From the NCBI RefSeq assembly GCF_013409505.1, contig NZ_JACCBN010000001.1, positions 5,952,001 to 6,016,000 on the forward strand: a DNA stretch of 64,000 nucleotides. Direction: 5' to 3'. Below, in pieces: positions 1-64,000 of the stretch. Each line of letters starts with the position of its first letter. Positions within the stretch are counted from its first letter, which is position 1. The stretch comes from Actinomycetospora corticicola. GTDB lineage: Bacteria > Actinomycetota > Actinomycetes > Mycobacteriales > Pseudonocardiaceae. A program made the position numbers and the translations under genes. The notes beneath the pieces were generated by a model. It had not been told where the DNA came from. It did no database searches and saw nothing but the letters and a program-made list of their open reading frames with translations.

Positions 1-1
1 G

Positions 2-148
2 GTGTGGCCGGGGGACCGGTTCGACGTCGTGTGGATCCTCCGGGCGCAGGGCGACGGCTGGTCGTTCACCCAGGTCCCGCAGCTCCTGCTCGCCGGGGAC
101 TCGCCGGAGCCGATCACGACGGCGGGCCCCGGGGGCGACGACGACTGA
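2..148 (+). CDS. Hypothetical protein, C-terminal fragment
   Basis: An open frame runs in from the window edge and ends at TGA 146-148, giving the last 48 residues of a protein whose start lies outside the window. The visible part is tryptophan-rich at its beginning ([13 protein letters not shown]) and ends in an acidic GGDDD tail. I do not recognise the family. It ends one base before the stop codon of the convergent gene that follows, so the two genes abut tail to tail. Confidence 0.6.
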
Positions 149-403
149 TCACTGGTCGGGGGGCGGGTCTTCGGAGCGCTCGGACTGCTCGGGCCGTTCG
201 GGTCGCTCGCCCTCGTAGAGCCGGCGCAGGATCTCCTCCTCCTCGCCGACCGGTTGCCCCCGGTCGAGACGGCCCAGGACGACGCGCTGCCACACGGCCA
301 TCACCGCGTCGTGCGTCGCCGGGCGCAGCGCGTCCTCGACGGCGTCCGACAGCTCGGGCCCGGGGCCCTGCCGCTCGGGTTCTGGTTCGGGTTCGTGGGT
401 CAC
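149..403 (-). CDS. Small acidic hypothetical protein (84 aa)
   Basis: The GTG at 403 is chosen because a strong ribosome binding site (GGAGGTG) lies about 5 bases upstream; the frame stays open further upstream but without a comparable site. The protein has a Pro/Glu-rich head (THEPEPEPERQ), a likely helical middle (DAVEDALRPATHDAVMAVWQRVVLGRLDRG) described here only by its ends, and a charged tail rich in RPE and SE repeats. No domain is recognised. It is convergent with the gene to its left. Confidence 0.6.
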   Translation of the reverse strand: MTHEPEPEPERQGPGPELSDAVEDALRPATHDAVMAVWQRVVLGRLDRGQPVGEEEEILRRLYEGERPERPEQSERSEDPPPDQ

Positions 404-744
404 GGGCCCACCTCCGTCGGTCTCGGACCGTCCAGCATGACCCCGTCCCGCCCCGTGGGCGAACCGATCATCCGTCGTCGGGAAGGTCCGCCCGACGGCC
501 ACGCCCCCCGGGCCGCCGACCGCGGACTCCCGTGCAGCCGCGCCGTCCGCCGACCGAACCGCTTCTCAAGATCCGAACTCGTGGGGCGTGTCTTCCCGCA
601 GCCCGGGCGCGTCGCCACGACGTTCGGGATCTTGATGCAGAAGAACGGGTGTCGAGCGGGCACACCGCTCCGTGGCCGGCGGCCACGACGCCGGAACCGC
701 CTCCGACGAACGCGGTCTCGACGGGGTGGTTCCCGTCGGCGTCG
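404..744. other. Intergenic stretch without a credible gene
   Basis: This 341-base gap lies between the start of the 84-aa gene and the stop of the DUF559 gene. It contains the first copy of a 67-bp repeat (567-634) and otherwise only GC-rich sequence. Open frames through it on both strands are arginine/proline-rich and have no ribosome binding sites, so I call none. Confidence 0.6.
567..634 (+). repeat. 67-bp interspersed repeat, copy 1
   Basis: Begins CAAGATCCGAAC and ends with GTTCGGGATCTTG, so the ends form an inverted repeat with one extra base. The core reads CTCGTGGGGCGTGTC then GGGCGCGTCGCCAC. A second copy in the same orientation lies at 1713-1780, on the other side of the DUF559 gene. 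The strand is arbitrary. Confidence 0.8.
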
Positions 745-1668
745 TCAGAGCCCGCTCCGGCGGCGCTCGGCCAGCGCGCCGGCGACGTTCGCGCGGAACG
801 TCCCGGGCGACCCGGTGAGTTCGAACCAGTTCGTGCGGATCACCACCCAGCCCTGCAGCACGAGGGCGTTCTGGCGGGCGCTGTCGCGTAGGAAGGCCCG
901 GAGATCCCGGTGGTACGCCCATCCGTCGATCTCGACGAGCACCCGGTCCTCGCGGAACGCCAGATCGAGCACCGCCCGTCCGTAGCCGGGCAGCAGCACG
1001 TCGAGATCGGCCACCCACCCGACGATCCCCGCGTCCGCCAGGACCCGGTGCGCGACCCGTTCGGCCTCGGAGCGGGCGCCGCCCCCGGCCAGGTGCAGCA
1101 ACACGGCGCACACGCCCGCGCCGCGACGCCCGGAGCTGCGCAGGTGGGCCCCGCGCAGCGCGTCGAGCCCGACCGTCCCGGCCAGCAGGACCCGGTCCAT
1201 CAGGTGCGCCCCGGCGACGAGCCCGAGGGCCGCCACCGCGGTGAGCACGGTGACGGCCTTCTTCGTCACCGCGACGCCGTGCACCACCACCCGGTCCTCG
1301 GGTGCCACCGCCCGACGCACGATCCGCACCCCCGCCCGAGGTCGCGGCTGCGCCGGGGGCGTCACCGCGATCTGCACCTCGGCCGGCGCCACGTCGGTCA
1401 TCCGCCACCAGAACGCCGCCGACCCGCCCACGAGCGTGGCGCCCGGACCGACCGAGAGCATCGCCGCGCGGATCCGGGACCGCGGGGTGTCGGCGTGCTT
1501 GGCCGACCGCAGCACCCCCGACGTCACGCGCACCCACTCCCCGCGTGCCACCCGGGCGGCGATCATCGTTCGGCTGTACCCGGCCTCCTTCGCCTGCTCG
1601 ACGGCGAACACCCCGTCCTGGTCCCGGATCCGGTCCCACAACCACGCCGCACCACGTCCGCTCTCCAC
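745..1668 (-). CDS. DUF559 / AbiEi-type endonuclease-like protein
   Basis: About 307 aa from a GTG at 1668; the frame continues upstream through the neighbouring repeat but that part is not protein-like, and the start is a judgement call because the ribosome binding site is weak. The N-terminus (DGVFAVEQAKEAGYSR, then VARGEWVRV) matches the winged-helix head of AbiEi-like antitoxin domains. The C-terminus carries the DUF559 PD-(D/E)XK-like core: AVLDLAFREDRVLVEIDG followed by RQNALVLQGWVVIR. Family knowledge: these proteins resemble Vsr-type endonucleases but their role is poorly known. The gene sits between two direct copies of a 67-bp repeat, which suggests a movable cassette (inference). 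Confidence 0.8.
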   Translation of the reverse strand: MESGRGAAWLWDRIRDQDGVFAVEQAKEAGYSRTMIAARVARGEWVRVTSGVLRSAKHADTPRSRIRAAMLSVGPGATLVGGSAAFWWRMTDVAPAEVQIAVTPPAQPRPRAGVRIVRRAVAPEDRVVVHGVAVTKKAVTVLTAVAALGLVAGAHLMDRVLLAGTVGLDALRGAHLRSSGRRGAGVCAVLLHLAGGGARSEAERVAHRVLADAGIVGWVADLDVLLPGYGRAVLDLAFREDRVLVEIDGWAYHRDLRAFLRDSARQNALVLQGWVVIRTNWFELTGSPGTFRANVAGALAERRRSGL

Positions 1669-1712
1669 ATGGGTTCCGACGCAGCCCGACCGTCCGCGGA
1701 CCCATGTCCGAC

Positions 1713-1780
1713 CAAGATCCGAACTCGTGGGGCGTGTCTCCTCGCAGCTCGGGCGCGTCGCCACACAGGTCGAGATCTTC
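1713..1780 (+). repeat. 67-bp interspersed repeat, copy 2
   Basis: Begins CAAGATCCGAACTCGTGGGG and ends GAGATCTTC. It matches copy 1 over most of its length with scattered substitutions and keeps the AAGATC...GATCTT ends. It lies upstream of the DUF559 gene on its own coding strand, between that gene and the VOC gene. Confidence 0.8.
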
Positions 1781-1862
1781 GAACCGCCGCGCCGCCCGTC
1801 GTCGGGAATTGGTTGACGATTGAACGAGTTGGAGCCGGTGTCGCCGAGCTGGGGAGAACCGC

Positions 1863-2354
1863 ATGAGCACCACGCACGACATCGCCGCCGACCGCGCCGC
1901 CCTGCGGGCGGAGTTCCTCGCGCCGGCCGAGGAGCGGCCCGCCTCGAGCGCACGGGGGCTCCACCACACCGCGCTGGTGTCCTCGGACGTCCGGCGGACG
2001 ATCGAGTTCTACCAGGGCGTCCTCGGGTTCCCGCTGACCGAGCTGATCGAGAACCGGGACTACCCGGGGTCGTCGCACTTCTTCTTCGACATCGGCAACC
2101 AGAACCTGCTGGCGTTCTTCGACTTCCCCGGCCTCGATCTCGGGCCGTACGCCGAGGTGCTGGGCGGCCTGCACCACGTGGCCATCTCGGTCGACCCGCA
2201 GCGCTGGGAGCAGCTGCGCGGGGCGCTGACCGACGCCGGGGTGGAGCACGTCGTGCACAGCGGGGTGTCCATCTACTTCCGCGACCCCGACGGCGCCCGC
2301 ATCGAGCTCATCGCCGACCCGCTCGGCGAGATGTACGGCGAGATCGTCCTCTGA
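1863..2354 (+). CDS. VOC-superfamily (glyoxalase/dioxygenase-fold) protein
   Basis: 163 aa from ATG 1863 with GGGGAG just upstream. A single vicinal-oxygen-chelate module is visible: RGLHHTALVSSDVRR (residues 31-45) opens the first beta-alpha-beta unit, EFYQGVLGFPL follows, and GGLHHVAISV (about 101-110) and DGARIELIAD (143-152) complete it. The first His, the second His-His pair and Glu148 are the usual metal ligands. Proteins like this act on aromatic or lactoylglutathione-type substrates or as resistance proteins; the exact reaction cannot be read. It stands alone rather than in a clear operon. Confidence 0.85.
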   Translation: MSTTHDIAADRAALRAEFLAPAEERPASSARGLHHTALVSSDVRRTIEFYQGVLGFPLTELIENRDYPGSSHFFFDIGNQNLLAFFDFPGLDLGPYAEVLGGLHHVAISVDPQRWEQLRGALTDAGVEHVVHSGVSIYFRDPDGARIELIADPLGEMYGEIVL

Positions 2355-2394
2355 CGGGGTTTCGGTCGCGGGTCGACGGGGAACGCATGCGCCC

Positions 2395-2574
2395 GTGCGT
2401 GACGACGAGTACCGCGCCCTGACCGAGTGGCTCGCCGAGGGCCCCGCAGGGATCGGCAGCGAGACCGCGGAGGGGGAGCTGGCCGCCGACTGGCAGCGGT
2501 CGGTCAGCGCCGTCCGCTGGTCACGGCTGTGCCGTCACCGTGGCGTGGCCACGCCCGGGGCCGCGTCGGCCTGA
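2395..2574 (+). CDS. Small hypothetical protein (59 aa)
   Basis: A short open frame from GTG 2395 to TGA 2574 fills most of the gap between the VOC gene and the luciferase-like gene. It encodes a hydrophilic, probably helical peptide (RDDEYRALTEWLAEG, then TAEGELAADWQRSV). The amino-acid composition is protein-like and differs from the arginine/proline-rich shadows of other frames. The upstream GGGGAA is a weak ribosome binding site. No family is recognised. Confidence 0.45.
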   Translation: MRDDEYRALTEWLAEGPAGIGSETAEGELAADWQRSVSAVRWSRLCRHRGVATPGAASA

Positions 2575-2627
2575 GCCGGTCCGTCCGGACGCTGGCGCTC
2601 CGGGGACCGCACGGCGATCATGACCGG

Positions 2628-3446
2628 GTGAAGTACGGGGTCGTGCTGTTCGCCACCGACGAGACCATCGCTCCTGCGGTCGTCGGGCCGGCGCTCGAGG
2701 AGCGGGGGTTCGAGTCGCTGTTCGTGCCGGAGCACTCGCACATCCCCGCCCGCCGGGAGAGCCCGGCGCCGGGTGGCGGTGAGCTGCCGCGCCACTTCTC
2801 CCGCACCATCGACGTCTTCGTGACGCTGTCGGTGGTCGCGGCGACGACCACGCGCCTGACGCTGGGGACGGGGGTGGCCCTGCCCGCGGAGCGCGACGTC
2901 TTCCACACGGCGAAGCAGGTCGCGAGCCTCGACCTCGTGTCGGGCGGCCGGGCGCTCTTCGGCGTCGGCGCGGGATGGAACCGCGAGGAGGCGGCGGACC
3001 ACGGGATCGACCCCCGCAGGCGCGGGCGCATCCTCGACGAGAAGCTCGCCGCGATGGCCCGCATCTGGGCCGACGACGAGGCGGAGTTCCACGGCGAGTA
3101 CGTCGACTTCGACCCCATCTGGTGCTGGCCGAAGCCGGTGCAGACGCCCCCGCCGGTGTACGTCGGCGGTGACAGCGACGCCGCCCTGCGCCGCCTGCGC
3201 GACCACGGGCAGGGCTGGCTCCCCGACAGCGGTGACGCCGGTTCCTACCGCACGGTCCGCGACTGGCTCACCGACGAGGGCCGCCCCGACGTGCCGTTCA
3301 CCGTGTTCGGGGCCGACGCCGACACCCTCGACCCGGCGGGCTACGAGGACGTGGGCGTCGACCGGATCACCTTCTGGGTCGACCCGGGCCCGGAGCGCGA
3401 CGTGCTGGCCCGCCTCGACGCGATCTCGGAGCGCTGGATCCGCTGA
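2628..3446 (+). CDS. LLM-class F420/flavin-dependent oxidoreductase
   Basis: 272 aa from GTG 2628. Features of the luciferase-like monooxygenase TIM barrel are clear: a VKYGVVLF first strand, RGFESLFVPEHSH near residue 30, LTLGTGVALPAERDVFHTAK, LDLVSGGRALFGVGAGWNRE around residues 105-125, and VQTPPPVYVGGDS. The pattern fits the mycobacterial TIGR03619-type probable F420-dependent oxidoreductases. Substrate is unknown. A strong imperfect hairpin follows the stop codon. The next gene is a reverse-strand IclR relic. Confidence 0.85.
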   Translation: MKYGVVLFATDETIAPAVVGPALEERGFESLFVPEHSHIPARRESPAPGGGELPRHFSRTIDVFVTLSVVAATTTRLTLGTGVALPAERDVFHTAKQVASLDLVSGGRALFGVGAGWNREEAADHGIDPRRRGRILDEKLAAMARIWADDEAEFHGEYVDFDPIWCWPKPVQTPPPVYVGGDSDAALRRLRDHGQGWLPDSGDAGSYRTVRDWLTDEGRPDVPFTVFGADADTLDPAGYEDVGVDRITFWVDPGPERDVLARLDAISERWIR

Positions 3447-3453
3447 CCCCTCG

Positions 3454-3507
3454 TGGCAGGAACGCGTCGTTGCTGTCACCGGACGACGGCAACGACGCAC
3501 CGCTGCC
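3454..3507. terminator. Hairpin terminator
   Basis: An imperfect stem pairs TGGCAG...GCGTCGTTGC (3454-3473) with GCAACGACGC...CTGCCA (3489-3507), just after the stop of the luciferase-like gene. No U-run follows, as is common in actinomycetes. It lies between two convergent reading directions and could serve both. Confidence 0.6.
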
Positions 3508-3523
3508 AGGTGGGGGAGGAGGG

Positions 3524-3858
3524 TCACCCCGGCTCGCCCGCGATCCGTTCCGCGGCCGAGGTCAGGGCGGCGACCCACTCCGCGAGCCGGTCACGCCGGA
3601 AGCGGGCGGTCGGCAGGGCGATCGACAGGGCGGCCCCACCCGGCCCCGGGACGGCGACGCCGATCCCGGTCAGCCCCGCCTCGGTGCGCCCGTCGTTGAT
3701 CGCGAACCCCTGGCGGCGGAAGCGCCGGAGGTCGCGCAGCAGGGCCTCGACGTCGGGAGCAGGCGAGTGCGCGCGGCAGGGCGAGCCGGCGGAACTCGTT
3801 CGGCACAGCGGCACGGTAGGCCCCGGCGGCGTGCTCCGGGGGCACAAGACCTAGGTCA
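3524..3858 (-). pseudogene. IclR-family regulator remnant (frameshifted, N-terminus missing)
   Basis: One frame (3524 to about 3760) encodes the C-terminal part of an IclR effector domain: DVEALLRDLRRFRRQGFAIN, then DGRTEAGLTGIGVAVP and ALSIALPTARFRRDRLAEW. Upstream, a different reverse frame continues the family pattern with VPPEHAAGAYRAAVPNEFRR (about 3792-3850), so a frameshift separates the pieces. No helix-turn-helix or start codon is present upstream before the ben promoter region. IclR proteins commonly control aromatic catabolism, so this is probably the old regulator of the adjacent operon. What I see is the broken frame; the former role is inferred. Confidence 0.7.
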
Positions 3859-3919
3859 GGACTAGGTATCTGGCCGGTGCGTCGTGTGCCATGGCGGGGG
3901 ACGGTGGTGACACACCACC
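3851..3919 (+). promoter_or_regulatory. Candidate ben operon control region
   Basis: Upstream of benA there are two direct CTAGGT hexamers 11 bases apart (3851-3856, 3862-3867), about one helical turn, and a perfect 7-bp inverted repeat GGTGGTG-ACA-CACCACC at 3903-3919. Either could bind the operon's regulator. The ribosome binding site CTGGAGGA follows at 3928-3935. No experimentally known motif is recognised. Confidence 0.45.
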
Positions 3920-3938
3920 CCACCATCTGGAGGACGCG

Positions 3939-5348
3939 ATGACGCAGAGCCTCGAACGAGCCGAGCAGGTCCTCTCCGACGCGGTCGTGGACGACCGCGA
4001 GGCCGGGGTGGTGAAGGCCAACCGTCGGATCTTCACCGACGAGGAGATCTTCGAACTCGAGATGAAGCACATCTTCGAGGGGAACTGGGTCTACCTCGCC
4101 CACGAGAGCCAGGTCGCGGAGCCCGGGGACTACTTCACCACCTCCATCGGCCGGCAGCCGATCGTCATCACGCGCGACAAGGACGGCGCACTGCACTGCC
4201 TGATCAACGCCTGCGCGCACCGCGGGGCGATGCTCTGCCGCAAGAAGCGGGACAACCGCAAGACGTTGACCTGTCCGTTCCACGGGTGGACCTACCGCAA
4301 CGACGGCACCCTGCTCAAGGTCAAGGACCCGGAGGGCGCCGGCTACCCGGAGAACTTCAACACCAACGGCTCGCACAACCTCGTGAAGGTGCCGGTCTTC
4401 GAGAGCTACCGCGGGTTCCTGTTCGGCAGCCTGAACCCCGACGTCGTCTCCCTGGACGAGCACCTCGGGGACACCACCGAGATCATCGACATGCTCGTCG
4501 ACCAGTCGCCCGAGGGCCTCGAGGTGCTGCGCGGCTCCTCGACCTACACCTTCGACGGGAACTGGAAGGTCCAGGCCGAGAACGGCGCCGACGGCTACCA
4601 CGTGACCGCGCTGCACTGGAACTACGCCGCCACCACCTCGCGTCGCCAGAGCGGCGAGTCGAAGAACGAGACCAAGGCCCTCGACGCCGGGGGCTGGGGC
4701 AAGTCCGGCGGCGGCTACTGGTCCTACCCGAACGGCCACCTGTGCCTGTGGACCTGGAAGGCCAACCCCGAGGACCAGCCGCTCTACAGCGAGATCGACA
4801 GCCTCAAGGAGCAGTTCGGCGACGCGACCGGCGACTTCATGGTGCGCGGCTCCCGCAATCTGTGCCTCTACCCGAACGTCTACCTGATGGACCAGTTCTC
4901 GACGCAGATCCGGCACTTCCGCCCGATCGCGCCGAACCAGACCGAGGTCACCATCTACTGCATCGCGCCGAAGGGCGAGAGCGACGAGGCCCGGGCGAAC
5001 CGGATCCGGCAGTACGAGGACTTCTTCAACGCCTCGGGCATGGCCACGCCGGACGACCTCGAGGAGTTCCGCGCCTGCCAGCTGACGTTCCGGGCCACCA
5101 CCGCGCCCTGGAACGACATGACCCGCGGGGTGCAGCACTGGATCGACGGTCCCGACGAGGTCGCGCGGTCGCTCGGCATGGACGGCGTCATCTCCTCGGG
5201 CGCGAAGAACGAGGACGAGGGCCTCTACCCGGTCCAGCACGGCTACTGGCTCGAGACGATGCGCGCGGCGCTCGGGCGGGAGACGCAGCATCGAGGGGAG
5301 CACGCCGATAGGGGAGCTCGACCCTCTCAGACCGAGAAGGAGGCCTGA
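3939..5348 (+). CDS. benA: Benzoate 1,2-dioxygenase large (alpha) subunit
   Basis: 469 aa from ATG 3939, chosen for the GGAGGA ribosome binding site and the family start. The Rieske [2Fe-2S] ligands are C92/H94 (ACAHRGAML) and C112/H115 (CPFHGWTY). The mononuclear iron site begins at [19 protein letters not shown] with H221 and H226. The [14 protein letters not shown] signature and length match benzoate/toluate dioxygenases (BenA, XylX) rather than naphthalene or biphenyl types. With BenB it forms the hydroxylase that makes the 1,2-cis-diol of benzoate; electrons come from the BenC domain encoded 560 bases downstream. Anthranilate or toluate could also be substrates. Confidence 0.93.
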
Positions 5349-5350
5349 TC

Positions 5351-5905
5351 ATGACGACCACCGAGAAGGCCGTCGAGAACGGCCGCGACGCGGACACCCC
5401 GGGGAGCGGGAACGCCCTCATCACGCAGAACCTCATCGAGCAGTTCCTCTACCGCGAGGCGCGCTATCTCGACGACCGCGAGTTCGAGCGCTGGCTCGAG
5501 TGCTACGCCGACGACGTCGTGTACTGGCTGCCGTGCTGGGACGACGACGACACGCTCACCCAGGACCCGCAGCGCGAGATCTCGCTGATCTACTACCCGA
5601 ACAAGGGCGGGCTCGAGGACCGGGTGTTCCGCATCCGCACCGAGCGTTCCAGTGCGACGTCGATCCCGGAGCCGCGCACCAGCCACAACATCTCGAACGT
5701 CGAGGTGATCGAGCGGACCGGCGACCTGGTCGACGTGCGCTTCAACTGGCACACCATGTACTTCCGGTACAAGACGGTCGACCCGTACTACGGCACGTCG
5801 TTCTACACGATCGACTTCTCCGGCCCGTCGCCGCTGATCCGGCGCAAGACCGTGGTGCTGAAGAACGACTTCATCCACCACGTCGTCGACATCTACCACT
5901 TCTGA
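5351..5905 (+). CDS. benB: Benzoate 1,2-dioxygenase small (beta) subunit
   Basis: 184 aa from ATG 5351, two bases after the benA stop, with GAGAAGGAGG upstream. The cone-shaped ring-hydroxylating beta fold is shown by EQFLYREARYLDDREFERWL, YADDVVYWLPC, the conserved SLIYYPNKGGLEDRVFRIRT and the C-terminal RRKTVVLKNDFIHHVVDIYH. These match BenB/XylY closely. The subunit is structural and helps define specificity in the alpha3beta3 oxygenase. Confidence 0.93.
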   Translation: MTTTEKAVENGRDADTPGSGNALITQNLIEQFLYREARYLDDREFERWLECYADDVVYWLPCWDDDDTLTQDPQREISLIYYPNKGGLEDRVFRIRTERSSATSIPEPRTSHNISNVEVIERTGDLVDVRFNWHTMYFRYKTVDPYYGTSFYTIDFSGPSPLIRRKTVVLKNDFIHHVVDIYHF

Positions 5906-5914
5906 GGAGGGGTC

Positions 5915-8716
5915 ATGACGACGAGCTTCGACGTCGCCCTCGCCTTCGAGGACGGTGTCACCCGCTTCGTGACGTGCCGCGAGGGGCAGACCGTGATGGA
6001 CGCGGCCTATCGCTCGAAGATCAACATCCCGGTCGACTGCAGTGACGGCGCCTGCGGTACCTGCAAGTCCTTCCTCGAGTCCGGCCGGGCCGAGATGGAC
6101 GACTACGTCGAGGACGCGCTGGCCCCCGACGAGGAGGCCGCGGGCTACGTCCTGACCTGCAGCCTGACGCCGAAGTCGGACCTCGTCGTGCAGATCCCGA
6201 CCACGTCCGCCGTCGCGCGGACCAGCGCCGGGAGCTTCACCGCGACCATCGCCGAGATCGAGCGGCTCTCGGAGACGACGGTGTCGTTGACGCTCGACTG
6301 CGAGGACCGGGAGAAGCTCGTCTTCCTGCCCGGGCAGTACGTCAACATCGCCGTGCCGGGCACCGACCAGACCCGCTCGTACTCGTTCTCCTCCGGTCCC
6401 GACGACGGGCCACTCAGCTTCCTGATCAAGCTCTCGCCGGGCGGGGTCATGTCCGAGTACCTCGACCAGTGGGCGTCGGTCGGCGACTCGCTGCAGTTCA
6501 CCGGGCCACACGGCAGCTTCTTCCTGCGGGAGTCCGAGTCGCCGCTGCTGCTGCTCGCGGGCGGCACCGGGCTCGCCCCGATTCTGTCGATCCTGCGGCG
6601 GCTCCGGGCGACCGGCAGCACGCGCCCCGCACACCTGATCTACGGGGCGACCACCGACGACGACGTCGTCGAGCTCGAGACCCTGCGCGGACTCGAGGAG
6701 TCCCTGGAGAACTTCACCTGGGTGCACACCGTCGCCGCCGAGGACACCACGGCCGAGCGGCAGGGCTACGTCACGGCCCACACCGAGCCGGGACACCTGC
6801 ACGACGGCGAGGCCTCGGTCTACCTGTGCGGGCCCCCGCCGATGGTCGACGCCGTCCGGCGCGACCACGCCGAGCGCGGGTTCGAGCCGGCCGGCTTCTA
6901 CTACGAGAAGTTCGCGCTGGCGGCGAAGCCGGACTCCGAACAGGACGCCGCGGCCGACCTCGAGGGTGCCGAGCCCGAGACCGACGCGACCACCCCCGAC
7001 GTCGGGACGGTGGAGGGCGCGGCCGAGGAGGCCGACGACCGCCCGACCCCCGCTCCCGTCGTCCTCGACCAGGAGCCGTCGGCCGGGCTGCTGGAGAGCG
7101 GTGAGGGGCGCGAGCTCGACGGGCGGACGATGCTGCCGCGCACCGGGCTCACGCCCCTCGGCGCGGACGCCCGGGTGGCCGCCGCGTCCGACCTCCCGGA
7201 CGGGAGCCCCGTCGAGGACCTGCCCCGGAGCGTCCTCGGCCGGGTCGTGCTCCCGGCTCGCGACGACGGGGACGGTCGGGTGACCGACGACGACGGCCTG
7301 CTCGTCGCCGCGGACGCCCGCGGCGTCCTCGGGCAGGACGTCTTCGTGTCCGGCGGGATCGAGCCGCTGGTCGCGCCGCGCACCCCGGAGCCGGAGGCCG
7401 TCTCGGTGCCGGGGACGGTGACGACCGACGGCTACGAGATCGGCGAGCAGCACCCGTCGATCCAGGTCTCGGACGCCATCTTCGACGCGCGCCGGGCCCT
7501 GGAACTGGGCGCCCTGGAGCTGACGATCGGGCGGGTCACCTCGCGGCAGATCGCGGGGTACCGCGTGCTCGCGGAGTCGACGGTGCCCTGGGTCGACGTC
7601 GAGAACGAGCGGTTCACCGACGCGCACGCCTACACCGAGTCGAACGCCGCGTTCCACGACTACCTGTTCACGCTGACCGGCAACAGCCACCTGCTGCACG
7701 CCTACCAGGACCTCGGCGTGAAGGGGCACATGGAGGAGTCGCTGCGCTCCGCGACCTGGTGCGACCCACGGTGCGCCCAGGACCACCTCGACATCGTCGA
7801 CGCGATGGAGTCCGGCGACCGCGAGGAGGCGCGCCGGCTGTTCTCCGAACACGCCGAGCGGTCCAAGGCCACCACGCGGCGGGCGATGAACGAGCGGCGG
7901 GCCTCCCGCCGCCCCCGGTTCGTGACGCCGGGTCGCTTCGCCGACCAGGTCGTCGTCGTCACCGGCGCGGGGCAGGGCATCGGCGAGACCACGGCCCGCC
8001 GCATCCACGCCGAGGGCGGCCTGCTGGTGCTCGCCGACCGCGCGGACACCGTCAAGGAGCTGGCGGCGGAACTCGTGGAGGACCGCAGCCCCGGTGTCGG
8101 CGACGCCGTCGCGGTGCTGGCCGACCTCGAGACGTTCGAGGGTGCGCAGGCCGTGGTCGACGCGGCGATCGAGCAGTTCGGACGGGTGGACGTCGCGATC
8201 CACACCGTCGGCGGGACGATCTGGGCGAAGCCCTTCGAGCACTACCCGCCCGAGGAGATCCAGGCGGAGATCCAGCGGTCGTTGTGGCCCACCCTGTGGG
8301 GCTGCCGGGCGGTCGCGCCGCACATGGTCGAGCGGGGAGCGGGGACGATCGTCAACGTCTCCTCGGTGGCCACCCGCGGCATCCACCGCGTGCCCTACGC
8401 CGCGGCGAAGGGCGGGGTCAACGCCATCACCTCGGCGCTGGCGCTCGAGCTCGCGCCGCACGGCATCCGCGTCACGGCCACCGCGCCCGGCGGGACCGAC
8501 GCGCCCGAGCGGAAGACCCCGCGGGGCCCCGGCCCGGCGTCCGACCAGGAACGGGAGTGGTACCAGGGCATCGTCGACCAGACGAAGGACTCGTCGCTCA
8601 TGAAGCGCTACGGCACGCGGGACGAGCAGGCCGCGGCCATCTGCTTCCTGGCCTCGCCCGAGGCGTCGTACATCACCGGGTCGGTCCTGCCGGTGGCCGG
8701 CGGGGACCTCGGCTGA
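5915..8716 (+). CDS. benCD: Fused BenC reductase - FCD domain - BenD diol dehydrogenase
   Basis: One uninterrupted 933-aa frame from ATG 5915 (GAGGAGGGG upstream). Residues 1-95 are a plant-type ferredoxin with C42, C47, C50, C82. Residues 105-335 are the FAD/NAD reductase (RSYSFSSGP, LLLAGGTGLAP, CGPPPMVD, YYEKF), a complete BenC. Residues 336-505 are an acidic, Pro/Ala-rich linker. Residues 506-660 resemble the ligand-binding FCD domain of GntR/FadR regulators (AAFHDYLFTLTGNSHLL; DHLDIVDAMESGDREEARR) with no DNA-binding head. Residues 670-933 are an SDR with TGAGQGIG and catalytic Y828/K832, matching BenD, which oxidises the benzoate diol to catechol. Reductase and dehydrogenase are separate proteins in characterised ben operons; Rhodococcus BopZ is known to carry an unexplained C-terminal extension of about 200 residues. 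A sequencing error joining two genes is unlikely because the linker codes continuously, but cannot be excluded. Confidence 0.9.
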   Translation: MTTSFDVALAFEDGVTRFVTCREGQTVMDAAYRSKINIPVDCSDGACGTCKSFLESGRAEMDDYVEDALAPDEEAAGYVLTCSLTPKSDLVVQIPTTSAVARTSAGSFTATIAEIERLSETTVSLTLDCEDREKLVFLPGQYVNIAVPGTDQTRSYSFSSGPDDGPLSFLIKLSPGGVMSEYLDQWASVGDSLQFTGPHGSFFLRESESPLLLLAGGTGLAPILSILRRLRATGSTRPAHLIYGATTDDDVVELETLRGLEESLENFTWVHTVAAEDTTAERQGYVTAHTEPGHLHDGEASVYLCGPPPMVDAVRRDHAERGFEPAGFYYEKFALAAKPDSEQDAAADLEGAEPETDATTPDVGTVEGAAEEADDRPTPAPVVLDQEPSAGLLESGEGRELDGRTMLPRTGLTPLGADARVAAASDLPDGSPVEDLPRSVLGRVVLPARDDGDGRVTDDDGLLVAADARGVLGQDVFVSGGIEPLVAPRTPEPEAVSVPGTVTTDGYEIGEQHPSIQVSDAIFDARRALELGALELTIGRVTSRQIAGYRVLAESTVPWVDVENERFTDAHAYTESNAAFHDYLFTLTGNSHLLHAYQDLGVKGHMEESLRSATWCDPRCAQDHLDIVDAMESGDREEARRLFSEHAERSKATTRRAMNERRASRRPRFVTPGRFADQVVVVTGAGQGIGETTARRIHAEGGLLVLADRADTVKELAAELVEDRSPGVGDAVAVLADLETFEGAQAVVDAAIEQFGRVDVAIHTVGGTIWAKPFEHYPPEEIQAEIQRSLWPTLWGCRAVAPHMVERGAGTIVNVSSVATRGIHRVPYAAAKGGVNAITSALALELAPHGIRVTATAPGGTDAPERKTPRGPGPASDQEREWYQGIVDQTKDSSLMKRYGTRDEQAAAICFLASPEASYITGSVLPVAGGDLG

Positions 8717-8721
8717 CCGCG

Positions 8722-11400
8722 GTGACCACCGGACCGGACCCCGTCGCGCGCGACCGCAAGGAGATCCGTCGGGCCCTGCTCGACGTCCTCGCGGACGGCG
8801 GCGGTCCGGTCCTGCTCGACGGCGGGATCGGCGCGGGCAAGAGCCGGCTGCTGCGGGAGGTGGTGGCCGGGACGGACCGGGTCCGGCTCGCGGCGACCGC
8901 CGTCGACTGGGAGCAGGACCAGCCCTACGCCGTGGTCGCCCAGCTGCTCGGGGTCGCGGTCGGCGACCTGGCCGGGGACGACCCGTTCGCCGCGGCCGGC
9001 CGCCTCGCCGACCACGTGGGCGACCGCCCCGCGGTCGTCGTCGTCGACGACGCGCACTGGTGCGACCTGCCGTCGTTCCGGGCGCTCTCGACCCTCGCCC
9101 GTCACCACCGCGGCACGCCCGTCGTCGTCCTGCTCGCGGCCACGCCGGGCGGGGCGCGTCCGGAGCTCGCCGACCCGATGCGGCGCGCGGCCGAGCTGTC
9201 GCTGACCCTGGGGCCGCTGTCGGCGCACGAGGTCGAGGAGCTGTGCACCGAGCAGGGGCGCCCGCTCCCGCCGTGGTCGGTCCAACGCCTGACCCGGCAC
9301 ACGCTGGGCAACCCCCGCCACGTCCTCGCGCTCCTCGACGAGCTCGACGGGTGGGACACCCCGGACCTGCGGTTGCCCGCGCCACGCGAGATCGCGGTGC
9401 GGGTCGGGGAGCAGATCGCCGGACTGGGAGCGGACGCGCGGACCCTCGTCGAGACCGTCGCGTGCTTCGCGGAGCCGGTGGGCCTGGACGAGGTCGCGCG
9501 CACCGCGGAGCTCGACGACGTCCTCGAGCCGTTGAGCGAGGCGGCGCACCGGGGTCTGGTCGTCCGGTTCGGCGGACGCTCACTGCCGGTCGTCGGCCCG
9601 GGCGACCCGATGATCCGGGCCGCGGTGCTCGACCTCGTCGGACCGCACCGCGCCGCGGGCATCCGACGGCGGGCGGCCGCGGTGGTCGCCGACCCGCAGC
9701 GCCGGTTGACCCTGCTCGCCGCGGCCACGCCGGGGCAGGACGACGGGCTGGCGGACCGGCTCGACGAGCTGGCGACGCGGAAGGCGGGTGACGGTGCCTG
9801 GTCCGACGCGGCGTACGCCCTGCTCGAGGCGAGCCGGCTGACCGGCCGGCCCGAGGACCGCGAGCTCCTGCTCATCCGCGCGGTGGACGCGCTGATCGGA
9901 GCGGGCGCGGTCGTCGAGGCCGAGGCCCTCATCCCCGCCGTCGAGAACCTGCTCGACACCGCGATCCGGAACTCGGTGCTGGGCTACCTCGCCATCCTGC
10001 TCGGGCGGACCGCCCAGGCGGAGCGGGCGCTGACCCGCGCCTGGGAACTCCGCGACGAGGCCACCGACCCGGACACCGCGGCGTGGATCTGCCAACGGCG
10101 CGTGCTGCACGCCCTGTGCTGCGGGGACGGCGCCGATCTCGTCGCGTGGGCGGACCGGGCCACCGCGCTCGTCGGCGCCGAGCACCCGGCCGCCGTCGAG
10201 GCCCTGGCCATGCGCGGGCTCGGCACGGCGGCCTCCGGCCGTCCCGAGGAGGCGCTGGGGGAGTACCGCGACCTGGCCGTCCAGGTCCTCCGCGGACCGC
10301 AGGTCCAGCGGATCACCATGGGGCACGGCTGGCTCCACCTCGTCGTCGGGAACCTCGACGAGGCCCGGGCGGACCTGGAGAGCGCCGTACCCACCACCAC
10401 CCTCGGCGGCTCGTCGCGCATCTCGCTGTGGGCCGCGGGCTGGCTCGCCCGGGCGCACTTCCTCGCCGGGGACTGGGACCTCGCCCTCCGCGTGGTCGCC
10501 GACGGCCTGCGCCGGGCCGAGGCGTCCGGGATCGCCATCGTCACGCCGCTCCTGGGCTGGACGGCGGCCCAGATCCACAGCCTGCGCGGCGACCCCGACC
10601 GAGCCGAACGCGTCCTGCGCGACACGAACGCGGGCGCCGAGGGCTACGAGATCATGGCGGTGCCGCGCCGGCTGGCCCGCGCGGCGCTGGCCGAGGCCCG
10701 CTCCGACTACGGCGCCGTGGTCCGGGCCCTGCGCCCGCTGACCGTCCGCGGCGACGACAGCACGGTCGCCCGCCCCGGCTGGTGGCCGTGGCGCGACGTC
10801 TACGCGAACGCCCTGGTCCTCGAGGGCCACCTGGACGAGGCCGAGGCGTTCCTCGCCGAGCACGAGTCCCGGGCGGAGGCCCACGGCAACGCCGCCGAGT
10901 GCGCCCGGCTGGCCTGGGCACGCGGCCGCCTGCACGCCGCGCACGGCGACGCGGACGCCGCGCGCGAGTCGTTCGAGACCGCGATCCGGGCCCTGGACGG
11001 CATGTCGTTGCGGTGGGACCGCGCCCGCGCCCACTTCGCCTACGGCGGCTCGATGCGCCGGCTCGGGCGGCGCCGCGAGGCCGACACCGTGCTCTCCACC
11101 GCGCGCGAACTGTTCCTCGCCCTGGGCGCGACCAGCTACGTCGCGCGCTGCGACCGGGAGCTGCGCGCCGGCGGCGTGCACCAGAGCCGGACCGGCCGGG
11201 ACGCGAACGGCCTGACGTCGCAGGAGACGGCCGTCGTGCGGCTGGTCAGCACCGGCATGTCGAACAAGGACGTGGCGGCCGAGCTGCAGGTGTCGCCGAA
11301 GACCGTCCAGTACCACCTGACCCGCATCTACACGAAGGTCGGCGTCCGGTCGCGCACCGAGCTCGCCCGGCTGCACGTCGAGGAGGAGTCGTCGGCATGA
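8722..11400 (+). CDS. LuxR-family ATP-binding regulator (LAL type), BenR-like
   Basis: 892 aa from GTG 8722, five bases after the benCD stop. A Walker A (GGIGAGKSRLL, about 33-43) and Walker B (VVVVDDAHW, about 105-113) mark a STAND/AAA ATPase, followed by a long helical TPR-like region. The last 60 residues are a LuxR helix-turn-helix (LTSQETAVVRLVSTGMSNKD, then VSPKTVQYHLTRIYTKVGV). LAL proteins bind an inducer, hydrolyse ATP and activate promoters. Corynebacterium glutamicum BenR, the activator of its ben genes, is of this type, so this is the likely activator of the operon that encodes it (inference from position and family). Confidence 0.88.
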   Translation: MTTGPDPVARDRKEIRRALLDVLADGGGPVLLDGGIGAGKSRLLREVVAGTDRVRLAATAVDWEQDQPYAVVAQLLGVAVGDLAGDDPFAAAGRLADHVGDRPAVVVVDDAHWCDLPSFRALSTLARHHRGTPVVVLLAATPGGARPELADPMRRAAELSLTLGPLSAHEVEELCTEQGRPLPPWSVQRLTRHTLGNPRHVLALLDELDGWDTPDLRLPAPREIAVRVGEQIAGLGADARTLVETVACFAEPVGLDEVARTAELDDVLEPLSEAAHRGLVVRFGGRSLPVVGPGDPMIRAAVLDLVGPHRAAGIRRRAAAVVADPQRRLTLLAAATPGQDDGLADRLDELATRKAGDGAWSDAAYALLEASRLTGRPEDRELLLIRAVDALIGAGAVVEAEALIPAVENLLDTAIRNSVLGYLAILLGRTAQAERALTRAWELRDEATDPDTAAWICQRRVLHALCCGDGADLVAWADRATALVGAEHPAAVEALAMRGLGTAASGRPEEALGEYRDLAVQVLRGPQVQRITMGHGWLHLVVGNLDEARADLESAVPTTTLGGSSRISLWAAGWLARAHFLAGDWDLALRVVADGLRRAEASGIAIVTPLLGWTAAQIHSLRGDPDRAERVLRDTNAGAEGYEIMAVPRRLARAALAEARSDYGAVVRALRPLTVRGDDSTVARPGWWPWRDVYANALVLEGHLDEAEAFLAEHESRAEAHGNAAECARLAWARGRLHAAHGDADAARESFETAIRALDGMSLRWDRARAHFAYGGSMRRLGRRREADTVLSTARELFLALGATSYVARCDRELRAGGVHQSRTGRDANGLTSQETAVVRLVSTGMSNKDVAAELQVSPKTVQYHLTRIYTKVGVRSRTELARLHVEEESSA

Positions 11401-12068
11401 GCGCCCCCACGAGGACCGCCCGCTCCGTCGTCAGCGACCTGGGGGTGATGGAGCGCGAGGCGGGGATGGCGATGGCCACCGTCGTGAGCCTCGCCGACGA
11501 CGAGCTCGACCGTCCCACCGGCTGCGCGGACTGGACCCGTGCGGACCTCGTCACCCACCTGACCCGGGGTGCCCACGAGCTCGCCGACCTCGTCGGACCG
11601 GTGTCCGAGCGCCCGACGGCGGCGTCCACGTCGGCGCGGGAGCTGGCCCGCGCCCTGGACGCGGCGAACCGACGGCTGTCGGCGGCCCTGTCCCGGCTGC
11701 GGCACGGGGCGGAGCAGGAGACGGTCGAGGTGCCGTCGTACGGCGAGGTCAGCGTGTACGCGCTCCCGGCGCTGCGAACCGCCGAGCTGGTCGTCCACCA
11801 CCACGACCTGTCGACGACGTGGGAGTGGCACGAGGCCGCGCCCGATGCCCTCGTCGACGCGATCGAGGCGCGGGTCCTCCGGATGCGGGCCGAGCCGACC
11901 GGCCCCGGGTTGCAGGTCGTCGCCCGCGAGGGGGAGGAGTGGACCGTCGGGGACGGCGTCCACCGGATCGAGGGGTACTACGAGGAGCTGCTGCCCTTCC
12001 TCGCCCGCGGGGAGGTCGAGCCCGGTCTGCGGATCGTGGGGGAGCCCCCCACGCTGCCGGCGTGGTGA
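11397..12068 (+). CDS. Maleylpyruvate-isomerase-family (DinB-like) protein
   Basis: 223 aa; its ATG overlaps the regulator's stop codon (ATGA), so translation is coupled. The N-terminal four-helix MDMPI domain shows CADWTRADLVTHLTRGAHEL (about 43-62) with a candidate metal His, and LVVHHHDL near residue 130 supplies further His/Asp ligands. The C-terminal third fits the MDMPI-C extension. Family members include the mycothiol-dependent maleylpyruvate isomerase of the gentisate route and other thiol transferases. Its place at the end of the ben operon suggests a thiol-linked accessory step or detoxification, but benzoate to catechol does not need one. Confidence 0.75.
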   Translation: MSAPTRTARSVVSDLGVMEREAGMAMATVVSLADDELDRPTGCADWTRADLVTHLTRGAHELADLVGPVSERPTAASTSARELARALDAANRRLSAALSRLRHGAEQETVEVPSYGEVSVYALPALRTAELVVHHHDLSTTWEWHEAAPDALVDAIEARVLRMRAEPTGPGLQVVAREGEEWTVGDGVHRIEGYYEELLPFLARGEVEPGLRIVGEPPTLPAW

Positions 12069-12093
12069 GCACGGCCGACACAGGACTGCGTCC

Positions 12094-12717
12094 GTGACGA
12101 CGGCGCTCGTCCTCGACCTCCTGGGCACCTTCGCCTTTGCGTTGAACGGGGCGTTGACGGCGGTCCGGGCCGCGCGGCTGGACATCGTCGGGGTCGTGGT
12201 GCTGGGCATGATCACCGCGCTGGGCGGCGGCATCCTCCGCGACATCCTGCTGGGGGCGCTCCCGCCGGCGACGTTCAGCGACTGGCGCTACCTCGTCGTC
12301 GCTGCGGCCGGTGGGCTGGTGGCCTTCGCCCTGAGCCGTCAGCTCGAACGGCTCGCGCGGTCGATCACGGTCTTCGACGCCCTGGGCCTGAGTCTCTTCG
12401 CGGTGACCGGGGCCGCCCGCGCGGTCGAGCTCGGCGCGGGCGTCGGGCAGGCGGTGCTCCTGGGCACGATCACCGCGGTCGGGGGCGGCACCCTGCGCGA
12501 CGTGCTCGTGCGCCGGGTGCCGAGCGTGCTGTCGAGCGAGCTGTACGCGATCCCCGCCCTGGTCGGGGCCGCGTTCGTCGTGATCCCGGCCCGCTTCGGG
12601 GCCGGTGGCCTGCTCTGGGTGTTCGTCGGCGCCGGGGCCTGCCTGGTGATCCGGCTGCTCGGCGTGGGGTTCCGGATCGATGCGCCGCGGCCACCCGGGG
12701 GTGGCTCCGCCCCGTGA
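12094..12717 (+). CDS. TRIC/UPF0126-family membrane protein
   Basis: 207 aa from GTG 12094, 25 bases after the previous stop. Seven hydrophobic segments are predicted, with the internal duplication typical of the family: GMITALGGGILRDILLG in the first half and GTITAVGGGTLRDVLVRR in the second. The GGG-x-LRD motif in both halves is diagnostic. Prokaryotic TRIC proteins form trimeric cation channels; the older UPF0126 annotation treats the same fold as unknown. The stop codon lies inside the following palindromic terminator. Confidence 0.85.
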   Translation: MTTALVLDLLGTFAFALNGALTAVRAARLDIVGVVVLGMITALGGGILRDILLGALPPATFSDWRYLVVAAAGGLVAFALSRQLERLARSITVFDALGLSLFAVTGAARAVELGAGVGQAVLLGTITAVGGGTLRDVLVRRVPSVLSSELYAIPALVGAAFVVIPARFGAGGLLWVFVGAGACLVIRLLGVGFRIDAPRPPGGGSAP

Positions 12718-12769
12718 GTAGTCATCCGTGCCGGGGCACGGATTACTACTCACGGGCGCGGAGCGCACC
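12711..12769. terminator. Palindromic terminator with GCGCGGAGCGCACC tail, copy 1
   Basis: A 22-bp stem with one mismatch pairs 12711-12732 with 12735-12756 and is followed by the 14-mer GCGCGGAGCGCACC (12756-12769). It contains the stop codons of both flanking convergent genes (TGA 12715-12717; TAG on the minus strand at 12746-12748). Two more elements of the same design occur at 18125-18184 and 24240-24295. Confidence 0.85.
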
Positions 12770-13207
12770 CCGTCGTTCCATCAGCAGGACGCCCAACAGG
12801 TTGCGGCCGCGCCCGTCGCTGACGCCCCACAGCTGGTCGCCCCAGTCGTTGCCCTCGATCAGGGTGGCCTCGCCGGTCGCGAGCAGGAACCGCCCGGCCT
12901 CGGAGTCGGGCGTGAACTTCGCGGCGAGCGCGCGGCGCATCACGTCCGTCCGGCGGTCGCGCCAGTCGGGGACCAGGTCGACCTCGCGGCCGAGCCGTTT
13001 CGCCTCGTCCGGGGTCGCCGCGTCCCGGATGCAGTCGTGGTCCTCCGCGGAGACGGCCTTCATCGCCTGGAAGTAGTGCTCGACGGTCGCATAGCGGTGG
13101 CCGTCGATGTCCATCGGGTGCTCCGCGAAGTTCGACAGCGTCCAGGTCGGGCCGCGGAACTCGGCCACCATGTCGGTGAGCACGATGGGCGCGTCGTCGT
13201 CGGTCAC
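12746..13207 (-). CDS. NADAR-family (YbiA-like) N-glycosidase
   Basis: 153 aa from GTG 13207; the frame runs further upstream but through a repeated, non-protein-like region. Diagnostic stretches are GPTWTLSNFAEHPMDIDG, ATVEHYFQAMKAV, and GNDWGDQLWGVSDGRGRNLL near the C-terminus. Known relatives cleave N-glycosidic bonds in damaged riboflavin intermediates (YbiA) or reverse ADP-ribosylation of guanine. The last codons (ALRARE) are supplied by the conserved tail and stem of the palindromic terminator. Confidence 0.88.
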   Translation of the reverse strand: MTDDDAPIVLTDMVAEFRGPTWTLSNFAEHPMDIDGHRYATVEHYFQAMKAVSAEDHDCIRDAATPDEAKRLGREVDLVPDWRDRRTDVMRRALAAKFTPDSEAGRFLLATGEATLIEGNDWGDQLWGVSDGRGRNLLGVLLMERRGALRARE

Positions 13208-13243
13208 GGCGTGAGCCTGCCACGGCGTCCGGTCGCCGCGAGG

Positions 13244-13385
13244 TGTCCATGAGGCAGGCCCGAGGGCCGAGCAGCCTGCCTGGTGTGCACCTCGGCGCGG
13301 GGGTGGGCCGTGCGGTCGTCCCGAGGGCGACATGGTGCAGGCCAGATGGCCCAACTCCGTGCCTGGTGTGCACCTCGCCGCGCGG
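13244..13385. repeat. Degenerate tandem duplication in an intergenic region
   Basis: Two related units share GCCTGGTGTGCACCTCG, at 13279-13295 and 13363-13379, about 84 bases apart. Each is preceded by a related GGCAGGCC/GCAGGCC stretch and followed by GC-rich sequence (GCGCGGG). They fill the gap between the divergent NADAR and TetR genes. No function is evident. Confidence 0.6.
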
Positions 13386-13417
13386 GAACCGCCGTCGGAG
13401 GGGACATCAGGGCATAA

Positions 13418-13434
13418 CCTCGACCGCGTCGAGG
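13418..13434. promoter_or_regulatory. Candidate TetR operator
   Basis: CCTCGAC-CGC-GTCGAGG is a perfect inverted repeat with 7-base arms, nine bases before the TetR start codon and touching its ribosome binding site. Binding here would fit autorepression. The CATAAC just upstream could be a -10 element. Confidence 0.5.
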
Positions 13435-13442
13435 GAGGCACG

Positions 13443-14045
13443 ATGCCGAAGACTCAGGACCGCGTCGGGTCGACCCGGGACCGCATGGTGGACAGCGCCG
13501 CCGTCCTGCTGCGCGAGTACGGCACGGCCGCCACCACCATCGACGCCGTCCTCGCCCACAGCAGCGCCCCGCGCGGCTCGGTCTACCACCACTTCCCGGG
13601 CGGGCGGCGCGAACTCCTCGCCGCCGCGGTGACCCGCGCGGGCGACTCCGTCTCGACGCTGCTGCACGACTACGCGGACACCGCCGACTCCCCGTCGGCG
13701 CTCCTGCGGCGCTTCGCCTCGCTGTGGCGGTCCCGGCTCGTCGCCACCGACCACCGGGCGGGCTGCCCGCTGGTGGCCGTCGCGGTCGACCACCCCGCCG
13801 ACGAGCCCGAGCTCCTCGACCTGGTCCGCTCGATCACCGACCGCTGGACCGCCGAACTCCGCGCCGGCCTCCTCGCCCAGGGGGTCCCCGACACCCGGGC
13901 GTCCGCGCTCGCCGCGCTGGTGCTCGCGTCGATCGAGGGCGCGATCGTGCTGTGCCGGGTGGAGGGCAGCGCGGCCCCGCTCGACGCGGTCGTCGCCGAG
14001 CTGCAGCCGCTCCTCGACGGGGCCGCACGCGATACATCACCGTGA
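13443..14045 (+). CDS. TetR-family regulator (LmrA/YxaF type)
   Basis: 200 aa from ATG 13443 with GAGGGAGG upstream. The N-terminal helix-turn-helix is typical (RDRMVDSAAVLLREYGTAAT, then SSAPRGSVYHHFPGGRRELL). The C-terminal half (GCPLVAVAVDHPADEPELLD) fits the LmrA/YxaF-like ligand domain that usually controls a nearby efflux or quinone gene. No exporter is adjacent here, and the only neighbour in the same direction is a 68-aa gene, so its target is not clear. Confidence 0.88.
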   Translation: MPKTQDRVGSTRDRMVDSAAVLLREYGTAATTIDAVLAHSSAPRGSVYHHFPGGRRELLAAAVTRAGDSVSTLLHDYADTADSPSALLRRFASLWRSRLVATDHRAGCPLVAVAVDHPADEPELLDLVRSITDRWTAELRAGLLAQGVPDTRASALAALVLASIEGAIVLCRVEGSAAPLDAVVAELQPLLDGAARDTSP

Positions 14046-14104
14046 CCGCCGTCGGGTACAGCCGCAACGGGCACGGACCCGCCGTGCCACGTTGAGGGAG
14101 GACC

Positions 14105-14311
14105 ATGGCAGGCATCGCGGACAAGGTCGACAAGGCCTGGGAGTCCAAGGACATCAACGAGATCGCCGACGCCCCGGTCGAGGCGCTGCAGGGCGTCTCC
14201 GAGGCCGACGCGCAGCACCTCAAGGACGCCTTCAACATCAAGACCGTGCGCGACCTGGGCACCAACAAGTACTTCCTCTGGGCCCAGGGGATCGCCAAGC
14301 TCGCGGAGTGA
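14105..14311 (+). CDS. Small conserved helical protein (68 aa)
   Basis: Starts at ATG 14105 with GAGGGAGGACC upstream. The protein is helical and hydrophilic; its second half (VEALQGVSEADAQHLKDAF, then NIKTVRDLGTNKYFLWAQ) has the look of a helix-hairpin-helix or SAP-like small domain. Similar short proteins occur in actinomycetes without assigned function, as far as I recall. It is followed by a perfect palindromic terminator. Confidence 0.75.
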   Translation: MAGIADKVDKAWESKDINEIADAPVEALQGVSEADAQHLKDAFNIKTVRDLGTNKYFLWAQGIAKLAE

Positions 14312-14317
14312 GCCCCT

Positions 14318-14351
14318 TCCCGACGGCGGGTCCGCGGACCCGCCGTCGGGA
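14318..14351. terminator. Perfect palindromic terminator
   Basis: A 34-base perfect palindrome centred on TCCGCGGA, with arms TCCCGACGGCGGG and CCCGCCGTCGGGA. It lies between the convergent 68-aa gene and cupin gene and can serve both. Confidence 0.8.
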
Positions 14352-14360
14352 CCTCCGGGT

Positions 14361-14807
14361 CTAGGACTCCAGCGGCGTGAGCGCGGGCAGGTTGACGACG
14401 ATGGCCTCCTGCGTGGTGCGGGAGATGACCACGACCGCCGGGTGCTCCGGGTCGGGGTTCTCCTCGCGGTGGGGCACCCACGGCGGGACGTAGACGTAGT
14501 CGCCGGGCTCGGTCTGGAGCACGACCTCGCCCTCGCCGTCGTGGAAGACGAACCGCGGGCGGCCGGACACGACGTAGATCGAGGTCTCGGACTCGCCGTG
14601 GTGGTGGTCCGACGACGCGGTGTCGGGGGCGACGTGGGTCTCGCCGGTCCACAGCGCCGACGACCCGACGGACTTCCCGCTGACCGCCTCGAGGCGGCGC
14701 ATCCCGCCGGACTGCGCGGTGTCGCCGGTCAGCTCGGCCGAGCGCACGAGGTGGACCCGGGTGTGCGGCGGGCGGTCGGGCAGGTCGGGGTGGAACGGCT
14801 CGGACAC
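14361..14807 (-). CDS. Cupin-domain protein
   Basis: 148 aa from GTG 14807. The cupin metal motif is clear: DHHHGESETSIYVVSGRPRF (about 67-86) with three consecutive His and a Glu, then GDYVYVPPWVPHREENPD with the final His (about 107-124). Small single-domain cupins of this kind bind a metal and act as isomerases, dioxygenases or sensors. It may be co-transcribed with the merR gene upstream, 45 bases away. Confidence 0.85.
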   Translation of the reverse strand: MSEPFHPDLPDRPPHTRVHLVRSAELTGDTAQSGGMRRLEAVSGKSVGSSALWTGETHVAPDTASSDHHHGESETSIYVVSGRPRFVFHDGEGEVVLQTEPGDYVYVPPWVPHREENPDPEHPAVVVISRTTQEAIVVNLPALTPLES

Positions 14808-14852
14808 GCGTCGGCTCCTGCGGTGCGGTGGGACCCTCGGGCGTCGGTGAAG

Positions 14853-15260
14853 TTACGGCACGTCCGCCGCGCCCGGCAGGCGTGACGGCGACCCGAGCAG
14901 GTCCGCGAACTCCTCGGCGCGACGCAGCCGTTCGCGCAGCGCCCCCACCTTCTCCTGCACCGCCGCGCGGTGTCCCGCGATGCGGGCGGTCAGCGCGGCA
15001 CCGCGCTCCGGCGTCGGGTCCGCGGCGAGCTCCGCGACCGCGTCGAGCAGGTCCCGCATCTGCTCCAGGGAGAAGTCGAGCGGCTTCATCCGCATGATCA
15101 GCCGGAGCTGGGTGACGTTGTCCTCCGAGTAGAGCCGGAAGCCGCCGGGGGAGCGACCCGCCGGCACGACGAGCCCGACCTCCTCGTAGTAGCGGATCGT
15201 CCGCAGGGACAGGCCGATGCGCTCGGCCACGGTGCCGATCTGCATCAGGTCCTCGCGCAT
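14853..15260 (-). CDS. MerR-family regulator
   Basis: 135 aa from ATG 15260. The winged helix-turn-helix is classical: IGTVAERIGLSLRTIRYYEE, then GLVVPAGRSPGGFRLYSEDN. A coiled-coil dimerisation helix (GALRERLRRAEEF) closes the protein, and no Cys cluster for metal sensing is visible. It is divergent from the SulP transporter, with the shared promoter region between, so it probably controls that gene or itself. Confidence 0.9.
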   Translation of the reverse strand: MREDLMQIGTVAERIGLSLRTIRYYEEVGLVVPAGRSPGGFRLYSEDNVTQLRLIMRMKPLDFSLEQMRDLLDAVAELAADPTPERGAALTARIAGHRAAVQEKVGALRERLRRAEEFADLLGSPSRLPGAADVP

Positions 15261-15316
15261 CGTCGGCCACTGTACGAGGGCTCACAACGGGGTGAACTCA
15301 CAGACGCCCGATCTCG

Positions 15317-15337
15317 ACTCTCACGTCACCGTAGAGT
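15317..15337. promoter_or_regulatory. Possible MerR operator
   Basis: ACTCT and AGAGT form a short inverted repeat separated by 11 bases in the merR-sulP divergent promoter. MerR proteins typically bind dyads inside long-spacer promoters. The arms are short, so this is a weak call. Confidence 0.3.
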
Positions 15338-15371
15338 TGGCGGCGTCTCCGCTCCCCCTCGGAAAGTGCCG

Positions 15372-16874
15372 ATGTCGTCTCCTGTCTCCGTCCGTCCTCC
15401 CCTGCGCGACCGGTGGGCGGCCTGGCGCCCGCCCACGGTGCGCCGGGTCCGCACCGAGGTCCTCGCGGGCCTCGTCGTGGCGCTCGCGCTCATCCCCGAG
15501 GCCATCTCGTTCTCGATCATCGCCGGGGTCGACCCGCGGGTCGGGCTGTTCGCCTCGTTCACGATGGCCGTCACCATCGCCGTGGTGGGCGGTCGGCCGG
15601 CGATGATCTCGGCGGCGACCGGTGCCGTGGCGCTCGTGATCGCGCCGCTGGTCCGCCAGCACGGCGTCGAGTACCTGTTCGCGACGGTGATCCTGGCCGG
15701 GGTCATCCAGGTCGTGCTCGCGCTCTGCGGCGTCGCCCGGCTGATGCGGTTCCTGCCCCGCATGGTGATGGTCGGGTTCGTCAACGCCCTGGCGATCCTG
15801 ATCTTCGTCGCGCAGCTGCCCTACCTCGTCGGCGTCCCGTGGCCGGTGTACGCCCTGGCCGCGGCCGGGCTCGTCGTCATGAACGTGCTCCCGCGGGTGA
15901 CCACCGCGGTGCCGGCCCCGCTCGTCGCGATCGTGGTGCTCACCGTGGTGACCCTCGGCTTCGGGATCGCCGTCCCCACGGTCGGCGACCAGGGCGCGCT
16001 GCCGGACAGCCTCCCGGTGCTCGGCCTCCCCGCCGTCCCGTTCACGGGCACCACGCTGGCGATCATCGCGCCCTACGCGTTCGGCATGGCGCTGGTCGGG
16101 CTCATGGAGTCGCTCATGACGGCGAAGCTGGTCGACTCGATCACCGACACCCACTCCGACAAGACGCGCGAGTCCTGGGGTCAGGGCGTGGCCAACGTCG
16201 TCACCGGCTTCTTCGGGGGCATGGGCGGCTGCGCCATGATCGGCCAGACGATGATCAACGTCCGGTCCGGCGCCCGGACCCGGATGTCGACCTTCCTCGC
16301 CGGGCTCTTCCTGCTGGTCCTCGTCGTGGCCCTCGGCGACGTCGTCGCCCGCATCCCGATGGCGGCGCTGGTCGCGGTGATGGTGATGGTCGCCGTCGGC
16401 ACGTTCGACTGGCACAGCGTGGCGCCCGCGACCCTGCGTCGGATGCCGTGGAGCGAGCTCGCCGTCATGGCCGCGACGGTCGTCGTCACGGTCACCACGG
16501 ACAATCTGGCCATCGGTGTCGTGGTGGGGGTGCTCGTCGCCTCTGTGCTGTTCGCCCGCCGCGTGGCGCACCTCGTCGAGGTCGACGGTGTCCTCGACGC
16601 GGCGGGGACCACGAAGACCTACCGGGTACGCGGTCAGCTGTTCTTCGCGTCCAGCAACGACCTGACGTTCCGGTTCGCGTACGCGGACGACCCGGCGCGG
16701 GTGGTCATCGATCTCTCCGAGGCCCACGTGTGGGACGCCTCGACGGTCGCCGCGCTCGACGCGATCACCACGAAGTACGCCGCCCGCGGCACGGAGGTCG
16801 CCATCACGGGACTGAATCCCGACAGCAAGCAGCGGCACGACGCGCTGGCGGGCACCCTCACGGCAGGTCACTGA
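15372..16874 (+). CDS. SulP-family anion transporter with STAS domain
   Basis: 500 aa from ATG 15372. About ten to twelve membrane segments are visible, with SulP signatures: GLVVALALIPEAISFSIIAG near the start, GGRPAMISAATGAVALV, and GFFGGMGGCAMIGQTMINVR near residue 290. The last 80 residues form a STAS domain (VVIDLSEAHVWDASTVAALD). SulP proteins move sulfate, bicarbonate or dicarboxylates; the substrate cannot be told. The gene is divergent from merR and 14 bases from the next small gene. Confidence 0.9.
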   Translation: MSSPVSVRPPLRDRWAAWRPPTVRRVRTEVLAGLVVALALIPEAISFSIIAGVDPRVGLFASFTMAVTIAVVGGRPAMISAATGAVALVIAPLVRQHGVEYLFATVILAGVIQVVLALCGVARLMRFLPRMVMVGFVNALAILIFVAQLPYLVGVPWPVYALAAAGLVVMNVLPRVTTAVPAPLVAIVVLTVVTLGFGIAVPTVGDQGALPDSLPVLGLPAVPFTGTTLAIIAPYAFGMALVGLMESLMTAKLVDSITDTHSDKTRESWGQGVANVVTGFFGGMGGCAMIGQTMINVRSGARTRMSTFLAGLFLLVLVVALGDVVARIPMAALVAVMVMVAVGTFDWHSVAPATLRRMPWSELAVMAATVVVTVTTDNLAIGVVVGVLVASVLFARRVAHLVEVDGVLDAAGTTKTYRVRGQLFFASSNDLTFRFAYADDPARVVIDLSEAHVWDASTVAALDAITTKYAARGTEVAITGLNPDSKQRHDALAGTLTAGH

Positions 16875-16888
16875 CGACGGGAGGGTTC

Positions 16889-17224
16889 ATGGAGGCCGCC
16901 GCCACGCTGCGGACCGCCGCGCGTCTGCTCGAGGAACTGCGGGAGCGCACCCCGGGCGGCGAGTGGGAGGTCGCGGGACTCCTCGCGACGCGGCCGGAGA
17001 TCGTCGCCCGGCACGACGACGGGACGAGCGAGCACGTCGCCGAGGTCCGGGCCCGGAGCTCGGCGTGGATCTCCGGCCTGGCCCCCTCGCTGGCCGATCC
17101 CCTCGTGCGGTGGCTGCGGACGACGGCGGACGCGGTCGACGCGGGCCGCGCGCCGGCCGAGGTCGCCGGGGCGGCGGCGGACTTCGCGGCTGCCGTCACC
17201 GACCGGCTGGACCGCCGGCGGTAG
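16889..17224 (+). CDS. Hypothetical protein (111 aa)
   Basis: Starts at ATG 16889 with GGGAGGG just upstream, 14 bases after sulP. It is alanine-rich and mainly helical, with AATLRTAARLLEELRERTPG at the start and an IVARHDDGTSEHVAEV middle. No domain is recognised. The spacing suggests co-transcription with the transporter. Confidence 0.65.
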   Translation: MEAAATLRTAARLLEELRERTPGGEWEVAGLLATRPEIVARHDDGTSEHVAEVRARSSAWISGLAPSLADPLVRWLRTTADAVDAGRAPAEVAGAAADFAAAVTDRLDRRR

Positions 17225-17295
17225 GGCATGACCCGCCGTCGGGAAAGGCTGTTTGTCGACACGACCGGCCGGGACCGGTGTCGTACTGTCCGGGC

Positions 17296-18132
17296 GTGGC
17301 CCGAGGCGCCGGACTCCTGAGCGCCCTCGTCGGGCCACCGATGCGGGCGTGGGAGCGCGTCCCGATCCGGGTGCAGGGGCGGATCACCGTCGCGCTCCCG
17401 CTCGTGGCGGTCGTGATCTCGGCGGTGCTGGCGCTCAACGGCAACCTGACGCGGGTCGCGATCGAGACCGACATCCAGCGGAAGTTCGAGATGACCGCGG
17501 CCCTCGGCAACGTCTCGTCGCTGATGGTCAACGCCGAGACGGGGATGCGGGGCTTCCTGCTGACCGGGCAGGGCGAGTTCCTCCAGCCCTTCGCCCAGGC
17601 GACGCAGCAACTGCCGTCCGCGTTCGCGGAGCTGACGGCGCTCGCGGGCGACGAGCCCGGGCAGGAGCCGCGCACGGAGATGTTCGGGCGCCTGCGGGAT
17701 CTGGAGACGCTGACCGGTCAGCAGATGGCCGACCTGTCCTTCCAGCAGCAGTTCGTGACGGGCGGCGGCAGCCCGGCCGACCCCGAGATCCGTCGGCACC
17801 TGGAGTACGGCAAGGGGCTGATGGACCGGATCCGCGCCGAGGTGGCCGACTTCCAGGGCCAGGAGCGGGCCCTGCTCGACGACCGGATCGCCGAGATCAA
17901 CGCGATCCGGGTGCGCGACTACGTGTCGGTCGCCCTCGCGCTGGTCGCCGCGCTCGCGACGCGGTTCCTCGCCTGGTTCCTCTTCCGGCGCGGCATCCTG
18001 CGTCGGGTCGAGCGCCTGACGACGTGCCTGCGCGGGAAGCGCGAGGGCACGCCGGCGGAGCTGCCCGAGCCGACCAAGCGCGACCAGATGGGGCAGCTCG
18101 AGCGGGAGGTGCACCAGGTGCTGCGCAGGTGA
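17296..18132 (+). CDS. CHASE3-HAMP membrane sensor without an output domain
   Basis: 278 aa from GTG 17296 (ATG 17341 is an alternative). A first membrane helix (VALPLVAVVISAVLAL) is followed by an extracellular CHASE3 domain with the signature VNAETGMRGFLLTGQGEFL, then a second helix (YVSVALALVAALATRFLAWF) and a HAMP-like segment ending at DQMGQLEREVHQVLRR. In most proteins this is followed by GAF, SpoIIE or histidine kinase domains; here the frame stops at once, inside a palindromic terminator. It may be a truncated sensor or may work through a partner. Confidence 0.75.
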   Translation: MARGAGLLSALVGPPMRAWERVPIRVQGRITVALPLVAVVISAVLALNGNLTRVAIETDIQRKFEMTAALGNVSSLMVNAETGMRGFLLTGQGEFLQPFAQATQQLPSAFAELTALAGDEPGQEPRTEMFGRLRDLETLTGQQMADLSFQQQFVTGGGSPADPEIRRHLEYGKGLMDRIRAEVADFQGQERALLDDRIAEINAIRVRDYVSVALALVAALATRFLAWFLFRRGILRRVERLTTCLRGKREGTPAELPEPTKRDQMGQLEREVHQVLRR

Positions 18133-18184
18133 GCACTCAGAGGGCCTATCACCCCACTGAGTGCTCACCTGCGCGGAGCGCACC
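18125..18184. terminator. Palindromic terminator with GCGCGGAGCGCACC tail, copy 2
   Basis: A perfect 16-bp stem pairs 18125-18140 with 18157-18172 around a 16-base loop, followed by GCGCGGAGCGCACC at 18171-18184, identical to the tail of copy 1. It contains the stop codon of the CHASE3 gene and the end of the convergent mycothione reductase gene. Confidence 0.85.
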
Positions 18185-19568
18185 CCGGCTTCGCGTCCGC
18201 GGTGGCCGAGAGCTGCCGCAGGGCGTTGTCGACGACCTCGGTGAGCGCGGGGTGGATCCAGTACGGCCGGCCGGACAGGGCGGCGGCGTCGATGTCGAAG
18301 GTCATCGCCATCGCGAGCGGCTGGATCAGCGTCGGGGCCTCCGGGCCGAGGATGTGGGCGCCGAGGATCCGCCCGGTGCCGCGTTCGGCGAGCACCTTGC
18401 AGAAGCCGGTCTCGTCCTCCATGGCCCAGCCGTAGGCGACGTCGGAGAAGTCCACCTGCGCCACCTCGTAGTCCAGGCCCTCGTCGCGGCACTGCGCCTC
18501 GGTGCGCCCGACCGTGCCGATCTGCGGGCTGGTGAACACCGCGGCCGGGACGAGGTCGTGGTCGACCTCGCGGAGGTCGTCGGGGTGCAGGAGGTTGTGG
18601 GTGACCACCTCGGCCTCGCGGTTGGCCACGTGCTTGAGCTGCACCGGGGAGCTGACGTCCCCGAGCGCCCAGACGCCGTCCACCGAGGTGCGTCCGGCGG
18701 CGTCGACGGCGACCCGCCCGTCGTCGTGGGTCTCGAGGCCGGCCGCGTCGACGTCGAGGGAGTCGCCGTTCGGGGTGCGGCCGATGACGACGAGGAGGGT
18801 GTCGGCCTCGATCACCGTGTCGTCGTCGAGCCGGAGCCGGAGCGCCCCCGGCGCACCCTCGACCGCGGTGACCTCGTGACCGAGGTGGAGCTCGTAGCGC
18901 TCGCGGGCGATCTCGGTGAACGCCGCCGAGATCGACTCGTCCTGCGGGCCGAGGAGCTCCTCCGCCATGTCGATCATGACGATCTCGCTGCCGGCCGAGT
19001 GGAACACGTGGGCGAGCTCCGCGGCGATGTACCCGCCGCCGAGTACCGCCAGGCGACGGGGGAGCTGGTCCAGCCGCATGACCGTGTCGGAGGTGTGGAA
19101 GGGCAGGCCCGACTCCTGCACCGGCGGTGGCACGACCGGGCGGGCGCCCGCCGCGATCACGATGCGGTCGGCCTCGATCTCGGCGGACCCGCCGTCGTGC
19201 AGGTCGACGACGAGGGTGTGCGGGCCGGTGAACCTGGCCTCGCCCGCGTAGACCGTGACGTCGCTGTCCTCGCGTCCCTTGCGGCCCTCGGCGGCGATCG
19301 GGTCGAGCCGGCCGAACACGCGGTCGCGCAGCGCGGGCCAGGCGATGCCGTCGAGCTGGGCACCGACGTCCCACGTGGCGGAGTCGCGGACCGTGTCGGC
19401 GACCTCGGCGGTGTAGGCGAACATCTTCGTGGGGATGCAGCCCCGGTTCAGGCACGTCCCGCCGAACTCCGTCGCCTCCACGATCGCGACGTCGAGGTCC
19501 GCGAACTCGTCGGAGACCACCATGTTGCCTGAGCCCGAGCCGATCACCACGAGATCATGTCGTCGCAC
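18165..19568 (-). CDS. mtr: Mycothione reductase
   Basis: 467 aa from GTG 19568. It is a pyridine-nucleotide disulfide oxidoreductase: FAD site VVIGSGSGNMVVSDEFADL at the N-terminus, redox disulfide in GGTCLNRGCIPTKMF (about residues 37-51), NAD(P) site AVLGGGYIAAELAHVFHSAG, and the C-terminal YWIHPALTEVVDNAL with the catalytic His. The combination GCIPTKMF and HPALTEVVENAL-like ending distinguishes mycothione reductase from dihydrolipoamide dehydrogenase. It reduces oxidised mycothiol and so supports an actinomycete host. Confidence 0.9.
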   Translation of the reverse strand: MRRHDLVVIGSGSGNMVVSDEFADLDVAIVEATEFGGTCLNRGCIPTKMFAYTAEVADTVRDSATWDVGAQLDGIAWPALRDRVFGRLDPIAAEGRKGREDSDVTVYAGEARFTGPHTLVVDLHDGGSAEIEADRIVIAAGARPVVPPPVQESGLPFHTSDTVMRLDQLPRRLAVLGGGYIAAELAHVFHSAGSEIVMIDMAEELLGPQDESISAAFTEIARERYELHLGHEVTAVEGAPGALRLRLDDDTVIEADTLLVVIGRTPNGDSLDVDAAGLETHDDGRVAVDAAGRTSVDGVWALGDVSSPVQLKHVANREAEVVTHNLLHPDDLREVDHDLVPAAVFTSPQIGTVGRTEAQCRDEGLDYEVAQVDFSDVAYGWAMEDETGFCKVLAERGTGRILGAHILGPEAPTLIQPLAMAMTFDIDAAALSGRPYWIHPALTEVVDNALRQLSATADAKPGCAPRR

Positions 19569-19653
19569 GGCGTCACCGTAAGTCGCCTTCAGTACAGCTC
19601 GCGCGTTCAAGCCGAGATGAGCGGAACCCGCGGTCCCGGATATCGTCGCCGCC

Positions 19654-21660
19654 GTGGCGTACCCCCTGCTCACGACGCCGGTGCGGATCGGCCCGGTGCA
19701 GCTGCGCCACCGGGTGGTCATGGGCTCGATGCACACCGGGTTCGAGGAACGGCCGGGCGGTCACCGGCGGCTGGCGGCCCTCTACGCCGAGCGGGTCCGC
19801 GGTGGCGCCGACCTGGTCGTCACCGGCGGTCTCGCCCCGGACGCGCGTGGGCGCCTGCACCCGCTCGCGGCGACGCTCACCCACCACCGGCAGCTCCACG
19901 GGCACCGCCGGGTCACCGACGCGGTGCACGCCGAGGGCGGCCACGTCCTGCTGCAGCTGCTGCACGCCGGGCGCTACGCGTTCCACCCGCTCGCGGTCTC
20001 GGCGTCCCGCCGGAAGGCGCCGATCGCGCCGTTCGCCCCGTGGCGGCTCACCCACCGCGGCGTCGTCCGGGCGGTCGAGTCCTTCGCCCGGGCGGCCGGG
20101 CTCGCGCGGGAGGCGGGCTACGACGGCGTCGAGGTCATGGGCTCCGAGGGTTATCTGGTCAACCAGTTCCTCGCGCCCGCGACCAACGACCGGGACGACG
20201 CCTGGGGCGGCTCGCCGGCGGCGCGACGACGGTTCGCGCTGGCCGTGGTGTCCCGGGTGCGGGAGGCGCTCGGCCCCGACGCCGTGCTCTCCTACCGCAT
20301 CTCGCTGGCCGACCTGGTCGCCGACGGGCAGACGTGGGACGAGGTCGTCACCCTCGCCCGCGGCGTCGAGGCGGCGGGCGCGGACCTGCTGAACAGCGGG
20401 GTCGGCTGGCACGAGTCCCGCGTGCCGACGATCGTCACGTCGGTGCCCCGGGCGGCGTTCGCCGACCTCACGGGGCGCCTCCGCCCGCACGTGGGCGTGC
20501 CGGTGGTCGCCTCGAACCGCATCAGCACGCCCGCCGACGCCGAGGCGGTGCTGGCCCGCGGCGACGCCGACCTCGTGTCGATGGCGCGCCCGTTCCTCGC
20601 CGACCCGGAGTGGGTGGCCAAGGCGGCGTCCGACCGGGCCGACGAGATCAACGTCTGCATCGGCTGCAACCAGGCCTGCCTGGACCGGACGTTCGCGCTG
20701 CGCAGCGTCAGCTGCCTGGTCAACCCGCGGGCCGGTCGGGAGACCACGCTGACCCTCACCCCGGTCCGACGCCCGCGGCCGGTCGCCGTCGTCGGGGCGG
20801 GCCCGGCCGGTCTGGCCGCCGCGGCGGGCCTCGCCGACCGCGGGCACCAGGTGACGCTCTACGAGGCCCGCGACCACCTCGGCGGGCAGTTCGACCTCGC
20901 CCGGCGCATCCCGGGCAAGGAGGAGTTCGCCGAGACGATCCGGTACTTCACCGGACGGCTCGAACGGGCGGGGGTGGAGGTGCGGCTCGCGACGAGCCCC
21001 GGCGCGGCCGAGCTGGCCGGGTTCGCGGACGTCGTGGTCGCCACCGGTGTCCGCCCGCGGCGGCCCGCGATCCCCGGCATCGAGCACCCGAGCGTGCTCA
21101 CCTACGACGAGGCGCTGCGCGACCCCGGACGTCTGGGGGCGCGGGTCGCGGTGATCGGCGCGGGCGGGGTCGGCGTCGACGTGGCCACCTTCCTCACGCA
21201 GCACCCCGCGCCGGACCTCGCGGCGTGGCGGGCGGAGTGGGGTGTGGCCGCCGACGGCGGGCTCGTCGCGGCCGCCCCCGCGCCGCCGGCGCGTCAGGTC
21301 CACCTCGTCCAGCGGAAGCGCACGCGCGTCGGTGCGGACCTCGGCACGACGACGGGGTGGGTCCACCGCGCGACGCTGCGCGCGAAGGACGTCGAGACGG
21401 TCACCGGTGCGCAGTACGAACGCATCGACGACGACGGCCTCCACCTGCGCGTCGGCGACCGCCCGCGCCTCCTGGCCGTCGACACCGTCGTGGTGTGCGC
21501 CGGGCAGGAGCCCGTCCGCGACCTGGTGGACGAGCTCGCGGGCCGGTCCGTCCGCACCCACGTCATCGGCGGCGCCGACGTCGCGGCCGAACTCGACGCC
21601 GAGCGCGCGATCAGGCAGGGGACGGAGCTGGCGGCCCGGCTGGGCGGCAGGCGCGGATGA
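19654..21660 (+). CDS. fadH: 2,4-dienoyl-CoA reductase / OYE-type [4Fe-4S] flavoenzyme
   Basis: 668 aa from GTG 19654. The N-terminal half is an Old-Yellow-Enzyme TIM barrel (QLLHAGRYAFHPLAVSAS, DGVEVMGSEGYLVNQFLAP, NDRDDAWGGS). The iron-sulfur cysteines are in CIGCNQACLDR with a fourth in VSCLVNP (about residues 332-358). The C-terminal half carries FAD/NADPH motifs (VAVVGAGPAGLAAAAGLADR; VAVIGAGGVGVDVATF). This architecture is that of bacterial FadH, which removes double bonds from unsaturated acyl-CoA, though related enzymes act on other enoates. Divergent from mtr. Confidence 0.85.
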   Translation: MAYPLLTTPVRIGPVQLRHRVVMGSMHTGFEERPGGHRRLAALYAERVRGGADLVVTGGLAPDARGRLHPLAATLTHHRQLHGHRRVTDAVHAEGGHVLLQLLHAGRYAFHPLAVSASRRKAPIAPFAPWRLTHRGVVRAVESFARAAGLAREAGYDGVEVMGSEGYLVNQFLAPATNDRDDAWGGSPAARRRFALAVVSRVREALGPDAVLSYRISLADLVADGQTWDEVVTLARGVEAAGADLLNSGVGWHESRVPTIVTSVPRAAFADLTGRLRPHVGVPVVASNRISTPADAEAVLARGDADLVSMARPFLADPEWVAKAASDRADEINVCIGCNQACLDRTFALRSVSCLVNPRAGRETTLTLTPVRRPRPVAVVGAGPAGLAAAAGLADRGHQVTLYEARDHLGGQFDLARRIPGKEEFAETIRYFTGRLERAGVEVRLATSPGAAELAGFADVVVATGVRPRRPAIPGIEHPSVLTYDEALRDPGRLGARVAVIGAGGVGVDVATFLTQHPAPDLAAWRAEWGVAADGGLVAAAPAPPARQVHLVQRKRTRVGADLGTTTGWVHRATLRAKDVETVTGAQYERIDDDGLHLRVGDRPRLLAVDTVVVCAGQEPVRDLVDELAGRSVRTHVIGGADVAAELDAERAIRQGTELAARLGGRRG

Positions 21661-21720
21661 GCCCGACGGACCTCGGCGCGGCCGCCGTCGGGGGACGAGG
21701 ACCGGGAGCGGTCGGGACGT

Positions 21721-22305
21721 TCAGGACTCCGCGGCCGACCGGCGGGGGATGTCGGGCGCGGCGGGCCCGGCGACGACGGGCATGTGGCGGGCGAAGGTGA
21801 CCACCGCGTCCGCGAGGTCGTGCAGTCGTCCCCGCACGCCGTCGTCGGTCAGCTCGCCGCCGGAGAAGTGCGTGTTGTTCGCGTACACGGCCCCGGGGAC
21901 GGCCCAGGCGCGGAAGAAACCGACCAGCGGCTTGAGCTCGTGCTCGAGGGCGAGGAAGTGGTGGTCCGTGCCGCCGGTGGCGACGAGCCCGATGGGCTTG
22001 CCCGCCAGCGCGTCGTTGGGCAGCACGTCGAAGAGGTTCTTCAACCGGCCCGTGTAGCCGCCGCGGTACATCGGCGTGCCCACCAGCAGCGCGTCCGCGG
22101 CGACCACCCGGTCGATCGCGTCCCGCGTCGCGCCGGTGTAGTCGGCCGGGTCCCGCCCGTCGCTGAACACGAGTTCCTGCTCGCGCAGGTCGAACAGGTC
22201 GGTGTGCACGTCCTCGTGCTCCCCGCCCCGGGCGAGCGCGACCGAGAGCGCCAGCACCGTCTTCGACGGCGAGGACGGGCTCCCCGAGATCGCCAGCAGT
22301 TCCAC
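21721..22305 (-). CDS. NAD(P)H-dependent FMN reductase
   Basis: 194 aa from GTG 22305. The flavodoxin-like fold is shown by LLAISGSPSSPSKTVLAL at the N-terminus (phosphate-binding loop), DALLVGTPMYRGGYTGRLKN near residue 75 and KPIGLVATGGTDHH. This matches the SsuE/MsuE-type reductases that supply reduced FMN to two-component monooxygenases. No partner monooxygenase is adjacent, though luciferase-like oxidoreductases occur elsewhere in the window. Confidence 0.85.
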   Translation of the reverse strand: MELLAISGSPSSPSKTVLALSVALARGGEHEDVHTDLFDLREQELVFSDGRDPADYTGATRDAIDRVVAADALLVGTPMYRGGYTGRLKNLFDVLPNDALAGKPIGLVATGGTDHHFLALEHELKPLVGFFRAWAVPGAVYANNTHFSGGELTDDGVRGRLHDLADAVVTFARHMPVVAGPAAPDIPRRSAAES

Positions 22306-22397
22306 GACGTGTCCCTCCCGCGGACCCCGACGTGGGCCGCGTGTCGATGATCCCCGGGAGGACGCGGTCGGGCCGCGTGGGATTCAGGACGTGGGAC

Positions 22398-23324
22398 TCA
22401 GCCCATCGCCACCAGGCCCCGGTCGACGGCGGCCCGCCCGAAGGCCTCCACCGTCGCGCGGACGCTCGGGCGGTCGTCGGCGTGCGGGAGGTGGGCGAGC
22501 ACGATCGTGCGCAGCAGCGGCCGCCGGAGCGGGACCACGTCGATCCCTGACGCCGGGAGGAACGCGCGGCCGAGGTCGCTGGCGAGCGTGACCCCGAGCC
22601 CCGCGGCGACCATCGCGAGCGCCGTGGCGAGCCCGTCCACCCGGTGGCGCACCTCCGGCTCGAACCCGGCCCGGCGGCAGGCGGTGCGCACGGCCCGGCC
22701 GTAGTAGCTCTCGGCCCCGGAGATCACCCAGGTCTCCCCGGCCAGGGCGGCGAGGTCGGTGCCCGGCCGGTACGCGGTGCCCGCCGGCGCCGCGAGGTGG
22801 ATGCGGTCCTGGCCCAGCGGGACCATCGTGAGGCCGGGCGCCCAGGGCTCCGGGGCGTCCGGGTAGTCCAGGAGCAGGGCGAGGTCGAGGTGCCCGTGCC
22901 GCACGTCGAGCACCGCCTGGTCGGGGTCGGTCTCCAGGCTCTCCAGCGTGATCCCGGGGTGGTGGGCGGCGAGGTCGGCGATGACGGCGGGCAGCAGGGC
23001 CGCCGCCGCGGCGGCGAAGACGCCCACCGACAGCCGCGCCGAGAGGTGCTGGCGGGCGCCCTCGACGGCGGCGACGGCGCGCTGCTCGGCGGCGAGCAGG
23101 AACTCGGCCTGCTCGACGAGGACCCGGCCGACCTCGGTGAGCCGCACCCCTCGACCCACGCGCTCGATCACCGGGGTGCCGACCTCGACGCCGAGTGCCT
23201 CGACCTGCTGCGACACCGCGGACGGCGAGTAGTGCAGGGCCGCGGCGGCGGCGTTCACCCCGCCGCGGCGGGCGACCTCGCGGAGCGTCCGCAGGCGGCG
23301 CAGCGACAGTTCCATGCGCTCCAT
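22398..23324 (-). CDS. LysR-family regulator
   Basis: 308 aa from ATG 23324 (ATG 23315 is an in-frame alternative). The N-terminal helix-turn-helix is LRRLRTLREVARRGGVNAAA then LHYSPSAVSQQVEAL; the rest is a periplasmic-binding-like effector domain (LALLLDYPDAPEPW; MVAAGLGVTLASDLG). It is divergent from the formylglycine-generating enzyme gene with a 65-base shared promoter region, so it may control that gene. Confidence 0.9.
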   Translation of the reverse strand: MERMELSLRRLRTLREVARRGGVNAAAAALHYSPSAVSQQVEALGVEVGTPVIERVGRGVRLTEVGRVLVEQAEFLLAAEQRAVAAVEGARQHLSARLSVGVFAAAAAALLPAVIADLAAHHPGITLESLETDPDQAVLDVRHGHLDLALLLDYPDAPEPWAPGLTMVPLGQDRIHLAAPAGTAYRPGTDLAALAGETWVISGAESYYGRAVRTACRRAGFEPEVRHRVDGLATALAMVAAGLGVTLASDLGRAFLPASGIDVVPLRRPLLRTIVLAHLPHADDRPSVRATVEAFGRAAVDRGLVAMG

Positions 23325-23389
23325 CTCAACAGTTCCGTGCAGATCTGTCCGCTGGCGCCGAACGGTGGGTCGGAGTAGAGCTGGTGATC

Positions 23390-24262
23390 ATGACGACGCG
23401 TCCGCCCCGTGGCCAGGTCCTCGTCCCCGGCGGTTCCTTCGCCATGGGCGACCACCACGGCGACGGCGACCCCGCCGACGGGGAACGCCCGGTCCACCGC
23501 GTGACCCTGTCGTCCTTCCTCATCGACGCCACGGCGGTGACCAACGCGGCCTTCGCCCGCTTCGTCAAGGAGACCGGCTACGTCACCGACGCGGAGCGGT
23601 GGGGCTCCTCCGGTGTCTTCCACCTGGCCTTCACCGGCGACCGGTCCGACGTGCTCTCCAGCGTCGAGGGCGCGCCGTGGTGGCTCGCCGTGCGCGAGGC
23701 CTGCTGGCGCCGCCCCGAGGGACCCGGGTCGTCCATCGGCGACCGCGCGAACCACCCGGTCGTCCACGTCTCCTGGAACGACGCGCAGGCCTGGTGCGCG
23801 TGGGCCGGGAAGCGGCTCCCCACGGAGGCGGAGTGGGAGTACGCCGCACGCGGCGGGCTCGCGGGCGCCCGGTTCCCGTGGGGCGACGAACTCGGCCGCC
23901 GCTGGGCCCTCAACATCTGGCAGGGCCGGTTCCCCACCGAGAACACGCGCGAGGACGGGTTCCTGACAACGGCGCCGGTCAAGACCTACCGCCCCAACGG
24001 CCACGGCCTCTGGCAGACCGTCGGCAACGTGTGGGAGTGGTGCGCCGACCGCTTCGCCGCCGACTGGTACGCCCGCTCGCCCGAGCAGGACCCGGTGGGC
24101 CCGGAGGAGGGCGACGCGCGGGTGATGCGCGGTGGGTCGTACCTCTGTCACGACTCCTACTGCAACCGTTATCGGGTCGCGGCCCGGACCTCGAACACCC
24201 CGGAGTCGAGCTCGGGCAACCTCGGCTTCCGGTGCGTAGGTGAGCAGAAAGTGGGGCCATAG
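23390..24262 (+). CDS. Formylglycine-generating enzyme (sulfatase-activating)
   Basis: 290 aa from ATG 23390. The FGE fold is evident: VLVPGGSFAMGDHHGDGD at the N-terminus, HPVVHVSWNDAQAWCAWAGK, RLPTEAEWEYAARGG, NVWEWCADRF, and near the C-terminus MRGGSYLCHDSYCNRYRVAA, which holds the two catalytic cysteines known from Streptomyces coelicolor and human SUMF1. It oxidises the Cys of CxPxR sulfatase motifs to formylglycine. The convergent gene next door encodes such a sulfatase. The last codons (GEQKVGP) are read from the palindromic terminator that follows. Confidence 0.93.
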   Translation: MTTRPPRGQVLVPGGSFAMGDHHGDGDPADGERPVHRVTLSSFLIDATAVTNAAFARFVKETGYVTDAERWGSSGVFHLAFTGDRSDVLSSVEGAPWWLAVREACWRRPEGPGSSIGDRANHPVVHVSWNDAQAWCAWAGKRLPTEAEWEYAARGGLAGARFPWGDELGRRWALNIWQGRFPTENTREDGFLTTAPVKTYRPNGHGLWQTVGNVWEWCADRFAADWYARSPEQDPVGPEEGDARVMRGGSYLCHDSYCNRYRVAARTSNTPESSSGNLGFRCVGEQKVGP

Positions 24263-24294
24263 CCCCACTTTCTGCTCACGCGCGCGCAGCGCAC

Positions 24295-24295
<1 letters not shown>
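24240..24295. terminator. Palindromic terminator with conserved tail, copy 3
   Basis: A perfect 18-bp stem pairs 24240-24257 with 24262-24279 around the loop CATA, followed by GCGCGCAGCGCACC (24282-24295), one base different from the tail of copies 1 and 2. It carries the stop codon of the FGE gene and ends at the stop codon of the convergent sulfatase gene. Confidence 0.85.
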
Positions 24296-26646
<2,351 letters not shown>

Positions 26647-26819
26647 GAGAACGTCTCCTCATTGCACGGGCACGCGTCGACTCCACGTGCGGGACAGGGA
26701 CCGCGCAGCTCGACGGGACGACGGTGTCCCGGGGCGCGGTGCCTCCAGCCTCGTCGAGCGGATCGTTCACGTCCAGCGGACGTTCGCGCACGATGTCGTT
26801 CAGCAGCAGCGCACGGTCG

Positions 26820-27425
26820 TCAGGACCGGCCCAGAAAGACCTGGCGGCGCGGCCACGGGCCCGGGCACGGCGGGTCCTCGGCTCGGATCTCGGCGGCGCG
26901 CGACACGAGCCAGCCGGGTTCGAGGACCTCGCAGGGCGACCACGACGTCGGGCCCCAGGTCAGGCCGCAGCGCTCGGTGGTGGTCGCGACGAGACGGTCG
27001 AGCGTGCCGCGCAGCACGTCGGTGGCGGCCGTCGCGGCGAGCGCGTCGAGGTCGACGGGATGGGCCTCCCGGCCGTCGCGGGTCGTCTGCCCCACGAAGA
27101 AGTGCACGTGCGGGCGGAGGCCGTTGGTGCGCGGGACGCGCTCCTCGACGATGTGGGTGATCCTCAACCGCGCGGTGTCGGCCACGTCGGGCCCGGTCAC
27201 CGCCGCCATCGCGGCCTGCAGGTGCCGGGCGGTCTCGCGGGCCTCGTCGACGAAGACCGCGCGCAGGACGGCGACGTCGGCGGCGTGCCCGGTCGACTCG
27301 AGCATCGTCATGTAGACCGCGAGCGAGAGCGGCATCGACAGCGTCAGGTCGAGCGCGTCGTCCGGCGGGAATCCCGTGACCTGGTCGAAGAGCGGCGCGG
27401 GGTGCGGAAGCACCACGGCGACCAC
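26820..27425 (-). CDS. Hypothetical protein (201 aa)
   Basis: Starts at GTG 27425. The protein has a mixed helical N-terminal half (PDDALDLTLSMPLSLAVYMT) and a segment RPHVHFFVGQTTRDGREAHP near residue 105 that faintly recalls the His-x-His motif of TraI/TrwC relaxase-like domains; that resemblance is not enough to assign a function. A 172-base gap with nothing recognisable separates it from the sulfatase start. Confidence 0.65.
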   Translation of the reverse strand: MVAVVLPHPAPLFDQVTGFPPDDALDLTLSMPLSLAVYMTMLESTGHAADVAVLRAVFVDEARETARHLQAAMAAVTGPDVADTARLRITHIVEERVPRTNGLRPHVHFFVGQTTRDGREAHPVDLDALAATAATDVLRGTLDRLVATTTERCGLTWGPTSWSPCEVLEPGWLVSRAAEIRAEDPPCPGPWPRRQVFLGRS

Positions 27426-27499
27426 CCCCTCGTGTCGGCCCCTGGAACGGTACGGCGGCCCGGGCGTGCCCGCCGGACGATCGTGGTCGGTGACGGTCG

Positions 27500-27997
27500 T
27501 CAGGGCCGCGTGCGGCGCGGTGTCGCCGAGCGGGGCGGCGCCGCGCGCATGTGGTCGCGCACCGGCGTGAGCAGGTCGGTGAGGGTCCGGGCGTCGTCCT
27601 GGGAGAGCCGGTCGAACAGCAGTCGCTCGACGACGGCCTCGTGACCGGGCAGCACGGCGTCCACCAGGGCGCGCCCGGCGTCGGTGATCGCGATGGTGAC
27701 GCCGCGCTCGTCGTCGGGAGTCCGATTCCGGACGACGAGCCCGGCCTTCTCCAGCAGCCCCGCCTGGTAGGTCAGTCCGCTGCGGCTGAAGACGATCGCG
27801 TCGGCGAGGTCGGTCATGCGTCGGCTGCCGGCGGGGGAGAGCTGGAGCCGCCGCAGGATCTGGAAGCGCACGAAGGTCAGGTCGCCGTCGGCCTGCAGCT
27901 GCTGCTCGATGGCGTGGCGCAGCAGGCCGGACACCTCGATCAGCGCGAAGTAGGCGCCGAGCCGGACCGGGTCGACGTCGTGCTGCGGCTCGGACAC
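27500..27997 (-). CDS. MarR-family regulator
   Basis: 165 aa from GTG 27997. The winged helix-turn-helix reads LTFVRFQILRRLQLSPAGSR, ADAIVFSRSGLTYQAGLLEK and the wing RTPDDERGVTIAITDAGRAL. It is divergent from a quinone-oxidoreductase gene, and two identical palindromes lie between them, so it most likely represses both genes until a small aromatic or oxidant is bound. Confidence 0.9.
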   Translation of the reverse strand: MSEPQHDVDPVRLGAYFALIEVSGLLRHAIEQQLQADGDLTFVRFQILRRLQLSPAGSRRMTDLADAIVFSRSGLTYQAGLLEKAGLVVRNRTPDDERGVTIAITDAGRALVDAVLPGHEAVVERLLFDRLSQDDARTLTDLLTPVRDHMRAAPPRSATPRRTRP

Positions 27998-28014
27998 GCG
28001 TCGAGTGTCACCTT

Positions 28015-28030
28015 GCTTCGAGTTCGAAGC
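28015..28030. promoter_or_regulatory. Candidate MarR operator 1
   Basis: GCTTCGA-GT-TCGAAGC is a perfect dyad 17 bases from the marR start. The same 16-mer recurs at 28051-28066, 36 bases away. Confidence 0.75.
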
Positions 28031-28050
28031 AACTCTAGGGTCGTCCATGT

Positions 28051-28066
28051 GCTTCGAGTTCGAAGC
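28051..28066. promoter_or_regulatory. Candidate MarR operator 2
   Basis: An exact second copy of the 16-base palindrome at 28015-28030, located 30 bases before the start of the quinone oxidoreductase gene. Confidence 0.75.
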
Positions 28067-28096
28067 GCTGTGGGACGACGAGGAGCGAGGCGCGCG

Positions 28097-29035
28097 ATGA
28101 AGGCAGTGCGGTTCCACGAGTACGGCGGCCCCGAGGTGCTGCGTTACGAGGACGTGGAGCAGCCCGTCCCCGGGGCCGGTCAGGTCCGCGTGCGCGTGGC
28201 GGGGACGTCGTTCAACCCGGTCGACGACGGCATCCGCGGCGGCTACCTGCAGGGCCCGTTCCCGGTGGCGCTCCCGCACGTGCCCGGCATCGACGTCGCG
28301 GGCACGGTCGACGCGCTCGGGGACGGCGTCGAGGGTCTGCGGGTCGGCGACGAGGTGGTGGGCTTCCTGCCGATGGTGGACGACGGGGCGTCCGCGGAGT
28401 TCGTCGTGACCCCGGCCGAGGTCCTCACCGCCGCGCCCCGCGGCCTCCCGCTGGCCGACGCGGCGGCCCTGCCGGAGGTGGGGCTGACCGCCCGTCAGGC
28501 CGTGGTCGAGGACGCGGCCGTGCGCGCCGGTCAGCGCGTGCTGGTCAACGGCGCCGGCGGGGCCGTCGGCGGCTACGCCGTGCAGCTCGCGAAGCGCGCC
28601 GGGGCCCACGTCGTGGCCACCGGCAGCCCACGCAGCGCCGGGCGCCTGCGCGCGCTCGGGGCCGACGAGGTCGTCGACCACACCGCGGGTGCCGTGGCCG
28701 ACGCCGTGACCGAACCCGTCGACGTCCTGCTCAACCTGGCACGGCTGACCCCCGAGGCGTTCCGGGCGCTCGTCGGTCGGGTGCGCGACGGCGGCGTCGT
28801 GGTGAACACCGTGCCCGCGTCCCCGGCCCCGGCCGACGAGGCCCGCGGGGTGCGGGCGGTGGAACTCTTCGTCCGCAACGACGCCGCGGCGCTGGCCGAG
28901 CTGGTGGGTCTCGTCGAGCGGGGCGAGCTGACCGTCGACGTCGACCGACGGGTGCCGCTGGCCGAGCTCGCCGGCGTCCACGCCGAGGCCGACGCGGGCA
29001 CCCTGCGCGGGAAGGTCGTCGTCGTCCCGGAGTGA
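28097..29035 (+). CDS. NADP-dependent quinone oxidoreductase (zinc-free MDR)
   Basis: 312 aa from ATG 28097. It has the GroES-like N-terminus of medium-chain reductases (MKAVRFHEYGGPEVLRYEDV, ASFNPVD-like SFNPVDDGIR) and a Rossmann half with VLVNGAGGAVGGYAVQLAKR near residue 150. The structural and catalytic zinc cysteines of alcohol dehydrogenases are absent, as in QOR/zeta-crystallin enzymes. The divergent MarR and its paired operators indicate induction by quinones or electrophiles. Confidence 0.9.
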   Translation: MKAVRFHEYGGPEVLRYEDVEQPVPGAGQVRVRVAGTSFNPVDDGIRGGYLQGPFPVALPHVPGIDVAGTVDALGDGVEGLRVGDEVVGFLPMVDDGASAEFVVTPAEVLTAAPRGLPLADAAALPEVGLTARQAVVEDAAVRAGQRVLVNGAGGAVGGYAVQLAKRAGAHVVATGSPRSAGRLRALGADEVVDHTAGAVADAVTEPVDVLLNLARLTPEAFRALVGRVRDGGVVVNTVPASPAPADEARGVRAVELFVRNDAAALAELVGLVERGELTVDVDRRVPLAELAGVHAEADAGTLRGKVVVVPE

Positions 29036-29048
29036 GGGGTCAGGCCGC

Positions 29049-29079
29049 CGTCGCCCGTGGATCGTCTCGACGGGCGACG
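29049..29079 (+). terminator. Hairpin terminator
   Basis: CGTCGCCCGT and ACGGGCGACG pair perfectly over 10 bases with an 11-base loop, 13 bases after the quinone oxidoreductase stop. Confidence 0.65.
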
Positions 29080-29141
29080 TGACCCGCCCCGATGTCCACT
29101 TCACGCCGGATCGACGGCCCCGGATCCGTAGGCTGGCCGCC

Positions 29142-30515
29142 GTGGACAGCGGGACGACGCCGGGGCACGGCCGCAGCGGTGCGATCGCCTCGACGACCCG
29201 TGTCGAGGCGGTGGCCGCCACCGGGCTCCTGGACACCGAGCCCGAGGAGTCCTTCGACCGGCTGACCCGGCTCGCCGCCGCCCTGCTGGACGCCCCGATG
29301 GTGTTCGTGACGCTGGTCGACGAGCGCCGGTCGTACTGGAAGAGCACCACCGGTCTGGACGCCGGACCGCCCGAGCACCGGCAGAACCTCGTCGAGGAGT
29401 CGTTCTGCCGCTTCGTGGTGGAGGCCGACGCCGAGCAGGTCGTCACCGACACGCGCGCCGACCCCCGCACGCGCGGAATGGCCGCCGTGGGCGTCCTGGA
29501 CATCGGCGCGTGGGTGGGCCTCCCCATCCGCTCGCAGGACGGCGAGGTGCTCGGGACGTTCTGCGCGATGGACACGCGCGCGCGGGAGTGGGGCGCGCAG
29601 GACCTGGACGTGCTCCGCACGCTCGCCCAGGCGGCGGGCGGGGAGATCGCGCTGCGGGTCGCACTGCGGCAGACCCAGCTCGCCTACGCCGAGGCCGCCA
29701 GGCACGCCGCCAACGCCGAGCACCACGCGGCGGTGGCCGAGCACAACGCCCGGCGGGCCGAGCAGAGCGCGGCCGAGGCCACCGAACTGGCCGAGACCCT
29801 GCAGCAGTCGCTGCTCCCGGCGGACGCCCCGCGCATCCCGGGCATGGAGGTCGCCGCCCGGTACCGGCCCGGCGGACGGGGCGCCGAGGTGCTCGGGGAC
29901 TTCTACGACGTCTTTCCCGTGTCCGGGGGCTGGGGCGTCGTGATCGGCGACGTCTGCGGCAAGGGCGCGTGGGCGGCGCGCACCACGGCGCTCGCCCGGT
30001 CCACCGTGCGCGCGATGGGACACACCGAGGACAGCCCGGAGGCGGTGCTGCGGGCGCTGAACGAGGTGCTGCACGTCTGGTTCAGCGAGCGCCGCAGCTT
30101 CGTCACCGCCACGTACGCCACGCTCACCGCCCGGTCCGGGGAGGGGCTGGACGTGGTGGTGGTCAACGGCGGGCATCCGCCGTCGTTCGTGCTGCGGGCC
30201 GACGGCGAGGTCGTGCGGCTGCGGGAGGGCGGGCGGGCGCTGGGCATCCGTGCCGACGCCCGCGTCGCCCGTCAGGAGACCGCCCTGTTCCCGGGCGACA
30301 GCCTCGTCTTCTACACCGACGGCATCACCGAGTCGCGGGTGACCGGCGGCGAGCAGTTCGGGGAGGACGGTGTCGCGCGCACGCTGGCCGGCCTGCCGTC
30401 CGCGCCGGGCGCCGAGACCGTCGCCGACGCCCTCGCCAGCGCAGCCCTGGAGCACGCCGGTGGCGCCGTTCTCGACGACACGGCGGTCATCGTCGTGCGC
30501 AGCCCGGCGGGCTGA
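29142..30515 (+). CDS. GAF - SpoIIE PP2C-type phosphatase
   Basis: 457 aa from GTG 29142. A GAF domain (about 25-180; TGLLDTEPEESFDRLTRLAA, CRFVVEADAEQVVTDTRADP) is followed by an Ala/Glu-rich coiled coil (about 185-235) and a SpoIIE-like PPM phosphatase domain with VLGDFYDVFPVSGGWGVVIG, GDVCGKG, NGGHPPSFVL and the C-terminal LDDTAVIVVR. The Asp residues in GDFYD, GDV and LDDT are metal ligands of the family. Such proteins often dephosphorylate anti-sigma factor antagonists. No RsbW partner is adjacent. Confidence 0.9.
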   Translation: MDSGTTPGHGRSGAIASTTRVEAVAATGLLDTEPEESFDRLTRLAAALLDAPMVFVTLVDERRSYWKSTTGLDAGPPEHRQNLVEESFCRFVVEADAEQVVTDTRADPRTRGMAAVGVLDIGAWVGLPIRSQDGEVLGTFCAMDTRAREWGAQDLDVLRTLAQAAGGEIALRVALRQTQLAYAEAARHAANAEHHAAVAEHNARRAEQSAAEATELAETLQQSLLPADAPRIPGMEVAARYRPGGRGAEVLGDFYDVFPVSGGWGVVIGDVCGKGAWAARTTALARSTVRAMGHTEDSPEAVLRALNEVLHVWFSERRSFVTATYATLTARSGEGLDVVVVNGGHPPSFVLRADGEVVRLREGGRALGIRADARVARQETALFPGDSLVFYTDGITESRVTGGEQFGEDGVARTLAGLPSAPGAETVADALASAALEHAGGAVLDDTAVIVVRSPAG

Positions 30516-30619
30516 CGCCCCGACCGTTCCCGGCGTCAGACTTCCGCCGGGCGCCCGCGACGAGGCCGACACCGCTTCGGGGCTTGCGCGCGGCGCCGTC
30601 GGTGAAGAGGGTCGGGGCC

Positions 30620-30958
30620 GTGAATCAGCACGTGACCAAGTTGGAACTCGACGACCTCGGCCTCGCCGCAGGTCTTCCCCGGCCCTCGGGGAACCAGGAC
30701 CGCATCGAGGACGTGCCCTACCGCGCGGTCGAGTTCTGCGACGACGAACTGCCGGACGCCCTGGAGCGCTGTGCCGGCTGGCTGCGCGAGACGGAGAACT
30801 GGCTCGGCGAGGCCGTCGACGTCATCGCCATCCACCTCGACTACGACGACGCCCAGGGCTCGCCCTACTTCAAGGTCAAGGTCCTGTGCAACGAGGAGGA
30901 CCTCGCAGGGGCGCCGCTCGCGGCGCGGGAGGACACGGTCCGGCGCACGGCGGGCTGA
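30620..30958 (+). CDS. Hypothetical protein (112 aa)
   Basis: Starts at GTG 30620 with GAGGGTCGGGG upstream; an in-frame GTG at 30602 would add six residues. The protein is acidic, with DDELPDALERCAGWLRETEN and EAVDVIAIHLDYDDAQGSPY in the middle. The even spread of codons and acidic composition support coding. No family is recognised. Confidence 0.65.
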   Translation: MNQHVTKLELDDLGLAAGLPRPSGNQDRIEDVPYRAVEFCDDELPDALERCAGWLRETENWLGEAVDVIAIHLDYDDAQGSPYFKVKVLCNEEDLAGAPLAAREDTVRRTAG

Positions 30959-30970
30959 TCCCCGGCCGGC

Positions 30971-31609
30971 TCACTCGTGGTCGGCGGCGAGCCCGTCGAC
31001 CACGAGGCGCTGGGCGGTGTCGATGATGCCCTCGAGGGATCCCCGTTCCGGGTCCCACCACTCGGCCGTCCAGTTCAGGGCGCCGAGCACCACCATGAGC
31101 GCGACGCCCGGGTCGAGGTCGGGGTCGATCTCGCCCGCGGCCCGGGCGTCCGCGACCAGGCCCCGCCAGATCTCGATGTAGTCCCGCTCGGCCTGGCGGT
31201 GGCGCGCCCGCATGCTCTCCGGGAGCTGGGGGACGGTGCGGATCGCGGCGGCCGCGTGGTCGGAGTGCGTCAGCAGGGTGCTGAGGTGCGCCGCGACGGC
31301 GACGCGGAGCCGTTCCAGGGGGGAACCGTCCGCCGCGGCCAGCGCCTCCTCGACGAGGGCGCGGGCCTGCGCGAGCCCCACCGCGACGGCCTCCTCGATG
31401 AGCTCGTCGCGCGAGGAGAAGTAGTAGTAGATCGCCGGCGCCTGGACCTGCGCCACGGCGGCGACGTCCGAGAGCCGCGTGCCGGCGTACCCGCGGCGCA
31501 CGAGCACGTGCGCCGCGGCGTCGACCACCCGACGACGGGTCCGGGCGGACTTGGCGCCCCGGCCGGAGGACACGCCGCCGTCGGTCGACGGGGCGGACGG
31601 CGGGACCAC
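30971..31609 (-). CDS. TetR-family regulator A of the catabolic island
   Basis: About 212 aa from GTG 31609 (GTG 31573 is an alternative). The helix-turn-helix reads KSARTRRRVVDAAAHVLVRR, GYAGTRLSDVAAVAQVQAPA and IYYYFSSRDEL. The ligand domain ends ALNWTAEWWDPERGSLEGII. It closely matches TetR B at 37064-37687 in both halves, so the two are paralogs. It lies 14 bases after the acyl-CoA dehydrogenase stop in the same operon, which has a weak copy of the shared palindrome at its promoter. Confidence 0.88.
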   Translation of the reverse strand: MVPPSAPSTDGGVSSGRGAKSARTRRRVVDAAAHVLVRRGYAGTRLSDVAAVAQVQAPAIYYYFSSRDELIEEAVAVGLAQARALVEEALAAADGSPLERLRVAVAAHLSTLLTHSDHAAAAIRTVPQLPESMRARHRQAERDYIEIWRGLVADARAAGEIDPDLDPGVALMVVLGALNWTAEWWDPERGSLEGIIDTAQRLVVDGLAADHE

Positions 31610-31623
31610 ACGCCGGAGCCTAG

Positions 31624-32796
31624 TCAGTACGACGCGGGCAGCCCGAGCGAACGCTGGGAGACGAAGTTCAGCACCATCTCGCGGCTGACCGGCGCGGTCT
31701 TCAGCATGCGGGCCAGGAACCAGAGGTCGGCCAGCCCGTACTCGAGCGACATGCCGTTCCCGCCGTGGGTCTGCATCGCCTGGTCCAGGGTCCGCAGCGA
31801 GGAGTCGGCGGCGGCGAACTTCGCGATGTTGGAGGCCTCCGCCGCGTCCTCGCCGGCGTCGAAGAGGTCCGCCGCCCGCTGCGCCATGAGCCGCGCCTGG
31901 GCGACCGCGATGTAGCACTCGGCGAGCGGGTGGGCCACGCCCTGGTGGGCGCCGATCTTGACGCCCTTCCACACGGCGCGCTCGTTCGCGTAGGCCGTCG
32001 CCTTCTCCAGCGAGTACAGCGAGATGCCGTTGCTGATCGCCGCGGCGGTGATCCGCTCGGGGTTCAGCCCGGCGAAGACCTGCCGCAGCCCGTTCCCGTC
32101 GTCGCCGATGAGCGCCTCCGGTCCGAGCGGGACGTCGTCGAAGAACACGGTGAACTGCTGCTCGGGCTGCGTGAGCGCTGCCGGGATCGGCTGCCACGTC
32201 AGGCCGGGGGAGTCGGTGGGCACGACGAAGAGCGACAGGGGCTTGCGGTCACCCTTCGCGGGGGCGCTGCCGCTGCGGGCGACGACGAGGACGGCGTCGG
32301 CCTCGTCGATGCCTGACGTCCAGTACTTCGTGCCCGAGAGCCGCCAGCCCTCGCCGTCGGCGTGCGCGGTCGTCGTGACCTCGTGGCTGTTGGACCCGGC
32401 GTCGGGCTCGGTGATGGCGAAGGCCATCTTCAGCGAGCCGTCGGCGATCCCGATCAGCCAGCGCTGCTTCATCTCGTGCGAGCCGTGGTGGGCGAGGATC
32501 GTCCCGCAGATGGCGGGGGAGATGACCGTCATGAGCAGCGGGCAGCCCGCGGCCGATGCCGCCTCGACGACGACCAGCAGGTCGCCGAGCGTGCCGCCCC
32601 CGCCGCCGTACTCCTCGGGCAGGTGCACCCCGAGGAACCCGGCGGCGCCGAGCTCCTTCCAGAGCTCGGAGGGTTCGGAGTGGGCGTGCGCCTTCTCGAC
32701 GAAGTAGTCGTGCCCGTAGCGGCCCACCAGCGCGGTGACGCTCTCGCGCAGCGCGGCGCGCTCGGCGGTCTCCGGGACGATCGAGGACTTGTTCAC
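31624..32796 (-). CDS. Acyl-CoA dehydrogenase
   Basis: 390 aa from GTG 32796, chosen because GGGAGAG lies just upstream; the frame extends nine codons further. Typical motifs are HLPEEYGGGGGTLGDLLVVV, MAFAITEPDAGSNSHEVTTT (FAD/substrate loop), GTKYWTSGIDEADAVLVVAR and the C-terminal MQTHGGNGMSLEYGLADLWF. It introduces a 2,3 double bond into an acyl-CoA of unknown structure. First gene of a two-gene operon with TetR A. Confidence 0.9.
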   Translation of the reverse strand: MNKSSIVPETAERAALRESVTALVGRYGHDYFVEKAHAHSEPSELWKELGAAGFLGVHLPEEYGGGGGTLGDLLVVVEAASAAGCPLLMTVISPAICGTILAHHGSHEMKQRWLIGIADGSLKMAFAITEPDAGSNSHEVTTTAHADGEGWRLSGTKYWTSGIDEADAVLVVARSGSAPAKGDRKPLSLFVVPTDSPGLTWQPIPAALTQPEQQFTVFFDDVPLGPEALIGDDGNGLRQVFAGLNPERITAAAISNGISLYSLEKATAYANERAVWKGVKIGAHQGVAHPLAECYIAVAQARLMAQRAADLFDAGEDAAEASNIAKFAAADSSLRTLDQAMQTHGGNGMSLEYGLADLWFLARMLKTAPVSREMVLNFVSQRSLGLPASY

Positions 32797-32816
32797 GGGG
32801 CTCTCCCAGCGGCTGA

Positions 32817-32834
32817 ATTTCATCGAGAATAAAA
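32817..32834. promoter_or_regulatory. Weak copy of the island operator
   Basis: ATTTCATC-GA-GAATAAAA lies about 20 bases before the acyl-CoA dehydrogenase start and keeps 11 of 16 arm positions of TTCTAATC-NN-GATTAGAA. The AT-richness here also fits a promoter. Confidence 0.4.
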
Positions 32835-32857
32835 AACGACGACGGGGCGGGTCAAGC

Positions 32858-33652
32858 TCACGGCATGGACGATCCGCCGCCCACGGCCACGACCTGCCCG
32901 GTGACCTGACGCGCGGCGGTCGGGGAGGCGAGCCAGACGACGGCGGCGGCCACGTCCTCGGGGGTGGTCAGGCGCCGCAGCGGGGTCTGCCTGGTGACGT
33001 ACTCGACCTGGTCCGGGTTGAAGATCGCGTCCCGGCCGGCGGCCCAGAGGCTGTCCGCGCCGACCCCGCCCTCGTCGGGCAGCACGAGTCCGGGGCACAC
33101 GACGTTGGCCCGGATGCCGTGCCGGCCCTGTTCGCGGGCGGTGGTCCGGGCCAGGGCGATGAGGCCGGCCTTCGTCGTGCCGTAGATCCCCTGGCGGACG
33201 GCACCGAACGCCGCGTCGCTGGAGATGAACACGATCGCGCCCGCGGACTGCCCGGTCATGGGGCCGAGCACGGCCTGCGTGGCGTCGATGGCGGTGTAGA
33301 GGTTGGTCTCGATCGTGCGCTGCCACAGGGCGCGGTCGGTCTGCTCGGTGAGGAACCCCGGCACGCTCCAGCCGCAGTTGTTCACGAGCACGTCCACGCC
33401 GCCCCAGGCGTCGACCGCGTCGGCGACCACGCGGTCCCCGGCGCCCTCGGCGGTGAGGTCGCCGATCACCTCGCGCACCTCGGTGGCGCCCGCCTCCACC
33501 GCCTCGGCGTGCACCCGGGCCGCCTGCGCGGCGTCCCGGTCGGCGAGCAGGACCCGGGCCCCCTCGCGGGCGAAGCCGTGGACGATGCCGCGTCCGATGT
33601 TCGAGGCGCCGCCGGTCACGATCACCCGGGCGCCGGTCAGTCCGAGGTCCAC
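32858..33652 (-). CDS. SDR-family dehydrogenase
   Basis: 264 aa from GTG 33652, preferred over GTG 33679 because GGAAGGA precedes it and the upper start would nearly touch the operator. The nucleotide loop is VTGGASNIGRG, followed by DVLVNNCGWSV and the catalytic IYGTTKAGLIALAR (Tyr/Lys). NAD(P)-dependent; likely a hydroxyacyl or alicyclic alcohol dehydrogenase of the island. Divergent from the P450 gene around the best palindrome in the set. Confidence 0.9.
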   Translation of the reverse strand: MDLGLTGARVIVTGGASNIGRGIVHGFAREGARVLLADRDAAQAARVHAEAVEAGATEVREVIGDLTAEGAGDRVVADAVDAWGGVDVLVNNCGWSVPGFLTEQTDRALWQRTIETNLYTAIDATQAVLGPMTGQSAGAIVFISSDAAFGAVRQGIYGTTKAGLIALARTTAREQGRHGIRANVVCPGLVLPDEGGVGADSLWAAGRDAIFNPDQVEYVTRQTPLRRLTTPEDVAAAVVWLASPTAARQVTGQVVAVGGGSSMP

Positions 33653-33682
33653 CGGGGTGTCCTTCCGTCTCGCCGTCACTTC

Positions 33683-33700
33683 TTCTAATCTAGATTAGAC
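33683..33700. promoter_or_regulatory. Island operator (SDR/P450 promoter)
   Basis: Contains TCTAATCTAGATTAGA (33684-33699), a perfect 16-bp palindrome, between the divergent SDR and P450 genes. It fits the consensus TTCTAATC-NN-GATTAGAA at 15 of 16 arm positions. Confidence 0.8.
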
Positions 33701-33722
33701 CACCGGCACGAGGGAGTGTGCG

Positions 33723-34994
33723 ATGACGACCGCGACCACCGACCGCCCGCCCTACGACGAGGTCTCGCTCTCCCCGCTGTCGTTCTGGGCGAGGTCCCCG
33801 GAGGAGCGCGAGGCCGACTTCGCGGTGCTGCGTCGGGAGCGGCCGATCAGCTGGCACCCGCCCGCCGAGGGCGCGATGATGCCGCCCGAGGACGGCGCCG
33901 GGTTCTGGGCCGTGACCCGGCACGCCGACATCGTCGCCGTCAGCAAGGACCCGGAGACGTTCTGCTCGGGCGAGGGCATCCAGATGGAGGATGTCCCCGT
34001 CGCGATCCTCGAGTCGGCCAGCTCCTTCCTCGCCACCGACGCCCCGCGGCACACCCAGCTGCGCCGCCTGGTCTCCGCGGCGTTCACCCCGAAGCGCGTG
34101 CGGACGATCGAGGCGCAGATCCGCGACCAGGCCCGCCGGCTCGTCGACGAGCTCCTGACGACGGAGCGCGGCGACTTCGTCGCGCAGGTCTCCCGCCGCC
34201 TGCCGCAGTGGACGATCTTCGAGATGATGGGGCTGGAGGACCAGGAGGTCCGGGAGCAGGCCACCGCGGCGGCCGACGGGATGGTCAGCTGGGGCGACGA
34301 GGACGTCCGGCAGGGCCGTGAGCCCGCCGAGCTGCTCTGGGAGTCGCTGCTCGGGTTGATGCGCATCGCCCTCGAGCACGCCGAGGCCCGCCGCGCCCAC
34401 CCGGCCGACGACCTCATGAGCAACCTCGTCCAGGCCGAGGTCGACGGCGAGCGGCTCTCCGACGAGGAGATCGCGGCCTTCTTCGTGCTGCTCTCGGTGG
34501 CGGGCAACGACACCACGCGCAACACCATCTCCAGCACCGTCCGCGCGTTCACGCGGTACCCCGACCAGCGGGACCTCCTCGCCGCGGACCTCGACGGTCG
34601 GATGGGCCCCGCGATCGACGAGTTCGTCCGCTGGGCCACGCCCGTGATGACGTTCCGGCGCACCGCCACCCGCGACGTCGAGCTCCACGGCCGGCACATC
34701 CGCGCGGGCGACTGGGTGGTGCTGTTCTACGCGTCCGGCAACCGCGATCCCGAGGTCTTCTCCGACCCGATGCGCTTCGACGTCACCCGCGCCGAGAACC
34801 CGCACGTCGGGTTCGGCGGCGGCGGGCCGCACTTCTGCATGGGCAACCAGCTCGCGAAGACCCAGCTCCGCGCGATCGTCGGCGAACTGCTGACCCGCGC
34901 GCCCGGGCTGGAGGCCGGCGAGCCGGTGTACCTCGCGGGCAACTTCATGCAGGCGATCAAGTCCATGCCCTACACCCTGACGAGGTCCGCGTGA
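33723..34994 (+). CDS. Cytochrome P450
   Basis: 423 aa from ATG 33723. The I-helix reads VAGNDTTRNTISST, the K-helix ExxR is EFVR (DEFVRWATP), and the heme loop is FGGGGPHFCMGNQLAK with the Cys ligand. The C-terminal FMQAIKSMPYTL resembles the actinobacterial CYP124/125/142 group that hydroxylates branched or steroid side chains, but family assignment from eye alone is tentative. No ferredoxin gene is adjacent. It forms an operon with the crotonase that overlaps its stop codon. Confidence 0.92.
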   Translation: MTTATTDRPPYDEVSLSPLSFWARSPEEREADFAVLRRERPISWHPPAEGAMMPPEDGAGFWAVTRHADIVAVSKDPETFCSGEGIQMEDVPVAILESASSFLATDAPRHTQLRRLVSAAFTPKRVRTIEAQIRDQARRLVDELLTTERGDFVAQVSRRLPQWTIFEMMGLEDQEVREQATAAADGMVSWGDEDVRQGREPAELLWESLLGLMRIALEHAEARRAHPADDLMSNLVQAEVDGERLSDEEIAAFFVLLSVAGNDTTRNTISSTVRAFTRYPDQRDLLAADLDGRMGPAIDEFVRWATPVMTFRRTATRDVELHGRHIRAGDWVVLFYASGNRDPEVFSDPMRFDVTRAENPHVGFGGGGPHFCMGNQLAKTQLRAIVGELLTRAPGLEAGEPVYLAGNFMQAIKSMPYTLTRSA

Positions 34995-35785
34995 GTGACT
35001 CACCCGTCCTGCTCGACGTCGATGAGCGGGGCGTCGCGCACCTGCGGCTGAACCGTCCGGAGGCGAGCAACGGGCTCGACGTGCCCCTGCTGCGCGCCTT
35101 CTACGACGCCGTGATGGCCTGCCACAGCCGGCCCGGTTTACGGGTCCTCGTCCTGTCGGGGGAGGGGCGGCACTTCTGCGCGGGCGGCGACGTCAAGACG
35201 TTCGCGAGCAAGGGCGAGGGCCTGCCCGACTACCTGCGCGAGGCCACGTCCTGGCTCCAGATCGTGGTGCAGGGGCTGCTGAACCTGCCCGCACCCGTCG
35301 TCACGAAGGTGCAGGGGTTCGCCGCCGGCGGCGGGGGCTTCGGTCTCGTGTGCGCCTCCGACCTCGTCGTCGCGGCGGAGTCGGCGTCCTTCCTCGGCGG
35401 CGCCACCCGCGTGGGGATGGCTCCCGACGCCGGGACCACGGTCACCCTCCCGGCCCTGGTCGGGCTGCGGAAGGCGCTGGAGATCGCGCTGACCAACCCG
35501 GTGCTCACCGCGGCGGAGGCGCTCGACCTGGGCCTGCTCACGCGGGTCGTTCCCGACGACGGGCTCGACGCGGCGGTCGACGAGCTCGTCGACCGCCTCG
35601 TGGCCGGCGCCCCGTTGGCCCTCGCCGCGACCAAGCGCCTGCTGTGGTCGGGGCTCGGGTCGCGGGTGGAGGCGCAGCTGCCGGAGGAGGCGCGGACCGT
35701 GTCCGAGCTGTCCGGCACCGCCGACTCCCTCGAGGGGCTCGCCGCCGTCATCGAGCGGCGGCCCCCGAGGTTCGTCGGGAACTAG
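34991..35785 (+). CDS. Enoyl-CoA hydratase/isomerase-family protein
   Basis: 264 aa; GTG 34991 overlaps the P450 stop (GTGA). Crotonase motifs: ADRF-equivalent LNRPEASNGLDVPLL, the oxyanion segment GRHFCAGGDVKTFA, and VQGFAAGGGGFGLVCASDLV. The usual catalytic Glu region reads GMAPDAGTT, with Asp at a position often Glu, so isomerase or another crotonase activity is as likely as hydration. The last four bases overlap the end of the convergent thiolase gene. Confidence 0.88.
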   Translation: MSDSPVLLDVDERGVAHLRLNRPEASNGLDVPLLRAFYDAVMACHSRPGLRVLVLSGEGRHFCAGGDVKTFASKGEGLPDYLREATSWLQIVVQGLLNLPAPVVTKVQGFAAGGGGFGLVCASDLVVAAESASFLGGATRVGMAPDAGTTVTLPALVGLRKALEIALTNPVLTAAEALDLGLLTRVVPDDGLDAAVDELVDRLVAGAPLALAATKRLLWSGLGSRVEAQLPEEARTVSELSGTADSLEGLAAVIERRPPRFVGN

Positions 35786-36933
35786 AGCCGCTCGATGATC
35801 GTGACGTTGGCCTGGCCGCCGCCCTCGCACATCGTCTGCAGCCCGTAGCGGCCGCCGGTGCGCTCCAGCTCGTGGAGCATCGTCGTCATGAGCCGCGCGC
35901 CAGTGGCCCCGAGCGGGTGCCCGAGCGCGATGGCCCCGCCGTTGGGGTTGACGCGCTCCGGGTCGGCGCCGGTCTCGATGAGCCACGCCTGCACGACGCT
36001 GGCGAACGCCTCGTTGATCTCGACGACGTCGATGTCGCCGATGTCCAGGCCCGTCTTCTCCAGCGCGTGTGCGGTGGCCGGGATCGGGGCGGTCAGCATG
36101 ATCACCGGGTCGGTGCCGCGGGCCGAGACGTGGTGGACACGGGCGCGCGGGGTGAGTCCGTGGTCGCGGACGGCCTGCTCCGAGGCGACCGCGAGGCAGG
36201 CCGCCCCGTCGGAGATCTGGCTGGCCACGCCGGCGGTGATCTTCCCGCCGGGAGCGAGCGTCTTGAGGCCGGCCATCTTCTCGGGCGTGGTGTCGGGGCG
36301 GGGGCCCTCGTCCACGGACAGCCCGGCGACCGGCGCGATCTCGCGGTCGAACCGGCCCTCGTCGATCGCCCGCAGGGCCCGCCGGTGGCTCTCGTAGGCG
36401 AACCGCTCCATGTCCTCGCGGGAGAGGTCCCACCGGTCGGCGACCATCTCGGCCGCCCGGAACTGGGAGATCTCCTGCGAGCCGTAGCGCGCCTCCCACC
36501 CCTCGCAGCCCGTCCACGGGTCGACGGCGCCGAAGGGCTCGCCGGCCGCGAACGACGACAGGATCGGGTACTGGCTCATGATCTGGACGCCGCCCGCGAG
36601 CACGAGGTCGGCGGTCCCGGACATCACGGCCTGCGCGGCGAAGCTGACCGCCTGCTGCGACGACCCGCACTGCCGGTCGACCGTCACGCCGGGCACGGAC
36701 TCGGGGAGTCCGGCCGCGAGCGCCGCGGTGCGCGCGATGTCGCCGGCCTGCGCGCCGATCGTGTCGAGGCAGCCGAGGATGACGTCGTCGATCGCCTCCG
36801 GGTCGACCCCGGTGCGCTCGACGATGCGCCGGATCGGGTGCGCCGCCAGGTCGGCCGGGTGGACCTTCGCCAGCCCACCGTTGCGTCGACCGACCGGGCT
36901 CCGGACGGCGTCGACGATGTAGGCCTCGGGCAT
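35782..36933 (-). CDS. Thiolase (acetyl-CoA acyltransferase)
   Basis: 383 aa from ATG 36933, chosen for GGAGGTG seven bases upstream. The nucleophilic Cys is in VDRQCGSSQQA (near residue 90), the catalytic His in GGAIALGHPLGATG and the second Cys in MCEGGGQANV at the C-terminus. The pattern is that of degradative thiolases such as FadA5/FadA6. It would release acetyl- or propionyl-CoA in the island's pathway. It has its own operator-like site upstream. Confidence 0.92.
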   Translation of the reverse strand: MPEAYIVDAVRSPVGRRNGGLAKVHPADLAAHPIRRIVERTGVDPEAIDDVILGCLDTIGAQAGDIARTAALAAGLPESVPGVTVDRQCGSSQQAVSFAAQAVMSGTADLVLAGGVQIMSQYPILSSFAAGEPFGAVDPWTGCEGWEARYGSQEISQFRAAEMVADRWDLSREDMERFAYESHRRALRAIDEGRFDREIAPVAGLSVDEGPRPDTTPEKMAGLKTLAPGGKITAGVASQISDGAACLAVASEQAVRDHGLTPRARVHHVSARGTDPVIMLTAPIPATAHALEKTGLDIGDIDVVEINEAFASVVQAWLIETGADPERVNPNGGAIALGHPLGATGARLMTTMLHELERTGGRYGLQTMCEGGGQANVTIIERL

Positions 36934-36970
36934 GGGCACCTCCGCGTGCTGGAACCGGGATCGCCGTTGA

Positions 36971-36988
36971 GTTTAATCCAGAGTAAGA
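36971..36988. promoter_or_regulatory. Island operator (thiolase promoter)
   Basis: GTTTAATC-CA-GAGTAAGA lies 38 bases before the thiolase start codon and matches the island consensus at 11 to 12 of 16 arm positions. Confidence 0.55.
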
Positions 36989-37012
36989 ATCGTGGACAGG
37001 GAGTGTGGCGGG

Positions 37013-37070
37013 TTCCTGACGTCGGATGTCAGCGGCGGGCCACGGCTGAGCCACACCCCGTCGTCAGGAA
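37013..37070 (-). terminator. Terminator after TetR B
   Basis: Outer arms TTCCTGACGTCGG and CCGTCGTCAGGAA pair with one mismatch, the right arm covering the end of the TetR gene. The inner part contains GTCAGCGGCGGGCCACGGCT, a near copy of one arm of the terminator at 43722-43744. Confidence 0.6.
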
Positions 37071-37687
37071 GGGCGGAGGCCGTCTCGGACGATCCGCTGG
37101 GTGATCGCGACGACCTCCTCGAGCGGGTTGCGCTCCGGGTCCCACCACTCGGGGGCCCAGTTGAGGGCGCCGAGCACGAGCATCCGGGCGGCCCGGGTGT
37201 CCACGTCGGGGGCCATCTCGCCGGCGGCGACCGCGTCCTCGACGAGGGCGCGCCAGACGTCGGCGTAGGCCCGCTGGCCCACGAGCTGGCGTTCGCGGAT
37301 GTCGGCCGGGAGCTGGCCCGCGTTGCGGATCGCGGCCTGCGAGAAGTCCGAGCGCCCGAGCACCACCTCGAGGTGCGCCGCGATCGCGCGGGCGATCCGC
37401 TCCATCGCCGGGGTGCCGGCGGGCAGCGCCGCCAGGGACGCGACGACGTGCTCCATCGTCGCCCGCTGCCCGACGGTCACGACCTCCTCGAGCAACTCCT
37501 CGCGCGAGGTCCAGTAGTAGTAGACGGCGGGCGCCTGGACCTCGGCGACCGCGGCCACGTCGGAGAGCCGGGTCCCGGCGTAGCCCTTGCGGCTGAGCAC
37601 CCGGGCGGCGGCGAGCAGGATGCGTTCCCGCGTCCGCGCGGACTTCGCCCCCTCGCGCACCGCGCCGGCGGACCGTTCTCGAGCCAC
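37064..37687 (-). CDS. TetR-family regulator B of the catabolic island
   Basis: 207 aa from ATG 37687. Helix-turn-helix: KSARTRERILLAAARVLSRK, GYAGTRLSDVAAVAEVQAPA, VYYYWTSREELLEEVV; C-terminal ALNWAPEWWDPERNPLEEVV. It is a close paralog of TetR A (30971-31609). It is the last gene of the Rieske operon, 9 bases after the 80-aa gene, and probably binds the shared palindromes; whether A and B share or divide the sites is not visible. Confidence 0.9.
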   Translation of the reverse strand: MARERSAGAVREGAKSARTRERILLAAARVLSRKGYAGTRLSDVAAVAEVQAPAVYYYWTSREELLEEVVTVGQRATMEHVVASLAALPAGTPAMERIARAIAAHLEVVLGRSDFSQAAIRNAGQLPADIRERQLVGQRAYADVWRALVEDAVAAGEMAPDVDTRAARMLVLGALNWAPEWWDPERNPLEEVVAITQRIVRDGLRPS

Positions 37688-37696
37688 GGGCGGAGC

Positions 37697-37939
37697 CTAC
37701 GGTCCGCCGCCCTCCGACCCGTCGTCCCGCCACCGGTGCCGGGACGGGTCGAGCAGCTCGCGCAGGAAGCCCTCGGGCGCCCAGACGATCGACTCCAGCT
37801 CCAGCGCGTCGAGGAACCGCACGGCCCCGGACCGGAGGTCCTCGAGGCGCAGCCGGGGGCTGTTGCCCTCCCGGTCGATCGAGACGCGCACGGTGGCGAA
37901 CTCGCTGGCCACCACCCCGACGTCCTGCGGGTCGTCCAT
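37697..37939 (-). CDS. Small protein coupled to the Rieske oxygenase (80 aa)
   Basis: ATG 37939 overlaps the stop codon of the beta subunit gene (ATGA), so it is translationally coupled. The sequence is a compact beta-alpha unit: EFATVRVSIDREGNSPRLRL, then SGAVRFLDALELESIVWAPE. No known domain is recognised. Its position between oxygenase beta subunit and regulator suggests a role with the oxygenase, for example assembly or an accessory subunit (inference). Confidence 0.75.
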   Translation of the reverse strand: MDDPQDVGVVASEFATVRVSIDREGNSPRLRLEDLRSGAVRFLDALELESIVWAPEGFLRELLDPSRHRWRDDGSEGGGP

Positions 37940-38478
37940 CAGAGCAGGAACGACATCGAGGGCAGCGCCCGGTCGGAGTCGACGAGCACGACCTTCTTGC
38001 CCGCCATCCGCAGCTCGCCGTCGACCCGCCGCAGCCGGTGGGTCACGCGGCCCACCCACCACGTCGAGCCCCGGTCCCGCGACTCCAGGACCTGGACCAC
38101 CGAGGTGACGACGGTGTCCCCGCCCTCCTGCCCGAGCACTTCGACGTTCGTCACCGAGCGGCACAGCCGGGACAGCGGCCGCTGGGAGTGGCGCTTGCCG
38201 GTCTGCAGCTGCTTGATGCGGGTGGCGATGCGGTTCCGGTTGTCGAAGATGATCGACATGTGGCTCCGCGGGTCCTGGGTGTCGTCGACCGGGACGTAGT
38301 AGGTCGCGTCGTCGGTCCAGAGCGCCTCCCACGCCTCGAGCTCCCAGCCGTCGGCCAGCCGCGCCTCGCGGTAGAGGAACGCCTCGGCCTCGGCGAGGGC
38401 GATCGGGTCGCCGACCCCGGCGGCCGGCCCGACGGGCGGAGGGGTCCCGTCGACGATCTGCTGGGCCGCGGCGGTCAT
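37939..38478 (-). CDS. Ring-hydroxylating oxygenase beta subunit
   Basis: 179 aa from ATG 38478, overlapping the alpha subunit stop (ATGA). The SnoaL-like cone fold shows EAEAFLYREARLADGWELEA, WTDDATYYVPVDD, SHMSIIFDNRNRIATRIKQL and the C-terminal GKKVVLVDSDRALPS. It pairs with the alpha subunit upstream. It differs clearly from BenB of the same window. Confidence 0.92.
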   Translation of the reverse strand: MTAAAQQIVDGTPPPVGPAAGVGDPIALAEAEAFLYREARLADGWELEAWEALWTDDATYYVPVDDTQDPRSHMSIIFDNRNRIATRIKQLQTGKRHSQRPLSRLCRSVTNVEVLGQEGGDTVVTSVVQVLESRDRGSTWWVGRVTHRLRRVDGELRMAGKKVVLVDSDRALPSMSFLL

Positions 38479-39740
38479 GCCGGGTCCATGAGCGTGAGGT
38501 AGTGCGCCCACATCGCGCGCATCGACGTCTCGTCGGTGGCGGTCCCGACGGTGAACCCCTGCTCGTCGGGGTGCTCGCGCTGCAGCCCGCGGCTGAGGTC
38601 GAGCCACTCGGGCTGCCGCTGGGCGACGCCGCGCTGGTTGCGCTCGTACATCTCGGCGTCGTCGGCGAGGAGCATCCCCGCGGGTCCGACCGAGCCGACG
38701 CACTGGGTGACCAGGCGGCGGTTGAGGTCGGGCGCGCCCGCGAACTGGATGGCCGTGACGTGCTGGACGGTGCGGTCGACCGCGAGCGGCTGGATCACGA
38801 AGAGCTGGATCTCCGCGATGAACAGGTTCGGGAAGATCATGACGTGTGGTGACCCGTTGATCATGATCTCGTCGCCGGTCTCCGCGCCGTAGGTCGCCCG
38901 CATGGCCGCGGCGTAGTCCGGGATCCTCGACTCGGGGGTGCCGGACCAGCCCATGGGCACGCCGAGCTTGCGGAACTCGGGGCTCAGGTCGTTCTCCGAG
39001 TGCCCGCCGCCCAGGGCCCGCGTCACCGCCGTCGACTTGTCGCTGTAGAGCGCGCCGATCCCGCTGCCGGAGATCGAGAAGATCGACGAGTGGACGAACT
39101 GCGGGTGGTAGCCGTCGGTCTCGTTCTCGACGAGCATCTTCCAGTTCGCGGTGACCTCGTGGCGGACCCAGCCCGCCGTCAGCTCCACCTCGCCCTCGGG
39201 GGAGAGGCGGCACAGTTGGTCGATGCGCTCGGCGGCCGCCCCGAGGTGCTCGCGCAGCGTCGGGCCCTCGGCGGCGAGGCTCGCGAACACGAAGCCGCGG
39301 TAGCTCTCCACACGCGGCGCGGCGCCGAGCCCGGACAGCCGCTCCCGGGCCTGCGCTCCGCCGTAGCCCTGGTTGAAGGGGAAGCCGAGCAGCTCGCCGG
39401 TGTTCGCGAAGGTCCACCCGTGGTACGGGCACCGGAAGGACGACGAGTTGCCGCGGTCGGCGTCGCAGACCAGGTTCCCGCGGTGCGAGCACCGGTTGTG
39501 CAGGACGTGGATCGCCCCGGTGCGATCCCGGGTCAGCACCACCTGCTGTGGCCCGATGGTCTTGCGGACGTAGTCGTTGGGCTGCGGGATCTCGCTCGTG
39601 TGCCCGACGTAGACCCATGTCGAGTACCAGATGCGCTCGAGCTCGAGGGCGTAGACGTCCGGGTCGGTGTAGAGCGACCCGTGCACGCGGTCGGGTCCGA
39701 CCCGGGACCGGAGGTCGCCGGTGAGTCCGGTGGTGCTCAT
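38475..39740 (-). CDS. Rieske ring-hydroxylating oxygenase alpha subunit
   Basis: 421 aa from ATG 39740. Rieske ligands are C84/H86 (NRCSHRGNLV) and C104/H107 (CPYHGWTF). The mononuclear iron site starts at ENETDGYHPQFVHSS. Length and motifs fit two-component aromatic acid or arene oxygenases, but the substrate is not recognisable. No reductase or ferredoxin gene occurs in the island, so electrons must come from elsewhere. It follows the SnoaL-crotonase gene by 10 bases. Confidence 0.93.
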   Translation of the reverse strand: MSTTGLTGDLRSRVGPDRVHGSLYTDPDVYALELERIWYSTWVYVGHTSEIPQPNDYVRKTIGPQQVVLTRDRTGAIHVLHNRCSHRGNLVCDADRGNSSSFRCPYHGWTFANTGELLGFPFNQGYGGAQARERLSGLGAAPRVESYRGFVFASLAAEGPTLREHLGAAAERIDQLCRLSPEGEVELTAGWVRHEVTANWKMLVENETDGYHPQFVHSSIFSISGSGIGALYSDKSTAVTRALGGGHSENDLSPEFRKLGVPMGWSGTPESRIPDYAAAMRATYGAETGDEIMINGSPHVMIFPNLFIAEIQLFVIQPLAVDRTVQHVTAIQFAGAPDLNRRLVTQCVGSVGPAGMLLADDAEMYERNQRGVAQRQPEWLDLSRGLQREHPDEQGFTVGTATDETSMRAMWAHYLTLMDPA

Positions 39741-39750
39741 CGCTGTCTCC

Positions 39751-40956
39751 TCATCGCCCGTGGAACTCCGGACGCCGCTTCGCGACGAAGGCGCGGATGC
39801 CCTCGCCGGCGTCGGCGGTGGTCCCGGCCCGGCTCATCTCGTCGGTCTCGGCCACGAGCTGCTCGGACAGCTCGGTCTGCCAGCTCTGCCGCAGCAGCCG
39901 CCGCATCTGTCCGAAGGCGGCCGTGGGCCCGACGGCGAGCCGGTCGGCGAGGGCCCGCGCGCGGGCCTCGACCTCGTCGGACGGCAGCACCTCGGTGACC
40001 AGGCCCCACGCCAGGGCCTCCCGCCCGTCGAGGCGGCGGTTGAGCAGGAACATCTCCTGCGCCCGGCGCATCCCGACGACCCGGGGCAGGTACCAGCTGT
40101 TCGCGCCGTCGATCGCGAGCCCGATCGCGGCGTACCCGAGCGCGAACGCGGCGTCCTCGGCGGCGACGACGATGTCCGCGACGTGGGCGAGCCCCATCCC
40201 GCCGCCCGCCGCCGCGCCCCGGACCGCGCACACCACGGGCACGTCGAGGGCGGCGAACCGGTCGAGCGCGAGGTGGTAGAGGTCGGTCATCTGGCGCAGC
40301 CGCGACCCGCGGTCGGCGTCGTCCAGCTTCGCGAAGAAGGGCAGGTCGCCGCCGACGCTGAGGTTGCGCCCGGCCCCGCAGATGAGCACGGCGCGCACCG
40401 AGGGGTCGGCGCCCGCCCGGAAGGAGGCCTCGTAGAGGTCCTCGACCATCGTCGGGTCGATCGCGTTGCCGGCGTCCGGTCGGTTCAGGCGGACCGTCGC
40501 CACCCCGCCGTCGACGGTGTACTCGACCACGCGGAACGGTCGTTCCCCGGCCGGCGGCGAGGGGAGCGCGGCCGCCCAGCGGGCGCTGTCGGTGTACTGC
40601 GCGAGTCCGACGATCCGCTCGTCGTCGGCGAAGGCCAGGACGTGGGCGAACGCCGCGTCGAGCGGGGCGCCGCCGTCCCGGGCGCTGCCGGTGTAGCGCC
40701 CCAGGACGACCAGTCCGCCGTCCGCGAGGGGCAGCATCCGCTCCGGCTCGGCGCGGGCCCGGTAGTGCCGCCCGATCGCCCACCAGAAGTCCTGCGTCAT
40801 CGCCTCGGGGCCGCTGTGGCGACCGCCCAGGTCGAGGGGCAGGCCCTCCGTCGTCTCGCCGACGAAGTCGGGGTGGAGCAGGTCGGCGAGCGTGGCGGCG
40901 TCGCCCGCGGCGAGCGCGTCATAGAGCGTGCGCGCGAGCTTCTCGCGGTCGGACAT
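39751..40956 (-). CDS. SnoaL-like / enoyl-CoA hydratase fusion
   Basis: 401 aa from ATG 40956, chosen for GAGGGAG just upstream. Residues 1-125 form a SnoaL/NTF2-like domain (REKLARTLYDALAAGDAATL, LLHPDFVGETTEGLP, VLGRYTGSARDG). Residues 140-401 are a crotonase with VATVRLNRPDAGNAIDPTMV, GAGRNLSVGGDLPF and VRGAAAGGGMGLAHVADIVV. The fusion suggests that an NTF2-like isomerase/cyclase step or substrate-binding function is tied to a CoA-ester hydratase. First gene of the Rieske operon, behind a near-perfect operator. Confidence 0.88.
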   Translation of the reverse strand: MSDREKLARTLYDALAAGDAATLADLLHPDFVGETTEGLPLDLGGRHSGPEAMTQDFWWAIGRHYRARAEPERMLPLADGGLVVLGRYTGSARDGGAPLDAAFAHVLAFADDERIVGLAQYTDSARWAAALPSPPAGERPFRVVEYTVDGGVATVRLNRPDAGNAIDPTMVEDLYEASFRAGADPSVRAVLICGAGRNLSVGGDLPFFAKLDDADRGSRLRQMTDLYHLALDRFAALDVPVVCAVRGAAAGGGMGLAHVADIVVAAEDAAFALGYAAIGLAIDGANSWYLPRVVGMRRAQEMFLLNRRLDGREALAWGLVTEVLPSDEVEARARALADRLAVGPTAAFGQMRRLLRQSWQTELSEQLVAETDEMSRAGTTADAGEGIRAFVAKRRPEFHGR

Positions 40957-40976
40957 CGGCACTCCCTCGGCTACAG

Positions 40977-40994
40977 TTCTAATCCAGATTAGAA
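40977..40994. promoter_or_regulatory. Island operator (SnoaL-ECH / ECH promoter)
   Basis: TTCTAATC-CA-GATTAGAA, a perfect dyad with 8-base arms, sits between two divergent crotonase genes and best defines the consensus. Confidence 0.82.
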
Positions 40995-41018
40995 CACAGC
41001 TCGACGAGGAGGTCTCTC

Positions 41019-41777
41019 ATGTCGGACGCCCCGGTCCTCACGCGGGTGGAGGGACGCGTCGGCCACGTGACGCTGAACCGGCCGCACGCGCGCAACGCCG
41101 TGACGATCGGGCTGGCGGACGGGCTGCACGACGCGCTCGTCGGGCTCGCGCCGCAGGTCGGGGTGATCGTCGTCCGGGGTGCCGGCGGCACGTTCTCCGC
41201 GGGCGGGGACGTCGACGAGGTCGCGCGGCTGGCCGAGGAGGGCCCGTCCGCGCTGCGGGTGCTCTTCGAGCGCTTCGGCCGGGCGTGTTCGGTCGTCGCG
41301 ACCCTGTCGGTGCCGGTGGTGTCGGTCGTCGAGGGCCACGCCATGGCGGGCGGCTTCGAGTTCATGCAGGCCAGCGACATCGCGCTGGTCCGCGACGACG
41401 CGGTGATCGCCGACAACCACCTCGCCGTCGGCCAGGTGCCGGGCGGGGGCGGATCGCAGCGCCTGCCGCGGCTGGTCGGCCCGCAGCGGGCGCTGGGCCA
41501 CATCCTGCTCGGCGACCGGCTGTCCGGTCGTCAGGCCGTCGAGTGGGGACTGGCCTACCGGTCGGCGCCGGCCGAGGAGTTCGAGGCGATGGTCGACACG
41601 GTCGTCGCGCGTCTGGCGAGCCGGGACGCGAAGGCGGTCGCCCGGACCAAGCGGCTCGTGCACGAGGGGCTGCGCCTCCCGTTGGCCGACGGGCTGGCGC
41701 TGGAGACCGACGTCGTCGTGGAGCACCTGGCCGACGGCGCCGCCGAGCGGCTGGTCCGGGCGGTGCGCTCCCGGTAG
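41019..41777 (+). CDS. Enoyl-CoA hydratase
   Basis: 252 aa from ATG 41019 with GAGGAGG upstream. Crotonase motifs are VGHVTLNRPHARNAVTIGLA, GAGGTFSAGGDVDEVA, VEGHAMAGGFEFMQASDIAL and GQVPGGGGSQRLPRLVG. It is divergent from the SnoaL-crotonase gene and controlled by the same palindrome. An imperfect terminator hairpin follows. Confidence 0.9.
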   Translation: MSDAPVLTRVEGRVGHVTLNRPHARNAVTIGLADGLHDALVGLAPQVGVIVVRGAGGTFSAGGDVDEVARLAEEGPSALRVLFERFGRACSVVATLSVPVVSVVEGHAMAGGFEFMQASDIALVRDDAVIADNHLAVGQVPGGGGSQRLPRLVGPQRALGHILLGDRLSGRQAVEWGLAYRSAPAEEFEAMVDTVVARLASRDAKAVARTKRLVHEGLRLPLADGLALETDVVVEHLADGAAERLVRAVRSR

Positions 41778-41800
41778 TCGGTCGGCTCACGCACCGCACC

Positions 41801-41856
41801 GAGATGTCGCCCATCGGTCTCCGACCCCGGTCGTCGGACCGATGAGTGACATGTCG
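41801..41856 (+). terminator. Imperfect hairpin terminator
   Basis: ATGTCGCCCATCGGTC (from 41804) pairs with GACCGATGAGTGACAT (ending 41853) with two mismatches; the loop is GC-rich and forms a smaller inner stem. It follows the crotonase stop and precedes the ligase promoter. Confidence 0.6.
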
Positions 41857-41933
41857 TCGCAGCGGCCCGGCTCCTCGTCACCACGCGTGCCGATCACGTG
41901 ACGGATCTGGTCGTGGCCCGGCTCACTTCTCTT

Positions 41934-41951
41934 CTCTACTCTTGATTAAAA
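41934..41951. promoter_or_regulatory. Island operator (CoA-ligase promoter)
   Basis: CTCTACTC-TT-GATTAAAA, 27 bases before the acyl-CoA ligase start, matches the island consensus at 13 of 16 arm positions. Confidence 0.6.
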
Positions 41952-41978
41952 GATCAGCGAGCAGGAGTGGGTGCCGAG

Positions 41979-43685
41979 ATGAGCGAGAGCCTCGACGACC
42001 GTCGCGACGCCCTGCGTCGACGGTTCGCCGTGTGGACCCCGATGACGCTGCACGAGCGGCTCGCCCAGGTCGCGGACGAGTTCGCCGACAGGCCCTTCGT
42101 CATCACCGACGACCGCACGGTCACCTACGCGGACACCGACGCCTGGTCCCGCCGGCTGGCCGACGGGCTCGCGGCGCTCGGGGTCCGGCCCGGTGACCGG
42201 GCCGGCATCGTCATGGCCAACTACCCGGAGTTCGTGCCGCTGAAGTTCGCGGTCGCGCGGGCCGGGGCGGTCGCCGTGCCGTTCAACTACCTGTACCGCA
42301 CCGAGGAGCTGCGCTACGTCCTCGAGCAGTCGGCGTGCCAGGTCCTCGTGACGATGACCGGGTTCATGGGCCTCGACCAGCTCGGGATGCTCGACGAGAT
42401 CGCCCCGGGCTGGGACCGCGGCGAGCAGACGGCGCTGCCGGAGCTGCGCGAGGTGGTCGTGCTCCCCACCGACGGGCGCACGCGCGACGGGGTCCGCACG
42501 GTCGCCGACCTGGAGAGCCTCGGCGGGGCGCACGCCGGAGCGTCCGACGGCCGCGGGGCGGAGCCGGGCGACGTCGCCGACATCCTCTACACCTCGGGCA
42601 CCACCGGCTCGCCCAAGGGCGTGCTCATCACCCACGACGCGAGCCAACGGACCGGCTACGCGTCCGCGCTGACCCGTGCGTTCGAGGACGGCCGGCGCAT
42701 CCTGTTCTCGCTGCCCTGCTACCACATGTTCGGCTACGTCGAGGGCCTCATGGCCGCGATGATGGTCGGCGGCGCGATCATCCCGCAGACCGCGTTCGAC
42801 CCCGGCCGGTACCTCGAGGGCATCGAGCGTCACCGCGCCACCGATATCCTCTGCGTCCCGACGATGACGGTGGCGCTGCTCGAGCACCCCGACGTCGCCA
42901 CCCGCGATCTGTCGAGCCTGCGCGCCATCCTCTCCGGCGCGGCCCCAGCACCGGTGTGGCTGTGGGAGAAGGTCCGCGACGGCCTCGGCGTCGACGAGAT
43001 CGTCACCGGCTACGGCATGACCGAGCAGGGCGGCGCGATGACGCTCTCGCTGCCGGAGGACCCGCTCGAGGTCATGGCGACGACGGTCGGTCGCGTGAAG
43101 ATGGCCGGCGCGGCCGGGATCCCGGAGCGCGACGGCGACCTCACCGAGTTCCGCACGATCGACGTGTTCGACGGCGAGCCGCTGCCCGACGGGCAGGAGG
43201 GCGAGCTCGCTGCGCGCGGCCCGACGAACATGCTCGGCTTCTGGGGCAAGCCCGAGGAGACCGCGCTCGCGCTCTCCGACGACGGGTGGGTGCGCTCGGG
43301 CGACCTCGGCATCGTCCGCGAGGACCGCTACCTGGTGCTGACCGGGCGGAGCAAGGAGCTCTACAAGTCCGGCGGCGAGCTCGTGATGCCGAAGGAGGTC
43401 GAGGAGGTCCTCTCCCGTCACCCCGGCGTCAGCCAGGCCTACGCGGTCGGGGTCGCGGACGAGCGGTGGGGCGAGATCGGCGTCGCCTGCATCGTCCGGA
43501 GGCCGGGCGTCGACGTGGAGTCGGAGGAACTGATCGCGCTGTGCAAGGAGCAGCTGGCGCGGTTCAAGGTGCCGCGCCGGGTCGTGTTCCTCACCGCCGA
43601 GGAGCTGCCCAGCACCCCGACCGGGAAGATTCAGAAGTTCCGGCTCGCGCGGATGGTGGCCGAGCGCGCGACGGTGGCGGGCTGA
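41979..43685 (+). CDS. Acyl-CoA ligase (AMP-forming)
   Basis: 568 aa from ATG 41979. Adenylation motifs: the phosphate loop ILYTSGTTGSPKGVLITH (near residue 205), GYGMTEQGGAMTLS, the Asp of GWVRSGDLGIVRED, and the C-terminal catalytic Lys region TPTGKIQKF. It belongs to the FadD-like class I ligases that activate fatty, aromatic or steroid-derived acids. Being first behind its own operator, it probably starts the island's pathway by making the CoA thioester. Confidence 0.92.
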   Translation: MSESLDDRRDALRRRFAVWTPMTLHERLAQVADEFADRPFVITDDRTVTYADTDAWSRRLADGLAALGVRPGDRAGIVMANYPEFVPLKFAVARAGAVAVPFNYLYRTEELRYVLEQSACQVLVTMTGFMGLDQLGMLDEIAPGWDRGEQTALPELREVVVLPTDGRTRDGVRTVADLESLGGAHAGASDGRGAEPGDVADILYTSGTTGSPKGVLITHDASQRTGYASALTRAFEDGRRILFSLPCYHMFGYVEGLMAAMMVGGAIIPQTAFDPGRYLEGIERHRATDILCVPTMTVALLEHPDVATRDLSSLRAILSGAAPAPVWLWEKVRDGLGVDEIVTGYGMTEQGGAMTLSLPEDPLEVMATTVGRVKMAGAAGIPERDGDLTEFRTIDVFDGEPLPDGQEGELAARGPTNMLGFWGKPEETALALSDDGWVRSGDLGIVREDRYLVLTGRSKELYKSGGELVMPKEVEEVLSRHPGVSQAYAVGVADERWGEIGVACIVRRPGVDVESEELIALCKEQLARFKVPRRVVFLTAEELPSTPTGKIQKFRLARMVAERATVAG

Positions 43686-43691
43686 GCCGCC

Positions 43692-43744
43692 GTCAGCCGT
43701 GGCCCACTGCTGACGACGGACGTCAGTGGTGGGCCACGGCTGAC
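43692..43744. terminator. Strong bidirectional terminator
   Basis: A 23-bp stem with two mismatches pairs 43692-43714 with 43722-43744 around a 7-base loop, between the convergent ligase and flavoprotein genes. The right arm shares GTCAGYGGYGGGCCACGGCT with the terminator at 37013-37070. Confidence 0.8.
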
Positions 43745-43754
43745 ACGGGCGACC

Positions 43755-45068
43755 TCAGGCCGGAGCCGTCACCGGGTAGCGCGCGGTGATCTCGGAGACG
43801 ACGAGCTTCGCCGTCTCCGCGCACGCCGTCGTGCCGCCGTTGGCGTACTGCTTCACCGCGTCGCCGACGTTCCAGAGGTTGGGCACCGGCGTCGTGTGCG
43901 TGATGTCGAAGCCCGCCACCGCGCGCTGGGGCGGCCAGCCGTCGCGCCACACGGACGTCGAGAGGATGCGGGCGTCGCCGAACCCGGGGATCTGCTCGTG
44001 CAGGTCCCGGTGCAGCAGCTCGGTCTCGGCGGCCTCGTCGAACGGGCCGGTCGCGGGCTGCGGCACCGACGTCCCGTTGTAGAGGTGCCAGCCCTCGGGG
44101 GCGGTCTCCGGGCAGGTGGCGGTGAAGTTCGCGACGTACGCCATGCGCCGGGTCTTCGCGAACGACAGCAGGCCCGGGGCCTCGACCAGCGGCGTCCGGC
44201 TCGCGAAGTTCACGACGATCATCGAGCAGGGCGTGGTGTCCACCGTCGCCACGTACTCCGCGGCGAGGCGCTCCCGTCCGACGAGGTCGGCGGTCGCGGC
44301 GGGCCCGACGTCGCTGACCGCGACCCGACAGTCCACCTCCACCTGCTCGCCCGGGCGCGAGACGGACGCCCCGGCGACCGACCCGTCGTCGTGCAGGCGC
44401 AGGTCGGTGACCTCGCTGTCGAGCCAGACCTCCCCGCCGTTCCCGACGACGAGGTCGGCCAGGGACTGCCAGATGCCGATCGTGCCCTCGGGGCAGAACC
44501 CGAACTTCTTGAAGGCGCTCCTGCGGGTGAAGTAGGTGAGGAACACCTGCGCGGGCAGTTCCTCGGAGCTGACGGCGAACACCGAGCCGCACATGTTGCG
44601 GAAGATGCCGTGGACGTTCTCGTTCGAGGTGTAGCGCCGGATCCAGTCGGCGGTGGAGAGCGAGCCGGTCGGCATCCCCTCGTCGGTGCGGGCGGCGCCG
44701 AGCCCGTCGAGCAGCTTCGCGCCCTGCCGCGTGAGCTTCGAGAGCAGGAAGCCCCAGCCGCCCCCGGTCACGTCGACGTCCTTCCCACCGATCCGGTAGA
44801 GGATGGGCGGCTTCGGACGGCGGACGTCGAAGCGCGCCCCGACGTCGGCGAACGTCTCCTCGGTGATGCCGCCGACCTCGATGACGATCGCCCCGTTGTT
44901 CACGGTGAACCCGTCGATCACCTCGCTCGAGGCGCGGCCGCCGACCCGGTCGAGCCGCTCGACCACGAGCGTCCGGTAGCCCTGGTGCGACAGGCGGGCG
45001 GCGGCGAAGAGGCCGCCCGCCCCGGCGCCGATCACGAGCGCGTCGAACCGGTGCTCCGGGTTCGCCAT
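43755..45068 (-). CDS. FAD-dependent oxidoreductase (phytoene-desaturase-like)
   Basis: 437 aa from ATG 45068, with GAGGAGG upstream. The FAD-binding Rossmann loop is DALVIGAGAGGLFAAARLSH at the N-terminus, followed by LVVERLDRVGGRASSEVIDG; the C-terminal FAD motif is NLWNVGDAVKQYANGGTTAC. The family includes carotenoid desaturases/isomerases and other polyene or ring-desaturating flavoenzymes. In this context it may dehydrogenate an alicyclic ring. It is divergent from the MaoC gene. Confidence 0.85.
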   Translation of the reverse strand: MANPEHRFDALVIGAGAGGLFAAARLSHQGYRTLVVERLDRVGGRASSEVIDGFTVNNGAIVIEVGGITEETFADVGARFDVRRPKPPILYRIGGKDVDVTGGGWGFLLSKLTRQGAKLLDGLGAARTDEGMPTGSLSTADWIRRYTSNENVHGIFRNMCGSVFAVSSEELPAQVFLTYFTRRSAFKKFGFCPEGTIGIWQSLADLVVGNGGEVWLDSEVTDLRLHDDGSVAGASVSRPGEQVEVDCRVAVSDVGPAATADLVGRERLAAEYVATVDTTPCSMIVVNFASRTPLVEAPGLLSFAKTRRMAYVANFTATCPETAPEGWHLYNGTSVPQPATGPFDEAAETELLHRDLHEQIPGFGDARILSTSVWRDGWPPQRAVAGFDITHTTPVPNLWNVGDAVKQYANGGTTACAETAKLVVSEITARYPVTAPA

Positions 45069-45093
45069 GGGTGTCCTCCTCGACCGCAGCATG

Positions 45094-45111
45094 TTTTAAT
45101 CGAGATTAGAA
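45094..45111. promoter_or_regulatory. Island operator (flavoprotein / MaoC promoter)
   Basis: TTTTAATC-GA-GATTAGAA lies between the divergent flavoprotein and MaoC genes; 15 of 16 arm positions match the consensus. Confidence 0.8.
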
Positions 45112-45141
45112 CAAGGGCTCGCCGAGCAGCAAGGAGGTCCG

Positions 45142-45594
45142 ATGCGGACGTTCGCCGGGGTCGACGAGGTGCTCGCCGCGGTCGGGGAGAGGCTCGGGCC
45201 GGGGGAGTGGGTGACGGTCGACCAGAAGACGGTCGACACGTTCGCCGACGCGACCGGGGACCACCAGTGGATCCACGTCGACCCGGAGCGCGCGGCGCAG
45301 GGACCGTTCGGCGGGCCCATCGCGCACGGGCTGCTCACCCTCTCGCTCCTGCCGGTGCTGCTCGCAGGGCTGTACCGCATCGAGGGCGTGCGGATGGGCG
45401 TGAACTACGGATTCAACAAGGTCCGCTTCCCGGCGCCCGTCGCCGTGGGGTCCCGGGTTCGCGCCACCGCCACGGTCGCGGAGGTGACCCCGCTCGACGG
45501 GGCCGTGCAGGTCGTGTTCGCCACCGTCATCGAGATCGAGGGCGGGTCCAAGCCCGCCTGCGTGGTCGAGAGCGTCGGCCGCTTCTACGTCTGA
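45142..45594 (+). CDS. MaoC-family enoyl-CoA hydratase
   Basis: 150 aa from ATG 45142. The hydratase-2 motif FADATGDHQWIHVDPERA (about 34-51) contains the catalytic Asp and His. A hot-dog fold follows (GPIAHGLLTLSLLPVLL, VNYGFNKVRFPAPVAVGSRV). It adds water to a trans-2-enoyl-CoA to give the (3R)-hydroxyacyl-CoA, which suits the SDR encoded 13 bases downstream. Confidence 0.92.
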   Translation: MRTFAGVDEVLAAVGERLGPGEWVTVDQKTVDTFADATGDHQWIHVDPERAAQGPFGGPIAHGLLTLSLLPVLLAGLYRIEGVRMGVNYGFNKVRFPAPVAVGSRVRATATVAEVTPLDGAVQVVFATVIEIEGGSKPACVVESVGRFYV

Positions 45595-45607
45595 AACGGG
45601 AGGACCA

Positions 45608-46471
45608 GTGTCCGGAGTCGAAGGTCGCGTCGTCGCCGTCACCGGGGCGGGCGGTGGGCTCGGCCGGGAGTACGCCCTGCTGCTGGCCCGGCACGGCGCC
45701 CGCGTCGTGGTGAACGACCTGGGCGGCGCCCGGGACGGCACCGGGTCGGGCCACTCCGCGGCCAACGCCGTCGTCGAGGAGATCCGGGTCGCCGGCGGCG
45801 AGGCCGTCGCGAACCACGACAGCGTCGCCGACCCCGCGGGCGGCGCGCAGGTCGTCGCCGACGCGGTGGAAGCGTTCGGGCGCATCGACGGCGTCGTCGC
45901 GAACGCGGGAATCCTGCGCGACGGCGCGTTCCACAAGATGAGCGAGGCCGACTGGCGGGCGGTGCAGGACGTCCACGTCGGCGGCGCCTTCCACGTGGTC
46001 CGGGCGGCGTGGCCGCACTTCCGCGAGCAGCGCCACGGACGCGTCGTCGTCGCCACCTCGACGTCGGGCATCTACGGCAACTTCGGGCAGGCGAACTACG
46101 GCACGGCCAAGGGCGGGCTGATCGGCCTCATCCGCACGCTCGCCATCGAGGGAGCGCGGTACGGGATCCTCGCCAACGCGATCGCCCCGATGGCCGCGAC
46201 CCGGATGACCGCGGACATCGCGCCGCCGGAGGTGCTGGAGAAGCTCGGGCCGGCGCACGTCGCGCCCGTGGTGGCGCACCTGCTCGGCGACGAGTGCACC
46301 GATTCCGGCGAGGTGATCGTCGCGGGCGGCGGCCAGGTCCAGCGGGTCGCCTGGTTCCAGTCGAAGGGCGTCACCTTCGCCGAGGTCCCGACCCCGGAGC
46401 AGGTCACCGACCGCTGGGCCGAGATCACCGACCTCTCCGGCGCCGTGCCCGGCGTCAACCCGGTCGGATGA
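45608..46471 (+). CDS. (3R)-hydroxyacyl-CoA dehydrogenase-like SDR
   Basis: 287 aa from GTG 45608. VAVTGAGGGLGREYALLLAR and VVVNDLGGARDGTGSGHSAA are the hallmark of the multifunctional-enzyme-2 (HSD17B4-like) SDR branch; the catalytic Tyr/Lys are in ANYGTAKGGLIGL. It should oxidise the MaoC product to a 3-oxoacyl-CoA, which the next gene, a thiolase, would cleave. Confidence 0.9.
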   Translation: MSGVEGRVVAVTGAGGGLGREYALLLARHGARVVVNDLGGARDGTGSGHSAANAVVEEIRVAGGEAVANHDSVADPAGGAQVVADAVEAFGRIDGVVANAGILRDGAFHKMSEADWRAVQDVHVGGAFHVVRAAWPHFREQRHGRVVVATSTSGIYGNFGQANYGTAKGGLIGLIRTLAIEGARYGILANAIAPMAATRMTADIAPPEVLEKLGPAHVAPVVAHLLGDECTDSGEVIVAGGGQVQRVAWFQSKGVTFAEVPTPEQVTDRWAEITDLSGAVPGVNPVG

Positions 46472-47637
46472 GCGCCGCGCGCGAGGCCGTGATCGTCGAG
46501 GCCGTCCGCACCCCGGTCGGCCGCGGCAAGGCCGGCGGTGCCCTGTCCGGAGTCCACCCGATCGACCTGCTCGCGGGCACCCTCGAGGCGCTCGTCGCGC
46601 GCACCGGGCTCGACCCCGCGCTGGTCGAGGACGTCATCTGCGGCTGTGCGCAGCAGGTCGGGGAGCAGTCCGGCAACATCGGGCACAACGCCTCGCTCGC
46701 GGCGGGGTTCCCCGAGGCAGTGCCCGGCACGACGATCAACCGGCAGTGCGGTTCCAGCCAGCAGGCCGCCGCGTTCGCCGCGCAGGGCGTCATCGCCGGC
46801 GCCTACGACGTCGTGGTCGCCTGTGGGGTCGAGTCGATGAGCGCGGTGCCGATCGGCAGATCCCGCCCGAGCAGCCGAGGCGAGCGGACGGCCCGGCGCT
46901 ACCCGGAGGGCCTGGTCAACCAGGGCGTCTCGGCCGAGCTCGTCGCCCGGCGCTGGAAGCTCTCCCGCGAGGAGCTCGACGCGTACGCCGCGGAGTCGCA
47001 CCGCCGGGCGGCGGTGAGCTGGTCGGACGGGTTCTTCGACGCCGAGGCCGTGCCGGTCGGCGGGCACCGCACCGACGAGACGGTCCGCGCGGGGACGACG
47101 GCGGAGGGTCTTGCGGGGCTGCGGCCCTCGTTCCGCACCGACGAGATGGCCGCCCGCTTCCCGGAGATCGACTGGAGCATCACCCCGGGCAACTCCTCGC
47201 CGCTGACCGACGGCGCCTCCGCGGTGCTGATCATGGACGCCGACCGGGCCGAGGCGCTCGGGCTGCGGCCGCGGGCCCGGTTCCACGCGTTCTCGGTGGT
47301 CGGGGACGACCCGCTCATGATGCTCACCGGCCCGATCCCGGCCACCCACAAGGTCCTCGCCCGCGCCGGGCTCACGCTCGACGAGATCGACGCCTACGAG
47401 GTCAACGAGGCCTTCGCGTCGGTGCCGCTGGCGTGGCAGCACGAGTTCGGTGCCGATCCCGCCCGCCTCAACCCCCGGGGTGGCGCCATCGCGCTCGGCC
47501 ACGCCCTGGGCTCGTCGGGGACGCGGTTGCTGGTGACGCTCCTGCACCACCTCGAGGCGACCGGCGGGCGCTACGGGCTGCAGACCATGTGCGAGGCCGG
47601 CGGCATGGCCAACGGCACGATCATCGAGCGGATCTGA
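46468..47637 (+). CDS. Thiolase (second copy)
   Basis: 389 aa; ATG 46468 overlaps the SDR stop (ATGA). Catalytic motifs are INRQCGSSQQAAAF (near residue 92), GGAIALGHALGSSGTR and MCEAGGMANG. It differs from the first thiolase throughout, so the two probably act on different chain lengths or at different cycles. Confidence 0.92.
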   Translation: MSAAREAVIVEAVRTPVGRGKAGGALSGVHPIDLLAGTLEALVARTGLDPALVEDVICGCAQQVGEQSGNIGHNASLAAGFPEAVPGTTINRQCGSSQQAAAFAAQGVIAGAYDVVVACGVESMSAVPIGRSRPSSRGERTARRYPEGLVNQGVSAELVARRWKLSREELDAYAAESHRRAAVSWSDGFFDAEAVPVGGHRTDETVRAGTTAEGLAGLRPSFRTDEMAARFPEIDWSITPGNSSPLTDGASAVLIMDADRAEALGLRPRARFHAFSVVGDDPLMMLTGPIPATHKVLARAGLTLDEIDAYEVNEAFASVPLAWQHEFGADPARLNPRGGAIALGHALGSSGTRLLVTLLHHLEATGGRYGLQTMCEAGGMANGTIIERI

Positions 47638-47644
47638 GGGCGAC

Positions 47645-48745
47645 ATGCACGTGGGGATGGGGCTGTTCTTCCAGGGCCTGGAGCCCGGCCGCGACGACCA
47701 CGACGTCGTCCGCGGCGGCCTGGCGCTCGCCGACCAGGCCGAGCCGCGGGGCTTCGACTCGATCTGGACCGCCGAACACCACTTCACGCGGTATCACATG
47801 ATGCCGAACCCGGCGCAGCTGTTGACCTACCTCGCGGGCCGCACGCGCACCGTCCGGCTCGGCACGATGGTCATGGTGCTGCCGTGGCACGACCCGGTGC
47901 GCGTCGCCGAGGAGATCGCCTGGCTGGACTCGGTGTCCGGCGGGCGGGTGCTGCTCGGGCTCGGTCGCGGCCTCGGCGCCATCGAGTTCGACGACTTCCG
48001 CCTCGAGATGGGGGAGTCCCGGCAGCGGTTCGTCGAGTACGCGACGGCGATCTCGGCGTCCTTCGAGTCCGGCGCGATCGAGCACGACGGCGAGCTCTAC
48101 CGCCAGCCGCGCGCCGAGCTCCACCCGCCCGCGTTCACCACGTTCCGCGGGCGGACCTACGCCTCGGCGGTGTCGCCGGAATCGGCCCGCATCATGGCGA
48201 CCCTGGGCTATGGCCTGATGCTGATCGCGCAGAAGCCGTGGGAGGTCACGGTGCGCGAGACCGCGGAGTACCGCGAGCTCTACCGGGAGATCCACGACGA
48301 GGACCCGCCCGCACCGGTCCTCGTGAACTTCACGACCGTCGACCCCGACCCGGCCCGGGCGCAGGACCTGCACGACGAGTACGCGACGGCCTACGCGCGC
48401 TCGACGATCGAGCACTACGGGTTCACCGACCCGCGTCTGGAGACCGTGCCGGGCTACGAGTACTACGCCGGGCTGCGGCGCAACATCACCAGGCACGGAC
48501 TGCCCGCGTTCAACCGGTTCCTGGCCGACCTGCAGATGGGCGGGACGCCCGACGAGCTGGTCGAGCAGACCGTCGAGCGGGTCCGCGCCCTCGGTGCCGG
48601 CGGCGTGGTCAACCTGTTCGCCTTCGGCGGGATGCCGCAGCACGTCGCGCAGCGGGCGGTGGACGTCTACGCCGAGCAGGTGCTCCCACGGCTCGCCGCG
48701 ATCGACGTCCACCGCGACGTGGGGCTCACGGCTCAGAGGGCGTAG
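47645..48745 (+). CDS. Luciferase-like (LLM) flavin-dependent monooxygenase
   Basis: 366 aa from ATG 47645, 7 bases after the thiolase. The barrel shows PRGFDSIWTAEHHFTRYHMM, RLGTMVMVLPWHDPVRVAEE and SGGRVLLGLGRGLGAIEFDD. This is the bacterial luciferase-type group that uses reduced FMN and oxygen, rather than the F420 group. It may perform a Baeyer-Villiger or hydroxylation step. The last 13 bases overlap the end of the convergent SDR gene. Confidence 0.9.
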   Translation: MHVGMGLFFQGLEPGRDDHDVVRGGLALADQAEPRGFDSIWTAEHHFTRYHMMPNPAQLLTYLAGRTRTVRLGTMVMVLPWHDPVRVAEEIAWLDSVSGGRVLLGLGRGLGAIEFDDFRLEMGESRQRFVEYATAISASFESGAIEHDGELYRQPRAELHPPAFTTFRGRTYASAVSPESARIMATLGYGLMLIAQKPWEVTVRETAEYRELYREIHDEDPPAPVLVNFTTVDPDPARAQDLHDEYATAYARSTIEHYGFTDPRLETVPGYEYYAGLRRNITRHGLPAFNRFLADLQMGGTPDELVEQTVERVRALGAGGVVNLFAFGGMPQHVAQRAVDVYAEQVLPRLAAIDVHRDVGLTAQRA

Positions 48746-49476
48746 CCGCCGTCGACGTTGAGCGTCTGCCCGGTGATCCAGCCGGCCCGGGCGGAGACGA
48801 GGAAGCGCACCACCTCGGCGACGTCCTGCACCGACCCGAACCGTCGCAGGGCGAGGTTCGCGCGGGCGGTCGCGAGGAGCTCGTCGGTGTAGTCGCCGCG
48901 CGCCACCAGCTCCTTCCACATGCCCTCGCCCTCGAGGAGCCCGACGCCCACGCAGTTCGCGCGCACGCCGTAACGGCCCTCCTCGGCGGCGATCCCGCGG
49001 ACGGTCGCGGCCACCGACGCCTTCGGCGCGGACGAGAGCATGTCCTTCTTCGAGTAGCGCTCCACCGCCGGCGTCACCAGCGCGACCATCGACCCCTGCG
49101 TGCCGCGCAGCACCTCGATCGCCGGGTGCAGCAGGTTGTAGGCCGCCACGGTGTCGCCGAGGAGCTGGTCGCGGTACTGCTCGGGGGTGACGGCGGAGAT
49201 GTAGCGCATCGGGATGTGCGGGCCGGCCGCGTAGACCACGGCTCCGAACCGCTCGGACCGGACCACGGAGGCGGTCGCGGCGGCGTCGGTCAGGTCGACC
49301 TGCGCCACGACGGCCCGCCGCCCGGCCGCCTCCACGTCGCCGGCCGCGGCCGCCGCGGCCTCCGCCCCGTGCCGGTAGGTCAGCACGACGTCCCAGCCGT
49401 CCGCCGCGAGCGCCCCGCACACCGCCCGACCGATGCCGCCCGATCCGCCCGCCACCAGTGCCCAGGAGCCGTCCAC
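48733..49476 (-). CDS. SDR-family dehydrogenase (atypical)
   Basis: 247 aa from GTG 49476. The cofactor loop is VAGGSGGIGRAVCGAL and the ending WITGQTLNVDGGYAL is typical. Around the active site the sequence reads VTPAVERYSKKDMLSSAPKA, where the usual Tyr-x3-Lys is not cleanly present (Ser-Ser-Ala-Pro-Lys), so activity may be altered. No ribosome binding site precedes the GTG, which is only 7 bases from the operator; it may be translated from a leaderless message. Confidence 0.85.
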   Translation of the reverse strand: MDGSWALVAGGSGGIGRAVCGALAADGWDVVLTYRHGAEAAAAAAGDVEAAGRRAVVAQVDLTDAAATASVVRSERFGAVVYAAGPHIPMRYISAVTPEQYRDQLLGDTVAAYNLLHPAIEVLRGTQGSMVALVTPAVERYSKKDMLSSAPKASVAATVRGIAAEEGRYGVRANCVGVGLLEGEGMWKELVARGDYTDELLATARANLALRRFGSVQDVAEVVRFLVSARAGWITGQTLNVDGGYAL

Positions 49477-49483
49477 CCCCGTA

Positions 49484-49501
49484 TTCTAATCTGTATGAGA
49501 A
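49484..49501. promoter_or_regulatory. Island operator overlapping two start regions
   Basis: TTCTAATC-TG-TATGAGAA: the left arm is perfect, the right arm keeps 5 of 8 bases and includes the ATG (49495) of the CoA-transferase gene. TATTCT (49482-49487) and its reverse-strand counterpart TAGAAT are placed like -10 boxes 6-7 bases from the start codons of the two divergent genes. Confidence 0.65.
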
Positions 49502-50649
49502 ACTCGGGCCCCCTCGACGGCGTCCAGGTGATCGAGCTGGCCGGGATCGGTCCCGGGCCCTTCGCCGCGATGCTGCTCGCCGACCTCGGCGCCGACGTGA
49601 TTCGCATCGACCGGCCGACCGGCGCGGGGCTCGCCCCGGCACCGCCCACCGCGGACGTGCTGAACCGGGGGAAGCGCTCGATCGTCCTCGACCTCAAGCG
49701 CCCGGAGGCGGTCGAGGCCCTGCTGGCGCTCACCGCGACCGCCGACGTCCTGGTCGAGGGCAACCGGCCGGGCGTCACCGAGCGCCTCGGCGTCGGGCCC
49801 GAGGACGTGTGGGCCCGCAACCCGCGGCTGGTCTACGGCCGCATGACCGGCTGGGGCCAGGACGGGCCCTGGGCGCAGGCCGCCGGGCACGACATCGGCT
49901 ACATCGCGCTCACGGGTGCGCTGCACGCGATCGGCCCCGCGGACGGTCCGCCCGTGCCGCCCCTGAACCTCCTCGGCGACTTCGGCGGCGGGTCGACCTA
50001 CCTCGTCATCGGCATCCTCGCGGCGCTCACCGAGGCGGCGCGCACGGGCCGCGGGCAGGTGGTCGACGCCGCGATCCTCGACGGCACCTCGCACCTGCTC
50101 GCGGCGATCCACGCGATGCTCGGCTCCGGCCGCTGGACCGACCGCCGCGGCGCGAACATGCTCGACGGCGGGACGCCCTACTACGCGGTCTACGCCGCCG
50201 CCGACGGCGGCCACCTGGCGGTCGGGGCGCTGGAACCGACGTTCTACGCCGAGTTCCTCCGGCTGCTCGGCGTCGACGAGGACCCGGCCCGCCAGCACGA
50301 CCGCGACCACTGGCCGGAGCTGCGCACCACGATCGCCGCCGCGTTCGCGACCCGCACCCGCGACGAGTGGGCCGCGGTCTTCGCCGGCACCGACGCGTGT
50401 GTCGCGCCCGTCCTCGGGCTCACCGAGGCGGCGGCGCATCCGCAGGTCGCGGCCCGGGACAGCGTCGTCGAGCACGAGGGCCGGCTCCAGCCGGGGCCCG
50501 CACCCCGCTTCTCCGGTCACCCCGTGGCCGGGCCGGCGCCCTCCCCGACGCCGGGTGCCCACTCCTGGGAGGTGCTCGCCGCGGCGGGCGTCGACGTGGA
50601 CGCCCTGCTTGCGTCGGGCGCCGCGGTCCAGGCGCCGGTGCCGTCCTGA
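49495..50649 (+). CDS. CaiB/BaiF-family CoA-transferase or acyl-CoA racemase
   Basis: 384 aa from ATG 49495; homologs begin with GPLDGVxVIELAGIGPGPFA, so no later start is reasonable, yet there is no ribosome binding site. Class III motifs: MLLADLGADVIRIDRP, LNRGKRSIVLDLKRPEA, GRMTGWGQDGPWAQAAGHDI with the catalytic Asp, and GGTPYYAVYAAADGG. The GIGPGPFAAMLLADLGADV start is that of alpha-methylacyl-CoA racemases (Amacr), which are needed for methyl-branched chains. Probably leaderless. Confidence 0.9.
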   Translation: MRNSGPLDGVQVIELAGIGPGPFAAMLLADLGADVIRIDRPTGAGLAPAPPTADVLNRGKRSIVLDLKRPEAVEALLALTATADVLVEGNRPGVTERLGVGPEDVWARNPRLVYGRMTGWGQDGPWAQAAGHDIGYIALTGALHAIGPADGPPVPPLNLLGDFGGGSTYLVIGILAALTEAARTGRGQVVDAAILDGTSHLLAAIHAMLGSGRWTDRRGANMLDGGTPYYAVYAAADGGHLAVGALEPTFYAEFLRLLGVDEDPARQHDRDHWPELRTTIAAAFATRTRDEWAAVFAGTDACVAPVLGLTEAAAHPQVAARDSVVEHEGRLQPGPAPRFSGHPVAGPAPSPTPGAHSWEVLAAAGVDVDALLASGAAVQAPVPS

Positions 50650-50772
50650 GACCGTGCGGCCGGGGCATGTCTCGCCGACGATTCGATGCGCTTCGGTAAC
50701 AATTCCGCGACCTGTTCCGAGGAGGGGGACGAGCGTCCGGCGCCATGCCGGGCCCGTCCCGGGGGAGCAGAC

Positions 50773-51615
50773 GTGGAGCCGAAGACCGACATGGGGGGTT
50801 CGCGGAGGACGACGCGTCCCGGGCGGCACCGCGCGCGACGCCCGCTGGTGATCGTCGCCCTGGTCGCAGCCCTGGCCGCCGGCCTCGGCGCCCTCGTCGT
50901 GGGGCCGGCCATGGGGTCGGCCGCGGCGCCCCGTCAGACGTGCGACCAGTTCGGGTCGCTGGGCGTGTCCGGCGACAAGTACGTGATCCAGAACGCCCGC
51001 TGGGGCGCGGACACCAAGCAGTGCATCACCGAGAACGGGCCCTCCGGGTTCGTCGTCGACACGGCCGAGCACACGAACACCAAGGGCCCGGCCGGCTACC
51101 CGTCGATCTACCGGGGCTGCAACTACGGCTACTGCACGAAGACGTCGCCGTTCCCGGCGCAGGTCTACAACCTCGGCGCGATCCGGTCCTCCTGGGCCAC
51201 CACCGGCCCCACCGACAAGACCGCCGTCCAGCAGTACAACACCGCCTACGACATCTGGTTCCACCCGACGAAGGACAACCCCGGCCGCCCGCAGGGCGCG
51301 GAGCTGATGATCTGGCTCAACCGGACCTCGTGGGTCCAGCCGATCGGCAAGCCGTACTACGACGTCACGATCGCCGGGACGAAGTGGACGGTCTGGTACG
51401 GCAAGGCCGACCCGCCCGTCATCTCCTACGTCCGCAAGACGCCGGTGACCTCGGTGACCAACCTGCCCCTCGACGCCTTCGCCCGTGACGCGATGCTGCG
51501 CGGCGTCGTCAAGCCGACCTGGTGGCTCCAGAGCGTGCAGGCCGGGTTCGAGCCGTGGACCGGCGGCGCCGGCCTGACGACGACGTCCTTCTCGGTCACC
51601 CGCAACGGCCAGTAG
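50773..51615 (+). CDS. Secreted GH12 endoglucanase/xyloglucanase
   Basis: 280 aa from GTG 50773 with GGGGGAG upstream. A charged head is followed by a hydrophobic segment (residues 24-50) ending GSAAA, a signal peptide. The mature part is a GH12 jelly roll: YVIQNARWGADTKQCI, YRGCNYGYCT, NTAYDIWFHPTKDNP, the nucleophile E177 in GAELMIWLN and the acid/base E260 in GFEPWTGG. It cleaves beta-1,4-glucans. It is out of place in the acyl-CoA island and has no operator site. Confidence 0.92.
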   Translation: MEPKTDMGGSRRTTRPGRHRARRPLVIVALVAALAAGLGALVVGPAMGSAAAPRQTCDQFGSLGVSGDKYVIQNARWGADTKQCITENGPSGFVVDTAEHTNTKGPAGYPSIYRGCNYGYCTKTSPFPAQVYNLGAIRSSWATTGPTDKTAVQQYNTAYDIWFHPTKDNPGRPQGAELMIWLNRTSWVQPIGKPYYDVTIAGTKWTVWYGKADPPVISYVRKTPVTSVTNLPLDAFARDAMLRGVVKPTWWLQSVQAGFEPWTGGAGLTTTSFSVTRNGQ

Positions 51616-51621
51616 CGCCCG

Positions 51622-53220
51622 TCAGCGCAGCTCGCGGAGCTCGCCCGACGCGGCGAGCTCCGCGAGCCGGAACTTCTGCACCTTCTGCGTGGGCGTCAGC
51701 GGGAACTCGTCGACCACGAACCAGCACGCCGGGATCTTGTGCGGCGAGAGCCGCTCCCGGCAGTGCGCGACGAGTTCGTCCCGCAGGCCGGGCGCGGCCT
51801 CCCGGACCCGCAGGACGGCGGCGACGACCTCCCCGGACCCGTCGTCGGGAAGACCGAGCACCGCCGCCCCGTCGACCGCGGCGTGGGCGACGAGCACGTT
51901 CTCGATCTCCGGCGGGGCGATGTTCTCGCCCTTGCGGATGATCAGTTCCTTGAGCCGGCCGGTGAGGCGCAGGTAGCCGCGCCCGTCGAGGGCGCCGAGG
52001 TCGCCGGTGTGCAGGAAGCCGTCGGCGTCGACGGTCGCGGCGGTGGCCTCCGGGTCGTGCAGGTAGCAGAGCATCTGCTGGTAGCCGCGGGCACAGATCT
52101 CACCCGGTGCCCCGAGCGGCACCACCTCGCCGTCGACCGGGTCGACGATCTTCACCTCGACGTGGGGGAGCGGGCGGCCGACGGTCCCGAGCTGGTCGGC
52201 GCGGGCGTCGTCGGGACGGGTGGCCGTGAGGACCGGGGCGAGCTCGGTCTGCCCGAAGAGGTTGATCACGGCGGCGCCGAAGACGTCCTCGGCGGCCTGG
52301 ATCATCGTGGGGGAGACGGTCGAGGCCCCGCCCATCACGGTGCGCAGGCGAGGGGCCGGGCGGTCGTCGGTGCGCTGCGCCTCGAGGAGTGCCCCGAGCA
52401 CGGCCGGGACGTAGAACAGGACGGACGCCTCCTCGCGGTGCAGGAGGTCCAGGACCGGCCCCGGGGCGAACTGCTCCACGAGCACCTCGGTGCCGCCCAG
52501 GCACAGCGGGCCGAGGGTGCCGATGACGCACGAGGCGGTGTGGAACATCGGCAGCGGGTTCACGCACACCGCGCCGGGGGCCGCTGCGGTCACCGCCATC
52601 GTCAGCTGCGCGACGCCGACCAGCGACCGGTGCCGCAGCAGGACGCCCTTCGGGTTCCCGGTCGTGCCCGAGGTGTACTGCAGCATCACCGGCGCGGACG
52701 GGTCCGTCGGCTCGGCGGCGACCACGGCGTCGTCGGCCGCCTCGGCGCGCCACCGGGCGGTGTCGGCGAGGCTGATCGCGGTGACGCCGGGGAGCTGCCG
52801 CGCGATCGCCGTCATGTCGTGGTCCCGACTGCGCTCGGCGTGCAGCAGCACCGTTGCGCGCGAGTGCCCGAGCGCGTACTCCAGCTCCGGGCGCCGCAGC
52901 ACCGGGTTGAGCGCGACGAGCACGACGCCCGCGAGCGCGGCGCCGTACTCGATCACCGGCCACTCGACGACGTTCGGCGCCCACAGCGCGACCGGCTCCC
53001 CGGGCCCGACGAGCCGGGTCAGCGCGGTGGCGACGCGGCGGGCCTCGTCGAGGAGCTCCGCGTAGGTCAGCCGTACCGGCGCGCCGTCGCCGTGCCGGGT
53101 GCCGACGAGCGCGGGCCGGTCGGGGTGCTCGGCCGCGCGTCGGACGAGCAGTGCGCCGACGGTCTCCTCCCACAACGGCGGGTCCGTGTCCGCCGGGCGG
53201 TACGAGGTCGTGAGGGTCAT
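51622..53220 (-). CDS. Acyl-CoA ligase (AMP-forming), second copy
   Basis: 532 aa from ATG 53220. Motifs: MLQYTSGTTGNPKGVLLRHR (about 178-197), INLFGQTELAPVLTATRP, GFLHTGDLGALDGRGYLRLT, GRLKELIIRKGENIAPPEIE and the C-terminal TQKVQKF with the catalytic Lys. It is similar to ligases for cyclic or medium-chain acids. Probably the last gene of the operon that starts with the acyl-CoA dehydrogenase pair. Confidence 0.92.
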   Translation of the reverse strand: MTLTTSYRPADTDPPLWEETVGALLVRRAAEHPDRPALVGTRHGDGAPVRLTYAELLDEARRVATALTRLVGPGEPVALWAPNVVEWPVIEYGAALAGVVLVALNPVLRRPELEYALGHSRATVLLHAERSRDHDMTAIARQLPGVTAISLADTARWRAEAADDAVVAAEPTDPSAPVMLQYTSGTTGNPKGVLLRHRSLVGVAQLTMAVTAAAPGAVCVNPLPMFHTASCVIGTLGPLCLGGTEVLVEQFAPGPVLDLLHREEASVLFYVPAVLGALLEAQRTDDRPAPRLRTVMGGASTVSPTMIQAAEDVFGAAVINLFGQTELAPVLTATRPDDARADQLGTVGRPLPHVEVKIVDPVDGEVVPLGAPGEICARGYQQMLCYLHDPEATAATVDADGFLHTGDLGALDGRGYLRLTGRLKELIIRKGENIAPPEIENVLVAHAAVDGAAVLGLPDDGSGEVVAAVLRVREAAPGLRDELVAHCRERLSPHKIPACWFVVDEFPLTPTQKVQKFRLAELAASGELRELR

Positions 53221-53244
53221 CGTCGGCTCCTCGTCGTCGGGGTG

Positions 53245-54453
53245 TCAGCCACGGCGCAGGTCGCGGAACGGGACGTCGCGGTCGGTCGAGGGCTCGCGGG
53301 GCAGGCCGAGCACCCGCTCGCCGAGCACCGTGCGCTGGATCTGCTCGGTGCCCCCGGCGATCGACAGCGACGGCGCGTAGAGCTCGCCGTAGGCCCAGAG
53401 CCCGCCGTCGGGGTCGGCCGGGTCCCACGCGACGGCGTCCGGTCCCGCGACCTCCATCGCGAGGGCGGCGACCTGGGTGGCCAGCCGCCCGGCGGCGAGC
53501 TTCCCGATCGACGCCAGGGCGCCCGGGTCCCGTCCGACAGACACCTCACCCGCGATGCGGCGCGCGAAGAGCTCCACCTGCTGGTGCGCGACGTACGCGT
53601 CGGCCACGGCCTTCCGGACGACGGGGTCGCCGGCCCGGCCGGTCCGTCGCGCGAGGGCGACGACGGCCTCGAGCGTGACCGGCGAGCCGATCGGGCTGTC
53701 GGCGAGCGCCACCCGCTCGTTCATCAGCATGAGCGTGGCCGCGCGCCAGCCCTCGTCGACCGCGCCGACGACGTCCTCCGGGCCGACCCGGACGTCGTCG
53801 AGGAACACCTCGTTGAACTCGGCGTCGCCGGTGGCCTGACGCAGCGGACGCGTGGTGACCCCGGGCGCGGCCATGTCGAGCGCGAACATGGTGATGCCGC
53901 GGTGCTTCGGCTTCCCGGGGTCGGTGCGGGCGAGCAGGAGGCCGCGGTCGCTGTGGTGGGCGTAGGTGGTCCACACCTTCTGCCCGGAGACGCGCCAGCC
54001 GTCGCCGTCCGGGGTCGCCCGGGTGGCCAGGGCCGCGAGGTCGGAGCCGGCGCCCGGCTCGGAGAACAGCTGGCACCACACCTCGTCGGCGCGCAGCAGC
54101 GGCGGCAGGTACCGCGTCCGCTGCTCCTGGGTGCCGAGGGCGAGCAGGACCGGCCCGCACATCCCCAGCCCGATGGTGAACAGTGCCGAGAACGTCTCGT
54201 ACCCGGCGGCCTCGGCGTCGAACGCCGCCCGGTGCTCCGGCCCGAGACCGAGCCCGCCGTACGCCTGCGGCCAGGTGATCCCGGCGAGCCCGGCGTCGGC
54301 CAGCGCGCGCTGGTGGACGCGCGCCGCGGCGACGTACTCGCCCGGTCGTCGCGACCGGCTCGGCGCCTCACCCGTCCGGCACCCGTGGACGGCGAGGAAG
54401 TCGGCGACGCGACGCCGCAGCTCCGCGATGCTCCCGGTCATGGTTCCGGTCAT
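53245..54453 (-). CDS. Acyl-CoA dehydrogenase, larger subunit of a pair
   Basis: 402 aa from ATG 54453, overlapping the stop of the upstream dehydrogenase (ATGA). Motifs: WPQAYGGLGLGPEHRAAFDA, CQLFSEPGAGSDLAALATRA, GQKVWTTYAHHSDRGLLLAR, and near the end SIAGGTEQIQRTVLGERVLG. At the place of the catalytic Glu of medium-chain enzymes (EGTxQIQ) it has Gly, as seen in some two-subunit steroid-type dehydrogenases. The coupled smaller partner suggests an alpha2beta2 enzyme (inference). Confidence 0.9.
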   Translation of the reverse strand: MTGTMTGSIAELRRRVADFLAVHGCRTGEAPSRSRRPGEYVAAARVHQRALADAGLAGITWPQAYGGLGLGPEHRAAFDAEAAGYETFSALFTIGLGMCGPVLLALGTQEQRTRYLPPLLRADEVWCQLFSEPGAGSDLAALATRATPDGDGWRVSGQKVWTTYAHHSDRGLLLARTDPGKPKHRGITMFALDMAAPGVTTRPLRQATGDAEFNEVFLDDVRVGPEDVVGAVDEGWRAATLMLMNERVALADSPIGSPVTLEAVVALARRTGRAGDPVVRKAVADAYVAHQQVELFARRIAGEVSVGRDPGALASIGKLAAGRLATQVAALAMEVAGPDAVAWDPADPDGGLWAYGELYAPSLSIAGGTEQIQRTVLGERVLGLPREPSTDRDVPFRDLRRG

Positions 54454-55424
54454 GACGCCGACCCGACGAGTCCGGCGTGCGTGGCGAGCCGGTCGGCGTC
54501 GTCGCCCGGGGCGAACAGCACGGCGGAGGCGCGGGCGCGACGGAAGAACCGGTGCGCGTCGTGCTCCCACGTGTAGCCGATGCCGCCGTGCACCCGGATC
54601 GCGTCGCCCGACAGGCGGGTGAACGCGCGCGAGCAGGCGACCCGGGCCGTGCGGGCCGCCGCGTCGAGGGCGGTCGGGGACGTCCCGGGGTCGGCGGCGA
54701 GCGCGACGGCGTGCCACTGCGCGGAGCGGGCCAGCTCCAGGTCGATGAGCATGTCGGCCAGGAGGTGCTTCACCGCCTGGAACGACCCGACCGGCCGCCC
54801 GAACTGCACCCGCTCGCCCGCGTAGGTCGTGGACATCTCCAGCACCCGGTCCGCGCCACCGATCTGTTCGCAGGCGAGCAGCGTGGCCGCCAGCGCGTGG
54901 ACCCGCTCCGGCGGGACGTCGATCGCACGGCGGGGCGCGCCGCGCAGGTCGAGGTGGGCCTGCCCCCGGGTGGGGTCCATCGTCGCGAGCGGGGTGCGCC
55001 CGACGGCGGAGAGATCGGCGACCTCGACGATCGGGCCGACGAGCACCAGCACGTCCGCGACGTCGCCGTCGGGCACGTGGCGGCCGCCGGGGGAGAAGGA
55101 CACGGTCGCGAGCCGCTCGCCCCGCGCGATGGCGGCGACGTCCTCCCCGGCGGCGTCGAGCGCGAGCCCGCCCAGCGTCGTCGTCAGGAAGGGGGAGGGG
55201 AGGTTCGCGCGGCCGATCTCCTCCGCGACGACGGCGAGCTCGACGACCCCGAACCCCGACCCGCCGCGCTCCTCGGCGACGGCCAGCCCGGCGAGCCCGA
55301 GCTCGTCGCACATCCGGCGCCAGAGGACCGGGTCGTGGCCGGGGTCGTCGCGTCGTCGGGCGGTGCCCAGCAGCCCGCGCACGGACGCGCGCAGCTGGTC
55401 GTGTTCCTCGGCGTAGAGCGCCAC
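54450..55424 (-). CDS. Acyl-CoA dehydrogenase, smaller subunit of a pair
   Basis: 324 aa from GTG 55424, chosen for GGAGG six bases upstream. It is shorter than a full dehydrogenase (usual 380-400 aa) and diverged in the FAD/substrate loop (LATVSFSPGGRHVPDGDVAD). The C-terminal IRVHGGIGYTWEHDAHRFFR is conserved. Short partners of this kind pair with a full-length subunit in actinobacterial steroid catabolism. A degenerate AT-rich site (AACCTAACTTAAAAAC, 55451-55466) lies upstream. Confidence 0.88.
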   Translation of the reverse strand: MALYAEEHDQLRASVRGLLGTARRRDDPGHDPVLWRRMCDELGLAGLAVAEERGGSGFGVVELAVVAEEIGRANLPSPFLTTTLGGLALDAAGEDVAAIARGERLATVSFSPGGRHVPDGDVADVLVLVGPIVEVADLSAVGRTPLATMDPTRGQAHLDLRGAPRRAIDVPPERVHALAATLLACEQIGGADRVLEMSTTYAGERVQFGRPVGSFQAVKHLLADMLIDLELARSAQWHAVALAADPGTSPTALDAAARTARVACSRAFTRLSGDAIRVHGGIGYTWEHDAHRFFRRARASAVLFAPGDDADRLATHAGLVGSAS

Positions 55425-55677
55425 GTCCACCTCCGGGAGAGCCGGAGTTGAACCTAACTTAAAAACGAGGGAGCGACCAGCGTCCGGTGAGGTCAGGTCC
55501 GTTCGCCGCGGCGGAGAACGATCAGGCTGGGCCGAGCGCGACCTCGGGGGAGCACGACCGGACCAACTTCGGGCGGATCGGTAACCACCCAGTACCGCCG
55601 GTCGAGGGACATCGTTGTGCGGCCAGGTCGAGTACACGGCCGTGTCCCGACCCCCTCAGTGACCCTCGGAGGCACTC

Positions 55678-55836
55678 ATGATCATTCTGGGCATCATCCT
55701 CATCCTCGTCGGCTACCTCCTGCCGGTGCCGGCGTTCGTCGCGACCATCGGGTGGATCCTCCTGGTGATCGGCCTGATCCTCACCGTCCTCGGGGCCGTC
55801 GGTCGCGGGGTCGGTGGGCGCAAGACGTACTTCTGA
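55678..55836 (+). CDS. Small two-helix membrane protein (DUF6131-like, 52 aa)
   Basis: ATG 55678 is preceded by CTCGGAGGCACTC, a good ribosome binding site. The protein begins MIILGIILILVGYLLPVP, a first membrane helix, then VATIGWILLVIGLILTVLGA, a second, and ends in GRGVGGRKTYF, a basic tail. Short proteins of exactly this design are common in actinomycetes. A strong hairpin follows. Confidence 0.85.
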   Translation: MIILGIILILVGYLLPVPAFVATIGWILLVIGLILTVLGAVGRGVGGRKTYF

Positions 55837-55846
55837 CCGAGGTCCC

Positions 55847-55872
55847 GCGCGCCCGCCCCCGGGTGGGCGCGC
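55847..55872 (+). terminator. Hairpin terminator
   Basis: GCGCGCCCGCCC and GGGTGGGCGCGC pair over 12 positions (one G-T pair) around two bases, 10 bases after the stop of the small membrane protein gene. Confidence 0.65.
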
Positions 55873-55941
55873 GGCCCGTTCTCACCTGATTCCGACCCGG
55901 GTCACGTCGGCGCTTCACCGCTGTCGATCACGGTGGGCCGC

Positions 55942-56748
55942 ATGCCTGCGACCGACATGCCCCCGGCACGGGTCTCCACCCCGGCGAGCAAGGTCCCCGA
56001 GATCACGCTGGTGTTCTGGGTGGCGAAGCTGCTCACCACCGGCATGGGGGAGACCACCTGGGACGCGCTCGACATCGCCTTCGACCAGGTGATCGCCGTG
56101 GCCGTCACCGGCACCCTGTTCGTGCTGGCGATGGTGCTCCAGTTCGTGCGCCGGACCTACGAGCCGTGGACCTACTGGTTCGCGATCGTCATGGTCTCGG
56201 TCTTCGGCACCACCGTGGCCGACCTCGTGCACAACGACCTCGGGGTGCCCTACACGGTCTCGACCGGCGTGCTGCTCGTGCTGGTGCTCGCGGCGTTCGC
56301 GCTCTGGTACCGGGTGGAGGGGACGCTGTCGATCCATGCCGTCACCACCCGCCGTCGGGAGACCTTCTACTGGGTGGCGGTGCTGCTGACCTTCGCGCTG
56401 GGCACCGCGGCCGGCGACTGGACGGCCTCGACGCTGCACCTGGGCTACCTGCCGTCGGGCATCCTCTTCGGCGTCCTGTTCCTCCTGCCCGCGCTCGCGT
56501 ACCGGTTCCTCGGGGCGAACGCGATCGCCTGCTTCTGGATGTCCTACGTCCTGACCAGGCCCTTCGGAGCCTCCTTCGCGGACTGGTTCGGCGGGCCTCC
56601 CGGGCGCGGCGGGCTCGCCCTCGGCATGGACCGCACGGCGATCGTGCTGACCGTCCTCATCGTCGGGGTCGTCGCTTTCCTCGCGATCACGAAGGTCGAC
56701 CGTCCGGCGGCACTGGACGGGGCCGGGAGCGGGAACACCGCCGGGTGA
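55942..56748 (+). CDS. COG4705-type membrane protein
   Basis: 268 aa from ATG 55942 (GTG 55933 and ATG 55957 are alternatives). Eight or so membrane helices form four repeated pairs; characteristic stretches are FWVAKLLTTGMGETTWDALD, DLVHNDLGVPYTVST and FYWVAVLLTFALGTAAGDWT, i.e. a repeating L-x-T-x-x-G-x-x-x-x-D pattern. Family members are described only as membrane-anchored proteins. It overlaps the next gene's GTG (GTGA), so the two are coupled. Confidence 0.85.
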   Translation: MPATDMPPARVSTPASKVPEITLVFWVAKLLTTGMGETTWDALDIAFDQVIAVAVTGTLFVLAMVLQFVRRTYEPWTYWFAIVMVSVFGTTVADLVHNDLGVPYTVSTGVLLVLVLAAFALWYRVEGTLSIHAVTTRRRETFYWVAVLLTFALGTAAGDWTASTLHLGYLPSGILFGVLFLLPALAYRFLGANAIACFWMSYVLTRPFGASFADWFGGPPGRGGLALGMDRTAIVLTVLIVGVVAFLAITKVDRPAALDGAGSGNTAG

Positions 56749-59384
56749 CCACCGCAGCCCCACCCCGGCCCGCACCGGCCTTCGTCACCGGTCTGCGCGC
56801 CCACGGCGACCGGACCGCGATCATCACCCCGGACGGCGCCCTGACCTACACGGAGCTGGCCGACCGGGTCGACGCGGAGGCCTCCGCGCTCGCCGGGGAC
56901 GGAGCGCAGCGGAGCTCGACCGTCGGGACCGGCCCGCGGAAGCTGGTGCTGGTCACCCTCGCCGCGACGGTGCCGGCGCTGGTCGCCTACCTCGGCGCGC
57001 TGCGCGCCGGGCACGTCGTCCTGCTCGCCCCGGCGGCCGACCCGGCCACCGTGGCGGAGCTGACGCGCGACTGGCGCCCGGACGTCGTGGACGGCGTCCC
57101 GACGACGGGTGCGGCCGGGCGGGTCCTGCACGACGACCTCACGCTGCTGCTCGCGACGTCGGGCTCCACCGGCTCCCCGCGGCTCGTGCGCCTGGCGGCG
57201 GCCTCGCTCGACGCGAACGCCGCCGCGATCGCGGACTCCCTCGACATCCTCCCGACCGATCGCGCGGCCACGACGCTGCCGCTGCACTACTGCTACGGCC
57301 TGTCGGTCGTCCACGCGAACCTGCTCGCCGGTGCCGGGCTGCTCCTCACCGACGCGTCGGTCACCGACCCCGCCTTCTGGCGTCAGGTCCGCGAGCATGC
57401 GGTGACCAGCCTGCACGGCGTCCCGCACACTTTTGCGCTGCTCGACCGGGCCGGCGTCGACCTGGACCTGCCGCACCTGCGCTACGTCACCCAGGCCGGC
57501 GGCCGGCTCGCGCCCGACGAGGTCCGGCGGTGGGCCGCCCGTGGCGCCGAGCACGGCTGGCGGTTCGTGGTCATGTACGGCCAGACCGAGGCGACCGCCC
57601 GCATGGCCTACCTGCCCCCGGAGCTCGTCGCGGCGGCCCCCGAGGCGATCGGCGTCCCCGTCCCCGGTGGGGCGCTGCGCATCGACGACCCGGACACCGA
57701 CGGCGTCGGCGAGATCGTCTACTCCGGCCCGAACGTCATGCTCGGGTACGCGGAGTCGGACGCGGACCTCGCGCTCGGCCGCACCGCGACCGAGCTGCGC
57801 ACCGGCGACCTCGGTCGCCGCCGCCCCGACGGGCTGTTCCAGGTGGTCGGCCGCCGGTCACGGTTCGTCAAGCCGTTCGGGATCCGCGTCGACCTCGACG
57901 CCGTCGAGACGTTCCTGCGGTCCCGGGGCCACACGGCCGCCGTGACCGGCGACGACACCGGGCTGGTCGTGGCGGTCGAGGACGGCGACCCGACCGCCGT
58001 GCGCGTCGCCGTCGTCGAGCGGCTGCACCTGCCCGGCCCCTCGGTCACCGTCGTCGCGATCGACGCGCTCCCACGGCGCGCCAACGGCAAGCTCGACCAT
58101 CCCGCGGTGGCCGCCCTCGCCCGTCGTCCGGAAGGGCCTTCCCGACGACGGGTCGCGGGGGTCCGGGAGGTCTTCGCCCGGACCTTCCCGGGGCAGGTGC
58201 TCGACGACGGTGCCTCCTTCGTCGACCTCGGCGGGGACTCCCTGACCTACGTGCAGGTCTCGGCGGACCTGGAGCGGGCGCTGGGCCACCTGCCGGAGCG
58301 CTGGGACACCACGCCGCTCGGCGAGCTCGCCGCCCGCACCCCGGCCGCGCGGTCGCGGTGGGCGGGCCTGGAGCCGGCCGTGGTGCTCCGGGCGCTCGCG
58401 ATCGTGCTGGTCGTCGGCGAACACGACCACCTCTGGACCTGGCTCGGTGGCGCGCACCTCCTGCTCGCCGTCGCCGGCTGGACCTTCGCGCGGTTCGTGC
58501 TCGCCGGTGGCGGGCCGGGACGGATCCTGCGGTCGGCCGCCCTGATCGCGGTGCCGAGCTCGCTGTGGATCCTGGGGCGCTCGTTCGTCACCGGCTCGGT
58601 CCAGCACCAGGACGCCCTCCTGCTCGGCGGCGTGTTCCACCCGCTGGTGCAGGGCTACTGGTTCGTCGACTCGCTCGTGCAGATCCTCGTCGGGGCCGCC
58701 GCGCTGTTCGCCGTCCCCGCCGTACGCCGGTTCGAGCGCCGGCACCGGTTCCGGCTGCCGGCGATCGTGCTCGCGGCGTCGGTCGTCCTCTGGCTCGTGC
58801 CGGGTGACCCGTCCGTGCCCGGCGACCTGTACAGCACCCACCTCGTCCTGTGGCTGTTCGTGCTGGGCTGGATGCTGCAGCGGGCCGGGACCCCCGCACA
58901 GCAGTGGGTGACCGCGGCGGCCACGGTCGTGCTGGTCCCCGCGTTCTTCGGGGTCGAGTACGAGCGGGCGGCGATCGTCGCGGGCGGCGTGCTCGTGCTG
59001 CTGTGCGTGGCCCGCGTCCGGGTCCCGCGGTTCCTGGTCGCCCCGGTCACGGCGGTCGCGAGCGCTTCGCTGGGCATCTACCTGACGCACTTCGCGCTGC
59101 TCGGGCTGGCCGACGTCGGCGTGCCGCCGGCCGCGCTCGTGGTACTGGGGCTCGTCGTCGGGATCCTGGCGTGGCGGGCGGGGACCGGCGTGGCGCGAGC
59201 CGGCGTCCGGGCGTGCGCTCAGATCTCCTGGCCGTCGCGCTCGAGCGGGCCGGCGGGCCAGGCGTCGAGCGAGGTGAGGACCGGCAGCACCATGCCGTTG
59301 CGGTGGTCGTCCTCGACCTGGTGGTGGACGCCGATGGCGCGCAGGTCGGTGTCGGGCAGGGCCACCCAGCCGGAGCGTTCGTAG
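56745..59384 (+). CDS. Adenylation - carrier protein - multi-membrane fusion
   Basis: 879 aa from GTG 56745. Residues 1-450 are an acyl-AMP ligase: LLLATSGSTGSPRLVRL (near 134), VMYGQTEATARMAYLPPE, VKPFGIRVDLDAVE, PRRANGKLDHPAV. Residues 465-535 are a phosphopantetheine carrier with Ser499 in DLGGDSLTYVQV. From about 545 there are nine to ten membrane helices resembling an acyltransferase-3-type domain (QGYWFVDSLVQILVGAAALF; SLGIYLTHFALLGL). This suggests activation, loading and transmembrane transfer of an acid by one protein. The last 55 codons overlap the convergent GNAT gene and look non-natural (Trp/Ser/Arg-rich), so a stop may have been lost near 59215. Confidence 0.85.
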   Translation: MTTAAPPRPAPAFVTGLRAHGDRTAIITPDGALTYTELADRVDAEASALAGDGAQRSSTVGTGPRKLVLVTLAATVPALVAYLGALRAGHVVLLAPAADPATVAELTRDWRPDVVDGVPTTGAAGRVLHDDLTLLLATSGSTGSPRLVRLAAASLDANAAAIADSLDILPTDRAATTLPLHYCYGLSVVHANLLAGAGLLLTDASVTDPAFWRQVREHAVTSLHGVPHTFALLDRAGVDLDLPHLRYVTQAGGRLAPDEVRRWAARGAEHGWRFVVMYGQTEATARMAYLPPELVAAAPEAIGVPVPGGALRIDDPDTDGVGEIVYSGPNVMLGYAESDADLALGRTATELRTGDLGRRRPDGLFQVVGRRSRFVKPFGIRVDLDAVETFLRSRGHTAAVTGDDTGLVVAVEDGDPTAVRVAVVERLHLPGPSVTVVAIDALPRRANGKLDHPAVAALARRPEGPSRRRVAGVREVFARTFPGQVLDDGASFVDLGGDSLTYVQVSADLERALGHLPERWDTTPLGELAARTPAARSRWAGLEPAVVLRALAIVLVVGEHDHLWTWLGGAHLLLAVAGWTFARFVLAGGGPGRILRSAALIAVPSSLWILGRSFVTGSVQHQDALLLGGVFHPLVQGYWFVDSLVQILVGAAALFAVPAVRRFERRHRFRLPAIVLAASVVLWLVPGDPSVPGDLYSTHLVLWLFVLGWMLQRAGTPAQQWVTAAATVVLVPAFFGVEYERAAIVAGGVLVLLCVARVRVPRFLVAPVTAVASASLGIYLTHFALLGLADVGVPPAALVVLGLVVGILAWRAGTGVARAGVRACAQISWPSRSSGPAGQASSEVRTGSTMPLRWSSSTWWWTPMARRSVSGRATQPERS

Positions 59385-59797
59385 AACGGCCGCAGGCCCG
59401 GGTCGCACGTGAGGAACCCGTGCGGCACCGCGAGGTCGACGAGGGTCCGTCGGATCTCGGCCAGCAGCGCGCCCCCGAGGCCCGTGCCCTGCCGTCCGGG
59501 ATGCACCGCGACCAGCCCGACGTCCCCGACGAGCAGCGAGCCGCCGGGGGAGCGCAGGAAGCGGCGGATGACCCCGGCGTGCGCCACGACCTCGTCGCCG
59601 ACCCGGCCGAGCACCCGCAGCTCCGGGCGCGCGCCGACCCAGCTCCGCCCGGGGGCGAACGTGGTGGGCCCGTAGCTGGCGGCGAGCAGCCGGTGCACCG
59701 CCGCGTGGTCCTCGGGGCGGAGACGGGTCTCCCAGACGACGTCCCACGCCGGCGGCGGCTTCCTCGTGGCGGTGCGCGATGCGGTGTCGGAGTACAC
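59219..59797 (-). CDS. GNAT-family acyltransferase (NodA / AAC(2')-like)
   Basis: 192 aa from GTG 59797 with GGGGAGG upstream. The acyl-CoA loop region is VGLVAVHPGRQGTGLGGALL (about 95-114). Several stretches recall NodA, the Nod-factor N-acyltransferase: AWDVVWETRLRPEDHAAVH, YGPTTFAPGRSWVGARPELR, VVAHAGVIRRFL and the closing AWPAGPLERDGQE. The same core also resembles aminoglycoside 2'-N-acetyltransferases (RPFYERSGW). By eye the NodA-type match looks better over the N-terminal half. It faces the adenylation-carrier fusion tail to tail. Confidence 0.8.
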   Translation of the reverse strand: MYSDTASRTATRKPPPAWDVVWETRLRPEDHAAVHRLLAASYGPTTFAPGRSWVGARPELRVLGRVGDEVVAHAGVIRRFLRSPGGSLLVGDVGLVAVHPGRQGTGLGGALLAEIRRTLVDLAVPHGFLTCDPGLRPFYERSGWVALPDTDLRAIGVHHQVEDDHRNGMVLPVLTSLDAWPAGPLERDGQEI

Positions 59798-59807
59798 GCT
59801 GCCTCCC

Positions 59808-60623
59808 CTACGCGGTCACGACGGCGGGTCGGCGCCGGTCGGTGTCGGTGGTGAGCTCCGTGTCGGACGTGAGCTCCCAGCCCTGCCGGGGTCCGAAGTC
59901 GGCGGTGAGGCTGAACCGGTCGGCCCGGATCACGCTCTGCCGCCACTCGACGAGATCGCCCCGGTGGGCGCCGGTCCGCTCGATGTGGAACACGGCGTCC
60001 CCGGCGGCGATCCCGAGCAGGCGGGCGCGGACCGGGTCGGCCACGGCCACCCGGATCCGTTCGCGGCCCTCGTCGACGCGGACGCCGGTGAGGCGGGCGA
60101 GCTCGTCGTAGAGGGAGGTGTGCGTGAGGTCGCGACCCAGGAGCGGGGCGCCGAGGTCGTACGGCAACCACACCCGGTCCCAGGCGAGGGGCTCGTCGTC
60201 GGCGAGCCGGAGCCGCTCGAGGTGCAGGAGCGGGGTCGACTCCTCGAGCCCGAGGCGGGTGGCGACGACGCCGTCGAAGGTCCGGACGACGGCCCGCACC
60301 ACGCTGGTCTGCACACGCCCGGTGCGCTCGACGACGTCGAAGAGCGTCGACGTGGTGCCGACGGAGTAGACCATCTCGGGCTGCACCCGACGGTCGGTCA
60401 CCCGCGGGGAGCGGCCCCGCTCGGCGGTGACGACGCCGTCGGCGCGCAGCTGGGCGAGCGCCTGGCGGACCGTGTTCCGGCTGACCGCGTACTCGCCGAC
60501 CAGCGCGTGCTCGCCCGGGAAGCGTTCGGCGAACTCCCCGGCGGCGATCCGCCGCTGCAGGTCGTCCTGCAGCTGCGACCACAGCGGGGCGTCGTCCGAC
60601 CGGTCGAGCGGAGACGGCGCCAC
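59808..60623 (-). CDS. GntR-family regulator (HutC/UTRA type)
   Basis: 271 aa from GTG 60623; in-frame codons extend to 60653 but read through likely promoter sequence. The winged helix is LWSQLQDDLQRRIAAGEFAE, then ALVGEYAVSRNTVRQALAQL and RADGVVTAERGRSPRV. The UTRA ligand domain follows (PLLHLERLRLADDEPLAWDR; ARLLGIAAGDAVFHIERTGA). It is divergent from the ethanolamine operon and 10 bases from the acyltransferase gene, so either may be its target. Confidence 0.9.
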   Translation of the reverse strand: MAPSPLDRSDDAPLWSQLQDDLQRRIAAGEFAERFPGEHALVGEYAVSRNTVRQALAQLRADGVVTAERGRSPRVTDRRVQPEMVYSVGTTSTLFDVVERTGRVQTSVVRAVVRTFDGVVATRLGLEESTPLLHLERLRLADDEPLAWDRVWLPYDLGAPLLGRDLTHTSLYDELARLTGVRVDEGRERIRVAVADPVRARLLGIAAGDAVFHIERTGAHRGDLVEWRQSVIRADRFSLTADFGPRQGWELTSDTELTTDTDRRRPAVVTA

Positions 60624-61127
60624 CCGATTGACCCTACATACGGCGGCGCACAAAGGTCAGGTCATTTCGACGGCATCCAAGGGGATGGCGGCGCCAGGCA
60701 GTTGATCATGGCGAGCGCGACATCGCGCGCTCGCCATGATCAACTGCCTGGCCCTCCGGGTCGTGGTCGGTCGACCGGCGTCGCCCCGCCGTCGGGATGA
60801 TCGCGACTTCGTGAGCGTGTCCCAGCAGCGCTTGCGCGTGTCGCGCACCGAGTCGCGATCTCGATCCAGGTCCGTTGGGTCGCAACCCGATCGGGATCGC
60901 ACTCGCCGTCGGGGTGCCCTTCGCTTCGGCGCAGGAGAGCGGCGGCGGGAGGCGTGCCCGCTCAGTAACGCCCGAGGGGCCGTCCGGCCGTGCCCGCTGC
61001 GCCGGTCGCTGTCGGAGATGGGAGTTTTCGCCGGGATTTACACGGCGGTCCTTCTCGCGACCTCACGTGCTTCCTACGGTTCACGGCACCGCCGGCACAG
61101 GCCCGGCCGAGCAGGACGGAGCCGGCG
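60624..61127. other. Long divergent intergenic region
   Basis: About 500 bases separate the GntR gene and the ethanolamine permease. It contains a perfect 27-bp hairpin (60693-60752) and otherwise GC-rich sequence with short open frames that are Arg/Ser-rich and lack ribosome binding sites. TGACC (60629) and GGTCA (60655) form a loose dyad near the GntR start. No riboswitch fold is recognised, including no obvious cobalamin box, although eutB depends on B12. Confidence 0.6.
60693..60752. repeat. Perfect 27-bp stem hairpin
   Basis: 60693-60719 pairs perfectly with 60726-60752 around a 6-base loop; each arm contains AGTTGATCATGGCGAGCGCG or its complement. It is unusually long for a terminator and sits in a region between divergent genes, where no transcript is expected to end. 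It could be a dispersed palindromic repeat. Confidence 0.85.
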
Positions 61128-62540
61128 ATGACCACGACCGGGGTGGGCTCCAGCGCGGACGACGAGTACCTGGCGAAACGGCAGCTGCGCAGCGGCGCCG
61201 CGGGGTGGGTGCTGCTGGCCGGGCTCGGCGTCAGCTACGTGATCTCGGGGGACTACTCGGGCTGGAACTTCGGTCTCGCCGAGGGTGGGTTCGGGGGGCT
61301 CGCGATCGCCGGGGTCGTCATCGCCGCGATGTACTTCGCGATGGTGCTCGGCATGGCGGAGCTCTCCAGCGCGCTCCCGACGGCGGGTGGCGGCTACACC
61401 TTCGCGCGGCGCGCGCTGGGCCCGTGGGGCGGGTACGCGACCGGCACCGCGATCCTCATCGAGTACTCCATCGCTCCGGCCGCGATCGCCACGTTCATCG
61501 GCGCCTACGTCGAGTCCCTGCAGCTCTTCGGCATCACCGACGGCTGGTGGGTCTACCTCGCGGCATACGCGATCTTCGTCGGCATCCACCTCTCCGGGGC
61601 CGGGGAGGCGCTCAAGGTCATGTTCGTGATCACCGCGATCGCGGTGGTCGGTCTGATCGTGTTCGCCGTCGCCGCGATCCCGCTGTTCGACCCCGCGAAC
61701 CTCGTCGACATCCCCGCGACCGACGCGGTCGGCGCGAGCGCGACCCTGCCGTTCGGGCTGCTCGGCGTGTGGTCCGCGGTGCCGTTCGCGATCTGGTTCT
61801 TCCTCGCTGTGGAGGGCGTCCCGCTGGCGGCCGAGGAGGCCCGCGACCCGCGTCGCGACGTGCCCCGCGGCATCGTCGTGAGCATGCTCGTGCTGGTGGT
61901 GACCGGCGCCGTCGTGCTCGTGCTCTCCACCGGGGCGCTCGGGGCGGAGGCGCTCTCGCAGTCGGGCAACCCGCTCGTCGAGGCGCTCGGCACCGGCATC
62001 GCGGCCACCGTCGTCAACTACATCGGGCTGGCCGGGCTGATCGCGAGCTTCTTCTCGATCATCTACGCCTACTCGCGGCAGACGTTCGCGCTCTCCCGCG
62101 CCGGCTACCTGCCCCGGGTGCTGTCGGTGACCAACTCCCGCAAGGCGCCGGCGCTCGCGCTGATCGTGCCGGGCGTGATCGGCTTCCTGCTCACCTTCAC
62201 GGGCGAGGGGGCGACCCTGCTGAACATGGCGGTGTTCGGGGCGGCCCTGAGCTACGTGCTGATGATGGTCAGCCACATCGTGCTGCGCCGCCGCGAGCCC
62301 GACATGCCGCGCCCGTACCGCACCCCGGGCGGCACGGCCACGACCGGTTTCGCGCTGGTCGTCGCGTGCATCGCGGTCGTCGCGACCTTCCTCGTCGACA
62401 CCGTCGCCGCGCTCTGCGCGCTCGGCGCCTTCGCCCTGTTCATGGCGTGGTTCGGGTTCTACTCCCGCCACCACCTGGTCGCGTCCGCCCCGGACGAGGA
62501 GTTCGCCGCACTCGCGGCCGCCGAGGAGGCGCTGAAGTGA
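61128..62540 (+). CDS. Ethanolamine permease (APC family)
   Basis: 470 aa from ATG 61128. Twelve membrane helices; the start GWVLLAGLGVSYVISGDYSG and NFGLAEGGFGGL match the ethanolamine permease branch of the amino acid-polyamine-organocation family. ELSSALPTAGGGYTFARRAL and FFLAVEGVPLAAEEARDPRR are further APC features. It imports ethanolamine for the lyase encoded by the next gene, whose GTG overlaps its stop (GTGA). Confidence 0.92.
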   Translation: MTTTGVGSSADDEYLAKRQLRSGAAGWVLLAGLGVSYVISGDYSGWNFGLAEGGFGGLAIAGVVIAAMYFAMVLGMAELSSALPTAGGGYTFARRALGPWGGYATGTAILIEYSIAPAAIATFIGAYVESLQLFGITDGWWVYLAAYAIFVGIHLSGAGEALKVMFVITAIAVVGLIVFAVAAIPLFDPANLVDIPATDAVGASATLPFGLLGVWSAVPFAIWFFLAVEGVPLAAEEARDPRRDVPRGIVVSMLVLVVTGAVVLVLSTGALGAEALSQSGNPLVEALGTGIAATVVNYIGLAGLIASFFSIIYAYSRQTFALSRAGYLPRVLSVTNSRKAPALALIVPGVIGFLLTFTGEGATLLNMAVFGAALSYVLMMVSHIVLRRREPDMPRPYRTPGGTATTGFALVVACIAVVATFLVDTVAALCALGAFALFMAWFGFYSRHHLVASAPDEEFAALAAAEEALK

Positions 62541-63916
62541 CCCGACGGATCACGCTGTCCGGGCACACCTACGAGTTCGCCGACCTGAAGGCACTGCTCG
62601 CCGCGGCCACCCCGGAGCGCTCCGGGGACGCGCTCGCCGGGGTCGCGGCCGCCTCGGAGCAGGAGCGGGTCGCGGCCCAGTGGCTGCTCGCCGACCTGCC
62701 GCTGACCACGTTCCTCGACGAGCAGGTCGTGCCCTACGAGGACGACGAGGTCACGCGGCTCATCGTCGACTCCCACGACGCGGCGGCCTTCGCGCCGGTG
62801 GCGGCGATGACCGTCGGCGAGTTCCGCGAGCACCTCCTGCGCCCGGAGACCGACACGGTCGCCCTGCGCGACGGGCTCACCCCCGAGATGGTCGCCGCCA
62901 CGAGCAAGCTGTGCCGGGTCCAGGACCTCGTCTCGGTCGCGCGGCGCACGCCCGTCGTCACGGCGTTCCGCTCGACCATCGGGCGGCCGGGCACGCTCGC
63001 CACGCGCCTGCAGCCCAACGACCCCACCGACGACCCGCTCGGCGTCAGCGCCGCGATCGTCGACGGCCTGCTGCACGGCTGCGGGGACGCCGTCATCGGC
63101 ATCAACCCCGCCACCGACTCCCCACGGCGCACCATCGACCTGCTGGGACTCATCGACGACGTCCGGCAGCGCTACGACATCCCGACCCAGAGCTGCGTGC
63201 TCGCCCACGTCACGACCACGCTGCAGATCCTCGAGCGCGGGGCGCCGGTCGACCTGGTGTTCCAGTCGATCGCGGGCACCGAGGCCGCCAACGACGGGTT
63301 CGGCGTGACGCTGGACCTCCTCCGCCAGGCCCACGAGGGCGCCCTCGCGCTCGGGCGCGGCACCGTCGGGACGCAGTGCATGTACTTCGAGACGGGGCAG
63401 GGGTCCGCGCTGTCGGCCGACGCGCACCACGGCGTCGACCAGCAGACCCTCGAGGCGCGGGCCTACGCGGTGGCGCACGCCTTCGACCCGTTGCTGGTCA
63501 ACACCGTCGTCGGGTTCATCGGCCCCGAGTACCTCTTCGACGGCAAGCAGATCATCCGGGCCGGGCTCGAGGACCACTTCTGCGGCAAGCTGCTGGGCCT
63601 GCCGATGGGTGTCGACGTCTGCTACACCAACCACGCCGAGGCCGACGCGGACGACACCGACGTCCTGCTCACCCTGCTCGGCGCCGCCGGCTGCCCGTTC
63701 GTCATCTGCGTGCCGGGCGGCGACGACGTGATGCTGCACTACCAGTCGTTGTCCTTCCACGACGCGCTCTACGCGCGCCAGACCCTCGGCCTGCGGCCGG
63801 CGCCCGAGTTCGCCGACTGGCTCGCGCGGATGGACATGATCACCGACGACGGGCGCGTCCGGGACCTGCCCGCGGACGCGTCGAGCCTGCGCGCGCTGAC
63901 GGCGGGTGTGCGGTGA
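62537..63916 (+). CDS. eutB: Ethanolamine ammonia-lyase large subunit
   Basis: 459 aa from GTG 62537. Recognisable EutB stretches are LTPEMVAATSKLCRVQDLV, RLQPNDPTDDPLGVSAAIVD, GCGDAVIGINPATDS, GTVGTQCMYFETGQGSALSA and MGVDVCYTNHAEADADD. With EutC it cleaves ethanolamine to acetaldehyde and ammonia using adenosylcobalamin. No microcompartment shell gene is visible in the part of the operon shown. Confidence 0.96.
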   Translation: MTRRITLSGHTYEFADLKALLAAATPERSGDALAGVAAASEQERVAAQWLLADLPLTTFLDEQVVPYEDDEVTRLIVDSHDAAAFAPVAAMTVGEFREHLLRPETDTVALRDGLTPEMVAATSKLCRVQDLVSVARRTPVVTAFRSTIGRPGTLATRLQPNDPTDDPLGVSAAIVDGLLHGCGDAVIGINPATDSPRRTIDLLGLIDDVRQRYDIPTQSCVLAHVTTTLQILERGAPVDLVFQSIAGTEAANDGFGVTLDLLRQAHEGALALGRGTVGTQCMYFETGQGSALSADAHHGVDQQTLEARAYAVAHAFDPLLVNTVVGFIGPEYLFDGKQIIRAGLEDHFCGKLLGLPMGVDVCYTNHAEADADDTDVLLTLLGAAGCPFVICVPGGDDVMLHYQSLSFHDALYARQTLGLRPAPEFADWLARMDMITDDGRVRDLPADASSLRALTAGVR

Positions 63917-64000
63917 GCATTGACCCGCTCGACGCCCTCCGGCACGCGACCCGCGCCCGCGTGGCGCTCGGGCGGGCGGGCGACGCCATGCCGACCGGAC
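63913..64000 (+). CDS. eutC: Ethanolamine ammonia-lyase small subunit (N-terminal part)
   Basis: GTG 63913 overlaps the eutB stop (GTGA). The 29 residues in the window include LRHATRARVALGRAGDAMPT, matching the EutC N-terminus (TxARIALGRAGxxxPT). The gene runs off the window edge. Confidence 0.9.
   Translation, partial: MSIDPLDALRHATRARVALGRAGDAMPTG

Follow-up and report, generated by a model that had tools for sequence, protein, structure and literature searches.

The window analysed here is a stretch of 64,000 nucleotides from Actinomycetospora corticicola (NZ_JACCBN010000001.1, positions 5,952,001 to 6,016,000), in which the genes for the two subunits of benzoate dioxygenase are located directly upstream of one long frame that joins three modules. 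The genes and modules of the locus are the following:

3939..5348, forward strand: benA, benzoate dioxygenase large subunit (TIGR03229, 797.6 bits, cut-off 780.95)
5351..5905, forward strand: benB, benzoate dioxygenase small subunit (TIGR03232, 270.5 bits, cut-off 225.55)
5915..8716, forward strand: BenC-linker-FCD-BenD fusion of 933 amino acids, a single open frame from ATG to stop, assigned by family matches
5915..6913, forward strand: BenC module, residues 1-333, with 2Fe-2S ferredoxin, FAD and NAD domains (NF040810; Pfam)
6914..7471, forward strand: linker, residues 334-519, mostly predicted to be disordered (pLDDT mostly below 50)
7472..7909, forward strand: FCD domain, residues 520-665, without winged helix (PF07729, structure model)
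7934..8713, forward strand: BenD module, residues 674-933, SDR diol dehydrogenase (NF040811)
8719..11400, forward strand: large LuxR-type regulator with LuxR-like C-terminus and uncertain start, directly downstream of the fusion

The preliminary description of this DNA had proposed that BenC, an FCD domain and BenD are joined in one polypeptide, which is borne out by the 933-residue frame, in which NF040810, PF07729 and NF040811 all score above their cut-offs. The BenC equivalog family (NCBIfam) covers residues 5-334 with 466 bits (cut-off 430), and Fer2, FAD_binding_6 and NAD_binding_1 were all matched in this module in Pfam. The ferredoxin cysteines C42/C47/C50/C82, pointed out earlier, are indeed present and invariant in all 57 aligned fusions. 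The predicted role of the module is electron transfer from NADH to BenAB. Its best match among solved structures is Acinetobacter BenC (1krh, E 3.4e-102), which acts at the same pathway step but is a separate 338-residue protein lacking both the FCD domain and the fusion to BenD, which is separate there. The BenD equivalog family matches residues 674-933 with 405 bits (cut-off 380), the catalytic residues S816, S817, Y828 and K832 are unchanged in 57/57 fusions, and a search of the genome itself gave no second BenD match at E <= 1e-40.

The middle segment could be assigned to the FCD family by the profile search that had been suggested: PF07729 matches residues 522-648 with 59.4 bits (cut-off 24.3, E 6e-16), and the score is 63.7 bits in the whole-genome scan. 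The FCD domain had been placed at residues 500-665; this stands for residues 521-665, which form helices in the structure model, whereas the beginning of that segment is the end of the linker. The core is purely helical, as expected for a helical bundle like the solved FCD domains, with pLDDT blocks mostly at 81-95, but 65 and 73 around residues 591-610. Foldseek with the model of the isolated FCD domain (pLDDT only 68.9) gave nothing at E <= 0.001 (best E 5e-3); we take rows 1-47 of its output, in part from their titles, to be GntR-type regulators. A profile search of solved structures with a narrow alignment of fusion FCDs also returned nothing at E <= 0.001. Given the Pfam score, the whole-genome scan and the Foldseek rows, a chance match was rejected.

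The fusion FCD belongs to the same domain family as the FCD-type GntR regulators Ps5454, TM0439, DgoR and DhdR, which in contrast to the fusion possess a winged-helix DNA-binding domain. The absence of such a domain, also claimed previously, is supported by Pfam, since the 8 families listed for the fusion at E <= 1 do not include the GntR winged helix. The protein is thus not a FadR-type GntR transcription regulator, for which the N-terminal winged helix is missing. That the FCD module acts as DNA-binding regulator of the operon was likewise rejected, because it has no winged helix and the LuxR-type regulator sits downstream. The latter frame scores weakly in NCBIfam (41.5 bits against a cut-off of 850), but is likely the transcriptional regulator of the operon. 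In Tsukamurella a helix-turn-helix regulator is found at the corresponding position. As a weak indication, a home-made LuxR pattern, used without control, was matched in 35 of the 52 named loci whose sequence extends at least 2.5 kb beyond the fusion on the downstream side.

The listing of further genomes with the same fusion, as also suggested, revealed that it is common in actinobacteria and not unique to this genome. All three modules share one frame in 80/80 named loci fetched; out of 159 relatives, these 80 scored best for similarity to a fusion FCD, which biases the set towards close FCD relatives. Among 18 genomes of the genus, the one-frame fusion exists in all six that bear BenC (the own genome and five others), and among 298 scanned genomes of the order in 26 of the 30 with BenC. 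Hence, a frameshift or an assembly error is not credible, and we give an artefact of sequencing or assembly a negligible probability.

The architecture as such has been published before, for a single strain of Gordonia. A benC-benD-FCD fusion, with the FCD domain named by the authors, was reported in 2019 for Gordonia alkanivorans YC-RL2, whose benABCD operon contains the same three modules together with a LuxR-type regulator (PMC6362181). The available text of that report deals with a single genome and gives no function; the module order, the metal site, the spread, the losses and the linker motif described here go beyond it.

Five features of the FCD domain are of particular relevance:

7643..7645, forward strand: N577, predicted metal ligand, invariant in 57/57, spaced as Asn144 of Ps5454
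7655..7657, forward strand: H581, predicted metal ligand, invariant in 57/57, as His148 of Ps5454
7784..7786, forward strand: H624, predicted metal ligand, invariant in 57/57, as His192 of Ps5454
7850..7852, forward strand: H646, predicted metal ligand, invariant in 57/57, as His214 of Ps5454
7760..7774, forward strand: C616-x3-C620, one turn ahead of the ligand H624, with C620 in 57/57 and C616 in 56/57

The complete ligand set (Asn/Asp, His, His, His) is thus found in every aligned fusion. It is identical to the metal ligands Asn144/His148/His192/His214 of Ps5454, at a spacing of +4/+43/+22 compared to +4/+44/+22, and in the case of DgoR the binding of D-galactonate required the metal (PMC7674646). 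This agrees with the former assignment to the carboxylate-sensing type, as all ligands of the solved FCD domains are retained. However, the same set occurs in both GntR regulators of the own genome that could be aligned; it is the ordinary FCD set and therefore evidence of a working site, not of benzoate. In the FCD tree only two of the eight own-genome GntR FCDs could be placed, both on very long branches. R526 is invariant in 57/57 fusions as well. In contrast, the two cysteines are nearly confined to the fusion form, because neither of them exists in the nine other FCDs compared (from 3 two-gene, 2 P450 and 4 flavin-reductase proteins).

Judged by two measures, the FCD domain is the most conserved module. 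The mean column identity is 0.82 for FCD, 0.78 for BenC, 0.77 for BenD and 0.36 for the linker (residues 334-506), and the median dN/dS, from 15 pairs of six Actinomycetospora sequences, is 0.115 for FCD, 0.192 for BenD, 0.228 for BenC and 0.354 for the linker. This conservation and the complete metal site in 57/57 fusions are new.

Within the linker a motif R-x-[IV]-A-G-Q recurs, and each copy is modelled as a weak strand-turn-strand (residues 400-405, 439-444 and 470-475):

7109..7138, forward strand: copy 1, residues 399-408, degenerate, missing the strict pattern, with G403 nearly invariant
7226..7255, forward strand: copy 2, residues 438-447, matching the strict pattern
7319..7348, forward strand: copy 3, residues 469-478, matching the strict pattern, with R469 nearly invariant

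The length and flexibility of the linker make a tight coupling between FCD and BenC less obvious, and the pTM of 0.49 for the whole-protein model means that the packing of the modules cannot be read from it.

The FCD domain is missing in three of the 30 BenC-bearing genomes of the order. On the BenC tree these forms branch from within the fusions, which indicates at least two separate, tolerated losses; hence, the domain is not essential. In three other genomes, BenC-FCD is accompanied by BenD as a separate gene. Such an arrangement has also been annotated in Rhodococcus, where a benC labelled 'FCD domain-containing protein' adjoins a separate benD (PMC11858498). Both findings lend indirect support to the comparison with Rhodococcus BopZ that had been brought up; a literature search aimed at BopZ found no paper.

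Moreover, the same kind of FCD domain is present on other oxygenase reductases, which is a new observation. Two records from Paraburkholderia plasmids (L156, L157) contain a BenC-like reductase followed by an FCD domain with the same ligand set, but with a very short linker and a cytochrome P450 instead of BenD as third module. Among solved P450s, 7wex is the best match (E 5.4e-51), and many unrelated P450s follow, so the substrate cannot be read from this comparison. An FCD domain of the fusion's subfamily was furthermore found in 4/4 scanned flavin reductase-GntR-FCD proteins (L064, L066, L067, L191), which belong to another reductase family and retain the GntR-type winged helix (weak and below cut-off in L066); L067 adjoins an HpaB monooxygenase. 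The P450 and flavin-reductase cases represent co-occurrence, not gating. Three BenC-like frames of 864-932 residues from Mycobacteriales-type genomes (L152-L154) were not counted as further fusions, as they have no FCD; there, the reductase is fused to a segment that looks, on reading, like an FAD-dependent oxidoreductase.

By analogy, the closest working precedent for the fusion is AbHpaC (C1), the reductase of p-hydroxyphenylacetate hydroxylase from Acinetobacter baumannii, in which a C-terminal MarR domain binds 4-HPA and relieves self-inhibition, such that flavin reduction increases at least 30-fold (PMC10816480). Both proteins are aromatic-oxygenase reductases carrying a regulator-type effector domain, which is C-terminal in AbHpaC. 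The likeness is not one of descent: AbHpaC combines a flavin reductase with a MarR domain and has no dehydrogenase, whereas the fusion combines BenC with FCD, and for this reason it was not assigned to the AbHpaC type.

Rieske oxygenase systems waste NADH and form peroxide when electrons flow without substrate. To our knowledge, it has been little explored how cells limit such electron loss at the reductase. We see a nearly even chance that the fusion is a BenC with its own metal-dependent carboxylate effector domain that gates the use of NADH, with BenD tethered for the diol; here we infer both the gating and the ligand. The FCD domain would bind a divalent metal and, via this metal, the carboxylate group of either benzoate or the cis-diol. 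Such binding could alter its packing on the flavin domain of BenC, which would restrict full-rate NADH oxidation to times when substrate is present and thereby curb the waste of NADH and the production of peroxide. By docking of BenC on BenAB, BenD might be kept near the oxygenase, where it would take over the unstable diol and give back the NADH spent by BenC. Transcription control would fall to the separate LuxR-type regulator.

The gating reading has to be weighed against others in which no switch is needed. It is rather unlikely, though to be taken seriously, that the FCD domain is mainly a scaffold, which dimerises, holds a structural metal and, together with tetrameric BenD, builds a multi-enzyme particle around BenAB without sensing any effector. 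FCD domains of GntR regulators dimerise, and the PDB titles found by Foldseek include the 'dimerization domain' of PdhR; the fusion to BenD and the repeated linker motif would both suit an assembly role, and the linker motifs are kept in one BenC-BenD fusion without FCD. However, the invariance of the buried N/H/H/H set and R526 exceeds the need of a dimer surface, and the FCD domain also occurs on reductases not joined to BenD, namely in the 3 two-gene genomes.

The latter finding also speaks against a channelling role, which we regard as improbable, in which the FCD domain binds the diol as transfer station from the oxygenase to BenD and does not switch the reductase. Its position directly ahead of BenD and the cysteine pair near the site, present in the fusion form but in 0/9 of the other FCDs compared, would fit such a role, but the domain is also found between reductase and P450, where no diol step exists. 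Still less probable is that the FCD domain was left over from a recruited regulator and has spacing as its only function. The losses in 3/30 genomes agree with this, as does the GntR winged helix kept ahead of FCD in the flavin reductase relatives, which points to an origin by fusion with a regulator; against it, both column identity and dN/dS rank the FCD domain as the best conserved of the modules.

Returning to the gating reading, a broader version of it can be put forward tentatively, at somewhat below even chance. The FCD domain would sense the substrate and thereby switch the reductase of a Rieske dioxygenase. As such it would belong to a class that recurs but has no name yet, with transcription-factor effector domains transferred onto aromatic-oxygenase reductases (BenC-FCD, BenC-like-FCD-P450, flavin reductase-GntR-FCD and, by analogy, AbHpaC-MarR), and in this class electrons would flow only with the aromatic acid. 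BenD may then have been fused on in actinobacteria, which would have resulted in a self-contained unit with balanced NADH. If the FCD domain gates BenC, it would be a genetically encoded and swappable substrate switch for an oxygenase reductase, and the same module is already joined to a P450 in nature. Moreover, the fusion would readily lend itself to testing how NADH is balanced and how the diol is transferred.

Finally, the NCBI pipeline labels the fusion of Tsukamurella just 'BenC'; as the annotation carries this name only, BenD looks absent from the 10.5 kb displayed.

The fusion gene occupies window positions 5915-8716 on the forward strand as a single frame of 933 residues without interruption, and its start lies 9 bases past the stop codon of benB, which, together with benA, precedes it. 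All three modules score above the cut-offs of their models:

Residues 5-334, + strand: BenC, benzoate dioxygenase reductase (NCBIfam 466 bits, cut-off 430)
Residues 522-648, + strand: FCD, effector domain of GntR regulators (Pfam 59.4 bits, cut-off 24.3)
Residues 674-933, + strand: BenD, diol dehydrogenase (NCBIfam 405 bits, cut-off 380)

The preliminary description, which joined BenC, an FCD-like domain free of a DNA-binding domain and BenD in one polypeptide, is borne out, since the middle segment is an FCD by its Pfam profile and the GntR winged helix is absent from the Pfam families listed for the protein. The genome contains 14 FCD matches, 13 of them in frames of 234-400 residues and that of the fusion in a frame of 936, and its single BenD match at E <= 1e-40 is the fused one. 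The same genome encodes a second, weaker BenC-like reductase (207.9 bits, below the cut-off; C1 4193536-4194516, 395-residue frame), and 14 further genomes from the genus have a counterpart of it. On the downstream side, a large LuxR-type regulator with a weak named-family match adjoins the fusion (window 8719-11400).

The fusion is widespread and real. Within the genus, BenC exceeded the model cut-off in 6 of 18 genomes, all six with the three-module frame. In the family search, the middle segment was matched at E < 1e-70 in 23/200 genomes (open frames of 882-1193 residues), and the 20 loci examined out of these 23 all contained BenC, FCD and BenD. Across the order, BenC was above the cut-off in 30 of 298 genomes, with the FCD present in 27 and the three-module frame in 26; the others carry BenC-FCD followed by BenD as the next gene (G445), BenC-linker-BenD without FCD (G143), or a short-tailed BenC and a separate BenD (G384, G439). 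In the phylum sample such BenC genes were rare (4/396 genomes), three belonging to fusions and the fourth (G459) to a BenC-FCD with separate BenD, an arrangement also found in a third genome (G190). The fusion was found in 80/80 loci from named genomes, the best 80 of 159 relatives, which were picked by similarity to fusion FCDs and are uninformative on the frequency of other forms; the genera include Actinomycetospora, Pseudonocardia, Geodermatophilus, Saccharopolyspora, Amycolatopsis, Prauserella, Nocardioides, Gordonia, Rhodococcus, Mycolicibacterium, Streptomyces and others. In five proteobacterial plasmid genes opened, BenC comprised 336-347 residues and the diol dehydrogenase was always separate. 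Locus L166 (325-2571, -) encodes a naturally FCD-less protein of 749 residues in which a linker joins BenC to BenD, a ready experimental control.

As annotation, the fusion is already known in part. It has been reported, FCD included, for Gordonia alkanivorans YC-RL2 (PMC6362181), benC of Rhodococcus ruber Chol-4 is labelled reductase/diol dehydrogenase (PMC6498646), and in Rhodococcus TG-1, where benD is separate, benC is called an 'FCD domain-containing protein' (PMC11858498). No study on the function of this FCD was among the literature matches listed.

All 33 fusion FCDs grouped in a single clade (support 99/99) in a carefully computed FCD tree, and G445 and G459, both two-gene forms, branched immediately outside it. 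In quick BenC and BenD trees, with SH-aLRT support only, the three FCD-less forms were nested in the fusion clade at two places. The simplest reading of these sequences is that BenC-FCD probably arose first, was fused once to BenD and later lost the FCD at least twice; the deeper branching order is unsure because of long branches outside the clade.

A whole-chain AlphaFold2 model (mean pLDDT 76.7), for which 57 related fusions were aligned, contained three folded modules, BenC, FCD (helices 521-665) and BenD, and its pTM of 0.49 makes it unreadable for packing between domains. Residues 334-515 were mostly below pLDDT 50. The closest solved structure to the BenC part is the benzoate dioxygenase reductase 1krh. 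An FCD-alone model was weaker (pLDDT 68.9); its listed Foldseek matches 1-47 were GntR-type regulators, some by title and the rest presumably so, headed by DhdR (E 5e-3), with none at E <= 0.001 among those listed.

The metal ligands of Ps5454 are given in the DgoR paper as Asn144, His148, His192 and His214 (PMC7674646). At closely similar spacing, the predicted ligands N577, H581, H624 and H646 of the fusion are invariant in 57/57 aligned fusions, and these residues are kept in all 33 tree fusions, 3/3 two-gene forms, 2/2 P450 forms and three of four flavin reductase forms, the fourth having Ser for Asn. Both own-genome GntR FCDs that aligned retain them too, hence this is a normal FCD site and not a benzoate signature. 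The FCD is the module under most constraint, both by column identity (FCD 0.82, BenC 0.78, BenD 0.77, linker 0.36) and by dN/dS in six Actinomycetospora sequences (0.115, 0.228, 0.192 and 0.354, respectively). One turn before H624 lie C616 (56/57 fusions) and C620 (57/57), absent from the nine other reductase FCDs compared; this pair might constitute a thiol switch:

Window 7760-7774, + strand: C616-x3-C620 close to the predicted metal site, almost exclusive to fusions

Related FCDs also occur on other reductases. Outside the ben genes, the fusion-FCD profile gave three matches at E <= 1e-22 in the order and phylum samples, although closer regulators may have escaped because 9-12 candidates per genome were scored. 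All three (L064, L066, L067) are flavin reductase-FCD proteins, as is a fourth (L191); the GntR winged helix exceeded the cut-off in L064 and L067 and was weak in L066. The FCD was further matched on five Paraburkholderia plasmids, two of which were read and encode a single chain in which a BenC-like reductase is followed by an FCD and a cytochrome P450 (Pfam scan of one); one of these proteins is named benC at NCBI, nothing more:

L156 3984-6773: BenC-like reductase-FCD-P450
L157 3858-6737: BenC-like reductase-FCD-P450

In three genomes of the order (L152, L153, L154), a BenC-like reductase was read in frame with a putative FAD-dependent oxidoreductase region.

The flavin reductase-GntR-FCD protein of L067 (3-2718, -) adjoins an HpaB-type monooxygenase and is an FCD counterpart of AbHpaC, the p-hydroxyphenylacetate hydroxylase reductase with a C-terminal MarR domain, in which substrate on the MarR domain lifts self-inhibition and accelerates flavin reduction at least 30-fold (PMC10816480). 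By analogy with AbHpaC we propose that the FCD may be a substrate switch of BenC. It would sense benzoate or the diol via its predicted metal and control how fast BenC oxidises NADH, and the C-terminal BenD would be held near the oxygenase, taking the diol and regenerating NADH. In the established chemistry of the pathway, the half-reactions of BenC and BenD balance in NADH. What the sequences establish is the modules, their residues, conservation and recurrence; the metal, its ligand, the gating and the tethering are inferred. The main rival is that the FCD serves as a purely structural scaffold; the switch hypothesis for the fusion is concrete and testable.

The linkers also carry a repeated motif. 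Among 98 distinct linkers of 71-238 residues, R-x-[IVL]-x-G-[QR]-x-hydrophobic occurs at least once in 90 and at least twice in 61, and the total of 171 copies against a mean of 0.18 over 200 shuffles shows conservation rather than strict significance, since the pattern was composed after reading the linkers, which are related to one another. The motif, likely a docking peptide, is retained in the FCD-less fusion, and the two FCD-less BenC proteins terminate in one. The form R-x-[IV]-A-G-Q-x-hydrophobic is found at window 6914-7471 and in loci L166, L181 and L183, and is kept where the FCD is lost.
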